NCBI GenBank assembly: GCA_030016755.1
Contig: JASEJC010000003.1
Location: 1-42,980 of the forward strand
Direction of reading: 5' to 3'
DNA: 42,980 bases
From: Candidatus Hodarchaeaceae archaeon
GTDB taxonomy: Archaea > Hadarchaeota > Hadarchaeia > Hadarchaeales > Hadarchaeaceae
Below the pieces are notes generated by a model. That model worked only from the letters and a program-made list of their open reading frames with translations, was not told where the DNA came from and did not search any database. The translations under genes were made by a program, and so were the position numbers. This document shows, piece by piece, positions 1-42,980 of this stretch (positions are counted from its first letter, which is position 1; each line of letters begins with the position of its first letter).

Positions 1-1
1 G

Positions 2-988
2 TTCGATATCATCACACGTGGCACTGCAGAGGTCGTCACAGAAGGAGAACTGCGCGAACTTCTCAAGCACGAAAAATTCACCGCTTACTGCGGCTACGAG
101 CCCTCGGGCAAGATTCACTTCGGCCACGCGCTGACGGTTCGGAAGTTGATTGATCTGCAGGCAGCGGGAGCGCGGGTCATCGTCCTGCTTGCCGACTTGC
201 ACGCTTACCTCAACGACAAGGGAACCCTGGAGGAGATTAGACGCGTGGCCGAGTACAATCGGCACTGCTTCATCGCGCTGGGGCTGGACCCGAGTCGCAC
301 GGAGTTTTTGCTGGGGTCGGACTTCCAGCTCAAGCCCGAGTTTGTGATGGATGTGCTGCGGATGGCCACCGACACCACGCTGCTCCGCGCCCGCCGCTCG
401 ATGGCCGAGATAGCTCGCCACCTGAAGGATCCAGACGTGGCTCAGGTGCTCTATCCACTCATGCAGGCGGTGGACATGGCACACCTTGATGTGGACGTGG
501 CGGTGGGGGGGATCGACCAGCGGAAGGTGCACATAGTTGCGCGCGAGAAGCTTCCCAAGCTGGGCTATCGCAAGCCTGTGTGCGTGCACATGCCGCTGCT
601 GCACGGCTTGGATGGGGCGGCCAAGATGTCGTCGAGCAAGGGGAACTTCATAGCGGTTGACGATGAGCCTTCAGCGATCAAGGAAAAGGTGACGAAGGCT
701 TTTTGCCCGCCGAAAATCGTCAGGGATAACCCAATCATCGAATACGCGGAGCATGTGGTCTTGCCCGCGCTTGGGAAGTTGGAGGTTTCAAGGGAGGCGA
801 GGTACGGCGGCCCACTCGAGATAAAGGATGCGGCGGAGCTGCGGAAGCTGTACGCGACAGGGAAGCTACACCCAACTGACATGAAGGCTGCGGTTGCGGA
901 GGCGCTCGTGGAGGTGCTCGCGCCGGTTCGGGAGTACTTCGAGAAGCACCCGGATGCGAGGCTCGCGCGGCCATCCCAAGTTCTCTAG
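2..988 (+). CDS. tyrS: Tyrosyl-tRNA synthetase (5' end outside window)
   Basis: Cytoplasmic class I synthetase that charges tRNA-Tyr. The open frame runs from base 2 with no start, so the N-terminus is cut by the window edge. The class I HIGH-type motif reads HFGH (about residue 39 of the visible part) and the KMSKS loop is KMSSS at bases 623-637. The block DMAHLDVDVAVGGIDQRKVH is the typical archaeal/eukaryal TyrRS tyrosine-binding and dimer region. About 328 residues are visible, close to full length for the compact archaeal enzyme. A TTG at 146 is an internal codon and cannot be the start because the HIGH motif lies before it. dnaG follows on the same strand after a regulatory-looking 198-bp gap. 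Confidence 0.95.
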   Translation, partial: FDIITRGTAEVVTEGELRELLKHEKFTAYCGYEPSGKIHFGHALTVRKLIDLQAAGARVIVLLADLHAYLNDKGTLEEIRRVAEYNRHCFIALGLDPSRTEFLLGSDFQLKPEFVMDVLRMATDTTLLRARRSMAEIARHLKDPDVAQVLYPLMQAVDMAHLDVDVAVGGIDQRKVHIVAREKLPKLGYRKPVCVHMPLLHGLDGAAKMSSSKGNFIAVDDEPSAIKEKVTKAFCPPKIVRDNPIIEYAEHVVLPALGKLEVSREARYGGPLEIKDAAELRKLYATGKLHPTDMKAAVAEALVEVLAPVREYFEKHPDARLARPSQVL

Positions 989-998
989 TCCTCATCTA

Positions 999-1018
999 GT
1001 TGTTATAAATATAACAAC
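999..1018. promoter_or_regulatory. 20-bp palindrome with TATA-like core (copy 1 of 3), upstream of dnaG
   Basis: GTTGTTATAAATATAACAAC is an inverted repeat of 9-bp arms around AA. Its core, TTATAAATATAA, resembles an archaeal TATA box. The same motif with TT at the centre recurs at 27479-27497 and 28830-28848. A second run of AACAAC half-site units follows at 1023-1031. It lies about 170 bp before the dnaG start. Read as an operator or promoter palindrome by inference. Confidence 0.6.
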
Positions 1019-1073
1019 AATGCAACAACAACTTTTTAGGTGAGGGCGAGAGATTAAAATTGATCATCAAATC

Positions 1074-1106
1074 AAGCCAGAATCACCATCAGGCTCATTC
1101 TGGCTT
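1074..1106 (+). other. Stem-loop in the dnaG leader
   Basis: AAGCCAGAAT (1074-1083) and ATTCTGGCTT (1097-1106) form a perfect 10-bp stem around a 13-nt loop, followed by a short T run. It sits between the palindrome and the dnaG start codon. It could be an intrinsic terminator for tyrS, an attenuator or a leader structure; the T run is too short to decide. Confidence 0.5.
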
Positions 1107-1186
1107 TTCGAGGGCTGTTGCCCTTGGAAGGAAAAAGTCTGCAAGAACTAGTAGCCGAAAAGCTCGGCAAAAAGGAGGAATTATCT

Positions 1187-2353
1187 ATGCGAGAGGATAT
1201 TGGTACGACCAAGTATCTTATCCACGCCAAAATAGAGGCGAACGGCGTGGTGGAGCGCCCGGATGTCGTGGGCGCAATTTTCGGACAGACTGAGGGGCTC
1301 CTTGGGGACGAGCTCGACCTCCGCGAGCTGCTGAAGACCGGCCGGATCGGGCGAATCAAGGTTGAAATAAACTCCAACCAGGGGAAATCCTCGGGCACCA
1401 TAACAATCCCATCCAGCCTCGACCGGGTGGAAACTGCGATCATAGGTGCCGCGCTTGAGACCATCGACCGCGTCGGACCGTGTGAGGCCACAATAAAAGT
1501 CGAGCGAATCGAGGATGTACGCGACGCGAAGCGGAAGTTGGTCATCGATCGAGCCAAAAAGCTCTTAGAAGCTTTGGAGGAGGTAGCGCCAGAAACCCAA
1601 GAGATAACTGAAAGGGTGAAGGAATCGGTGCGGCTTGAGGAGATAGGTGAGTACGAGGGGCTGCCGGCTGGCCCAGGGGTACGAGACTCTGACGCCATCG
1701 TAATCGTCGAAGGGCGTGCCGATGTGCTGAACCTGCTGCGGGCAGGCATCCGGAACGTGATCGCCATCGAGGGGACAAGCGTGCCCCCAGCGGTGATCGA
1801 GCTTAGCAAGAACAAGACCGTGACGGCCTTCCTCGACAGCGACCGTGGCGGGGACTTGATTCTCAAGGAGCTGCTGCAGGTCGCCGATGTGGATTTTGTG
1901 GCCCGCCCACCTCAGAACCGCAGCGTTGAGGAACTCACGCGAAAAGAGATAATCAAGTCGCTGCGGAACAAGGTACCTGTCGAACATGCTATTGCGGAAG
2001 CCCGAGGGAAACCGGCGCCTGAGCCAGCACCGGCCGCCGAGGAAACCCACGATTTGGAGCAACTTGAAACCACTATAGGCAAGCTACGTGGAACCTTGAA
2101 GGCGCTGCTCCTCAACGAGCGATTTGAGCCAATTGGGGAGACGCAAGTTAGGGACCTCAGGGACGAACTCTTAAAAACCACAGGTGTAAATGCCGTGGTC
2201 TTCGATGGTGTCGTGACCCAGGAGTTCGCAAATTTAGCGGCAAGGCACGGCGTCCGATACGTGGTGGGGATGCGCTCACGGGTTGAGTCGGTGCCAAAAA
2301 ATACACGAATTCTGACTATGGATGAACTCCGAAGGTTGAGGTACAGGAAATAG
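1187..2353 (+). CDS. dnaG: Archaeal DnaG (Toprim primase-like protein)
   Basis: Archaeal DnaG, a bacterial-primase-like Toprim protein found with the archaeal exosome and able to make RNA primers in some species. The Toprim signature is plain: [11 protein letters not shown] with the acidic Glu near residue 175, and DSDRGGD near 217-223. The conserved archaeal N-terminal domain ([27 protein letters not shown]-type) occupies about residues 7-35. I chose ATG 1187 because AAGGAGG (1172-1178) lies 8 nt upstream; a TTG at 1118 would add 23 residues that look like leader. Length is about 388 residues, normal for the family. The C-terminal third carries an Ala/Pro-rich linker and a conserved end domain. 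Confidence 0.95.
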
Positions 2354-2356
2354 CCA

Positions 2357-2809
2357 CTAGAACGGCCGCTCCATCGCCACCGCCGTCTCGCCGTCCTCGT
2401 AATAGTAAGGGATCTCCCCCCGCTCCCTGAACCCCAACCTCAGGTAAAACCGCTGCGCCCCAACGTTGCTTTTCCGGACCTCCAGCCGCACGAGCTTGGC
2501 TCCCTTCGCGCGGAGGCGGTTCATGACGTGCTCCATGAGGGCTGAGCCTATCTGCTGTCTGCGGCACTGGGGATCGATGCCAATAGCCAAAACGTGGCCG
2601 GTCTCCCCCCACCGTAGCGCCCCTATCACGTAACCCACCACCTTGCCGTCTGCCTCAGCGACGAGGAAAGTGTCCGGATGCATCGAGTGTAGGCGGTTGA
2701 GGAGATCGAGTGGATAGGGGTCCTTGAAGCACTTGTACTCGATGATGAGGATTGCCTGCATGTCATTCGGCGTCGCATCCCTTATTCGGACGAGCCGCTG
2801 GGCTACCAT
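2357..2809 (-). CDS. rimI: GNAT N-acetyltransferase, RimI/Ard1 type
   Basis: Predicted N-terminal protein acetyltransferase of about 150 residues, single GNAT domain. The acetyl-CoA loop is CRRQQIGSALM at about residues 82-92, followed by the RLEVRKSN..AQRFYLRLGF block typical of RimI/Ard1 enzymes. ATG at 2809 is preferred over the TTG at 2821. It ends 3 bp from the dnaG stop (convergent) and is divergent from pelA, the two sharing a 69-bp gap with a perfect palindrome. In archaea this enzyme modifies many proteins with Ser/Ala/Met N-termini; substrates here are not inferable. Confidence 0.9.
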   Translation of the reverse strand: MVAQRLVRIRDATPNDMQAILIIEYKCFKDPYPLDLLNRLHSMHPDTFLVAEADGKVVGYVIGALRWGETGHVLAIGIDPQCRRQQIGSALMEHVMNRLRAKGAKLVRLEVRKSNVGAQRFYLRLGFRERGEIPYYYEDGETAVAMERPF

Positions 2810-2847
2810 ATTGAGCCCCAATTACGTTTAAGCGGGCTGGGATAAAA

Positions 2848-2865
2848 ATGTCAAACGTTTGACAT
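2848..2865. promoter_or_regulatory. Perfect 18-bp palindrome between rimI and pelA
   Basis: ATGTCAAACGTTTGACAT reads identically on both strands. It lies 13 bp before the pelA ATG and 39 bp before the rimI ATG, overlapping or just downstream of a TATA-like stretch (GATAAAAAT, 2841-2849). Its position over the likely pelA transcription start suits a repressor operator (inference). Confidence 0.55.
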
Positions 2866-2878
2866 CTGGGGTTGGCGC

Positions 2879-3928
2879 ATGCGAGTCATCCACAAGGACT
2901 TGAAGCATGGAAGAATCAAGCTGGCCGTCGAAACCTTGGATGACCTCTGGCACCTCCAGCATCTCGTCGAACCAGGCGACATAGCTATGGCATCGACTTG
3001 GCGGCGCGAACGTGAGACTGGGGACAAGCTCCGCCCCGAGCGGCTTGAGAAGCGGCGCGTGACACTCTCCATCCGCGTCGAGAGCGTCGAGTTCCACAAA
3101 CACGCTAATCGCCTCCGCCTGCTGGGAACCATCATCGAAGGACCAGATATGGGCAAGCACCACTCCTTCAGCCTAGAGCCAGGATCTGCTCTCGCCATCA
3201 CGAAGGAGTGGAAGCCGGACCACCTCCAACGGATCCGTGATGCAGTCAGAGCAAGCCGGAGGCCCCGCGTCCTGCTCGTGGCGCTTGACGATTCCTCGGC
3301 AGAACTAGCTCTGGTCCGCCAGTACGGGTTGGATGAGCTGGGGGCCATCTCGCGCCCTCGGGCTGGGAAGCTCTACGCGGTCGAGCGAGAGGCCGACGAA
3401 AAGAAGTTCTTCCACAGACTGGCCGAGGCGATGAAAGATGTGATTGCGCGCGAGGGTGTCCGAGCGGCGATCGTCGCTGGCCCTGGCTTCACCAAGGATG
3501 CATTCACCGCATTTTTACGCGAGAAGTTTCAAGAGCTCGCCCTCACGGTTAGACGCGATGATGTCAGCTCGGGCGGCAGGGCCGGGCTCTACGAGATGGT
3601 GCGGCGCGGGCTGGTCGAGCGGGTTTCCCAAGAGGACCGGGTTTCGCGCGAGATATCTCTGGTCGAGCAGCTCATGACCGAAATCGCTAAGGAGGGGCTT
3701 GCGACCTACGGGAAGGCAGAAGCCGAACGCGCCGCTTCGGTGGGCGCAATTGAGAAGCTGTTAGTGGCAGACGAGCTCCTGAGGGCCAACCGGGTAGATG
3801 TGGAGGAGCTACTTGAGGAGACGCGAAAGACGCGAGGTGAGGTAGTAGTCATCAGCACGGAACATGATGGCGGTAAGCAGTTGTTGGCCCTTGGGGGCAT
3901 CGCCGCCCTGCTGAGGTTCAAGATTTAG
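2879..3928 (+). CDS. pelA: Archaeal Pelota (aPelota), mRNA surveillance/ribosome rescue factor
   Basis: Pelota homologue, partner of aEF1A/ABCE1 in rescuing stalled ribosomes and an eRF1-like structural mimic. The N-terminus MRVIHKDLKHGRIKLAVE and the EPGDIAMASTWRR block are characteristic of the Pelota N domain. The central domain (about residues 130-260) contains VLLVALDDSSAELALV and the AGPGFTKDAF motif. The C domain ends with EVVVISTEHDGGKQLLALGGIAALLRF. The full length of 349 residues matches the family. No GGQ is expected in Pelota and none is seen. The stop overlaps the stop of the convergent secreted protein gene by 4 bp. Confidence 0.95.
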   Translation: MRVIHKDLKHGRIKLAVETLDDLWHLQHLVEPGDIAMASTWRRERETGDKLRPERLEKRRVTLSIRVESVEFHKHANRLRLLGTIIEGPDMGKHHSFSLEPGSALAITKEWKPDHLQRIRDAVRASRRPRVLLVALDDSSAELALVRQYGLDELGAISRPRAGKLYAVEREADEKKFFHRLAEAMKDVIAREGVRAAIVAGPGFTKDAFTAFLREKFQELALTVRRDDVSSGGRAGLYEMVRRGLVERVSQEDRVSREISLVEQLMTEIAKEGLATYGKAEAERAASVGAIEKLLVADELLRANRVDVEELLEETRKTRGEVVVISTEHDGGKQLLALGGIAALLRFKI

Positions 3929-4563
3929 AAATCAAGCAAGCCGAAAGCCGGAGGACAGTAAATCCCTGCCTCTTGATTGTCTACAAAAATCCTGCCATCG
4001 GCGCGCGCACCCTTCAGTTGTGCATTTAGAGGAACTTGATTTCCATTGACCCAGTGGAGCACCTGCAGGTGGGTCTGATCTAGGCCTGGCCTGGTGTCAT
4101 ACGCCACGCGGGCCCTGCCCCTCAAAACTATTTCATCACCCCCACGAAGCTCGGTCACGAACCATTCCTGAGTGGACTCACCGGGCAGGGGCGCGCCATA
4201 ATCTGCCCCATCCGCGAGGTGGTACTCCTGCGCCGCAATCACCTTCAGATTTTTGTAGGTTCGGTTGCTCATGTTCCTGAGGCGAATCTCGAAGCTCATG
4301 CATTGCCCGATAAAGTAGACAGCGTAGGTTCCAAAGTGCCCCTCATCGTAACTTCCGCCGGCGTACCAAGCCCACCCCGAGAAGTGATAGGTCGCCCCAG
4401 ACTCGTCGATGGTCAAGGTTCCCGGGAAATCTGTGTAAACGATTTCATACTCTAGCGGGGCCGCGTCGCCTAAATGCTTCCCACGCTGTGCCCCTGCAGT
4501 CACTGTGGGGGTGAACATTAAAACCAGCGCTAAACCTAGCACTAGGCTTGGTAAGTGTTTCAT
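3925..4563 (-). CDS. Secreted protein of unknown function
   Basis: About 212 residues beginning with a clear signal peptide (KHLPSLVLGLALVLMFTPTVTAGA, cleavage likely after residue 25). The mature part is beta-rich by pattern, with aromatic-rich segments such as HFSGWAWYAGGSYD and a middle that looks like an extracellular Ig/CARDB-type sheet (FEIRLRNMSNRTYKNLKVIAAQEY). Two cysteines (CMSF and CPPA) could form a disulfide. No C-terminal membrane anchor is present, so it is probably released or surface-associated. ATG 4563 is preferred over the TTG at 4566. No family recognised. Confidence 0.7.
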   Translation of the reverse strand: MKHLPSLVLGLALVLMFTPTVTAGAQRGKHLGDAAPLEYEIVYTDFPGTLTIDESGATYHFSGWAWYAGGSYDEGHFGTYAVYFIGQCMSFEIRLRNMSNRTYKNLKVIAAQEYHLADGADYGAPLPGESTQEWFVTELRGGDEIVLRGRARVAYDTRPGLDQTHLQVLHWVNGNQVPLNAQLKGARADGRIFVDNQEAGIYCPPAFGLLDF

Positions 4564-4577
4564 CAATTTTACTCCCT

Positions 4578-4593
4578 GACTTAGTTTTAAGTC
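4578..4593. promoter_or_regulatory. Short inverted repeat in divergent promoter region
   Basis: GACTTA-GTTT-TAAGTC is followed on the plus strand by six T residues. It lies between the divergent genes at 4563 (minus) and 4661 (plus). On the minus strand it contains TTAAAACT, a possible TATA element about 20-25 nt before the secreted-protein ATG. It may be an operator or a weak hairpin. Confidence 0.3.
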
Positions 4594-4660
4594 TTTTTTC
4601 TAGCCCACCACCACAAAAGGTATTTCAGCCATTGGATTACTTGACACTTGGAGGTGAACT

Positions 4661-4858
4661 ATGCTAGCTGCGTTGGCTGCGGCGGTGCCTGACTTCGTGA
4701 AGCAGGCAGCTGAGGCCCTAAGAAACGCGTCTCCAGCGATGCTCATCATCGTCGGGGCTGTGCTCTTCCTCTTCTCTGGGGCCCTGAAATGGCTGGTGAA
4801 ATGGATAGGGGCCGGGATGGTAATATACGGGCTGCTGACGCTCTTGGGATATCTCTAG
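4661..4858 (+). CDS. Small membrane protein, two predicted TM segments
   Basis: 65 residues. An amphipathic N-terminal part (DFVKQAAEALRNASP) is followed by two hydrophobic segments, about residues 27-41 (MLIIVGAVLFLFSGA) and 48-64 (WIGAGMVIYGLLTLLGY), joined by a short basic loop LKWLVKW. GGAGGTG lies 5 nt before the ATG, a good ribosome binding site for this window. No family recognised; the next gene on the same strand is a phosphoesterase 67 bp away with its own TATA-like box. Confidence 0.7.
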   Translation: MLAALAAAVPDFVKQAAEALRNASPAMLIIVGAVLFLFSGALKWLVKWIGAGMVIYGLLTLLGYL

Positions 4859-4910
4859 GGCGCCTACCGAGAGCTCGGACAAGGCCGCTGAAAATATAAC
4901 TACACCGACC

Positions 4911-4923
4911 TAGTTATTAACTA
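4911..4923. promoter_or_regulatory. Short palindrome just upstream of the phosphoesterase gene
   Basis: TAGTTATTAACTA is an odd-centred palindrome ending 2 bp before the ATG at 4926. AAAATATAA at 4891-4899 is a plausible TATA box. The palindrome would lie over a near-leaderless transcription start, a position suited to repression. It shares GTTA/TAAC with the larger palindrome at 999 but is not the same element. Confidence 0.3.
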
Positions 4924-4925
4924 AC

Positions 4926-5702
4926 ATGTCGGCCGTACCGATTTACGGGTCCCCAGCGTTATTGGTGAAGATCGAGCGCGAGCGCACGCTGGTGGTCGCC
5001 GATCTGCACCTAGGTATCGAGGCTGAGCTGGCCAAGAAGGGTATCTCGCTGCCAAGCCAAATTCCCAAGGTAAAAGCGAGGCTCCTTGAATTGATAAAAA
5101 AGCGGAAGCCCGACCGACTAATTTTCTTGGGTGACGTCAAACACAACGTCCCAATCGCCAGCTGGCAGGAGTGGCGCGAGCTCCCTGGATTTTTTGAGGA
5201 GTTGACAAAACTCGTCCGCGTCGAGGTCGTCCGCGGGAACCACGATGGAGGGTTGGAAGGTATGGTGCCCCGGTGGGTCACAATCCACAGTGCGCGGGGC
5301 GTGGCCCTGGGCAAACGCCGCCGGGTGGGGCTCATGCACGGTCACACTTGGCCTTCGCCGGAATTGCTTGATACGAGGCTTCTCATCGCCGCCCATAACC
5401 ACCCAACAGTCGAGTTTCGTGACGAGTTCGGGGGGCGAACAGTGGAACCCATCTGGCTCAGGGCCAAGCTTGATGCTTCAAAATTTCCGATGACACTTCA
5501 GAAGCAAATTAGAGGTGAATTACCGGAGTTGCTCGTGGTGCCGGCATTCAATGAACTCGTGGGGGGTGCCGCAGTGAATCGTGGGATACCCAAAGAATTA
5601 ATCGGCCCCATCTTCAAATCCAGCGCCGTAAAACTCGATGAAGCCGAGGCCTACCTGATCGACGGGACACTTTTGGGTGAAATAGGTGGCCTGAGAAAGT
5701 GA
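4926..5702 (+). CDS. Metallophosphoesterase (archaeal SbcD-related, TIGR00024 type)
   Basis: Calcineurin-like phosphoesterase of 258 residues. All metal-binding motifs are visible: DLH (residues 26-28), GD (69-70), GNHD (104-107), HGH (138-140) and AHNHP (156-160). The pattern ADLHLGIE..L...G and the short length match the archaeal SbcD/ICC-related family rather than full Mre11, which has a longer C-terminal region. Substrate is unknown. The C-terminal part (NELVGGAAVNRG) also fits this family. It is near-leaderless by TATA position. Confidence 0.85.
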   Translation: MSAVPIYGSPALLVKIERERTLVVADLHLGIEAELAKKGISLPSQIPKVKARLLELIKKRKPDRLIFLGDVKHNVPIASWQEWRELPGFFEELTKLVRVEVVRGNHDGGLEGMVPRWVTIHSARGVALGKRRRVGLMHGHTWPSPELLDTRLLIAAHNHPTVEFRDEFGGRTVEPIWLRAKLDASKFPMTLQKQIRGELPELLVVPAFNELVGGAAVNRGIPKELIGPIFKSSAVKLDEAEAYLIDGTLLGEIGGLRK

Positions 5703-5750
5703 AAACAAACGTTAACACCTAAAAAAAAAGACTTGGACACAGGGGTTGTT

Positions 5751-6158
5751 ATGGGGGCTCTGTTTGCCGGAGAGCGGCCAAAATTCACCGTGAACACGAT
5801 AGTTGTGGTGATCTGTGTATTTCAGGCAATGATGTTGTTTACCCAATTCTCTTTTCAGGAATTTTTTGCGTTTTTCACAAGCGGGATGCCCAGGCCCGCG
5901 GTCTGTGGTCCACTGCTGCTCACGTGGGCAATTGTGTGTCCTCTATCTCGCGAACGTCTTAAAATCACCAAAAATTCCCACAGTCCTCGCTGCGATTTGT
6001 GTGTATTTTGGAACCATGACACTTTTGTTTTCAGACCCGAGCAAGTGGGTGTAGATATGTCCACCTTTGCTTGGGCGACCTCAGTTCACGCTCTCGAGAC
6101 CTACATCGGGTATGGGTATTTCATCGAATCTGCCGTCAAGAAACTAAAATTGTGGTGA
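5751..6158 (+). CDS. Putative small membrane protein, reading frame suspect
   Basis: The open frame gives about 135 residues with one strong hydrophobic stretch (VNTIVVVICVFQAMMLF) and then a polar stretch (RERLKITKNSHSPRC) that looks out of frame. In the +1 frame, bases 5938-6052 encode CVLYLANVLKSPKIPTVLAAI followed by CVYFGTMTLLFSDPSKW, a much better membrane segment that also resembles the first hydrophobic stretch. A +1 shift near 5936 and a -1 shift near 6052 would give a consistent multi-TM protein of the same total length. Either two compensating frameshifts, sequencing errors or a decayed gene. ATG 5751 is chosen over TTG 5733. No family recognised. Confidence 0.4.
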   Translation: MGALFAGERPKFTVNTIVVVICVFQAMMLFTQFSFQEFFAFFTSGMPRPAVCGPLLLTWAIVCPLSRERLKITKNSHSPRCDLCVFWNHDTFVFRPEQVGVDMSTFAWATSVHALETYIGYGYFIESAVKKLKLW

Positions 6159-6162
6159 GCGA

Positions 6163-6182
6163 GCGCGCGGCGCTGTTCAAAT
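6163..6182. repeat. Left arm of inverted repeat enclosing the wHTH gene
   Basis: The 15 bases CGGCGCTGTTCAAAT (6168-6182) are the exact reverse complement of 6531-6545. With a 2-nt gap the match extends outward through a GCGCGC run. The arms enclose about 350 bp containing one small gene. Confidence 0.55.
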
Positions 6183-6219
6183 AACGCCTTCAGCCCGCGC
6201 GCATCGCAAGATTTATGTA

Positions 6220-6240
6220 GTTGTGAGTGACATTCACAAC
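6220..6240. promoter_or_regulatory. 21-bp near-perfect palindrome, likely operator of the wHTH gene
   Basis: Arms GTTGTGAGTG and CATTCACAAC flank a central A; nine of ten positions pair and the tenth is G:T. It sits 8 bp before the GTG of the winged-helix gene and just after TTTATGTAG, a weak TATA-like element. Position and symmetry fit autoregulation by the encoded protein (inference). Confidence 0.55.
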
Positions 6241-6248
6241 TATGAGAG

Positions 6249-6536
6249 GTGGGTGAGTCCACGAAGCGGCCGTGTGAGAAAACTTGGCGTGATATTTTGG
6301 AGTGGGCTTGGAACAACGATGTCGAGGAGTTCACACATCGTGATTTGCTGGATTTGGGTGTGGTCAGTTACCAAGGCTCACGGAGGCAACGAATCTGGTC
6401 GGCCTCATCCACCCTGCACCGCATGCACAAGGCTGGCCTGTTGACGCGGCTGGCGGTGGGCAAGGGACGCCGGGCGAGCCTGTACGCACCCATCACGCGT
6501 GATGAGTACCAACGCAAGCTCAAGCAACTCATTTGA
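6249..6536 (+). CDS. Small winged-helix DNA-binding protein
   Basis: 95 residues. The helix EFTHRDLLDLG, a recognition-like helix ASSTLHRMHKAGLLTRL (about 52-68) and a basic wing VGKGRRASLYAPI form a classic wHTH arrangement. The basic, Arg-rich region and absence of any other domain suggest a transcription factor or small DNA-binding protein. Start is GTG 6249, with a palindromic operator candidate immediately upstream; no ATG lies in a good position. Its TGA stop lies within the right arm of an inverted repeat whose left arm precedes the promoter, so the gene may have moved as a unit. Confidence 0.75.
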   Translation: MGESTKRPCEKTWRDILEWAWNNDVEEFTHRDLLDLGVVSYQGSRRQRIWSASSTLHRMHKAGLLTRLAVGKGRRASLYAPITRDEYQRKLKQLI

Positions 6537-6552
6537 ACAGCGCCGAGCGCGC
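6531..6552. repeat. Right arm of inverted repeat enclosing the wHTH gene
   Basis: ATTTGAACAGCGCCG (6531-6545) is an exact reverse complement of 6168-6182 and continues with AGCGCGC. The wHTH stop codon TGA (6534-6536) is inside it. It could also act as a termination or RNA-pairing element for the small transcript, since the left arm may be transcribed from upstream. Confidence 0.55.
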
Positions 6553-6601
6553 CTTCCAAAGCCTTTTTATACAGACACAACGTTAGGCTTCGGGGGAATT
6601 C

Positions 6602-7966
6602 ATGGTAGATGCGCTCATCATCGGCGCAGGCCCCGCTGGGCTCTTCGCTGCTCACGAGCTATCTAAAAATTCCAAGCTCTCCGTGACCATCGTCGATTGG
6701 GGGCAAGAAATCGAAAAGCGCACCTGCCCGGCCTTTGAAACTGGGAAGTGCATAGGGTGCAAGCCCTGTCATATCATGTGCGGGCTGGGCGGCGCTGGAG
6801 GGATGTCCAGCGGCATTTTGAACCTCCGGTACGACATAGGCGGCGACCTCAGCAAGCTCACTAAAAGTGTCCCGAAAGCCGAGAAGCTCGTCAAGGAAGT
6901 AGACGACATCTTCGTCGAGCATGGGGCCCCTAATGAGGTCTACGGTATGGATTCCGAGGGGATCGAGGAGCTCACACGACGGGCGGCCGCGGCCGGCATC
7001 AAGTTCATCCCAATACCTCAGCGGCACATCGGAAGCGAGTACCTATCTGATGTCATCAACTCGCTCCGACGTACACTAGAATCACGGGGCGTGAAATTCC
7101 TGTTTAATTCGCGCGTTGAGCGCGTCGGGAAAGGTGAGGTGGTGATCAACGGAAAAAAGATAAAAACAAAATACTTGTTGGTGGCCCCCGGCCGGGTTGG
7201 CGCCGACTGGTTCGCCGAGCAGGTCAAGGCGCTGGGGGTAAAGCTCACCCACGGCCCGATTGACATTGGCGTGAGGGTCGAAGTGCCCGCGGTCGTGTAC
7301 GAACCCGTGGTGAAGGTGAACTACGATCCAAAGTTTCATATCCGCACAAAAACTTTCGATGATTTTGTAAGAACTTTTTGTACTAATTCCCAGGGGTTTG
7401 TGATGGAAGAACGATATGATGACCATGTCGGTGTGAATGGGCAATCGCTGCGAGCGAAAAAATCTCAAAACACCAACTTTGCCTTCCTAGTTCACATCGA
7501 GCTCACCCAGCCGGTCACGGACACCACCGCTTACGGGCAATCGATCGCTTACCTAGCGACGACGATTGGAGGTGGGCGTCCGTTGCTCCAACGCTTGGGC
7601 GATCTGCGGGCTGGGAGGCGTTCCACTTGGGAGCGCATCGAACGAGGACACGTGGTGCCTACCCTCAAGAGCGTCACCCCAGGAGACATCTCGATGGCGC
7701 TTCCCGGCAGAGTCGTGACGGACATCTTGGAGGGGCTCGATCGCCTAGATAAGGTGGCCCCAGGTGTCGCCTCGGATTCGACCCTACTCTATGCTCCAGA
7801 GGTGAAGCTTTACGCCATGCAGATCAACGTCGGCCAAAACATGGAGACAAACGTGCCAAACCTCTTCGTCGCTGGAGATGGCGCTGGGCTTTCTCGGGGC
7901 ATAGTCACTGCGGCCGCTACCGGGCTGCTTGCGGCGAGGGGTATCATCGAGAAGGCCGCAGCGTGA
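6602..7966 (+). CDS. FAD-dependent dehydrogenase (COG2509 type) with Cys cluster
   Basis: Predicted flavoprotein of 454 residues. The Rossmann FAD-binding motif GAGPAG is at residues 8-13. A cysteine-rich block follows (C42, C50, C53, C56, C60) and then GLGGAGGMSSG, typical of uncharacterised COG2509 FAD-dependent dehydrogenases. The second FAD signature, NLFVAGDGAGLSRGIVTAAATG, is near the C-terminus. The Cys arrangement CIGCKPCHIMC could hold an iron-sulfur cluster or redox thiols; physiological substrate is unknown. TTTTTATA (6564-6571) is a good TATA box about 30 nt before the ATG. It stands alone and converges on the cysteine synthase gene with one base between them. Confidence 0.85.
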   Translation: MVDALIIGAGPAGLFAAHELSKNSKLSVTIVDWGQEIEKRTCPAFETGKCIGCKPCHIMCGLGGAGGMSSGILNLRYDIGGDLSKLTKSVPKAEKLVKEVDDIFVEHGAPNEVYGMDSEGIEELTRRAAAAGIKFIPIPQRHIGSEYLSDVINSLRRTLESRGVKFLFNSRVERVGKGEVVINGKKIKTKYLLVAPGRVGADWFAEQVKALGVKLTHGPIDIGVRVEVPAVVYEPVVKVNYDPKFHIRTKTFDDFVRTFCTNSQGFVMEERYDDHVGVNGQSLRAKKSQNTNFAFLVHIELTQPVTDTTAYGQSIAYLATTIGGGRPLLQRLGDLRAGRRSTWERIERGHVVPTLKSVTPGDISMALPGRVVTDILEGLDRLDKVAPGVASDSTLLYAPEVKLYAMQINVGQNMETNVPNLFVAGDGAGLSRGIVTAAATGLLAARGIIEKAAA

Positions 7967-7967
7967 G

Positions 7968-9044
7968 TCACTCTTCTATTACCTCAATCTTAGTGAGCAA
8001 CTCTCTTTGGTGCGGCGTGAGCTCGAGCGTGTGGAGACGCTCGGGGACGCGTATCTCTTTCATCTCACCGAAAAGCAGTGTTGAAAAATAACGGAAACCG
8101 TTGTCGTTGAGCATGGTCACTATGCGCGTGAGTTCGGGGTGCTTTTCATTTAATCTCAGACTTGCGTCCACGTTTGCCCCGCTTGAGATCCCTACAAAGA
8201 GCCCCTCATCCCTGGCTATCCGTTTGGTGGTCCAGATCGCCCGCTCAGAAGAGACCGTAATCACCCCATCCAGCAGCGATAGGTCAAGAATCGATGGCAC
8301 GAACCCGTCGCCCACCCCCTCTATGCGGTGAGTTCCCCAGCGCTGCTTCGAGAGCACCGGGCACTCTACTGGCTCCACGGCGTAGACTTTGATATTGGGG
8401 TCCTGTTCCTTGAGGTATCTCCCAACCCCGGTGAGTGTCCCCCCGGTGCCGACCGCTGCGACGAATGCGTTCAGCCTCCCTCCGGTTTGTTCCCATATCT
8501 CCGGCCCCGTGGTCTCGTAATGGGCTTGGACGTTGGTGGGGTTGTTGAACTGATCAACCCAAAAGTAGTGCTCGGGGTCAAGTGTCACCAACTCCTTCAC
8601 CTGCTTGACCGCCAAGTCCACATCCGACTCGGCTCCTGGTACAGTCATTATCTTCGCCCCGAAGGCGCGAATTGCCTTTATCCGCTCCTCGCTCATCCCC
8701 TCAGGCATTATGATCAAAACGTGGAAGCCAAGGTGGGCCCCAAGCATGGCCGTAGAAATTCCGGTGTTGCCAGTGGTGCTCTCGACGATGGTCATCCCGG
8801 GTCGAAGCTTGCCGCTCTCAATGCCGTCCTGGATTATCTTCAACAGAATTCGATCCTTCAGGCTACCGGAAGGGTTCATAAACTCTGCCTTCCCGAAGAG
8901 CTCTAACGCGGGCCTGCCCGCAAGCTTCGTCAGCTTATCCAGCTTGATGAGCGGCGTGAGGCCTATGAGGTCGCAGATGTTTCCCGCAGCCGCCTTGAAC
9001 CTGTCCCAATCAGCGCCCATCCGACCGCCCTTTGCCCCCTTCAT
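7968..9044 (-). CDS. PLP-dependent cysteine synthase / cystathionine beta-synthase family protein
   Basis: Fold-type II PLP enzyme of about 358 residues. The cofactor lysine lies in NPSGSLKDR (K63), the substrate loop is STTGNTG (89-95) and the phosphate-binding Gly loop is GTGGT (199-203). Most likely it makes cysteine from O-acetyl- or O-phosphoserine and sulfide, or acts in transsulfuration; sequence alone cannot separate these. There is no C-terminal CBS domain. ATG 9044 has AGGTG 4 nt upstream and is preferred over GTG 9050. Divergent from the exported beta-propeller gene with a 43-bp shared promoter gap. Confidence 0.9.
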   Translation of the reverse strand: MKGAKGGRMGADWDRFKAAAGNICDLIGLTPLIKLDKLTKLAGRPALELFGKAEFMNPSGSLKDRILLKIIQDGIESGKLRPGMTIVESTTGNTGISTAMLGAHLGFHVLIIMPEGMSEERIKAIRAFGAKIMTVPGAESDVDLAVKQVKELVTLDPEHYFWVDQFNNPTNVQAHYETTGPEIWEQTGGRLNAFVAAVGTGGTLTGVGRYLKEQDPNIKVYAVEPVECPVLSKQRWGTHRIEGVGDGFVPSILDLSLLDGVITVSSERAIWTTKRIARDEGLFVGISSGANVDASLRLNEKHPELTRIVTMLNDNGFRYFSTLLFGEMKEIRVPERLHTLELTPHQRELLTKIEVIEE

Positions 9045-9087
9045 GAGCACCTAATTTAAGGATGAACCTAAATCTGTTGGGGATGAT

Positions 9088-10320
9088 GTGCGGGTTGTCA
9101 TTGCAATCATCGTGCCGCTCCTGTTGCTCGGGGCAGTCCAAGCTCAGGAGTGGCCGACATTTGGGCATGACGCACAGCGCACCGGTTACACTGATTCTCC
9201 CGCTTCTACCCCTGCAACCGACGAGATCGCGTGGATATTTGATGCCGATGGTGGTCTCTCCTCGCCCGTGGTTGATGGGTATAAGGTATTTGTGGGGTCG
9301 GAGAAAGGGTACCTCTACGCAATAAACGTGTTCAATGGTAGAGATATCTGGAAGTTCAAGGCAGGGGGCGAGGTCTCATCGCCCACGGTTGCTGAGGGGC
9401 GCGTGTACTTCGGCTCCCACGATAACTCCGTTTATTGCCTGAGGGCCGATAACGGCAAGGAGATCTGGAGCTACTCTACAGGGGGCCCGATTTACTCATC
9501 GCCGGCGGTCGTGGACAACGTGGTCTTCATCGCCTCTTTTGACAATCGCGTGTACGCCCTCGATGCGCACGAGAATACAAAACTTTGGGAATTTCAATCC
9601 ACTTATGTCATCATGTCATCTCCTGCCGTGGCTGAAAACAGAGTTTACATAGGCCTTAGAAGGGTCATGGGCTCCGAGGGATGGAGCGTGGTCTCATTGG
9701 ACAATGGCAATCTAGCGTGGGAATTCCAAACCGGAGGCCACATCGAATCTACACCAGCCGTCGTTGAAAACCGCGTTTATGTAGGGTCGGACGACAATTA
9801 TGTGTACTGCTTGGATGCCCGCGACAACGTCGATAACCGGGTGATTTGGCAATTCAAAACCGGTGGTCAAGTTCGGTCTGCGCCGGCGGTAGCAGACAAC
9901 GTGATTTTTGTTGGGTCAAATGACGGCTTTGTGTATGCCATTAATACTGATGGAGAAGAGGTCTGGAAGCGCAAGACCGATGGAGCCATAGTGTCATCGC
10001 CAGCGGCCGCGGACAATATGGTTTTTGTCGCATCTTCGGATGGTTACCTCTACGCCATCAACGCAGCAAACAGTGAGATCGCCTGGAAGCGCTACATAGG
10101 CAACACTGGACGGGCGTCACCGGCCATTGCTTACGGCAAGGTTTTCATAGGGACTGAGGACGGCAAGCTCTACTGTTTTGGGAGCTGGGGCCAGGTGAAG
10201 GGGGGCGACATAGGGAAGGGATTCATCTATCTTTTCATCGCAGCCCTGCTCATCCTCACTCTCTGGGGGCTCACCCGCTTGAAGCCGCCGAGGCCGAAGC
10301 GGGTCAGGAAAAAGAAGTAG
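9088..10320 (+). CDS. Exported, membrane-anchored PQQ-like beta-propeller protein
   Basis: 410 residues. Signal peptide VVIAIIVPLLLLGAVQAQ, then seven or more repeats of the form W.F..GG.V.SSPAV..N.VYVGS.DG.VYA, the PQQ/BamB-type blade, from about residue 45 to 365. The C-terminus has one TM helix (YLFIAALLILTLWGL) and a strongly basic tail, giving a type I surface topology with the propeller outside. No PQQ-binding catalytic residues can be assigned, so a scaffold or binding role is likelier than a dehydrogenase. Start is GTG 9088; no upstream in-frame ATG exists. Confidence 0.85.
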   Translation: MRVVIAIIVPLLLLGAVQAQEWPTFGHDAQRTGYTDSPASTPATDEIAWIFDADGGLSSPVVDGYKVFVGSEKGYLYAINVFNGRDIWKFKAGGEVSSPTVAEGRVYFGSHDNSVYCLRADNGKEIWSYSTGGPIYSSPAVVDNVVFIASFDNRVYALDAHENTKLWEFQSTYVIMSSPAVAENRVYIGLRRVMGSEGWSVVSLDNGNLAWEFQTGGHIESTPAVVENRVYVGSDDNYVYCLDARDNVDNRVIWQFKTGGQVRSAPAVADNVIFVGSNDGFVYAINTDGEEVWKRKTDGAIVSSPAAADNMVFVASSDGYLYAINAANSEIAWKRYIGNTGRASPAIAYGKVFIGTEDGKLYCFGSWGQVKGGDIGKGFIYLFIAALLILTLWGLTRLKPPRPKRVRKKK

Positions 10321-10414
10321 TGTGGACTGGGGCGTGATCGTGCTTCTTCGCTTGCGCGATAGGTAATCTTTTTTCGGCATCGTGTGCTCTGCTGTTTACT
10401 CCGGTTTATGTGCT

Positions 10415-10510
10415 ATGCAATTACCTGATTTCGTGGAAGAGAAAGAGTTGGTCAGGGAGTTGGGCAATGAATGCAAAAATTACCAGTTCCTATGTTTATA
10501 CCGAGATTAA
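10415..10510 (+). CDS. Possible micro-ORF of 31 residues
   Basis: ATG 10415 opens a 31-residue frame with ordinary-looking composition (LPDFVEEKELVRELG). No clear ribosome binding site and no recognised family. It lies in the 748-bp gap between the beta-propeller gene and the YdjM gene, 21 bp before the tRNA on the opposite strand. The rest of 10321-10414 shows nothing I can name. Could be chance. Confidence 0.15.
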   Translation: MQLPDFVEEKELVRELGNECKNYQFLCLYRD

Positions 10511-10569
10511 GTAGCTCGTTTTATGAATTAATGGTGGGGCCGCCAGGATTTGAACCCGGGATTGCAGGT

Positions 10570-10626
10570 CTCTTCGCACCGCTCCAATGGGTCATCATCC
10601 TTTCGTCAGCAGACCCACAACGGCCA
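10570..10626 (-). other. tRNA-Trp canonical intron (37/38) with C/D-like motifs
   Basis: 57 nt between G37 and A38. The splice bulges read AG|T and AG|A; the central helix CTCC/GAAG has one C:A mismatch. The intron folds with TGGGTC/GACCCA closing a loop that contains CTGA (10609-10606, D'-like) and ATGATGA (10598-10592, C'-like). TTGGAG after the C'-like box is complementary to the anticodon loop. Euryarchaeal tRNA-Trp introns are known box C/D guides for C34 methylation; no complete outer C and D boxes are seen here. Confidence 0.75.
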
Positions 10627-10638
10627 CTGGAGCCTGCC

Positions 10639-10660
10639 TTTAGCCCAGCTTGACGCTGGT
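10639..10660 (-). other. tRNA-Trp non-canonical intron (25/26)
   Basis: 22 nt. It forms a textbook bulge-helix-bulge: TAGC/GCTA is a perfect 4-bp central helix, the bulges are ACA and AAG, and the intron helix CCAGC/GCTGG closes a GTCAA loop. Cutting AC|A and AA|G leaves G at position 26 and a continuous D stem-anticodon stem. Introns outside the anticodon loop are best known from Thermoproteales. Confidence 0.85.
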
Positions 10661-10730
10661 GTGCTACCAAGCTACACTACGGCCCCACTGATGTGTGATT
10701 TGCGTTATAACTTTAAAAAACCTCTGAAAA

Positions 10731-10961
10731 TCAACCATGTCGCTTCGCAACTAATTCCGCCAGCATTCTTTGCTTCGTTGGGTGGTTAGACCCTATCAAG
10801 TTGATAAAATCCTCAGTTGAGCCTTTATTCACGTAAAGTTGGAACTCGGGTGCTCTTCTTTTGGTGTACTCATAGAACTCATAATCAATTACCAACTTAT
10901 CTAAACAGTTGCTTTTGCACACACCTATATACTTTATAAAGGGCCTCTCAACGCGTCCCAA
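10731..10961 (-). CDS. Hypothetical protein, probably the downstream part of a frameshifted small gene
   Basis: The frame from TTG 10961 gives 76 residues (RVERPFIKYIGVCKSNCLDK then YEFYEYTKRRAPEFQLYVNK). A second frame upstream, ATG 11001, encodes MAEKGGKKSVYKVIGTR and stops at a TGA exactly where the longer frame continues; skipping one T at CGT-TGA-GAG joins them into about 89 residues. The joined start looks natural (Lys-rich, then a beta-strand). The end, FINLIGSNHPTKQRML, faintly resembles the tail of LAGLIDADG proteins, but no catalytic motif is present. Function unknown. It may be a +1 recoded gene, a pseudogene or a sequencing error. Confidence 0.4.
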   Translation of the reverse strand: MGRVERPFIKYIGVCKSNCLDKLVIDYEFYEYTKRRAPEFQLYVNKGSTEDFINLIGSNHPTKQRMLAELVAKRHG

Positions 10962-11068
10962 TTACCTTGTAGACCGATTTTTTGCCGCCTTTTTCCGCCA
11001 TTTTTCATGGGCACCGAAAGTATTCCCACATTTCTACGCGAGTGGCTAGTACAAATTTACGTGAAAAA

Positions 11069-12244
11069 TTACCAGCCCGGCCCATAGATGAAAAGCACCA
11101 CGAAGATGGCAACTAGGACCGCGATGCCGAGGATACGCAGCAGGACCGAGGGCTTCGGGCGCTCGGCAATCTCATATTCTTCCATCTCCCCCATCATGCC
11201 CTCAGCCGCCATCTGTGCCACCGCTCCCGTCATTGGCGCGAACAGCTCCACGGGTTTCCTCTCCTTGGTCCTAGCCCTGTAGATGTAATACGCCATCCCA
11301 AGGATGGACCACGGAATCGCGACGACCAAGAAGAGGTATAGCACGGGGCCGAGGGCTGTAATCCATGGCACCGTGTATGACGGGCTGACCGACGCATTGT
11401 ACAGGCTCAAGTTCCAAGTGATGATTGCTATGCAAGAGTACACCATGAAGGCGTTCCAGTATGGGTCGGCTGCGGTCAACAGGTAGAGCCCACTCGTCCG
11501 CTGCTTCGTGAGGGGCCAGAATAGGTTGTTGCCCATGTGGCCGAAGGTGTCAAGAACTATGTGCATGAACCAGCCCAAGAAAATCACCGCGCCCACAATC
11601 CAGTTCATCGTCAGCAGGTAGCCGATCAAGGCAAAACCCAAGCCAAGCGTCAGGCTGTGGCCGCTGCGGCGGTGGAAGGGGATGAAGACGACCTCGATCG
11701 ACCCGTCCTTGCGCTTGAGGAAGCCAAACGAGGGGCCGCTAAACCCCTTTATCTCGGAGGGTTTCCCGTACCGGTCGATGAGCTTCGGTTTGTATTTTGC
11801 AACGCCGAGCGCCTTGTCCGCGGGGGGCTCGGTCCCGAAGGAGGGTACCCCCGACATCGTCACGTGTGGACCAACGCGCACGACCACCTCGTTCATCTTG
11901 GTATTGAAATAAACGCTGTAGGACTGCCAGAGGTCCGGGCCCAGCTTCAGCGTATGTAGCTGCACCTTCGTCATCTTGCCAGGCTGCAAGGTGCCTGCTC
12001 GGTCAATCTCGGATGCAATTTTTTCCGCTATCTCCTGCGGCCTCATGTCGGTCGGGTCGGGGTCAATGACAACATCGTGTTTTTCCATATAGATCAAGAA
12101 CTTGAAGTCCAGCGTGTCGGGCAGGAGGCCGAAGATGCCCCCCAGGAGGATTAACAGCGAGTCGTACATCGCCGCGCCCACCACGAGGCTCTTGAAGAAC
12201 GTCGCGACGGTTATGCCCATGATGAAGTGAGTTATGCCGCGCAT
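11069..12244 (-). CDS. YdjM/DUF457-type membrane-bound metal-dependent hydrolase
   Basis: 391 residues, last gene of a four-gene operon. N-terminus MRGITHFIMG, then GLLPDTLDF and, after a soluble insertion of about 120 residues (70-190), HRRSGHSLTLG and MHIVLDTFGHMGNNLFWPL. These spaced His/Asp motifs define the YdjM family. Further TM helices lie at about 260-330 and 368-388, with an acidic Met-rich loop between. Catalysis is unproven in the family. The large polar insertion is unusual, as family members are mostly compact. Its ATG shares a base with the permease stop (TGATG), so translation is coupled. Confidence 0.75.
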   Translation of the reverse strand: MRGITHFIMGITVATFFKSLVVGAAMYDSLLILLGGIFGLLPDTLDFKFLIYMEKHDVVIDPDPTDMRPQEIAEKIASEIDRAGTLQPGKMTKVQLHTLKLGPDLWQSYSVYFNTKMNEVVVRVGPHVTMSGVPSFGTEPPADKALGVAKYKPKLIDRYGKPSEIKGFSGPSFGFLKRKDGSIEVVFIPFHRRSGHSLTLGLGFALIGYLLTMNWIVGAVIFLGWFMHIVLDTFGHMGNNLFWPLTKQRTSGLYLLTAADPYWNAFMVYSCIAIITWNLSLYNASVSPSYTVPWITALGPVLYLFLVVAIPWSILGMAYYIYRARTKERKPVELFAPMTGAVAQMAAEGMMGEMEEYEIAERPKPSVLLRILGIAVLVAIFVVLFIYGPGW

Positions 12245-13560
12245 CAGTAGACCCCCAAGAATCTAGATATCCCTGCGCCAAGGCCGGCCATGTTCAGGAA
12301 AATTGGGAAGAAGAACCCTAATATCAGGTTCAGCCGCCTAGTCCTGAACATCGGTGGGACTAGGCCGAGTCCAGTTGCTATCGTCAGAATTACCAGCCCC
12401 TCAAGCCCCGAAAACCAGAAAACCAACAGGATGATCCCTATCAGCACCGCTATGGAGATCTTCTTGAAGCTGAACCCGGCGATTACCTTTGCGACTACGC
12501 GGGAGAGGAAAACAAGAAGCATGAACGCGAAAACCGCTGCAACCGCGATCGCTGCCATGAGGAGCCAAAATTCAGAGTCGGTCCTGGGTTGGTAGATGAC
12601 CCCTGTGATCCACGCCATCCCGCCCCTGGTAAGATGCAGCAGCGGGACCCAGAAGAGGAAGAAAGCTCCCACATAGTAGGCGAACCTCCCTGCACTCCCG
12701 GAAATCATGAACTGAACATCCCCCTGTGTCGAAGTTGAATGGCCGGCAAGTACCCCCCCGATACCCGCCGTCACGATGGGTTGGTACGCTGCAAACATCC
12801 CACCCAAAAAACCAGATGTCGTGCCACGCGCGAGGTCCTTCTTGCTGATATAGAAGGTGTTTGACACTGTTTGAGGCGGTATGTTGACGCGAGAGGCCAT
12901 ATTCGTCAGCACCCACGGAACCGCGAAGAACCCGACGAAAACCGGCATTATGTTCTGGAATGCTTTGTCTATCGGTGTGATTGGTACATTGAGCACGATG
13001 AAACCGAGCATCATCGCGAGGAAGAAAGTGACCCACCCTGCGCTGAGGCTGGCCCAACCATCCTTCAACCTGCCAAACCGCGTCTTTGCCCTGCTGCCCC
13101 AGTCCTTCGGCCACTCGGACTGAAGGATGTATACCGTGACTCCGATCAGAACCCAGTGGAAATGCGGGGTCAGAAGCTTTCGAAAGATTGGGAATATCGT
13201 GCTCGCAAACGGTGCCAACATCAAAAGCAACACCACGCTGCCCATCGAGCCAATGCCCGTGGCGACCGAAGCCTCGTACCCCCTGCCGTACATCAAATAC
13301 TTCTGGTTCGGGAAAGCCATGTACATCGTGCTGTCGTCCGGGGACCCCATGAAGGTCGTCGTTATCGTGCCGACGATTGCGTAAGCGATGAGCATGCCAG
13401 CGAAGATCAGCGCCATACCAAGCGGGTCCATCGGAAAAGCAAGGTAGAGGAAGATACCTATGCCCGCGAAGTTCAGTGGATGTAGCCCTGGTAAAATTGA
13501 GAGGAGCGACCCGATGATGACGCCAAGCATCCCGTAGAGCAGGTACACCAAGGTCTCCAT
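12244..13560 (-). CDS. TctA/DUF112-family multi-pass membrane transporter-like protein
   Basis: 438 residues with roughly ten or more TM segments. The start VIIGSLLSILPGLHPLNFAG is the family hallmark (G..LG.lPGLhp), followed by MGSPDDSTMYMAFPNQK, matching the archaeal TctA-like COG1784/DUF112 branch. No periplasmic solute-binding partner or small TctB-like subunit is adjacent, so carboxylate uptake should not be assumed. It is coupled on both sides by TGATG overlaps to an OB-type protein and to the YdjM protein, implying a common function at the membrane. Confidence 0.8.
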   Translation of the reverse strand: METLVYLLYGMLGVIIGSLLSILPGLHPLNFAGIGIFLYLAFPMDPLGMALIFAGMLIAYAIVGTITTTFMGSPDDSTMYMAFPNQKYLMYGRGYEASVATGIGSMGSVVLLLMLAPFASTIFPIFRKLLTPHFHWVLIGVTVYILQSEWPKDWGSRAKTRFGRLKDGWASLSAGWVTFFLAMMLGFIVLNVPITPIDKAFQNIMPVFVGFFAVPWVLTNMASRVNIPPQTVSNTFYISKKDLARGTTSGFLGGMFAAYQPIVTAGIGGVLAGHSTSTQGDVQFMISGSAGRFAYYVGAFFLFWVPLLHLTRGGMAWITGVIYQPRTDSEFWLLMAAIAVAAVFAFMLLVFLSRVVAKVIAGFSFKKISIAVLIGIILLVFWFSGLEGLVILTIATGLGLVPPMFRTRRLNLILGFFFPIFLNMAGLGAGISRFLGVY

Positions 13561-15011
13561 CAGCTCACCACCCGGACATCATCCACCACGCCGGGCCGTA
13601 TCGCCAGCGCGCCCGAATCCATCGTAACCTTTCCGATGATCTGTACCTTGCTCCCTACCACGGGCGGGTTAATCATGCGCTCGAAGAGGAAGTTTGGTAC
13701 ATAAATCTTGATGGTCCCGCCGTAGTTGTCTTGTAAGGTGAACTTTCGGTCGCTCGGCAGGGCGACCTTTGGCACATTTTCTAAGTTTGTTATTGTCCCG
13801 ATGACCTTTACTAAATCGCCTTGGTTATCATTGGTTATCGCTGCAAAGTTCTCGACTAGAGGAGGTTCATATGTGCCCGCTTGAAGGCTTGGCGTCTGTG
13901 GGCCTAAAAATTCGATTCGTACTCCGCCAACCCCCGCTGCATAACTTCTGACCCTACCTACGAGTTCGATCTCGCTTCCGCGCTTCAAAAGTTTCTTTTC
14001 ATTGTCTCTCAAGAGTTTGTAAACATCTTCTTCAAGCCAAATCCGGGGGGTATACCTATTATCAAGCCAGATGTATCTATTTGTGATTGTTAGACTGCCG
14101 CGTTCTCCTTCCAGCTCGACGAAAACTATCTTCCCCCCTACCCTCACAAAATTATCGCGCATTGTGCTGTTTATATTTTCAAGTGGAACCTCGAGCGCTG
14201 GCAAGGTCCCCAGAACTGATATTTCGTCATTGTCAGCAATCGCGAGTTGCGGCTGGCCTCTGTACTGAGAGACCCCGGCGTTTACACGGATTCTCTGCAA
14301 AACGTTCAAGTTCAGGGACTTCTTCTGATAGGCCTCCAGCCCGTTGTGCACGTACATCTGCAGGTCTACGCCATTATCCTCAAGCGTGTAAATTTTCGCG
14401 GAGCCCAGCGGCTTGACATCCGTTATCGTGCCCTCAAGGCTAACGCGTTTGAACATGAGGGACTGCTCGGTGCCCCAAGATGTTCTCAGTTCTCCGATAG
14501 TCGTCTCGACCTGCTGTGCCCTAGTGAGGTGGAGGTCCCCGGATGTAGACACCCGTATTTCTGTACTCCCATCCAAATACACGCGCAGTTGCCCGAACAG
14601 CTTCACGTTGTCGCCGACGCGTGGAACTCTATTTTCACTTATGAGTTGTTTGAATGCTGGATCGTAAATTTCAACCCTTGTACTAGACTCCTTAATCGTG
14701 CCACCGCTTCCATCGTAAATATCGAAAGTAATCGAAGTGCTACCGTATTGTGGCCCAGAGCTGACCACCCCCTCAAGCCAAACGTAGGAGTAGTCCAGCC
14801 ACCTATCGATGCTGGCGATTGCGATTGGCTGCGGTTCTATGGTCGAGAGGTGCATGGCAAAGAAAACCGCCCCGAACGCCAAGACAATGAGGCAGAGATA
14901 CAGGGCGAACTTGATGGTTGTGCGAGCCTCTGGGTCGGCACCGCAGTGCGGACATGGGACATAACCCGCAGTCGGCTTACCGCACGCTGGGCATCTTTTC
15001 TCATCCGTCAC
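13560..15011 (-). CDS. Zn-ribbon, single-TM protein with repeated extracytosolic OB-type domains
   Basis: About 483 residues. A Cys4 zinc ribbon (CPACGKP...CPHCG) at the N-terminus is followed by one TM helix (FALYLCLIVLAFGAVFFAM) with positive charges on the N side, placing the rest outside the cytosol. The exterior part carries several repeats of the OB/tRNA-anti pattern: VxLEGxVxS, YTLEDNGVDLQMYV, FTLQDNYGGTIKIYV, VGSKVQIIGKVT. Start GTG 15011 overlaps the upstream stop as GTGA; a TTG/other start at 15047 would lie inside the upstream gene. It is a longer paralogue of that neighbour. Ligand unknown; nucleic acid or glycan binding are both possible. Confidence 0.7.
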   Translation of the reverse strand: MTDEKRCPACGKPTAGYVPCPHCGADPEARTTIKFALYLCLIVLAFGAVFFAMHLSTIEPQPIAIASIDRWLDYSYVWLEGVVSSGPQYGSTSITFDIYDGSGGTIKESSTRVEIYDPAFKQLISENRVPRVGDNVKLFGQLRVYLDGSTEIRVSTSGDLHLTRAQQVETTIGELRTSWGTEQSLMFKRVSLEGTITDVKPLGSAKIYTLEDNGVDLQMYVHNGLEAYQKKSLNLNVLQRIRVNAGVSQYRGQPQLAIADNDEISVLGTLPALEVPLENINSTMRDNFVRVGGKIVFVELEGERGSLTITNRYIWLDNRYTPRIWLEEDVYKLLRDNEKKLLKRGSEIELVGRVRSYAAGVGGVRIEFLGPQTPSLQAGTYEPPLVENFAAITNDNQGDLVKVIGTITNLENVPKVALPSDRKFTLQDNYGGTIKIYVPNFLFERMINPPVVGSKVQIIGKVTMDSGALAIRPGVVDDVRVVS

Positions 15012-15901
15012 CCAATCACCACCAAATCGTCCCAAGAAGCGAGCCAAAGCTGCGGCGTTCCATAGTAGAGCTGGAATGCTCCCTTCACGCGGACTGTATC
15101 CCCTATCTTGATTCCAAAGGTTTCCAACGTCTTGCCAAATTGTTCCAATAAGCGGGGGACCATGACACCTAGCTCGGCCCCAGATTGCATCTCATAAAGG
15201 GTTAGCAGAGTTGCCCAGCCCATGTCTCTTGTCGATATGATTTTCCCCTCAACTTCAACACGCTGATATTTGCCAAAATTTTCTTTATTCTCGACTATAT
15301 TCTCAATCGTTGTCGGGGTCGCTGTAGGGCGTTCAATATCAAGAAGGCCTTCTGCGTACTGAAGAATCATCATCCTGAATCCCTCTGGGCCGATGACCTT
15401 GCCCATTGCCCGTACGCGTAGTTGCCCGCGGATTGTTACGATGTCTCCGACCGCTGGGAATTTCGGCGTGGGGTCGTTCTTGTCGAGCCGCTCCTTTTCC
15501 ATGTTGATGAGCCTAAGGGTTTCTGCATCATAGGCCCGGATGAAGATGTCGGCGTTCTCATTTTCCAAATCCGATAAAAACATCCCGAGAAATCTGGTGT
15601 CGTCATAATATTTCACAAAAGTCGCCTTGCCTCGGATGACCACCTGTGCCATGTTCATCGGTGATGTGATCTCGCTTATCGAAACTTGGTAGGGCTCTTT
15701 CACTATTATGTGTGGGCCGTGAAGGTCCAGATACAAAAACATTATTCCAAAAACTGCTACTGCCAAAGCACCCCACTTGAGCAGGCGGAAGGCCAGCCGC
15801 TTTGGCACCCTCGCCCCGCAGTAGGGGCACCGCTCAAACGTGCCCACGTAACGCCTGCAACTGGGGCAGAAGACCTCTTCCTCCCGTCCAACTGGCTTCA
15901 T
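15008..15901 (-). CDS. Zn-ribbon, single-TM protein with extracytosolic OB-type domains (paralogue)
   Basis: 297 residues, first gene of the operon. Cys4 zinc ribbon (CPSCRRYVG..ERCPYCG), basic stretch PKRLAFRLLK, one TM helix (GALAVAVFGIMFLYLDL), then two OB-like units: VVIRGKATFVKYYDD and VEVEGKIISTRDMGWATLLTL...VRVKGAFQLYYG. Topology by the positive-inside rule is N-terminus in the cytosol. The layout matches the next gene, indicating duplication. ATG 15901 faces dys across a 79-bp divergent gap that contains a shared TTTAATTA element. Confidence 0.7.
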   Translation of the reverse strand: MKPVGREEEVFCPSCRRYVGTFERCPYCGARVPKRLAFRLLKWGALAVAVFGIMFLYLDLHGPHIIVKEPYQVSISEITSPMNMAQVVIRGKATFVKYYDDTRFLGMFLSDLENENADIFIRAYDAETLRLINMEKERLDKNDPTPKFPAVGDIVTIRGQLRVRAMGKVIGPEGFRMMILQYAEGLLDIERPTATPTTIENIVENKENFGKYQRVEVEGKIISTRDMGWATLLTLYEMQSGAELGVMVPRLLEQFGKTLETFGIKIGDTVRVKGAFQLYYGTPQLWLASWDDLVVIG

Positions 15902-15980
15902 GGGGGCACAACTACAAAATCGAGGGGAGATTTAATTAGGTTTGGGGTGAAGGAAAGCTAGCTACTAGGAGCTTGGTGGA

Positions 15981-16904
15981 ATGCCAAAGCGCGTCAGGCA
16001 CATCGAACTAAAATCCGGGATGCGGGTCGATGAACTCGCGGAGGAGATGGGCAAGTCCGGCGTGTTCAGCGCAGGGCGGGTCGCAAAAGCTGTCGAAACC
16101 TACCGTGAGATGCTCAAAGCTGGTTCGACGATTTTCATGGGGGTTGGGGGTGCCGTGGTGCCCGGGGGGCTCCGGCTGGTCCTAACCCAGGCGATTAACG
16201 AGGAGCTTGCCGATGCCCTTGTCGTCACCGGCGCAAACGCCACCCACGACCTCATCGAGGCCTTCGGCGGCTACCACATGCGAGGCGAGGCGATGGTCGA
16301 TGATGTAAAGTTGCGCCGTCTCGGTGTAAGCCGCATCTTCGACGTTTACGTGCCCCAGCGGGTCTTCGAGATCTTCGAGGACCGAATTCAACCCATGTTT
16401 GCTAAAGTGGCGAAGGAGGGATCCAAGATGTCCTCCGCCGAACTCCTGCGCAGAATAGGGTCGCGCATCACCGACAAAAATTCCTTCCTGAAAGCCGCCG
16501 CTGACAAGGGGGTACCTGTCTTCTGCCCTGCTGTGGCTGACTCCATCCTAGGGCTCCAAGCATGGCTCTACTCCCAGGAGCATGAGCTGGTTATAGATGT
16601 CCTGCAGGATGTGCGGGAGATGGTCGAATTGGCGAGCAACGCCATTCGGCCTGGAGCAATCCTGCTCGGTGGTGGTGTCCCGAAGAACTTCATCTTCCAG
16701 AGCATGTTGCTCGCGCCCCGATCCTTCGACTATGCCATCCAAATCACGATGGACCGCCCAGAGCACGGAGGACTCAGCGGGGCGACGCTCGAGGAGGCCA
16801 AATCTTGGGGGAAGGTCGCGAAGAATGCTAAAATCGTGACGGTGATAGGGGACGCGACCGTTGTGTTCCCAATTATTCTGGCCGCGGTAATGAAAAAGGC
16901 CTAA
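15981..16904 (+). CDS. dys: Deoxyhypusine synthase
   Basis: NAD-dependent transfer of the aminobutyl group of spermidine to a lysine of aIF5A, the first step of hypusine formation. The protein is 307 residues, normal for archaea. Family landmarks are VVTGANATHDL (about 81-91), the GGY segment near 96, the ILLGGGVPKNF strand (227-237) and EEAKSWGKV with the predicted catalytic lysine K278. The end DATVVFPIILAAV is also typical. GGAGCTTGGTGG precedes the ATG. Transcribed divergently from the Zn-ribbon/OB operon. Confidence 0.95.
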   Translation: MPKRVRHIELKSGMRVDELAEEMGKSGVFSAGRVAKAVETYREMLKAGSTIFMGVGGAVVPGGLRLVLTQAINEELADALVVTGANATHDLIEAFGGYHMRGEAMVDDVKLRRLGVSRIFDVYVPQRVFEIFEDRIQPMFAKVAKEGSKMSSAELLRRIGSRITDKNSFLKAAADKGVPVFCPAVADSILGLQAWLYSQEHELVIDVLQDVREMVELASNAIRPGAILLGGGVPKNFIFQSMLLAPRSFDYAIQITMDRPEHGGLSGATLEEAKSWGKVAKNAKIVTVIGDATVVFPIILAAVMKKA

Positions 16905-16951
16905 AAGGTGTAGCTTTCAAACCATCTGGTTAAAAGTTTTGGTGGTGGAAA

Positions 16952-17494
16952 ATGAAAGTTATTGGTATAGACCTCGCTGGGCTAGCGACTAACCCAAGCG
17001 GCTTCGCCATACTAGTGGGCCGCACATTCAAAACCCAACTTATCTACTCCGATGAGCAAATGATTGAGCTCTGCGTGAAGGAGAAGCCAGATCTGGTGGC
17101 AATAGACGCCCCCCTCAGCCTTCCCAAGCGCGGCAATTTGAGGGACGCCGACCTTTCCCTCATCAAGCGCGGGCTGCGGGTTTTCCCTCCAACTTTCACC
17201 GGCATGCGATCGCTTACCGCGCGGGGTATACTCCTGACCAAAAAGCTCCGCACAAGGAAGATCAAGGTGATAGAGATTCACCCTAGAACCTCTGGAATCA
17301 CAATCTTCAAGACCGCCAACAGGAGCCAATGGAGAAAAAAACTGAAAAAGATGGGTTTTTGCCTCCGTGGGGGCAAAAGCCGACACGAGTTAGACGCTGT
17401 TCTCGCAGCTTTTACCGGGACCCTCCACCTTCGCGGAAAAACTGAGGAAATCGGAAAAGTCGGAGAGGGGACTATCGTCATCCCTCTGCCATGA
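16952..17494 (+). CDS. DUF429 family protein (RNase H-fold predicted nuclease)
   Basis: 180 residues. The N-terminus VIGIDLAGLATNPSG and the strand LVAIDAPLSLP are the DUF429/COG2410 landmarks of an RNase H-like fold, with acidic residues D7 and D51 in the expected places and a later HELDAVLAAFTG that supplies another acid. Biochemical activity is not established for the family. GGTGGTGG lies just before the ATG. It ends 17 bp inside the end of the convergent tfb gene. Confidence 0.75.
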   Translation: MKVIGIDLAGLATNPSGFAILVGRTFKTQLIYSDEQMIELCVKEKPDLVAIDAPLSLPKRGNLRDADLSLIKRGLRVFPPTFTGMRSLTARGILLTKKLRTRKIKVIEIHPRTSGITIFKTANRSQWRKKLKKMGFCLRGGKSRHELDAVLAAFTGTLHLRGKTEEIGKVGEGTIVIPLP

Positions 17495-18395
17495 ACTTCT
17501 TCGCGCGAGCGACATTCTTGGAGAGGCTGGACATCCCGACACCTAACGTGCGCGCGACCCTACGAAGGGTGACCCTCTCGCCAACCAGCCTCGGTGCAAG
17601 GTAAAGCGTCATTGCGGCCAGGAAACGCGGCGGTTTTGCCTGAGTGAATCTCCTTGGCAGCGTCTTGTGGAGCTCGTGGGCGCGCTCAACTGCCTTTTTA
17701 GAGAGCCCGAGCTGGGGAGCAAACCGATCGATATAGTCATCGGTCGTGATGCGCGGTAGTTTTAGCTTCAACTTTTGGGTGAGCAATCTGGTGATTTTAC
17801 GAATGTTCCGCAGGACCCCGTGCTTCTCCCCGCCAAAGCGTGCGACCAACGCATCCGAGACCTCACCGTCTGTGCGAGGAATACCCCTCATCCTGCATGT
17901 GATGAAGACAATTGCTGCCAAAACCTGATATAGATTCCTGCCGACCGTTATTCCCTTGACCCTCGCCCGTCGGTAACTCACGCTTGCCTCCGCCTTTACC
18001 CCCTTCGGGAGCGCTAAATCCTCGCAGAGTTTGTCCAGCTCCACGAGCGCCTCTCGGAGGCTTCGATCTTCCCAACCGCGAACGCGCGAACGCTTCTGCA
18101 GCTCACGCATCCTGCGCAAGCGAGCACGCCAGCTTGGAGACACCTCCATGGTCACGCCAATTATGCTCCCAATCCCGAGGTCATGCTGTGTAACATCGAT
18201 GCCGGAGGTGACATCGGCCCTCCCCACCATCTCCTCTCCGGGTTTCATCCGCCATTCCGGCTCCGGCTCAAGCAAGCGCTCAAGGATGACCAACCCACAC
18301 CTCGTGCACACCTGCTCCCCCCTGGAGTGGTCATATAGAACTGCTGAACTGCTGCACGAGGGGCAGCGCGTCGGAACCACCTCGGAGCGCGTCAC
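17478..18395 (-). CDS. tfb: Transcription initiation factor TFB (TFIIB homologue)
   Basis: Binds the BRE and TBP-DNA to recruit archaeal RNA polymerase. The N-terminal zinc ribbon is C11/C14/C30/C33 (CPSCS...CTRCG). The B-reader/linker follows (DVTQHDLGIGSII) and then two cyclin-like repeats, about 110-205 and 210-300; the second ends in an HTH for BRE contact (VTLRRVARTLGVGMSSLSKNVARAKKF). Length 305 is normal. The linker differs from the common HDKGLST version. Its GTG start overlaps the stop of the GGR gene (GTGA), so it is translated as the second gene of that pair, an unusual place for a general factor. Confidence 0.92.
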   Translation of the reverse strand: MTRSEVVPTRCPSCSSSAVLYDHSRGEQVCTRCGLVILERLLEPEPEWRMKPGEEMVGRADVTSGIDVTQHDLGIGSIIGVTMEVSPSWRARLRRMRELQKRSRVRGWEDRSLREALVELDKLCEDLALPKGVKAEASVSYRRARVKGITVGRNLYQVLAAIVFITCRMRGIPRTDGEVSDALVARFGGEKHGVLRNIRKITRLLTQKLKLKLPRITTDDYIDRFAPQLGLSKKAVERAHELHKTLPRRFTQAKPPRFLAAMTLYLAPRLVGERVTLRRVARTLGVGMSSLSKNVARAKKFMAEG

Positions 18396-19594
18396 TTAAG
18401 CGCGAGTGCCTTCTCCACGGTTTCTCGGCCAAAGACCCGCGCTATCTCGGCATCCTTCAGCAGAACAGGGAGCGCACGCATGGGTTTGAAGCCGGTGAAT
18501 ACATCGATAAACGCGCGTTGGAGTCGAGGCTTGCCCACGAGCGCACGGAGAAGAGAATCCATTTTTCGGTCTTGGGAGACACTTAACGAGGAATGTAGGA
18601 GCCCGCCGACCTCGAACTCGGATCCAAACTCAGACCTCCAACCTTGCTCGTACTCCGACAATCGCTCCCTAGTGACATCACCATCCGTGACTGCATCCAC
18701 CGCCACCCTGCCAGCGATTTCCCCGCAGCGAAGTGCGTAACGCAGTCCCTGCCCCGACAACGGGTAGATCTGGCCAGCCGAACCACCCACAGCGATTATT
18801 CCGTCAGCGCAGGTCTGTTTCAGCGGCCCCCCTAACGGCAATTGGCTTCTGAAGGCCGCCACCGGCACGGCGCCCGTGAGCCTTGGCGGGGCCTGCTTCC
18901 CTATGAATTCATCGAGGGCAGCGTCGGGATGGATCCTTATTCCCTGAATCCCCGCAATCGCAAAACCCTTTTCCAGCGGGTAAATCCAAGCGTAGCCCCC
19001 GGGGGCAAAATAGGAGGTAAAAATCAGCTCCGCCACTTTTTCGTCCTTCAAGTTTGCCATGAGGTACTCGTTGCTGAACGCCAGTCGCTCGCGGTGCCAG
19101 TCTTTTCCCAGCACCTTTCTGAGGAGCAGGCTTGACCACTCCCCCCTAGCTCCAGTCGCATCCACAACTACCTCAGCCTGAATTTGCTCCGACCATCCTC
19201 CCGCCTCGGTGCGGATCCCACGGACTGCACCGTCGGTTACCAAAAGCTCACGGACCGGGGCGCTTAGCCAAATCTCGGCGCCGCTCGATGCCGCTTCTGC
19301 CGCCAAGAGCTTGTCGAACTGTCGCCTGTCCACTACTGCACCAAGGTCACCTCGCACACGCACCTCCTCATGCAGCGCGTGCAGCCTCACCTCCTTCAGC
19401 TTCGTCGCCACCGCGCCCTTCAGCTTGGGCGTCAGCAAATCTTTCGGAACCCAGCTTGCGGACTGGGTCTGGCCACCAATCTGGGCCTGCAATTCTAACA
19501 GGAGGACCTTGGCACCTTCCGCGGCCGCTGCTTTGGCCGCAACTAGCCCGGCCGGACCGCCTCCTGCCACGACTACATCATACTTTTCAACCAT
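18392..19594 (-). CDS. Geranylgeranyl reductase family flavoprotein
   Basis: About 400 residues. FAD-binding GGGPAG at 11-16, then the GGR-family pattern with VVDATGARGEWS, AGYAWIYPLEKG-like YAWIYPLEKGFAIAG, and AVGGSAGQIYPLSGQGLRYAL. Archaeal members saturate the isoprenoid chains of ether lipids; some act on other prenyl substrates. ATG 19594 is chosen because a purine-rich GGAGGAGGGGG stretch precedes it; the frame stays open to 19963 but that extension overlaps the divergent ATPase gene. TTATAAAC (19626-19633 region, minus strand) is a possible TATA box. tfb follows with a 4-bp overlap. Confidence 0.85.
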   Translation of the reverse strand: MVEKYDVVVAGGGPAGLVAAKAAAAEGAKVLLLELQAQIGGQTQSASWVPKDLLTPKLKGAVATKLKEVRLHALHEEVRVRGDLGAVVDRRQFDKLLAAEAASSGAEIWLSAPVRELLVTDGAVRGIRTEAGGWSEQIQAEVVVDATGARGEWSSLLLRKVLGKDWHRERLAFSNEYLMANLKDEKVAELIFTSYFAPGGYAWIYPLEKGFAIAGIQGIRIHPDAALDEFIGKQAPPRLTGAVPVAAFRSQLPLGGPLKQTCADGIIAVGGSAGQIYPLSGQGLRYALRCGEIAGRVAVDAVTDGDVTRERLSEYEQGWRSEFGSEFEVGGLLHSSLSVSQDRKMDSLLRALVGKPRLQRAFIDVFTGFKPMRALPVLLKDAEIARVFGRETVEKALALK

Positions 19595-19693
19595 CTCATC
19601 CCCCTCCTCCTTTGGGTGGTCGTTGTTTATAAGGAGGAAAAAATCCACCACATAGTATTTTAGATTGACAGCTTGAGGGTTCATTTGGTCTCC

Positions 19694-20413
19694 ATGCGGA
19701 TAATCGCCCTGGCCTCCGGCAAGGGGGGCGTTGGTCGAACCACAATTACAGCAAACCTCGGCATCGCTCTCTCTGGGTTCGGGAAATCTACCATAATTAT
19801 CGATGCCAGCCTCACGACACCCGACCTCGCCTTCCTCTTCAAGCTCGAGAAATCCGTGTACACAGTCAACGACGCTCTTGCGGGGGAAGCCTCGCTGGAG
19901 GATGTCCTTTACAACGGTCCAAAGGGAGTAAAAATCGCCCCCGCTGCCGTGACCCTTGAACAAATCAAGCGCGCCCGCCCAGAGCGCCTGCCGGAACTCT
20001 TGAGTCAGGTGCCGCAGAAAACAGATTTCGTGCTCATCGATGCTCCGGGCGGCCTGAGGCGGGAGACGGTCACTGCCATTCGTGCCGCGCGCGAGATTCT
20101 GCTCGTGACGGCCCCCGAGATGGTCTCAGTTTCGGATTGCATGAAAACCCGCCTGATCTCAGAGTTTCTGGGCTCCACCCCTATAGGTGTGGTGCTGAAC
20201 CGCGTTCGTCGTGAAGAGTTCGAGCTAAAAAGCGGTGATATCAAGACAATCCTGAACGTCCCCGTGCTGGCGGAGATTCCTGAGGACGAAAAGGTTGGGC
20301 AAGCCCTGAAGCAGGGGAAACCATTGCTCGTGCTGGACGCGAAGGCCCCGGCCGCCAAAGCGATCATGGGACTCGCGAAAAGGCTACTCAAAGTAAAAGC
20401 TCAAGCCCCCTAA
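19694..20413 (+). CDS. MinD/ParA-like ATPase with altered Walker A
   Basis: About 239 residues, deviant-Walker P-loop ATPase. The loop reads SGKGGVGRTT: the signature lysine K10 is present but the usual Walker A lysine is Arg (R15). Switch regions are visible as IIDASLTTPDL and FVLIDAPGGL, and the VTAPEMVSVSDCMKT segment is MinD-like. R15 suggests weak hydrolysis or a binding-only role. ATG 19694 is used rather than the upstream start at 19673. No partner is adjacent; a second MinD-like protein with an intact loop lies at 27919-28758. Confidence 0.85.
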   Translation: MRIIALASGKGGVGRTTITANLGIALSGFGKSTIIIDASLTTPDLAFLFKLEKSVYTVNDALAGEASLEDVLYNGPKGVKIAPAAVTLEQIKRARPERLPELLSQVPQKTDFVLIDAPGGLRRETVTAIRAAREILLVTAPEMVSVSDCMKTRLISEFLGSTPIGVVLNRVRREEFELKSGDIKTILNVPVLAEIPEDEKVGQALKQGKPLLVLDAKAPAAKAIMGLAKRLLKVKAQAP

Positions 20414-20436
20414 GCCGCGCCGAATCTAGAGCGTGG

Positions 20437-21321
20437 CTACGGGCCCGGTGGCGCGGGTGGTGCCTCAGGGGGCGGGGGTGGGGCCATCTCTGGTACAGGT
20501 GGGAGTTCCTCGCGTCCGCGCCTTCGAGCCAAGGCTATGGTTGCGATCACCACAACCAACACCACAACGCCAGCTATTATGACCCATGGGGGAACTTCAA
20601 AGCCCGGTGCCGCAGAAACTGCAATCCCGCTCTTTATCGCGTCAAAATCTATCTGCCAATAACCGGCCCCACTTTTTTCTATATAGATGTTGCCCACTTT
20701 GTACTTTTCTTCTCTAGCTGTGCTCCTGTTCTCATAAGTCCCTCTATACGTTTGGCCGTAGTATGTGAAAGTGAGGTTGTCACCGGTGAATTGGAGATCT
20801 GTGTCTCCCCATCTTAATCTTAAACGCGCCTTCAGCTTGATTTGCCCGCCAATAGGTATTTCATTCATGCCCCCTTGTGTTTTGTGAGCCTCGGGGCGTG
20901 GATAATCAACAACTTTATTTGGAATGGTGAATTCTCGTGTGTCACTCATCCCTGCCGTCCACGAGTCACCCTGAACTCGCCAATCCCACCAGCCTGAGTA
21001 GAGGAGGCCTCCATCAATTGTCGTCATATCCCCCTGGCTGTAGCAGTTCAAACCATCATAAAAGTAAACTCTTACTTCCCACTTTGGGGGAGTGGTCCCC
21101 GTTGTCCATGTAGGTAATACCATGCCTGGGGGTCTCGTAACACGCACGCGAATGTTGTAACTGCCGCCAGGTTGAACGGTAGTTGGGTAATCAATTATTT
21201 CTACCGTAAAAGTGGGAGGGGCTTGGACTTGTGCCACAACTGGGGTCGCTTGTGTTGTCACTAAAACTAAAATCGTGATCATCGGGGCCAGACCCGCTAT
21301 TAATCCGATCCAGCGCTTCAT
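20437..21321 (-). CDS. Surface protein with C-terminal anchor and Pro-rich tail
   Basis: 294 residues. Signal peptide (WIGLIAGLAPMITILVLVTTQ, cleavage after about 30), a beta-rich exterior, one TM helix (WVIIAGVVVLVVVIATIALA, about 247-266), a basic stop-transfer RRRGR and a cytoplasmic tail of Pro, Ala and Glu. Segments WEVRVYFYDGLNCYSQG, YSGWWDWRVQGDSW, VVDYPRP and GGMNEIP are shared with the next protein, so the two are tandem paralogues. No known family. Role as cell-surface adhesin or complex subunit is a guess. Confidence 0.7.
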   Translation of the reverse strand: MKRWIGLIAGLAPMITILVLVTTQATPVVAQVQAPPTFTVEIIDYPTTVQPGGSYNIRVRVTRPPGMVLPTWTTGTTPPKWEVRVYFYDGLNCYSQGDMTTIDGGLLYSGWWDWRVQGDSWTAGMSDTREFTIPNKVVDYPRPEAHKTQGGMNEIPIGGQIKLKARLRLRWGDTDLQFTGDNLTFTYYGQTYRGTYENRSTAREEKYKVGNIYIEKSGAGYWQIDFDAIKSGIAVSAAPGFEVPPWVIIAGVVVLVVVIATIALARRRGREELPPVPEMAPPPPPEAPPAPPGP

Positions 21322-21372
21322 TTTGAACCTCGCATTTTACTCGGACCTTTCCCATAAAAAAGCTTAGCGGGT

Positions 21373-22218
21373 TTAAACTGGTCCCAGCTCTTCTGCGGGC
21401 ATCCGCTTCCGCAGTGCTATGTATGCTGCAGCGGCAACAACTGCCATGACCACGACCACGCCGATCATTATCTTGAATTCAAGCGGGAGCTCAATTGCTG
21501 GTTCCGATTGCGCGGCTGTAAGTAAATTCACGTTTATCGATGATGGCATCGGATACAAGTCGGTGCTGGGCGCATCGTTGCTGACAGTCACGCCAATGGT
21601 CTGGTCTATCATGAGTCTCCACTTGCCCTCAAAATCCTGATCTATTTTTGCCTCAAATCCCTCGCCGGTTATGGTGATGTTGCCGTATACATCCTTTACA
21701 TATCGGTACTGATACGGCATTCCCCCTACCGTAAAAGTGACGTAACCAGATCCCGCATCCTCCGGGCCCGAAAACTTGGCGTTGATGTCCTTGATTAAAA
21801 ACCGCACCCTCAGCGAAACGGCCCCAGGAACAGGTATGTTGTTCATCCCACGATTTATGTCCTCTTGCGGTCTCGGATTATCAACCACATTGACCGTGAT
21901 GTCAAAAGTCCTATCCTCAGGCCCACCGGACCAATCTTCCCCTCTAATGCGGTGGTTATACCAACCTGAGTAAATCCACTTCGACCCCGACTGCCACCAA
22001 GACCCAGTGTTGTAACAATTGTTGCGGTCGAAAAAGTAAACTCTTATCTCCCAAGCGTCTTCCGGGAGTTTCACATAGGATGGTTTGTGGACCTGCACTC
22101 GGATGATGTAACTCCCGCCAGGCTTTATCGTGAGTTGTTGGGCTGTGGCTGTAGGAGCTGAGGATAACCCCAATGGCAGGAGGAGCAGGAGCACCAAGCT
22201 AATCGCCATGAGCCTCAT
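21373..22218 (-). CDS. Surface protein with C-terminal anchor (paralogue of neighbour)
   Basis: 281 residues. Signal peptide (MAISLVLLLLLPLGLSSAPTA), exterior beta-domain with PGGSYIIRVQVHKP, WEIRVYFFDRNNCYNTG, YSGWYNHRIRGEDW and VVDNPRP, then one TM helix (IMIGVVVVMAVVAAAAYIA) and a short basic/acidic tail. The single Cys in the NCY motif is conserved with the neighbour, allowing intermolecular disulfide bonding (inference). A TATA-like ATATTTTAAT precedes the ATG on the minus strand, so this gene probably heads a two-gene unit. Confidence 0.7.
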   Translation of the reverse strand: MRLMAISLVLLLLLPLGLSSAPTATAQQLTIKPGGSYIIRVQVHKPSYVKLPEDAWEIRVYFFDRNNCYNTGSWWQSGSKWIYSGWYNHRIRGEDWSGGPEDRTFDITVNVVDNPRPQEDINRGMNNIPVPGAVSLRVRFLIKDINAKFSGPEDAGSGYVTFTVGGMPYQYRYVKDVYGNITITGEGFEAKIDQDFEGKWRLMIDQTIGVTVSNDAPSTDLYPMPSSINVNLLTAAQSEPAIELPLEFKIMIGVVVVMAVVAAAAYIALRKRMPAEELGPV

Positions 22219-22314
22219 CGGGATGCCTCATTAAAATATCGAAATCCGTTCTTAAGGTTGTGTCGCTCCCGTCGGTTATAAAATCTCACGCACATAAGGT
22301 TAAATGGTGCCAAT

Positions 22315-22440
22315 TTGCGACGCTTCAAGCGCCGTAAGAAGGAGCGAAAGGGAAGCAAAAAGAGCGAGCAAATCCAACGAAAAGAATTCAAGCAAATGCT
22401 CGAAAAGACCCTTGAAGAGGAAGAAATTCCTGAGGATTAG
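22315..22440 (+). CDS. Small highly charged protein (41 residues)
   Basis: TTG 22315 opens a frame LRRFKRRKKERKGSKK... ending LEKTLEEEEIPED, basic then acidic, probably helical. TTATAAAA at 22276-22283 is about 30 nt upstream, which allows a near-leaderless transcript. The stop abuts the convergent gene end. No family and no Shine-Dalgarno; an ATG frame at 22304 gives a less convincing product. Low-to-moderate support. Confidence 0.35.
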   Translation: MRRFKRRKKERKGSKKSEQIQRKEFKQMLEKTLEEEEIPED

Positions 22441-22805
22441 GGCCGGCCTTTAGCCCGCTCGGGAGGGACGGTGAAGCACACCGTGCCTGGTTTGGGTTCA
22501 TAAATGTGGCCTGCGTCCTTTTCCATCGCTACAATCTCATCTACCTCGACGCGTGTTAGCCCTACTTTCTCTGCTAAATCAACTATCTCATCCACCTCGA
22601 CAACACCGCTGGGCTCCTTGCTTGCCAGCGCCCGCATCGCGCGGAGCACGAAGTCCACCTTGGCCTCATGACCTCGCAGGACCAATGCCGTTCGCTTCTT
22701 CGGCTGGGGGGCCGCTGCCTCGGCCGTGACATAGCTGCTTATCTCCAGCTCCAAGCTGAAGGGCTTTCCGCATATCGGGCATTTGACCTCCACCCGCTGG
22801 CGCAT
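22437..22805 (-). CDS. Zn-binding protein with MCM-C-terminal-like winged helix
   Basis: 122 residues. The N-terminus has one CPICGKPF knuckle, which alone gives only two cysteines. The C-terminal part (about 70-115) follows the pattern VEVDEIVDLAEKVGLTRVEVDEIVAMEKDAGHIYEPKPG, close to the winged helix at the C-terminus of archaeal MCM and some RPA-linked proteins (ee..ea...Gi....e..l.kL...G.iYep.pG). A DNA-associated role is therefore likely, not proven. No replication gene is adjacent. Confidence 0.6.
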   Translation of the reverse strand: MRQRVEVKCPICGKPFSLELEISSYVTAEAAAPQPKKRTALVLRGHEAKVDFVLRAMRALASKEPSGVVEVDEIVDLAEKVGLTRVEVDEIVAMEKDAGHIYEPKPGTVCFTVPPERAKGRP

Positions 22806-22901
22806 CCCATCCCTGCTCCTAATTACGCGCCGCGCTTTTTAAGGTTGAGAGCGAGAGCGGCAACTACTTTTGGCTGGACCGTGAAATGAAAAATGGATTT
22901 C

Positions 22902-23390
22902 ATGAAATTCATAGCCGATGGTATGCTGGGCAAACTGGCGCGATGGCTCCGCCTCGCTGGCCACGATGTCGTCTACATCGGGGATTCAAAAATGCCGCCG
23001 GAGCAGCAGGACGATGCTTTGGTCAAACGGGCAAAACTTGAGAGGAGGATACTTCTGACTTCAGACCTAGCCTTACACCGCCGTGCGCTGAAGCGAGGGG
23101 CTAGGAGCACATTCATCAAAAGTGCTGATGTGGTTTCACAGCTCGTCGAGACATCAAGGCGGGTTGGGCAGAGGATAGAAATCGTCCCTGAGAACTCTAG
23201 GTGCCCGATGTGTAACGGATCGCTGAGAGCCGCGAGCAGACAGGACGTGGGGGGGCTCGTTCCAGAAACTGTCCTCAAAGCGCAGCGAGAATTTTGGCAA
23301 TGTGTTAAGTGCAAAAAGATCTACTGGCATGGCAAGCACTGGAAGACCATAATTGAAATGGCCTCTCGATACAACCAGATAGCGAGGTGA
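22902..23390 (+). CDS. Mut7-C RNase domain protein (PIN-like plus zinc ribbon)
   Basis: About 162 residues. FIADGMLGKLARWLRLAGHDV at the N-terminus and ILLTSDLALHRRA supply the acidic residues of the PIN-like Mut7-C nuclease fold; the C-terminus holds a zinc ribbon (CPMC...CVKCKKIYWHGKHW). Predicted RNase, target unknown. ATG 22902 matches the family N-terminus better than ATG 22893, three codons earlier. The stop overlaps the next start as GTGA. A TTTTTAAGG TATA-like box lies near 22838. Confidence 0.88.
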   Translation: MKFIADGMLGKLARWLRLAGHDVVYIGDSKMPPEQQDDALVKRAKLERRILLTSDLALHRRALKRGARSTFIKSADVVSQLVETSRRVGQRIEIVPENSRCPMCNGSLRAASRQDVGGLVPETVLKAQREFWQCVKCKKIYWHGKHWKTIIEMASRYNQIAR

Positions 23391-24001
23391 CCCGCGTGCT
23401 CTCCCTCGAGGAAGGAACGTTGCTAGTGAGGACCGCCCGACGAACCATCGAAACCTACCTGCGGGAACGCAGAAAACCATCGGCGCCGAAAGTGCCCCCG
23501 AAGTTGCGCGAACCCCGCGGCGTCTTCGTCACTCTCATCAAGGGCGGCGAGCTCCGCGGATGTATCGGCCACCCACTGCCCACAACACCGCTAATCGACG
23601 CCGTGATCGACTCCGCCATAAGCTCAGCGACTCGCGACCCCCGTTTTCCGCCGATGGTTCCTGAGGAACTAACCGAAGTTGAGGTGGAGGTCAGCGCTCT
23701 CACGAAACCCGAACCCATAAAAGTGAAAACCCCACGCGAATATCCAGAGCACGTCGTCATCGGCAGGGACGGTCTGATCGTGGAGTGCGGCGGGTATGCG
23801 GGACTGCTCCTGCCCCAAGTGGCGGTCGAGTGGGGGTGGGATTCCGAGGAATTCCTCTCTCAAACCTGTCTAAAGGCCGGACTGCCGCCGGATTCATGGC
23901 TTGATAAGGATGTGCAGATAAGAAAGTTTTCGGCGCAGGTCTTCAGAGAGAAAGGGCCGAGGGGTGAAGTCGAGGAGCGCAAGCTCACGGAGAAGACCTA
24001 G
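23387..24001 (+). CDS. AMMECR1 domain protein
   Basis: 204 residues. The diagnostic LRGCIG motif is at about 56-61, with the flanking FVTLIKGGE and the RDPRFPPMVPEEL block. The C-terminal GLIVECGGYAGLLLPQVAVEWGWDSEEFL is also typical. The domain is conserved in archaea and eukaryotes with an unknown reaction; in archaea it is often next to Memo-type or radical SAM genes. Start is GTG or ATG-overlapping at 23387, coupled to the Mut7-C gene. Convergent with the radical SAM gene (17-bp overlap). Confidence 0.92.
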   Translation: MTRVLSLEEGTLLVRTARRTIETYLRERRKPSAPKVPPKLREPRGVFVTLIKGGELRGCIGHPLPTTPLIDAVIDSAISSATRDPRFPPMVPEELTEVEVEVSALTKPEPIKVKTPREYPEHVVIGRDGLIVECGGYAGLLLPQVAVEWGWDSEEFLSQTCLKAGLPPDSWLDKDVQIRKFSAQVFREKGPRGEVEERKLTEKT

Positions 24002-24965
24002 TAACTCCTAAGAGTTGCTCCCGAATAACCGCGATTTCTCTTGAGGTCGGTTTTCTTGGGTAGTTGTAGATAGGCCCCCGTGGTGACTCGTTGTAGAACG
24101 GGCGGTTACAACCCGGGCATCCCGAGGTGCGGAATGGTTCGCCTGAATCGACTGTCTTATTTAGGACACTCCCATCTACCCCAAAATCCACAATCCGCCC
24201 ACCATCGAAATGCATCCGCTCGGCCCTGCTCAAGTCGCTGACAATCAAAAACCTGGCGAGCTGGATTCTACGGTAGCTCGCGATATCCGGTTGGGTGTGA
24301 CCCGAGAGCTGGGTGCCGATGATCGGGGTGAACGCAAACAGCGCGATGGTGATACCTCGGTCGTGCAAGAGCTGGATTGTTTTCACCATGCCCTCCTCGC
24401 TCTCGCCGAGCCCTGCTATTAGGTGGGTCGAGACCCTGTCGCCGAAAATGGCTTGAGCGTTCTCCAGCGCCCTGAGATGCCCCTCCCAAGTGTAGCTGTC
24501 GCCCTTGACCCGCTCGAAGAGCTCAGGCGTCGCGGCATCCAGCGCCACGCTGACCCGCTCGACCCCAGCGTCCGCAAGCCTCTGGATATCGCCCGGCCCC
24601 AGCGGCTGGCAGGATGCTGATATCGGCAGGTTGCAGGCCCCTTTCACCCGCTCCACAAGCTCGCAGAGGTCGCCAACGACATTTGGATAGTTGACCGCTT
24701 GGATGCAGACGCGCTCGAACTCGTTTGAATTTTCCTTTAACCCTGCAAGGACTTTCTCCAGCTCAAATCGGGGCCAGATCACGCGCGACAGCATTTTCAG
24801 GTCCGCCGTGCTCTCCCGCGCTTGGGGGCAGAACCTGCAGTTTGCGCTGCAGCGGCCCTCGTAGTAGGTGAGAAAATGTGCGGTCGTCGGCGCCACCGCG
24901 AGCTGCCCGCGCCAGATGCCGAGAACGGCCCCGGTGCCGAAAGCCACCCTCACATGCTCAAGCAA
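23985..24965 (-). CDS. Radical SAM protein, LipS1/LipS2-type lipoyl synthase component
   Basis: 326 residues. CX3CX2C cluster motif C39-SAN-C43-RF-C46, biotin-synthase-like (ASCQPLGPGDIQRLADAGVERVSVALDAATPELF, AGLGESEEGM). A C-terminal CPGCNRPFYNE motif may bind an auxiliary cluster or metal. It overlaps a second radical SAM gene and lies in an operon with both lipoate ligase parts, the arrangement expected for the two-protein archaeal lipoyl synthase that inserts sulfur into octanoyl-carrier proteins. Start TTG 24965 (GTG 24953 is the alternative). Which of LipS1/LipS2 it is, I cannot decide from sequence alone. Confidence 0.8.
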   Translation of the reverse strand: MLEHVRVAFGTGAVLGIWRGQLAVAPTTAHFLTYYEGRCSANCRFCPQARESTADLKMLSRVIWPRFELEKVLAGLKENSNEFERVCIQAVNYPNVVGDLCELVERVKGACNLPISASCQPLGPGDIQRLADAGVERVSVALDAATPELFERVKGDSYTWEGHLRALENAQAIFGDRVSTHLIAGLGESEEGMVKTIQLLHDRGITIALFAFTPIIGTQLSGHTQPDIASYRRIQLARFLIVSDLSRAERMHFDGGRIVDFGVDGSVLNKTVDSGEPFRTSGCPGCNRPFYNESPRGPIYNYPRKPTSREIAVIREQLLGVTRSSP

Positions 24966-25878
24966 CCTCGCACCTCACAAAATCTGGCGGTACTGCGCAA
25001 CACCCGTCGAGCCTTCGCACCCGAAGCCCAAGCTTGTGTGCTGCCTGCAAGGTCTGCTCGCTCGGCAGCTCCATCCGATCGACACCCGCACGTAAAGCCT
25101 GATGCTCGATCTCAACCCGCCTAGCATCGCGCGGCCTCATGCAGCCCAGCGCCAGCGTTGCCTCTGGGAACTTGAGTCTGGCCTCCGCGATGAACTCACC
25201 GACCTCCGCGGGGCTTGGCCCAGCGATGCATTCAAACTCCGTTCCCGGGGTGGGCACGAGCACGAGGATGACAAGCGCCTGCGGGCTGATCTCCGCCGCG
25301 AGTTCAAGCGCCGCCCTCTCGCCCCTGATCTCACCAGCGTGCAAGCCGATGCAGATGTGGGGGACAACGTGGGGCAGCGAGCGCTTGAGCACATGGAGCG
25401 AGCGCCGGTAATCCTCGACGGTTCGATCTGTTCCAAGCACGAGTTCAATCGTCTCGTCGTCTCCTATCAGGTCGAAATCCGCTAGGTCGATGCCCACGCG
25501 GCCGAGTTCTCGGGCGAGCCAGTTTGGTGCCAACCCCGTATGGGCGCTGATAAATAGCCTCGTTTCACGCTTCACTTGTTCGATTGCGTCGAGGAAGGGC
25601 TCGAACGGCACATAACCTTCGCTGTTAAATCCGCCGCTGAGCAGCGCCCCCCGCGCGCCATTCGATGCGAGTTCTGAGCATGTCCTAAATAGGACATCGG
25701 GGGAGGGGCATGAAATCATCTGTTGCAAGTAGCGCCTGCCGCAGTGCTTGCAGTTCAGCGCGCATTCGTCACCAGTGATCGAGACGGTGGGGAACTTTGG
25801 GTGGGGATAGCAGGCCCAGAAAGTTGGGTCCCGCTCAAGTTTCATCGAAAATGCACGGCGTTTGTTTTCGGCTGTCAT
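24958..25878 (-). CDS. Radical SAM protein (COG1856-like), LipS1/LipS2-type lipoyl synthase component
   Basis: About 306 residues. Cluster motif C39-ALN-C43-KH-C46 with the following GRRYLQQMISCPSPD block of COG1856 biotin-synthase homologues; GARGALLSGGFNSEG replaces the usual GGE. C-terminal GCCAVPPDF holds paired cysteines. ATG 25878 overlaps the lplA stop (TAATG) and has GAGG 9 nt upstream, so it is preferred over 25896. Sits between lplA and the other radical SAM gene, supporting joint action in lipoate biosynthesis. Confidence 0.8.
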   Translation of the reverse strand: MTAENKRRAFSMKLERDPTFWACYPHPKFPTVSITGDECALNCKHCGRRYLQQMISCPSPDVLFRTCSELASNGARGALLSGGFNSEGYVPFEPFLDAIEQVKRETRLFISAHTGLAPNWLARELGRVGIDLADFDLIGDDETIELVLGTDRTVEDYRRSLHVLKRSLPHVVPHICIGLHAGEIRGERAALELAAEISPQALVILVLVPTPGTEFECIAGPSPAEVGEFIAEARLKFPEATLALGCMRPRDARRVEIEHQALRAGVDRMELPSEQTLQAAHKLGLRVRRLDGCCAVPPDFVRCEVA

Positions 25879-26633
25879 TAACGCTTCCTCAGCCATTTAT
25901 CCGACGAGTATTTTGATTTAAGTTCAGCGGCGAACTCGAGTTCCTCCCTCGTCAGCTGCCCCTCGAATAGCCTGACGCCGAGCGACTCCTCAAACCCCCT
26001 GCTCATCGCCTCGCGAACATCCTCGAAACTTGGCTTCCGCCCCAGCTCCCGCTCGACCGTCGTGACCCGCTCAAAAACAAATGCGATGAACTTGTCCGAG
26101 ATTTTTTCTGGGCTGACTTTGAGCAGCTCGAACATCCGCCGCACGTCCGGTGAAATGAGCACCGTCCCATGCTGGAGTACCGAACCCCATCGGCGCGTTT
26201 GGGCGCTGCCGGAAATTTTCTTTCCGTTTACCTGGACGTCGTTGACCGGTTTGAACTCGGCCCTGAGCCCAAGCTGTTCGAATCCCCTCACCAAACCCCC
26301 ACAAATCAACTTGTATGACTCTATGATGTCCGCTGGAACGTCCTCCTGCCTGCACACCACGCTGTACGTCAGCTCCCCCCCGTAGTCGTGAAAAACCGCT
26401 CCGCCGCCCGTGATGCGTCTGACCACATCGACGCCATACTTCTTAGCCACACCGAGGTCTACCTCACGCTCTACACTCTGGAAGCATCCTATCGAGACCG
26501 CCGAGGGAAGCCAGCGCCAGAATCGGATGGTGTTAGGCGACTTCCCCTCGGCGTTAAGCTTTAGTACTGCCTCATCAATCGCCATGCTCATGAACGCATC
26601 GTCCACACGCAAAGGTAACAAACGCCACTCCAT
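25878..26633 (-). CDS. lplA: Lipoate-protein ligase, catalytic part (LplA)
   Basis: 251 residues of the BPL/LplA fold. RRITGGGAVFHDYGGELTYS (about 72-91) is the lipoyl-AMP binding signature and NDVQVNGKKISGSAQTR (131-147) holds the catalytic lysine. The usual C-terminal accessory domain of bacterial LplA is missing and is encoded separately just upstream (lplB), the bipartite form known from Thermoplasma. Transfers lipoate or octanoate to a lipoyl domain; no lipoyl-carrier gene is in this window. ATG abuts the lplB stop (TAAATG). Confidence 0.93.
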   Translation of the reverse strand: MEWRLLPLRVDDAFMSMAIDEAVLKLNAEGKSPNTIRFWRWLPSAVSIGCFQSVEREVDLGVAKKYGVDVVRRITGGGAVFHDYGGELTYSVVCRQEDVPADIIESYKLICGGLVRGFEQLGLRAEFKPVNDVQVNGKKISGSAQTRRWGSVLQHGTVLISPDVRRMFELLKVSPEKISDKFIAFVFERVTTVERELGRKPSFEDVREAMSRGFEESLGVRLFEGQLTREELEFAAELKSKYSSDKWLRKR

Positions 26634-26909
26634 TTATCCACCTACCGCACGCAGAATGGCCTCGACCCAGTGCTCGGGCTCGACCATTGGGGTCTGGGCG
26701 CCACTCAAGCTGTAGAAATCTCGAACTGCCACAAGCAGGGCTTCCTTCCTCGCCTCGACGCCCTCAAGTGCCCGCTCCAGTTCCTCGATCGCCTCCTCCG
26801 GATACATGAAGAAGTCGCCGCTGAGCGAGATGCGCGAGATCTTGTCATCGCTCAGCTCCAGCTCGACCTTGATTACGCCCTTCGGGGCCTTGAACTCAGC
26901 GTAGCCCAT
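26634..26909 (-). CDS. lplB: Lipoate-protein ligase accessory domain (LplB)
   Basis: 91 residues: a short beta-rich start (GVIKVELELSDDKISRISLSGDFF) and helices (EEAIEELERALEGV) as in the C-terminal domain of LplA. The FxxPEEAIEELE pattern is typical. Needed with LplA for lipoate adenylation in split systems. The ATG comes 4 bp after the macro domain stop. Confidence 0.9.
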   Translation of the reverse strand: MGYAEFKAPKGVIKVELELSDDKISRISLSGDFFMYPEEAIEELERALEGVEARKEALLVAVRDFYSLSGAQTPMVEPEHWVEAILRAVGG

Positions 26910-26913
26910 CTGA

Positions 26914-27426
26914 TTACCTCAGCGCCTGCTCCCACGCGCCGACCATCTCCTCGCTCAGGTCGCATAAGATTATTTCCCGCAAGGTCTTGACGGGGGCGAA
27001 CTCCCTCACCGCCCGCACCATTGCCCTGGCCGCCGCCTCCGATGAAACCCCGCCGACCCCCGTTCCCATGCCGGGGATCGCGATGCTCTTCGCGCCGGCC
27101 TCGTCCGCGCACCGTAGCGCAGCGAGCGTCGCGCGATAGACTTTCTCGCTCGTGGTCGCCATCGCCGGGCGCTCCATGGTGGGCGCGTGCACCACCCACC
27201 GCGCCGGAAGTTTACCTGCTGTGGTTGCGATGGCTTTTCCAACTGGCACCGAGGCATGCCTCAGGGCTTCGCGCTCGATCTCCTCGCCGCCCGCCCGCTT
27301 CAGCGCACCCGCGGCTCCCCCGCCCATGGACATGAGGCTGTTCGCTGGGTTGCAGATCGCATCGGCCGCCTGCTTCGTCAGATCCCCGCGCTTGACCTCA
27401 ACCACCAAATCGCCGAGCCTGAACAT
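26914..27426 (-). CDS. Macro domain protein (ADP-ribose binding/hydrolase)
   Basis: 170 residues, single macro domain. Landmarks: GDLTKQAADAICNPANSLMSMGGG (14-37) with the catalytic-loop Asn and Gly-rich loop, GKAIATTAGKLPARWVVHAP (64-83) and AIPGMGTGVGGVSSEAAA (115-132). Such domains bind ADP-ribose and many remove it from proteins or nucleic acids. First gene of the lplB-lplA-radical SAM operon, 4 bp from lplB, and preceded at 53-71 bp by the repeated palindrome. The context suggests a role on ADP-ribosylated lipoyl proteins, by analogy with bacterial SirTM/macro/GcvH-L loci; no sirtuin gene is seen here. Confidence 0.92.
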   Translation of the reverse strand: MFRLGDLVVEVKRGDLTKQAADAICNPANSLMSMGGGAAGALKRAGGEEIEREALRHASVPVGKAIATTAGKLPARWVVHAPTMERPAMATTSEKVYRATLAALRCADEAGAKSIAIPGMGTGVGGVSSEAAARAMVRAVREFAPVKTLREIILCDLSEEMVGAWEQALR

Positions 27427-27478
27427 TTTTCTCCTGCCAATTTTCGCGCCCTCGTTTAAAAACGAACTAGTTGTAGAC

Positions 27479-27497
27479 TTGTTATATTTATAACAAC
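27479..27497. promoter_or_regulatory. Palindrome with TATA-like core (copy 2 of 3), divergent macro / membrane protein region
   Basis: TTGTTATATTTATAACAAC; the outer G:C pair of copy 1 is replaced by C on the left. A further half-site, AACTAGTTGT, lies at 27465-27474. It separates the macro/lipoylation operon (minus) from the membrane protein gene (plus) and could serve as TATA or operator for either. Confidence 0.6.
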
Positions 27498-27552
27498 TGG
27501 ATGAGTAGTGAAGGTTTTATCGGTGGCGCGAAAGGGTTGGTGGGGGTTGAAA

Positions 27553-27906
27553 ATGAAAATTGTGATTAGACAGGTGGCCTTTGACTTCCTGTTTGGCGGC
27601 GCCCTTGTGGCCGGGGCTCTGCTCGCGGCGGCGCTGCTCGGCCCAACCGCGGGGGGCATCCTCGCTGGGGCCCCGATCCGGACCAGCGGGGTGATCGCCC
27701 TGCATTACATTCACAACCGGGACCTTGGGGCAACGACCGAGATGACGCGAGGAGTGGTCATGGCAATGATCTCGAACGTGTTCTTCGCCATCGGCCTGTA
27801 CCTCGCCATCCCGAGGCTGGGCATCGTCGGCGGGTTCTTGGCCGCTAGCCTTGTGTTCGTCTTGGCAGTGCTCGCGCTGTCACAGCTGGTCCCTTTGCTA
27901 AAATAA
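27553..27906 (+). CDS. Small membrane protein, DUF3147-like
   Basis: About 117 residues with four hydrophobic stretches: FLFGGALVAGALLAAALL, GGILAGAPIRTSGVIAL, VVMAMISNVFFAIGLYLAI and GGFLAASLVFVLAVLALSQLV. The GAPIRT / HNRD arrangement resembles DUF3147 membrane proteins. ATG 27553 follows GGTGGGGGTTGAAA; a GTG at 27508 is less likely. Function unknown. Convergent with the MinD-like gene, 12 bp apart. Confidence 0.65.
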   Translation: MKIVIRQVAFDFLFGGALVAGALLAAALLGPTAGGILAGAPIRTSGVIALHYIHNRDLGATTEMTRGVVMAMISNVFFAIGLYLAIPRLGIVGGFLAASLVFVLAVLALSQLVPLLK

Positions 27907-27918
27907 ACGGCCACAGCG

Positions 27919-28758
27919 CTACGCGCGGCGGCCGGTGAGCGCTCGGACCAGCCGGGAGGTGGTCTCCTTCACCGCGCGTTCCTCGTAAGGCACGTACGGC
28001 AGGTCGCGCTCGCCCACGATGACTTTAGCTAGCTCGTTGATCGCGATCGATGCCGAGCACTCTGGTTCGTAAACTACCACGGGCACGCACTCACGCTCCG
28101 CCTCCTGAACCTTTGGATCTTCGGGGATGTCCGCGAGAACTGGCATCGCCCCGAGCGTGCGGCCCATGAACTGCTCTACCTCATCGAGCGAAAGATCAGC
28201 TTTTTTCCCCGTGCGGTTGACAACAAGTCCGCGGGTCCAAGAGCCGAGCACATTAGCGAGGCGCACCGTCTTGTAACAGTCCACCAAGCTTGTGTAGGTT
28301 GGGTTACAGACCGGGAGCATCTCGCGGGCGGCTGCTATCGAGATAATCGTCGCGTCCGCAATTCCCGCCGCAGCATCTATAAGTAGGAACTCGGTCTGTT
28401 TCAGGAGTTCGTTGATGACCTCCTCGACGCGCTCACGTTTCACCTTCGAAAGCACGTCGTGGACATCCTCAAAACGGAAACCACATGGAAGGACTTTTAT
28501 CCCATAGTTGGTATAGAGGGCCTCGCCAACGTCAGCTTTGCCCGAAAGAACATCAAAAAAGTTTGTTTCGCATTTCGTGAGGCCCATCACTATTCCTAGG
28601 TTAGCCATCGCGAGGTCGCCATCCAGTATAATGACTTTTTTGCCGAGCGAACCAAGCGCAACGCCGAGGTTAGCCGTAAGGGTTGTCTTGCCAGTCCCGC
28701 CCTTGCCAGAGGTGATCGATATCGAACGTGGTTTTGCCCTCAGATTTCCAGCCCCCAA
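27919..28758 (-). CDS. MinD/ParA-like ATPase
   Basis: 279 residues. Intact deviant Walker A SGKGGTGKTT (17-26) with K19 and K24, Walker A' IILDGDLAMANLG and Walker B-like FLLIDAAAG. Middle segment VCNPTYTSLVDCYKT follows the archaeal MinD pattern. No C-terminal amphipathic membrane-targeting helix of bacterial MinD is obvious; the end is basic (TSRLVRALTGRRA). Start TTG 28758 is the only fitting codon; TTTTTAAG (28774-28784 region, minus strand) is a possible TATA box, and the repeated palindrome lies 72-90 bp upstream. It is a paralogue of the Arg-variant ATPase at 19694. Confidence 0.88.
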   Translation of the reverse strand: MGAGNLRAKPRSISITSGKGGTGKTTLTANLGVALGSLGKKVIILDGDLAMANLGIVMGLTKCETNFFDVLSGKADVGEALYTNYGIKVLPCGFRFEDVHDVLSKVKRERVEEVINELLKQTEFLLIDAAAGIADATIISIAAAREMLPVCNPTYTSLVDCYKTVRLANVLGSWTRGLVVNRTGKKADLSLDEVEQFMGRTLGAMPVLADIPEDPKVQEAERECVPVVVYEPECSASIAINELAKVIVGERDLPYVPYEERAVKETTSRLVRALTGRRA

Positions 28759-28829
28759 GTCTATTGAAGATGCTCGCTTAAAAACTTGGATATCGCGCGC
28801 CAGCTTTGAAAAGTTGACTTCAGGGATTA

Positions 28830-28848
28830 TTGTTATATTTATAACAAC
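28830..28848. promoter_or_regulatory. Palindrome with TATA-like core (copy 3 of 3), upstream of MinD-like gene
   Basis: TTGTTATATTTATAACAAC followed by TAG, the same as the reverse complement of copy 1 with its CTA flank. It lies in the 97-bp gap between two minus-strand genes, after the stop of the small multidrug-export-like gene. Confidence 0.6.
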
Positions 28849-28855
28849 TAGAGGT

Positions 28856-29326
28856 TTAGGATGGCGAAACTCCTCGAATAAAAATTATCCCGAGGGCCGC
28901 CAGTACCCAAATGAGCACTCCCGCAATTACCACGCCAGCCGCGATCGCCAGGGCAGCACGTTTTCTGTTCAGCCCAGCGATGTAGGCTATGAGCGCCCCA
29001 GTGTACGCGCCAGTGACGGGCAGGGGGACGCCGACGAACAGGGCGAGCCCCACCAGACTCAGATTTCGATGTTTCTGCGCGCGCCCCACAGCCCACCTGA
29101 ACATCCTCTCGACGAGCTCCACCCTCCTACGGATTGGCGGGAGAACGAAATCCAGCAGGACGAACGCAATAGGGATAGCCAACATGTTCAGCAGCACACA
29201 AACGATGAACGCAAATTCTGGGCTATGACCCGCGATGATGGTGAGCGGGATGGCACCACGCAGCTCGATGAAGGGCACCATGGAGACGAGGAAAACTAAC
29301 CACTCGATCAACCCAGGCACCTCCAA
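28856..29326 (-). CDS. Small multidrug-export-like membrane protein (PF06695 type)
   Basis: 156 residues, about four TM helices. PFIELRGAIPL near the start, the ARG-like loop, and LFVGVPLPVTGAYTGALIAYIAGLNRKRA in the middle are the family hallmarks (PxPGTGAxTGxLIA). The export role is only named by family and is not established. Start TTG 29326 or GTG 29320. It is divergent from the HAD phosphatase gene. Confidence 0.85.
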   Translation of the reverse strand: MEVPGLIEWLVFLVSMVPFIELRGAIPLTIIAGHSPEFAFIVCVLLNMLAIPIAFVLLDFVLPPIRRRVELVERMFRWAVGRAQKHRNLSLVGLALFVGVPLPVTGAYTGALIAYIAGLNRKRAALAIAAGVVIAGVLIWVLAALGIIFIRGVSPS

Positions 29327-29365
29327 GCGATATTATCAGGGAGGTTAATCAATTGTGGGGTGCCA

Positions 29366-30001
29366 ATGCGGTACAAGCTCGTCGCCTTCGACATGGACGG
29401 CACGCTGGTCGTGGAGGAGAGCTGCTGGAGCACGCTCCACCGCCACTTCGGCACCCAGGAGGCCGCGCGCCGTAACCTCGAGGCGTACGAGCGCGGGGAG
29501 ATAGATTACCAAGAATTTATGCGCAGGGACATCTCGCTTTGGCGGCCTCCGCCCCACATCTCAGAAATAGAGCAGGTGTTGGCTAGTTTCACCCTCGCAC
29601 CAAAAGTTGCCGATATTGTGAAGGATATCCACGAAAGGGGGTACTCTACCGCGATAATAACAGGGGGGCTTGACATACTCGCTAGGAGGGTGGCAGAGGA
29701 ACTTCGGATCGGGCACGTTTTCGCGAACGGGCTGGCGGTGGACGAGCGAGGGCACCTGAGCGGGGAGGGCATCTTCAGGGTTGAGCCTAGCCTAAAGGAC
29801 GAGGTCTTGAGCCGACTTGTGGAGAGGCTTGGGATGACGCTCGACGAATGCGTGGCGGTGGGCGACAGCAAGTACGACGTGAGGTTCCTAAAACGGGCTG
29901 GGCTGGGTGTTGCGATTGGGGGTAGTTCAGAGCTCGCGCGGGTGGCGGATGTCGTGATTCGAGATTTCGAGCACTTCCCCCAGCTTTTGGATTACCTCTA
30001 G
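29366..30001 (+). CDS. HAD-superfamily phosphatase, SerB-like
   Basis: 211 residues. Motif I DMDGT (9-13, nucleophile D9), motif II TGG (about 101-103, in AIITGGLD), conserved K (SLKDEVL) and motif III-IV GDSKYDVRFL. The C1 cap pattern (ESCWSTLHRHFG..EAARRNLEAYERGEIDYQEFM) is phosphoserine phosphatase-like, so serine synthesis is the best guess though related phosphatases share it. ATG 29366 is preferred to GTG 29360. Confidence 0.8.
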   Translation: MRYKLVAFDMDGTLVVEESCWSTLHRHFGTQEAARRNLEAYERGEIDYQEFMRRDISLWRPPPHISEIEQVLASFTLAPKVADIVKDIHERGYSTAIITGGLDILARRVAEELRIGHVFANGLAVDERGHLSGEGIFRVEPSLKDEVLSRLVERLGMTLDECVAVGDSKYDVRFLKRAGLGVAIGGSSELARVADVVIRDFEHFPQLLDYL

Positions 30002-30057
30002 CCCATGTAGCTCAAAAATCTTAAGGGCGTGAAACCTCTAGTAAAATTCGTGTCCCG

Positions 30058-30672
30058 ATGAAATCTCCTAAGAGGCCGAAGAAGTACGAGGCACCGAGTT
30101 GGAACTATATCTACGAGCTATGCATCCAGGTCGCGGACCAGATAAAACGCAGCAAGTACAAGCCCGATCTGCTTGTCGCGGTGGCGCGCGGTGGGTGGAT
30201 CCCCGGGCGAGTCCTATCAGACCTCCTGGAAAACCCGAACGTTGCCACCATCAAGGTCGAGCACTACGTCGATATCTACAAGACCCTCTCCAAGCCCGAG
30301 ATAACCCAGCCCATCCCCATCGATGTAAATGGAAAGAAAATCCTACTTGTTGACGACATAGCCGACTCCGGAAAAAGCCTCAAGCTCGTGAAGGAGCACT
30401 TGCTGAGCCAGGGGGCGGCGGACGTGAAAATCTGCGCGCTCTACTACAAACCTTGGTCGATCGTGGTCCCAGACTTCAGCGCGCGGATGACGGACGCATG
30501 GATCTGGTTTCCACACGAAATTTTTGAGACGATGAAAAAGGTTTACCTGAAGTTGAGGGAGCAGGGCAAGACCCGGAAAGAAATCGAGCGAGAGCTCCTG
30601 CACATAGGGATAAAGCCCCTGCTCATCCAGAAGTTCCTCTCGCAGATAGGGGGTGGCAGAACAAAGGGCTAG
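30058..30672 (+). CDS. Phosphoribosyltransferase (purine/xanthine type)
   Basis: 204 residues. LLVAVARGGWIPGRVLSDLL and the PRPP loop KILLVDDIADSGKSLKL (about 94-110) mark a type I phosphoribosyltransferase of COG2236 type, likely hypoxanthine/guanine/xanthine salvage. A C-terminal extension (KKVYLKLREQGKTRKEIERELL) beyond the normal core is helical and basic. It ends 4 bp inside the end of the convergent Toprim gene. A second, shorter paralogue is at 31385. Confidence 0.85.
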   Translation: MKSPKRPKKYEAPSWNYIYELCIQVADQIKRSKYKPDLLVAVARGGWIPGRVLSDLLENPNVATIKVEHYVDIYKTLSKPEITQPIPIDVNGKKILLVDDIADSGKSLKLVKEHLLSQGAADVKICALYYKPWSIVVPDFSARMTDAWIWFPHEIFETMKKVYLKLREQGKTRKEIERELLHIGIKPLLIQKFLSQIGGGRTKG

Positions 30673-31079
30673 TTCTTCAATACAGCGCGCTGGGTTTCTA
30701 GGAACTTCGCAAGCCCCTCTATATCTTTCACATCCCTGCGCACGAGCGACTTCAGTTTTTCCCTGAACTCGGTGGCGGGTTCGATGCCGAGGCGCTTCAG
30801 GTGCTCGGCGCAGAACTTCGCGAGCTTGTCGCCGGCCCTGTCGAAGTCGGTCAGGATGATGACGTCTTTTGCGCCAGCAAGCCCCTCGACGAAGCCCAGC
30901 AGGGATTTCCCGCCCGATATCTTGTGAAATTGCCCTCTCACCCCGAGCTTCTTCAGCGCCCTGATATCGTCAGTTCCCTCCACAATGATGGGAGCGCCGG
31001 TGGAAGCGCGTTCGTTCAACTCAACGAGCAACTCCTCAATTTGTTCGAGGGTCTCTTTCGTGAGCAAGGCTATCCGCAT
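30669..31079 (-). CDS. Small Toprim domain protein (UPF0292 / small primase-like)
   Basis: 136 residues. APIIVEGTDDIRALKKLGVRG gives the catalytic Glu, and VIILTDFDRAGDKLAKFC the DxD pair of a Toprim fold. Free-standing archaeal Toprim proteins of this size are uncharacterised; DNA or RNA cleavage or priming is plausible. ATG 31079 is chosen; the frame stays open to 31247 but that part is the wrong frame of the zinc-ribbon gene just upstream, whose stop is 17 bp before this start. Confidence 0.88.
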   Translation of the reverse strand: MRIALLTKETLEQIEELLVELNERASTGAPIIVEGTDDIRALKKLGVRGQFHKISGGKSLLGFVEGLAGAKDVIILTDFDRAGDKLAKFCAEHLKRLGIEPATEFREKLKSLVRRDVKDIEGLAKFLETQRAVLKN

Positions 31080-31096
31080 CCGTATCTCAAAATGGT

Positions 31097-31267
31097 TCAC
31101 TCGGGCCCCTGGTCGCTTACCCAGAGGCCCTTCCGCAGGCACCTTTTGCAGACGTTGATGTCGCGCATGAAGCAACGTGAGCATACGGTGGCCCCGCACA
31201 CGGCGCAGCGGTAGACCTCCGTGCTCGTCTGCCCGCACATGGCGCAAACGCCGGCGACTCTGCCCAT
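31097..31267 (-). CDS. Small zinc-ribbon protein (8 Cys)
   Basis: 56 residues starting MGRVAGVCAMCGQTS. Four CxxC knuckles, CAMC, CAVC, CSRC and CKRC, can bind two zinc ions in cross-brace fashion (HIT-zf or B-box-like). The spacing is CX2C-X10-CX2C-X4-CX2C-X7-CX2C. It directly precedes the Toprim gene on the same strand (17-bp gap), so the two may form a unit. A TATA-like AATAAATATT lies in the 25 bp before the ATG. Function unknown. Confidence 0.75.
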   Translation of the reverse strand: MGRVAGVCAMCGQTSTEVYRCAVCGATVCSRCFMRDINVCKRCLRKGLWVSDQGPE

Positions 31268-31384
31268 CTTGACCAATATTTATTTTGAAGTTCCAAGTGA
31301 TTAAATGTTGCCATTACAAACGCTAGCCACCCGGGAGCAATCTTTTTACTTCAGCCTCCTGAGTTTTAATCCCGAGGTGTCTTG

Positions 31385-31840
31385 ATGGAACAGCTCACGC
31401 TCAGTTGGGATGAGGTCGAGCGAGCGGCAAAAACCCTAGCTAACTCAATAAAGCGCGATTTTGATCCCGATATCCTCGTAGGGGTTGCGCGTGGTGGTTT
31501 GATCCCCGCGGTCCGGCTCTCCCACCTGCTCGGCGACAAGCTGTTGCGCATCATCCACGTGAGATATTACAAGGGGGCCAACGCGCGATTAAAAAAACCA
31601 GAGCTGCTTGCGGATATCGAGAGGATCGAGGGCAAGGTTTTGGTCGTCGATGACGTTGCCGACACCGGAACTAGCCTCGATTTTGTGCTCAAGCACCTGA
31701 AGGGCAAGGGGGCGAAGGAGGTGCGCACAGCCACAATCGCATACAAACCAAAGTCGCGCCTGAAACCGGATTATTTTGTGTACGAGACGGACAAGTGGGT
31801 CGTTTTCCCCTGGGAAGAAGCGCCCCCAGAAAGCGGGTAA
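31385..31840 (+). CDS. Phosphoribosyltransferase (purine type)
   Basis: 151 residues. ILVGVARGGLIPAVRLSHLL and the PRPP loop KVLVVDDVADTGTSLDFV. The core is like the 204-residue paralogue at 30058 without its C-terminal extension, and the ending (YETDKWVVFPWE) is typical of archaeal xanthine/guanine-type enzymes. GAGGTG lies 6 nt before the ATG. The nearest downstream gene, convergent, is a PfkB kinase possibly acting on nucleosides. Confidence 0.88.
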   Translation: MEQLTLSWDEVERAAKTLANSIKRDFDPDILVGVARGGLIPAVRLSHLLGDKLLRIIHVRYYKGANARLKKPELLADIERIEGKVLVVDDVADTGTSLDFVLKHLKGKGAKEVRTATIAYKPKSRLKPDYFVYETDKWVVFPWEEAPPESG

Positions 31841-31852
31841 AACCTGAATTTT

Positions 31853-32797
31853 TCATTTTGGTAAAGTTGCACCGAATGTTGCGACAGTTTTTGCAGCAAG
31901 TTTCGCACCTAGGTTGCCTGCTGCCTCGGTCGATTGCCCCCTGCTTAGGCCGAACAGGACACCGGCCGCGTAGAAGTCCCCCGCCCCCGTGGTATCCACG
32001 ACTTTTACGGAATAGCAGGGGATTGGAAATCTCTTGCCACGCGAAAAGATGACTGAGCCGCTTTTCCCTTTCTTCAGGCAGACGGTGTCGATATCCTCTG
32101 CGAGGGCGCGCGCCGCATCATCATGTTTTGAGCCGGTGAGGGCTTCCAGCTCCTCCTCGTTTGCAAACAATACATCCGCGCGGGAGATGATTTTTCGCAG
32201 TTTGGTTTTGTTGTTGCTTATCATCGGGGGGCTCTCGAGGGAGATGGATATCCGCACGCCGCTGCCTTCAGCTAAATCCATGGCGTCGCGCGCGTTCCTC
32301 GCTATCGGCCCTTTATCGAGCAGGGTTATCGATGTGAGATGGAGGAAATTCGAGTTTTTTATCCCCTCTGCAGGAAGGGCATCGTAGTCCCTGCTGTTCC
32401 CCAAGTCAGCTGCGAAGGTGCGCTGGCGGTCGCGCGTGATGAAGACGATGATCTTCCCCGTGCGGCCGGGCCTCTTCTCAAGAAAGGAATCTATCCGCTG
32501 GGCCCGCAGGCTTTCCTCGAAGATTTTGCCCTCCGCGTCCTCAGCTATGCAGCTCGCGTAGGCGGATTTACCACCAAGGAAGGAAACCCCCTCGCAGACG
32601 TTGCGGGCGTTGTCGCCGGGGAGGCACATAAAAATTAAATCCAAAACTCTAGAGTGGAGTTCATCTAGTTTTTCGCGGGGCAGAAAATTTGTGGCGCCCT
32701 TTATCAGCTCGTTTTTCGATAGGAACTCGTCGGTACATTTAGCGAAGTAGTCGACGAGCGCGGTCCCAATCCCGAAGACATCGTGTCTCTTGACCAT
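31853..32797 (-). CDS. PfkB family sugar/nucleoside kinase
   Basis: 314 residues, ribokinase fold. The catalytic and anion-hole motif VVDTTGAGDFYAAGVLFG is at about 262-279 (base Asp in AGD). N-terminal GIGTALVDYF and GGKSAYASC positions match adenosine-kinase-like members, but substrate cannot be fixed. The order with two phosphoribosyltransferases suggests nucleoside salvage (inference). Confidence 0.85.
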   Translation of the reverse strand: MVKRHDVFGIGTALVDYFAKCTDEFLSKNELIKGATNFLPREKLDELHSRVLDLIFMCLPGDNARNVCEGVSFLGGKSAYASCIAEDAEGKIFEESLRAQRIDSFLEKRPGRTGKIIVFITRDRQRTFAADLGNSRDYDALPAEGIKNSNFLHLTSITLLDKGPIARNARDAMDLAEGSGVRISISLESPPMISNNKTKLRKIISRADVLFANEEELEALTGSKHDDAARALAEDIDTVCLKKGKSGSVIFSRGKRFPIPCYSVKVVDTTGAGDFYAAGVLFGLSRGQSTEAAGNLGAKLAAKTVATFGATLPK

Positions 32798-32809
32798 GAT
32801 TTCACCCAG

Positions 32810-33319
32810 CTAGTATGGTTTGCTCTTCAACCCGAGCTTGTAGCTGGCGAAGTTTGTGGTGAGGTGGATCGGCGGGGTGATTATTAGGATGGTCAGTATC
32901 ACCTCCCAGCTCGGCAGCATCAGTGGGCTCGCGAAGAGCAAGGCGAAGACGATGAAGCCAAGCTGGTCCAGGCCTGGCGCGGCACCGCCTCGCGGGATAT
33001 TTAAGCGACGTTTGATGAAGCTACCAAAAAGATCGCCCACAAGAGCCCCAAGCGCGAGCAAGAGGCCGAGCATGGCGTAAGTACAAGGTTGCCCCGCTGC
33101 AGCCCCCTGTAGCACACCCACTACGGAACCAGCTATCAGCCCAGCCAAAAACCCGCGGATGGTCTTTCCTGCTCCCAGAATCGGGCGGCCATCGGTGAAC
33201 CGCCTGCCTCCATCTATCGGTGCTCCCCTACCCAGCACCACTGGCGCCGCGTTCGCCACGTAGGCCGGCAGGATGAACCAGATCGCCGCGCCGAGCAGCT
33301 GGAGAAACTCGTTCAACAT
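32810..33319 (-). CDS. carS: CDP-archaeol synthase
   Basis: Activates 2,3-di-geranylgeranylglyceryl phosphate with CTP in archaeal phospholipid synthesis. 169 residues, about four to five TM helices. GAGKTIRGFLAGLIAG and the cytosolic signature LVGDLFGSFIKRRLNIPRGG.APGLDQLGF match the DUF46/CarS family. Divergent from the tetraether synthase gene, with an 82-bp shared region, so the two lipid genes may be co-controlled. Confidence 0.92.
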   Translation of the reverse strand: MLNEFLQLLGAAIWFILPAYVANAAPVVLGRGAPIDGGRRFTDGRPILGAGKTIRGFLAGLIAGSVVGVLQGAAAGQPCTYAMLGLLLALGALVGDLFGSFIKRRLNIPRGGAAPGLDQLGFIVFALLFASPLMLPSWEVILTILIITPPIHLTTNFASYKLGLKSKPY

Positions 33320-33401
33320 TTACCTCACCCGCGGAGTCCTTCCGCAGGAGACTTGGGGCCCTTAGATTTAATACCGATGATTTTTATTGTTGTGTGATTT
33401 A

Positions 33402-34931
33402 ATGAGTGAAAAATTGCTTAAAAAGACTAAAAGCCTCTGCCCTGAATGCATGAAGGTCATCGAGGCGGAGGTCGTCGAGGAGGACGGCAAAGCGCTCATC
33501 AAGAAAGAGTGCCCAGAACACGGCAAGTTCCAAGATATCTATTGGTCCGACGCCGAGCTCTACAAGCGGTTCCAGAAGTTCGCGGAAGTAGGCGATGGGA
33601 TACAGAACCCCCACACGAAGGAACAACGAGGATGCCCTTTTGATTGTGGAATATGTCCCAATCACAAATCTCACACTGTTCTCAGTATAATAGACGTTAC
33701 TAATCGTTGTAATTTGAAATGTCCAATTTGCTTCGCAAATGCGGCTGCAGCCGGCTATGTCTATGAGCCGACATTTGAGCAGATAAGGGGGATGTTGAAA
33801 AATCTGCGCAACAACAAACCAACGCCTCCTCCAGCGATTCAGTTTTCAGGGGGGGAGCCGACCCTTCGGGACGACTTGCCGGACATCGTGCGTGCGGCAA
33901 AGGAAGCTGGCTTCTGGCACGTCGAGGTGAATACCAACGGCGTGCGGTTTGCAAAAGACCTAGATTTCATAAAGCGGCTGCGCGAAGCTGGGGTCAGCAC
34001 CATCTACCTGCAGTTCGACGGTATGACGCCCGAGCCGACGATCAAGGCAAGGGGGGCGGACATCCTCCAGCTGAAGTTCAAGGCTCTCGAAAACTGCCGC
34101 AAGGCCGGCCTCACGAGCGTAGTTCTGGTGGTCACGCTGGTCAAGGGGGTGAACGATGGCCAGTTGGGGGACATCATCCGCTTCGCCGCTGAAAACAAAG
34201 ATATCGTGCGATGCGTGAACGTGCAGCCCGTGTCTTTTGCCGGCAGGATTTCGCAGGAGGAGCGCGAGCGGTGGCGCATAACCATCCCCGATTTTATGAA
34301 GGCGGTGGAGGAGCAGACGGGCGGGCAGATCAAGGCATCGGATTTTTATCCCGTCCCATCCACAGTGCCAATTTCACGCTTCACCAGCGCGTATATGGGC
34401 AAAGAGTTCGTGAAGTTCACCTGCCATGAGCACTGCGGCGCCGCGACCTACGTATTTGTCGAGGACGGGCGCCTCATCCCGATAACGAGGTTTCTCGACA
34501 TCCCCAAGTTGTTCGGCCTGCTTGACAAGTACGCGGAGGAGATCAAGAAGGGCGGCTTCGCGATCAAGAAGAGGGTCCTGTTGAAGGCGGCCAAAGAGGT
34601 GCCGGGGACGATTGATATGTCGAAGGCGCCGAAGGGCCTCAACCTCCCGAAGATTCTACTTAAAATCTTGGGCACCGGGAGCTACAGCGCGCTGGCGGAG
34701 TTCCACGAACGAGCGATCCTAATCGCGTGCATGCATTTTCAAGACTTGTTCAATTTCGACTTGGATCGCATGGAGCGATGCGGCATTCACTATGCAGTAC
34801 CCGACGGGCGCATCATCCCGTTCTGCACTTACAACAGCATCCATCGTCCAGTGGTGGAGCGCAAGTTTTCAGTTCCAATTGCTAAACGGGAACCCCAAAG
34901 TAAAGCTTTAAAAGTTAAGCAAGGTGATTAA
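33402..34931 (+). CDS. tes: Tes-type radical SAM tetraether lipid synthase
   Basis: About 509 residues. The radical SAM motif is C103-NLK-C107-PI-C110, preceded by other cysteine sets (C13/C16, C37, C78/C82/C85) that suit additional clusters, and QFSGGEPTLRDDLP is the GGE strand. Cys-rich positions and size match the MJ0619-like enzyme that joins two archaeol tails to form GDGT lipids. C-terminal cysteine residues (CTYNS) are also typical. ATG 33402 preferred over TTG at 33387; a TTTTTATTG element lies near 33380. The thermosome gene follows in the same direction. Confidence 0.9.
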   Translation: MSEKLLKKTKSLCPECMKVIEAEVVEEDGKALIKKECPEHGKFQDIYWSDAELYKRFQKFAEVGDGIQNPHTKEQRGCPFDCGICPNHKSHTVLSIIDVTNRCNLKCPICFANAAAAGYVYEPTFEQIRGMLKNLRNNKPTPPPAIQFSGGEPTLRDDLPDIVRAAKEAGFWHVEVNTNGVRFAKDLDFIKRLREAGVSTIYLQFDGMTPEPTIKARGADILQLKFKALENCRKAGLTSVVLVVTLVKGVNDGQLGDIIRFAAENKDIVRCVNVQPVSFAGRISQEERERWRITIPDFMKAVEEQTGGQIKASDFYPVPSTVPISRFTSAYMGKEFVKFTCHEHCGAATYVFVEDGRLIPITRFLDIPKLFGLLDKYAEEIKKGGFAIKKRVLLKAAKEVPGTIDMSKAPKGLNLPKILLKILGTGSYSALAEFHERAILIACMHFQDLFNFDLDRMERCGIHYAVPDGRIIPFCTYNSIHRPVVERKFSVPIAKREPQSKALKVKQGD

Positions 34932-34967
34932 GGTAGGAATTTACCGATTGAGGTCAAGGGGGATTTT

Positions 34968-36614
34968 ATGGCAGCTCAGATGGGAGGACAACCGGTTCTA
35001 ATTTTACCCGAGAAGGTACAGCGCTATCTCGGGCGCGATGCCCAGCGCATGAATATAATGGCGGCGCGGGTGATAGCCGAGGCGATTCGCACGACCCTTG
35101 GGCCCCGCGGCATGGACAAGATGTTAGTGGACAATTTGGGTGACGTCACGATAACGAACGACGGCGTCACAATCCTCGACGAAATGGACGTTGAACACCC
35201 TGCGGCCAAGATGATGGTGGAGGTCGCGAAGGCCCAGGAGGACGAGGTTGGAGACGGCACGACCACGGCGGTAGTTCTAGCTGGCGAGCTCCTGAAAAAA
35301 GCCGAGGAGTTGCTCGATCAGGACATCCACTCCACAGTCATAACGGCTGGCTATCGGCTTGCTGCCGCGAAGGCGCAGGATATCTTGGATAAAATGGCGG
35401 TGCCGGTTTCAAGGGACGACGACAAGGTGCTCAAACAAATCGTAATTACCTCGATGAGCAGCAAGGGGTCGGAGATGCGGGGCGAGAAATTAGCTGAGCT
35501 CTGCGTCAAGGCGGTCAAGCAGATTGTAGAGGAATCAGATGGTAAGCTTGAGGCAGACATAGACAACATCAAAGTGGAGAAGAAAAGCGGCGGTAGCTCG
35601 GCGGATTCCAAGTTGATTCAGGGCATAGTGCTTGACAAGGAGGTCGTCCACCCCGGCATGCCAAAGCGGATAGAAAAGGCAAAGATAGCCCTGCTTAACT
35701 TAGCCCTAGAGGTGAAGGAGACCGAAACGGACGCGAAGATCAACATAACCGATCCAGAGCAGCTCCGGAGCTTCCTCGATGAAGAACGGCGCATGCTGCA
35801 GGAGATGGTCGATCAGGTGAAGAAGGTCGGCGCAAACGTGGTCCTAGTCCAGAAGGGAATCGACGATATCGCTCAGCACTACCTCGCGAAGGCAGGAATC
35901 CTCGCGGCTCGAAGGGTGAAGGAGTCGGACATGGAGAAGCTGGCGCGGGCGACTGGGGGAAAGATTGTGACGAACATTAAGGACCTCACCTCGGATGATT
36001 TGGGCACCGCTGCGCTGGTGGAGGAACGCAAGATCGCTGGCGAGGAGATGATATTCGTCGAGGGGTGCAAGGATCCAAAGGCCGTGAGTCTGCTGGTACG
36101 CGGCGGCACTGAACACGTGGTTGACGAGGTCGAGCGAGCAGTACATGACGGGATTTCGGTGATATCAGCGGCAATCGAGGACGGCAAGATGATAGCCGGC
36201 GGCGGAGCATCTGAGATAGAGGTCGCGAAGGGGCTACGAGAGTACTCAGATACAGTTGGCGGGCGGGAGGCGCTCGCCGTGAACGCATTCGCAGATGCAA
36301 TCGAGACGATCCCAAGGACGCTAGCTGAAAATGCGGGTCTGGATCCAATCGATATATTGGTTCAACTTCGGTCTTCTCACGAGAAAAAGGACGGGAAAAA
36401 TATCGGCGTTGATGTGATAAGTGGAAAAGTTCTGAACACCTTCGACATTGGGATCATTGAGCCCCTGCGAGTGAAGACCCAAGCGATCAAGTCCGCAAGC
36501 GAGGTTGCGGAGATGATTCTCCGTATTGACGATGTCATCGCTGCCGGGAAACTTGAGAAGGAAGAAAAAGAACCGGGACCGGGCGCAGAGAGGGGTGGCA
36601 TGCCGCCGATGTGA
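34968..36614 (+). CDS. ths: Thermosome subunit (group II chaperonin)
   Basis: 548 residues, a full-length subunit. Signature segments: [24 protein letters not shown] (42-65), [31 protein letters not shown] and the C-terminal Gly/Met tail GGMPPM. ATP-driven folding in the cytosol as 8- or 9-fold double rings. Only one subunit gene is here; a paralogue may lie elsewhere. The upstream TATA-like CTTTAAAAGTT lies inside the tes end. Stop TGA overlaps an ATG (TGATG) that starts the out-of-frame lead into rpoK. Confidence 0.97.
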
Positions 36615-36629
36615 TGAGGAGGGCCACCC

Positions 36630-36842
36630 ATTTTCCCCAAAAAATACACTCGATACGAAAAAGCCCGAATCGTTGGTGCTAGGGCCCTCCAGATAGCGAT
36701 GGGGGCGCCAGTGCTAGTGGAGGTGCCAGAGAATTTGAATAATCCAATCGACATCGCCTTGTATGAATTTGAGAAAGACGCGATACCAATAACGATGGTG
36801 CGAAGGCTCCCTGGGGAGAAAAGGCCCGGTGTCTCAGCTTAA
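36630..36842 (+). CDS. rpoK: RNA polymerase subunit K (Rpb6/omega), non-canonical start or frameshift
   Basis: [20 protein letters not shown] and the [21 protein letters not shown] segment are unmistakable RpoK. About 70 residues are visible. No ATG, GTG or TTG exists between an in-frame TGA (36615) and the conserved core, so either ATT 36630 starts it, with GGAGG 8 nt upstream, or translation begins at ATG 36614 (overlapping the thermosome stop) and shifts +1 in the run TTTTCCCCAAAAAA at CCC-C. A single-base assembly or sequencing error in that run is also possible. The stop overlaps the convergent KaiC-like gene by 4 bp. Confidence 0.85.
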
Positions 36843-37681
36843 CGCTTGGCATCAGGTCCTTCTTTCTCGCGCATTTTTTCTAGCACATCTTCCAGGAACT
36901 TTTTGGCATCTTTTCCCCTCAGCTGCCTCACGCGGGCTTGTGGGAGAATTTGGATGCCAGCTTCGCCAACCCCGAAGGGCACCCACTCAGTTGAATGGCT
37001 CACCCCCTTCATCTTTCGGACGCGGAGTTGCCTTACCAGCTGCCCCTGCTGCACAAAAAACGGGTCGTAGCGCAGGTCGATTATCCCGTCGACGATGTAG
37101 TCGAGCACGTCAGTTGCCCGCCCAAGGGTTGCTATTCCAAAGTGCATGGAGCCAAAGAAAATCACCCCGCGCTCCTTGGGTCCGCGGGCACGCCAAGTTT
37201 TGATTGCTTCTATCAGGAGCCCTGGTTCAGCGAGGGTCATAAACTCCGTCAACGAGTCGATAATTACCACCCCACGATTGCGCATGCCAAGCTCGTCCAT
37301 CGTCGTCTCGAGCGTGATGAGGAAGCTCATCAGGTCGCTTGGCTCGTTCACGAGCGTGACCCACGTTGAAACTTTTTCGGGCTTGATGCGGAAGGAGAAA
37401 CAGTCGATGAACCTCGCCTTGCCCGCGTCGAGATATTTTTGTAGGCTCCAGCCAAACCGCAGCATCTGTTGAATCACGGTGTTCGGGAGATCATCGAGAC
37501 AGATGTAGATGCATGGCTCGCCGGCCTCCAAGCGGCGGTAGAAGAGCTCGGACAGGAGAACGGATTTTCCGGTCCCACCTTCCCCTGAAATCACAACGAA
37601 AGAACTCCTAGGCATCCCCTCCTTGAGGACTGCATCAAGGGCGCTGATGCCTGTTTTTACAGTTTCAAGGGTTCCGGGCAA
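36839..37681 (-). CDS. KaiC/RecA-superfamily ATPase
   Basis: About 280 residues. Walker A GEGGTGKS (33-40) and Walker [12 protein letters not shown] fit a single KaiC-like domain. Start TTG 37681 is chosen because GGTGGAGG precedes it; the frame is open to 38185, but that region is fen on the other strand. Many archaea carry such a protein of unknown function. It neighbours fen divergently (96-bp gap). Confidence 0.85.
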
Positions 37682-37777
37682 GCCTCCACCGCTGAGATTT
37701 GGGCCCGCTGAGATAAAAGACTGTGCAGCCGTACTCGGATTTAAGTGCTTTGGAGTGGATTTTTTATCGGTGTCGGG

Positions 37778-38806
37778 ATGGGGGTCCAGCTCGGCGACAT
37801 CGTGACCAAACAGAAGGTCGAGCTCGAGCAGTTGCGCGGGCAAGTGGTTGCGATAGACGCCATGAACTCGCTTTACCAATTCCTCTCGATTATCAGGCAG
37901 CGCGACGGGGAGTACCTGCGCGACTCGAAGGGGAGGATAACCTCGCACCTCTCTGGCCTCTTCTATCGGACCGCTAACTTCGTCGAGGCAGGCATCCACC
38001 CGGTATACGTGTTTGACGGGGAACCACCTAGGCTGAAGGCGCGCACGGTGGAGCAGCGCCGTGTGGCGAGGACAGAGGCCGCCGAGGAGTGGAAGCGTGC
38101 GCTTGAAGAAGGAAAGGTCGAGGAGGCAAAGAAATTCGCTCAGCGCGCGGGACGGGTGGACGAGCCGATGATCAAACAGGCGCAAACTCTCCTAGGTTAC
38201 ATGGGATTACCCTGGGTTCAGGCGCCTGGGGAGGGTGAGGCCCAGGCGGCGCACCTCGTCCAACGGGGTGACGCTTGGGCTGCCGCGAGCCAGGATTTCG
38301 ACAGCCTGTTGTTCGGGGCCCCCACGCTCGTGCGCAACCTTGCCATCACGGGGCGCCGAAAACTCCCTGGGAAGGACGTTTACATCATGGTCTCTCCCGA
38401 AGTGATTGAACTCAAGTCCGTTTTGGAGGAGCTCGGGGTGACTCAAGAGCAGCTAGTTGATATCGGCATCTTGGTGGGGACCGACTACAACGAGGGTATA
38501 AAGGGGATAGGACCCAAGAAGGCGCTCGAGCTGATCAAGAAGGAGGGCTCGATTGAAAAGATAGCGGGGACCGAGTTTGGGGAAAAATTTGAGGTGGACC
38601 CGCTTGAGGTCCGCGAGATTTTCCTAAAACCGAACGTCACGGACAAGTACAAGTTGAAGTGGGGAGAGCCCGACCCGGACGGCATCAAGCGGTTTCTCTG
38701 CGACGAGCACGATTTTTCAGAGTCACGAGTTCAGACGGGGATAGACAAGTTGACAAAGGGGCGGGCGGAGCGCGGGCAGGTCTCACTCAAGAAGTGGTTT
38801 GGCTAG
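37778..38806 (+). CDS. fen: Flap endonuclease FEN1
   Basis: 342 residues, standard length. Removes 5' flaps in Okazaki maturation and repair. N-terminal acids are in IDAMNSLYQF and VYVFDGEPP; middle motif PGEGEAQAAHL and ASQDFDSLLFG carry further metal ligands; GTDYNEGIKGIGPKKAL is the HhH. The C-terminal QVSLKKWFG is a PCNA-binding PIP box (QxxLxxWF). ATG 37778 gives MGVQLGDIV, the family start; the TTG at 37745 does not. Confidence 0.97.
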   Translation: MGVQLGDIVTKQKVELEQLRGQVVAIDAMNSLYQFLSIIRQRDGEYLRDSKGRITSHLSGLFYRTANFVEAGIHPVYVFDGEPPRLKARTVEQRRVARTEAAEEWKRALEEGKVEEAKKFAQRAGRVDEPMIKQAQTLLGYMGLPWVQAPGEGEAQAAHLVQRGDAWAAASQDFDSLLFGAPTLVRNLAITGRRKLPGKDVYIMVSPEVIELKSVLEELGVTQEQLVDIGILVGTDYNEGIKGIGPKKALELIKKEGSIEKIAGTEFGEKFEVDPLEVREIFLKPNVTDKYKLKWGEPDPDGIKRFLCDEHDFSESRVQTGIDKLTKGRAERGQVSLKKWFG

Positions 38807-39462
38807 CCCTCCTCTTTCCAGCCGCACTTTCCGATCAAGGGCACGAAGGAGCAACCCCCGCGCTCTTGGATTTTCAGCTCCTTTTCGCCCCGCTTCTCCG
38901 CGACCACCCAAGTCTGGAACATGTAGTGCTGCCCAACTGGGGCGCCCAGCTTTCCCCCTACCTTCAGCTGCTCGACAAGGGGCTTCGGCAGCTCGGGGGC
39001 GCAGGCGGTCACGAGGATGCGGTCCCAGGGGGCCCCCTTCTTATATCCGCATGTTCCATCTCCCACCGTCACCTTAACCCACCCATAGCCGGTTCTCTTG
39101 AGGTTTTCCTCCGCAAATTCTGCTAGCTCTGCTATCCGCTCGATGGTAACGATTTCCCCCTCCTTCCCGACCACTTCAGCGATGAGGGCAGCGTTGTACC
39201 CCGACCCAGCTCCGATCTCGAGCACCCGCTGCATGGGCGCTAGGTCAAGTGATTCCATCATTATCGCAATCATGCTGGGGGCGGATATCGTCTGGCCGTG
39301 GCCGATGGGAAGGGGCTGGTCGGCGTAGGAGTAGTCACGCACGTTGGGCGGGACGAATTCGTGTCGCGGGACTTTTTTGAAGGCCTTCACGATTTCCGGT
39401 TTGGTCAGGTAGCCCCAGCGGGACAAACGCTCAACCAGCTCTTCTCGCTCGCGCTCGAACAT
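38803..39462 (-). CDS. pcm: Protein-L-isoaspartate O-methyltransferase
   Basis: 219 residues. SAM motif VLEIGAGSGYNAALIAE, PCMT pattern YADQPLPIGHGQTISAPSM near the substrate site, and post-I TIERI. Repairs isoaspartyl damage in aged proteins, common in thermophiles. ATG 39462 is preferred over the GTG at 39483. The gene end overlaps fen by 4 bp. Confidence 0.95.
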   Translation of the reverse strand: MFEREREELVERLSRWGYLTKPEIVKAFKKVPRHEFVPPNVRDYSYADQPLPIGHGQTISAPSMIAIMMESLDLAPMQRVLEIGAGSGYNAALIAEVVGKEGEIVTIERIAELAEFAEENLKRTGYGWVKVTVGDGTCGYKKGAPWDRILVTACAPELPKPLVEQLKVGGKLGAPVGQHYMFQTWVVAEKRGEKELKIQERGGCSFVPLIGKCGWKEEG

Positions 39463-39515
39463 CCTAACCAAAATAATATTCACTATCTTTGACTTAAGGA
39501 ATTGGGCGAGGGCAG

Positions 39516-39932
39516 ATGAGTTGGGTAGTCGTGGCGAGGGGCCATCCAGGGGTCACGGCAAGGCACCGAACGACATTTATGGTCACGAAGGACCGAGAGG
39601 TGAGCCCAAGAGGGGATTGCATAATCGCCGTTGGTGCCGACAAGGCGGTTTCCGATTTGCCCCCTGAGTTGAAGCGCGCGATAAAAGCAGGACGCGAACT
39701 CTCCATCACCTTAAAGGTTGGAAAAACGGTGGAGAAAATCCAAGCTCGGGGGCATCCATCGCTTGCATTGGACCACCCCACAGACATCGTCGTAAGGAAA
39801 AGCAAGTTCACCTGCGGCCGCACTCTGGCAATTAGAGCCGACAAGGCCGCCGCGGATTTGCAGCGAAAATTCGTAACCGCCCTGCGAAATCCGGCAACTA
39901 AACTTGAGATGAGGGTAGAGATCGGCGCTTAA
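39516..39932 (+). CDS. DUF371 family protein
   Basis: 138 residues. VVARGHPGVTARHRTTFMVTKD and SPRGDCIIAVGADKA match DUF371, an archaeal protein family of beta-rich pattern with no known function. Conserved His and Asp/Arg residues repeat later (GHPSLALDHPTDIVVRKS). Overlaps the convergent Trm112-like gene end by 4 bp. Confidence 0.85.
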   Translation: MSWVVVARGHPGVTARHRTTFMVTKDREVSPRGDCIIAVGADKAVSDLPPELKRAIKAGRELSITLKVGKTVEKIQARGHPSLALDHPTDIVVRKSKFTCGRTLAIRADKAAADLQRKFVTALRNPATKLEMRVEIGA

Positions 39933-40093
39933 CGTAGTTCATCGGGGAGCATTTGAGGTATATTTTTCACGATTGGGTATCTCCGACCACACCCGACACA
40001 GACCAGTTCCTTACCCTTCAGCTTCACGGCCCGCTTACAGACCGGGCAGGCGAGTATCTCAAGGAGCTCTCGGCTGATGGCGGGTTTCGTCAT
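39929..40093 (-). CDS. Trm112-like zinc protein
   Basis: 54 residues with C16, C19, C32, C35 (CPVC...CVGC) and the pattern LLEILACPVCKR.VKL...ELVC..CGRRYPI. of the Trm112/YcaR family, the activator of several tRNA and protein methyltransferases. ATG 40093 is used; an open stretch to 40132 is probably leader. Complete and short, as for the archaeal form. Confidence 0.85.
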   Translation of the reverse strand: MTKPAISRELLEILACPVCKRAVKLKGKELVCVGCGRRYPIVKNIPQMLPDELR

Positions 40094-40147
40094 GGACTCG
40101 TTTAATCCTCTTGCTGGTAAATTTAAAATCATCGCTGGTTGGGCGAG

Positions 40148-40594
40148 CTAGCGCACTAGAAGAACGACGTACGCGACAACGCACAGCGTTGCCTCTAGAG
40201 TGAATATCCTCCTGTCAGTCACATAAATCCAGAAATCGTACGTGAAAATTCTCGGCCCATAAAACTTCTTGCTAATCGGGTACAACAGCATCCTACCCTT
40301 TTCGTCTAGGGCGTCTATAAGGACATGAGTGAACCCACCGATCATGAACGAGAGGGCGATAGCGAGGTTGAATCCGAAGTAAAATGGCACGAAGAGAATC
40401 GCAAAGAAAAATAAAGTGTGAAGAATAGTGGCGGCGTGTGTTTCAGCGGTCGACTCTTTCGGCGGTTTTTTTCTAAGCAGAGTCGGAAGGACATCGAGGC
40501 TCGAGATGTTGGCGCCCACGAGAAGCGCGAGCAGGTGAAAGTCTGGGAAAATTCCATAAAGTATCAGCGGCACGGTGATATGGGCGAGTATCAT
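40148..40594 (-). CDS. YdjM-like membrane metal-dependent hydrolase (short)
   Basis: 148 residues and about four TM helices. H5 (LAHITVP), D34 (SSLDVLP), a HAATILHTLFF block and THVLIDALDEKGRMLLYPIS carry spaced His/Asp as in the YdjM family. Unlike the 391-residue relative in the 11069-15901 operon, there is no large insertion. Coupled to the small membrane protein upstream (ATGA overlap). Substrate unknown. Confidence 0.6.
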   Translation of the reverse strand: MILAHITVPLILYGIFPDFHLLALLVGANISSLDVLPTLLRKKPPKESTAETHAATILHTLFFFAILFVPFYFGFNLAIALSFMIGGFTHVLIDALDEKGRMLLYPISKKFYGPRIFTYDFWIYVTDRRIFTLEATLCVVAYVVLLVR

Positions 40595-40785
40595 TTTCTC
40601 ATCTCTTGGTAGATTCTTGCCAAGGTTATCGCCAGGTACGGGATAAAGGGCCCGATCAATACTAGAATACCTAACCTAAGCCTCCAGACCAGTAGCACAA
40701 GGAGGACGATCCCCATCGCTATCCACGCCGTGATATAGCCGAGGTTCTTTCCGCCCCATTTTTTCAAGTCGACTCTTAATGACAT
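40591..40785 (-). CDS. Small membrane protein with two TM segments
   Basis: 64 residues with helices YITAWIAMGIVLLVLLVW and LGILVLIGPFIPYLAITLA separated by RLR. Basic N-terminus (RVDLKKWGGK) puts it inside. Overlaps the YdjM-like gene by 4 bp. ATG 40785 preferred over TTG 40788. No family recognised. Confidence 0.6.
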   Translation of the reverse strand: MSLRVDLKKWGGKNLGYITAWIAMGIVLLVLLVWRLRLGILVLIGPFIPYLAITLARIYQEMRK

Positions 40786-40833
40786 CAAGACGAAATGTTA
40801 GGTGCTCGTTTAAACCATTGATGGTAGAGGGCG

Positions 40834-40879
40834 GAAAGGTCTTTTTTGTAGGGGGCCTACGTACGGATGGGAACCTTTC
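40834..40879 (+). other. Nested stem-loop directly before the flippase-like gene
   Basis: GAAAGGT (40834-40840) pairs with ACCTTTC (40873-40879), the latter touching the ATG. Inside, GTAGG and CCTAC (40848-40860) form a second stem. An upstream repeat ACCAT-TG-ATGGT lies at 40815-40826. May control translation of the next gene (inference). Confidence 0.35.
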
Positions 40880-41911
40880 ATGGCCAAGCGCGAGGTGAGG
40901 GTGAATTTACGGAGGGCCCTTGTCTCGGTAGTCATTGTAGTTGTTATCGCAGCTCTTGCATTCCTGCTGCTCGCTCGCGCGAACCTCTCTAAGATGCTGA
41001 ACGCGCTTCGTGGCGCAAACTACCTGTTCGTTGGTTTGGCGGTTGGCGTGTACGTTTTCAGCATAGCACTGTGGGCAACACGCTGGAGGATCGCCCTCTC
41101 TGCCATGGGCCATAACGTAGACCTGTGTCCCCTGTTTTTGGCGGTTTGGGGCAGCGTGTTCGTAAACAACGTCACACCCTTTACATACAGCGGTGGAGAC
41201 CCACTTGCACGCACGTATCTTTTGAAAAAAATAACCAAAACCCCATACTCATCCGGTTTCGCGGCCATCGTGGCAGAGTTCTTGCTGGACTTGCCGGTCT
41301 TTCTTTCGTTCATCGCGTTCGGGCTGATGTTCTCCCTCGGGCGGATCCCGGCGTTGCCAGCACTTTTCTTGCTTGCGCTCTGGCTCGCTGTTTTAATCGT
41401 GTTGGTACCACTTCTCCCGCGCCTTCTTCGTGCGAGGGCTGCGGCCGGTAAAATCAGCAGCGTTGTTTGGCGAGCAGCAAGGTTGTTGCAAGTGCGGACG
41501 ACTAAGGCAAAGATATCGCGCAGCGTGGGGCTATTTTATTGGGGTACATACCGGGTTGTCTGTAAGAGAAGACGCGCTTTGAGCATGGTGCTGATTGCTG
41601 CCATACTTTGGAGCTTCCTCATGCTGCGATTTTACCTGATATTTCAAGCTCTCGGATACCCCCCGCCTATGCCGATGCTGATGCTTGTAGCCACACTACC
41701 CACCATAGTTGGGTTGATACCGCTGTTGCCAGGTGGGCTCGGCACGGTCGATGTAGCATACCTTTCAATCTTCACCGTTTTCGGCGTCCCCCTGAGCTTG
41801 GCCCTCAGCGCGGTCCTGATCGAGCGAGCGATAACCTACGTGTTGGGCACTCTTATTGGTGCCGGCGCGCTTTCTTACCTGGGCATTCAGCTATGGACGA
41901 AAAAAAAGTGA
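40880..41911 (+). CDS. UPF0104 / LPG-synthase-TM family membrane protein
   Basis: 343 residues, about eight TM helices. WATRWRIALSAMG, the NNVTPFTYSGGDPLARTYLLKK motif and IPLLPGGLGTVDVAYLSIFTVFGVP are typical of the lysyl-PG synthase transmembrane domain (UPF0104, including AglD-like proteins). The soluble transferase domain of true LPG synthases is absent. A role in moving or assembling lipid-linked sugars is supported only by the adjacent glycosyltransferases. Confidence 0.85.
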   Translation: MAKREVRVNLRRALVSVVIVVVIAALAFLLLARANLSKMLNALRGANYLFVGLAVGVYVFSIALWATRWRIALSAMGHNVDLCPLFLAVWGSVFVNNVTPFTYSGGDPLARTYLLKKITKTPYSSGFAAIVAEFLLDLPVFLSFIAFGLMFSLGRIPALPALFLLALWLAVLIVLVPLLPRLLRARAAAGKISSVVWRAARLLQVRTTKAKISRSVGLFYWGTYRVVCKRRRALSMVLIAAILWSFLMLRFYLIFQALGYPPPMPMLMLVATLPTIVGLIPLLPGGLGTVDVAYLSIFTVFGVPLSLALSAVLIERAITYVLGTLIGAGALSYLGIQLWTKKK

Positions 41912-41926
41912 TTCGATATCTCTAGC

Positions 41927-42634
41927 TCACTCCTTTTTGATTTCCCGAAGGTAGCCACGCTTTTTGACCTGCCCAGTCGAGAACAGACTGATGTAGCCCC
42001 GAATAAATTCCCATATCGTTCTCAGATGGCCTTTTTGTTTGGATCGCCGCATCGACGTCACCGCGTATAACTTGGGCTCGAATTTTACCTTACCAAATTT
42101 TTTCATCCGCATCGAAAGGTCGGCATCGTCTATCATGTCAAGATCCTCCCTAAACCCCCTAGCTTGGAAAAATGCGGACCTCAGGAAAGCGCAGTTAGCC
42201 CCAGTAAAATGGTGCGAACCCAGCGCCGAGGAAATCCTCCTGACCAAGTCGGCGCAGATAAAATAAACGATTTTGTCAAGGAGCCCCCCGCCCTCAGGGG
42301 ATACTGGACCGCCCACCCCGACGACTCCTCCCTCAAGGGCGGCACTTACCGTTTCGACCCAGTTTTCTGGAACCACGGTATCGCCATCTACGAATGCGAC
42401 TATCTCGGAATCGACCGCTCTCACGGCGAGGTTCCTAGCGGCCCCAGCCCCCTTGCCCTCGTCATAGAGTATCCTGTCGGCGTATTTTTTCGCGATTTCC
42501 ACGGTGTTGTCCTTGCTGTGGCCGTCGATGACAACTATCTCGTAGTCTTTGAACGTTTGATTTTTCAGGGCCTTGAGGCACCTCTCTATGGTCTTTCCCT
42601 CATTGTAGGTTGGCACGATTACGGAGATTCTCAT
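41927..42634 (-). CDS. Family 2 glycosyltransferase
   Basis: 235 residues, GT-A fold. SVIVPTYNEGKTIERCL, VVIDGHSKDNT and the metal-binding FVDGDTVVPENW (DxD-like DGD) are visible; EDLDMIDDADLSMRM supplies the ED-type catalytic acid region. No TM segment. Likely adds a sugar to a lipid carrier or surface glycan. Start codons of this gene and the divergent one are only about 5 bp apart. Confidence 0.88.
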   Translation of the reverse strand: MRISVIVPTYNEGKTIERCLKALKNQTFKDYEIVVIDGHSKDNTVEIAKKYADRILYDEGKGAGAARNLAVRAVDSEIVAFVDGDTVVPENWVETVSAALEGGVVGVGGPVSPEGGGLLDKIVYFICADLVRRISSALGSHHFTGANCAFLRSAFFQARGFREDLDMIDDADLSMRMKKFGKVKFEPKLYAVTSMRRSKQKGHLRTIWEFIRGYISLFSTGQVKKRGYLREIKKE

Positions 42635-42639
42635 CGGAA

Positions 42640-42980
42640 ATGATTATCAAGTCTGTGATTATAGAAGTTACCGTGATTAGCGTTATCATACCCACGCTGA
42701 ACGAGGGCAAGTATCTGGACAGGACCCTGCTGGCAATCAAGGGGCAGAGATATGGCGGGGAAGTTGAGATAATCGTCTCCGACAGCAGCTCTGAGGACGA
42801 CACCCAAGAGATAGCTAGAAGGTATGGGGCGAAGGTCATAGCGTCAGAAAGGCGCGGGCCAGCGGCCGGGAGGAACCGCGGGGCGCAGGCAGCGAAAGGC
42901 GATATTTTAGTTTTCATAGACGCGGACACTACTCCATCGGAAAACCTGTTCGCGCGTATAAATGACGTGTTGGAACGGTG
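42640..42980 (+). CDS. Family 2 glycosyltransferase, 3' end outside window
   Basis: VISVIIPTLNEGKYLDRTLL, IVSDSSSEDDTQ and FIDADTTPSENL mark the GT-A N-terminal half; 113 residues visible. ATG 42640 is the longest start; GTG 42673 (ISVIIPTLNEG) fits family alignment better and leaves room for the divergent promoter. The gene runs off the window. Confidence 0.85.
   Translation, partial: MIIKSVIIEVTVISVIIPTLNEGKYLDRTLLAIKGQRYGGEVEIIVSDSSSEDDTQEIARRYGAKVIASERRGPAAGRNRGAQAAKGDILVFIDADTTPSENLFARINDVLER

Follow-up and report, generated by a model that had tools for sequence, protein, structure and literature searches.

The window that we analysed, a stretch of 42,980 nucleotides from a Hadarchaeota archaeon, carries five closely packed genes on its minus strand in the order macro, lplB, lplA, lipS1, lipS2. 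The first of these (26914..27426) encodes a macrodomain protein of 170 aa that matches Pfam PF01661 at 100.6 bits (E 7e-29, cut-off 22). It is followed by lplB (26634..26909, minus strand), encoding the small subunit of a bipartite lipoate-protein ligase (NF053749, 79.5 bits, cut-off 65), and by lplA (25878..26633, minus strand), encoding the catalytic subunit (PF21948 LplA-B_cat, 176 bits). The best model for this LplA is LplA_large (NF053750), at 227 bits, yet this score lies below the exception cut-off of 480. Two radical SAM lipoyl synthase subunits complete the set, both on the minus strand: lipS1 (24958..25896, with its start at 25896 or 25878; NF053742, 264.6 bits, cut-off 230) and lipS2 (23985..24965; NF053743, 347.4 bits, cut-off 270). 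Because LplB, LipS1 and LipS2 all exceed their curated cut-offs and are accompanied by an LplA catalytic domain, the locus encodes an LplAB-LipS1/LipS2 lipoate assembly.

The spaces between these genes are minimal. Macro and lplB are separated by 4 bp (TCAG), and lplB and lplA meet in TAAATG. If lipS1 begins at the internal ATG at 25878, lplA and lipS1 meet in TAATG; the upstream ATG at 25896 would give a 19-bp overlap. The overlap of lipS1 and lipS2 is 8 bp or 4 bp, and the Shine-Dalgarno-like GAGG of lplB sits within the final macro codons. Since macro and lplB share a strand, are only 4 bp apart and have the lplB leader placed inside macro, macro is likely co-transcribed with lplB-lplA-lipS1-lipS2. 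A preliminary description of this DNA had placed a macro domain gene, lplB, lplA and two LipS1/LipS2-type genes on one strand, with these junctions, and had viewed them as a co-transcribed unit that pairs a macro domain with a de novo lipoate pathway; the profile searches bear out the gene identities and the pairing, and we regard the co-transcription as likely. A scan for promoters and terminators using sigma-70 models, which are unsuited to archaea, found nothing exceeding chance.

The four lip proteins and the clustering of their genes are common to the window and to the known archaeal LplAB-LipS1/LipS2 cluster (PMC10332631, PMC9585515). In a 2023 archaeal survey, lipS2-lplA-lplB-lipS1 was the typical arrangement and macrodomains were not mentioned. 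The window differs in its order, lplB-lplA-lipS1-lipS2, and in having macro in front.

The macro protein is predicted to adopt a macrodomain fold (AlphaFold2 pLDDT 87.7), and the model matches macrodomain structures. TTHA0132 (PDB 2dx6) is its closest structure both by sequence and by fold (40% identity, TM 0.84/0.91, E 9.8e-31). The best NCBIfam model is NF001666 (PRK00431.2-2, 'ADP-ribose-binding protein'), with 201 bits against an equivalog cut-off of 246; therefore, we refer to the protein as TTHA0132-like and not as a member of NF001666. We know of no lip operon context for TTHA0132. The window protein is not a zinc macrodomain, as its glycine-rich GGGAAGALK loop is intact and it scores 49.9 bits with the Zn-Macro model NF003163, for which the cut-off is 272. 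We also considered a DarT/DarG pair and rejected it: the DarG model gives 39.6 bits against 250, and the neighbours of macro are MinD and the lip genes, with no DarT beside it.

The catalytic set of MacroD hydrolases, as defined in OiMacroD, consists of N27, N30, D40, H44 and Y134 (PMC5413906). At these positions the window protein has N26, N29, A39, K43 and G125, all invariant in 15 Hadarchaeota homologues. The protein thus shares its fold, its GGG loop and both active-site asparagines with the MacroD hydrolases (OiMacroD, MacroD2 and a MacroD-type gene in another family of the class), but it differs from them in the replacement of Asp, His and Tyr by Ala, Lys and Gly, so that three of the five catalytic residues are missing. 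The binding residues (N26, N29, the GGG loop and the GTG loop) are kept in the 15 homologues. A pocket lacking hydrolase residues had been named beforehand as a finding that would speak against an eraser function, and the loss of Asp, His and Tyr is such a finding, with the two asparagines retained. These residue losses make hydrolysis by the window protein less likely. Some activity could nevertheless persist, since Af1521, which like TTHA0132 has Ala in place of the catalytic Asp, is nonetheless active (PMC5413906).

A search with the sirtuin profile PF02146 was negative across the entire window genome and all 22 genomes of family f1, in keeping with the earlier remark that no sirtuin was in view. 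In families f1 and f2 the macro gene is TTHA0132-like and sirtuins are absent; genomes of family f3, also in this class, carry sirtuins and a canonical MacroD-type gene (GGGVDGAIH). This distribution argues against sirtuin-made O-acetyl-ADP-ribose as the main macro substrate in f1.

To describe the neighbourhood within Hadarchaeota, we surveyed by profile 27 genomes of the class and 1 further genome of the phylum (G000 being the window's genome). LplB was found in 16/27 class genomes and macro in 21/27; macro is also present in 14 of the 16 that carry lplB. In nine genomes, coordinates and fetched regions show macro immediately before lplB and on its strand. The gap is exactly 4 bp in eight of these (G000, G003, G010, G011, G012, G013, G014 and G015) and 7 bp in the ninth (G001). 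The direct junction spans four genera (g1, g2, g5 and g6). In one further genome (G005) macro lies close to lplB at a contig edge, and in three (G017, G018 and G019) it lies 1.6-2.6 kb upstream. Because the same 4-bp junction recurs in eight genomes, the neighbourhood is neither a chance arrangement nor private to the window genome, which would have counted against a functional link. Each gene also occurs without the other: G006, G021 and G022 have macro but no lplB, and G016 and G002 have lplB but no macro.

As a control for gene order, we counted other genes linked to macro. MinD or a 132-aa gene is linked to macro in 10 genomes, compared with 13 for lplB, so the two linkages are comparable in frequency. 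To our knowledge, neither MinD nor the 132-aa gene has any connection to lipoate. The latter (27508-27906, plus strand) encodes a membrane-like protein found beside MinD and macro across Hadarchaeota, and it has no Pfam, NCBIfam or PADLOC match.

Several lip loci in the survey have unusual arrangements. In G012 (L105:1226-3736) and G001 (L116:861-2681), lplA and lipS1 are separated by an opposite-strand gene for a large protein of secreted or surface type (606-836 aa). G012 has two lplB-lplA pairs on different contigs (L104, L105). In G005 (L011), a second LplB-like match lies within a longer LplA-like frame on contig C40, adjoining another LplA-like gene.

The genomes in which macro and lplB stand apart show what can lie between them. 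By Pfam, the order in G019 is macro, ABC ATPase, ABC-2 permease, lplB, lplA, lipS1, lipS2. G017 and G018 also have an ABC ATPase and permease between macro and lplB, with a TatD gene after macro. In G022, which belongs to an outgroup family and has neither LplB nor LipS1 above cut-off, macro is followed by an intact version of this ABC ATPase and permease pair. The overlap of the macro stop with the ATPase start, ATGATAA, is identical in G022, in G019 and in a remnant in G009. That remnant (L101:6741-7240) comprises the 68 C-terminal permease residues and 59 residues of lplB behind macro; the intact lip operon of this genome lies on a different contig. A permease fragment immediately precedes lplB in G002, and a decaying permease remnant follows macro in G006 (L113), where a large secreted-like protein gene adjoins it. 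A protein search did not find the permease in the window genome.

If the ABC pair was lost, the point at which macro now meets lplB might retain a trace of it. We compared nine macro-lplB junctions with three permease-lplB junctions. The window junction, CTGAGGTAA-TCAG (26910..26923, minus strand), matches the one between permease and lplB in relatives. In G019 the permease ends in TGGAGGTGATCGCCCTGGGATACGCGGAG, the last part of which is the leader and start region of lplB; macro ends in CTGAGGTGATCGCTTGGGGTACGCGGAG in G011 and in CTGAGGTAATCAGATGGGCTACGCTGAG in the window. The 3' end of the window macro gene carries the same GAGGTRATC leader as the permease end in relatives, so the permease end and the lplB leader fall on the final codons and stop of macro. 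These data suggest that the macro/lplB junction is probably a deletion scar of the ABC pair. We infer that the deletion occurred at short homology and left the ribosome-binding sequence of lplB within macro.

The opposite direction would make the direct macro-lplB junction ancestral, with the ABC pair inserted later in some lineages. The occurrence of the direct junction in four genera, one of which (g2) also holds an ABC-bearing genome, is compatible with such an insertion, as are the poorly supported gene trees of macro and LplA. However, the outgroup-family genome G022 has macro and the ABC pair with the same overlapping start and without lplB, and the decaying permease remnants in G009 and G006 point to loss. 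We consider the insertion quite unlikely. Because of the remnants and the state of G022, loss of the ABC pair is favoured over gain; with trees this weakly resolved, the loss may represent one deletion or several. On these comparisons, the macro-lip neighbourhood looks secondary, a product of the loss of the ABC pair.

To see whether the association extends beyond Hadarchaeota, in line with the neighbourhood search across archaea proposed in the preliminary description, we scanned a genome collection covering 84,980 species by LplA alignment, which gave 80 loci, 11 of them from Hadarchaeota. Each locus was profiled for macro, LplB, LplA, LipS1 and LipS2 within 6 kb. Macro was part of the lip operon in 0/69 of the loci outside Hadarchaeota, some of which lie on short contigs whose flanks do not reach 6 kb, and among these loci the association is restricted to this phylum. 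Apart from Hadarchaeota loci, macro was found within 6 kb of LplA only in one Acetomicrobium. This macro gene was rejected as an operon member; it is MacroD-type, lies 4.2 kb upstream and is separated from the operon by two opposite-strand genes, so we regard its position as coincidental. Acetomicrobium (Synergistota; L132, L133) has lplB-lplA-lipS1-lipS2 in the Hadarchaeota order, with an LplA 70-71% identical and no macro gene. This suggests that the lip operon may have been transferred between the domains without the macro gene.

Upstream of macro, between it and the divergent 132-aa gene, lies a perfect 18-bp palindrome, TTGTTATAWWTATAACAA (27479..27496, no strand assigned), 52 bp before the macro ATG. 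The window holds three exact copies (1000-1017, 27479-27496 and 28830-28847), where shuffled sequences predict 0, and the genome holds five; the reversed control sequence has 0 copies in 27 genomes. With 0-1 mismatch, the palindrome occurs upstream of macro in 7/16 genomes. It also stands before both macro and lplA in G015 and before lplA in G019, so that macro and lplA may be under a shared regulator. The palindrome is probably an operator or promoter element. Elsewhere in Hadarchaeota it is found ahead of larC, IF2, NDK, S4e, a dnaG-like gene, a 91-aa gene and others, and it forms arrays with spacings of ~35-115 bp in G022 and G018. Because the sites also precede unrelated housekeeping genes and form arrays, we conclude that it is a general element and does not define a lipoate operator or regulon. 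Redox control of the Rex type was rejected, since the Rex N-terminal domain (PF06971) is absent in 27/27 genomes.

The genome search that had been proposed for sirtuins and lipoyl carriers returned neither: besides the absent sirtuin, the window genome gives no match to GCV_H (PF01597) or Biotin_lipoyl (PF00364). Lipoate assembly genes are thus present in its 87% complete assembly, whereas a GcvH or any other protein with a lipoyl domain was not found; because of this incompleteness, the missing carrier may be an assembly gap. In G011 and G019, gcvH and two gcvP-like genes (identified as gcvP by reading the sequence) come after lipS2, which makes GcvH the probable lipoyl carrier in the family.

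The bacterial SirTM/Zn-Macro extended operon encodes GcvH-L, a zinc macrodomain, SirTM and LplA together (PMC11490716; also PMC4518038). The window locus resembles it in a single feature, a macrodomain gene packed tightly against a lipoate-protein ligase gene. It differs in having no sirtuin, no zinc-loop macrodomain and no GcvH-L, and its ligase is instead the archaeal bipartite LplAB with LipS1/LipS2. The preliminary description had proposed that the macro protein removes ADP-ribose from lipoyl carriers, which would make the locus a sirtuin-free archaeal analogue of the bacterial operon, with another transferase as the writer. The 4-bp spacing conserved in eight genomes, the gcvH and gcvP genes that bring a carrier into the wider cluster of relatives, and the activity of Af1521 without its catalytic Asp all fit this proposal. 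However, family f1 has no sirtuin, the window protein is not a Zn-Macro, its catalytic Asp, His and Tyr are all lost, and the carrier was not found in the 87% complete window genome. Moreover, the neighbourhood is limited to Hadarchaeota, with 0/69 loci outside, and looks secondary, and macro occurs where lplB is absent. These data argue against the proposal, and we consider such an eraser highly improbable.

Retention of the binding residues with loss of the catalytic ones in 15 homologues, along with likely co-transcription with the lip genes, would fit a reader. In such a role, the macro protein would sense ADP-ribose or another NAD metabolite and, by binding to one of the operon's products, adjust lipoylation or glycine cleavage. 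The presence of macro without lip genes in G006, G021 and G022 makes a dedicated role of this kind doubtful, and we regard it as unlikely. A broader form of these ideas, in which Hadarchaeota would use ADP-ribose, in a system without sirtuins, to control lipoylation or the carrier of glycine cleavage, by means of a non-zinc TTHA0132-like macro protein that is co-expressed with LplAB-LipS1/LipS2 and binds or removes ADP-ribose on lipoyl-GcvH, appears to us very unlikely.

We favour, with a probability of roughly 0.68, a general ADP-ribose-binding macro protein that was placed in front of the lip genes by gene loss and is co-transcribed with them without being dedicated to lipoylation. The protein would be a TTHA0132-type macrodomain, small and standing alone; its ligand would be ADP-ribose or a related NAD metabolite, and it might also hydrolyse weakly by a substrate-assisted route. 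Its older partner in Hadarchaeota would be the ABC ATPase and permease, in the order macro-ATPase-permease-lplB-lplA-lipS1-lipS2. Deletion of this pair in the lineages of the window genome would have brought the 3' end of macro onto the lplB leader, so that macro now heads the lipoylation transcription unit. The products of lplB-lplA-lipS1-lipS2 would first octanoylate a lipoyl carrier, which in relatives is GcvH, and then sulfurate it, and macro would be co-expressed with these genes, presumably with no action of its own on lipoylation. Gene identities and order, their distribution, the match of the junctions, the predicted fold and the residue losses are observations, whereas co-transcription, deletion as the direction of change, the ligand and the lack of a role specific to lipoylation are inferred from them.

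This explanation is in agreement with the ABC genes between macro and lplB in three genomes, with the permease fragment in G002 and with the name of the nearest NCBI subfamily, 'ADP-ribose-binding protein'. Against it stand the direct junction, whose retention in nine genomes from four genera could reflect selection for co-expression, the palindrome that may place macro and lplA under a shared regulator, and the joint presence of macro and lplB in 14/16 lplB-bearing class genomes.

These results indicate that a suggestive operon neighbour can arise when genes between two older units are deleted. They also caution that the bacterial SirTM/Zn-Macro model should not be transferred to archaea from proximity alone. 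We know of no ADP-ribose-lipoylation connection outside sirtuin operons; if the link between macro and lipoylation in Hadarchaeota is functional, it would be the first.
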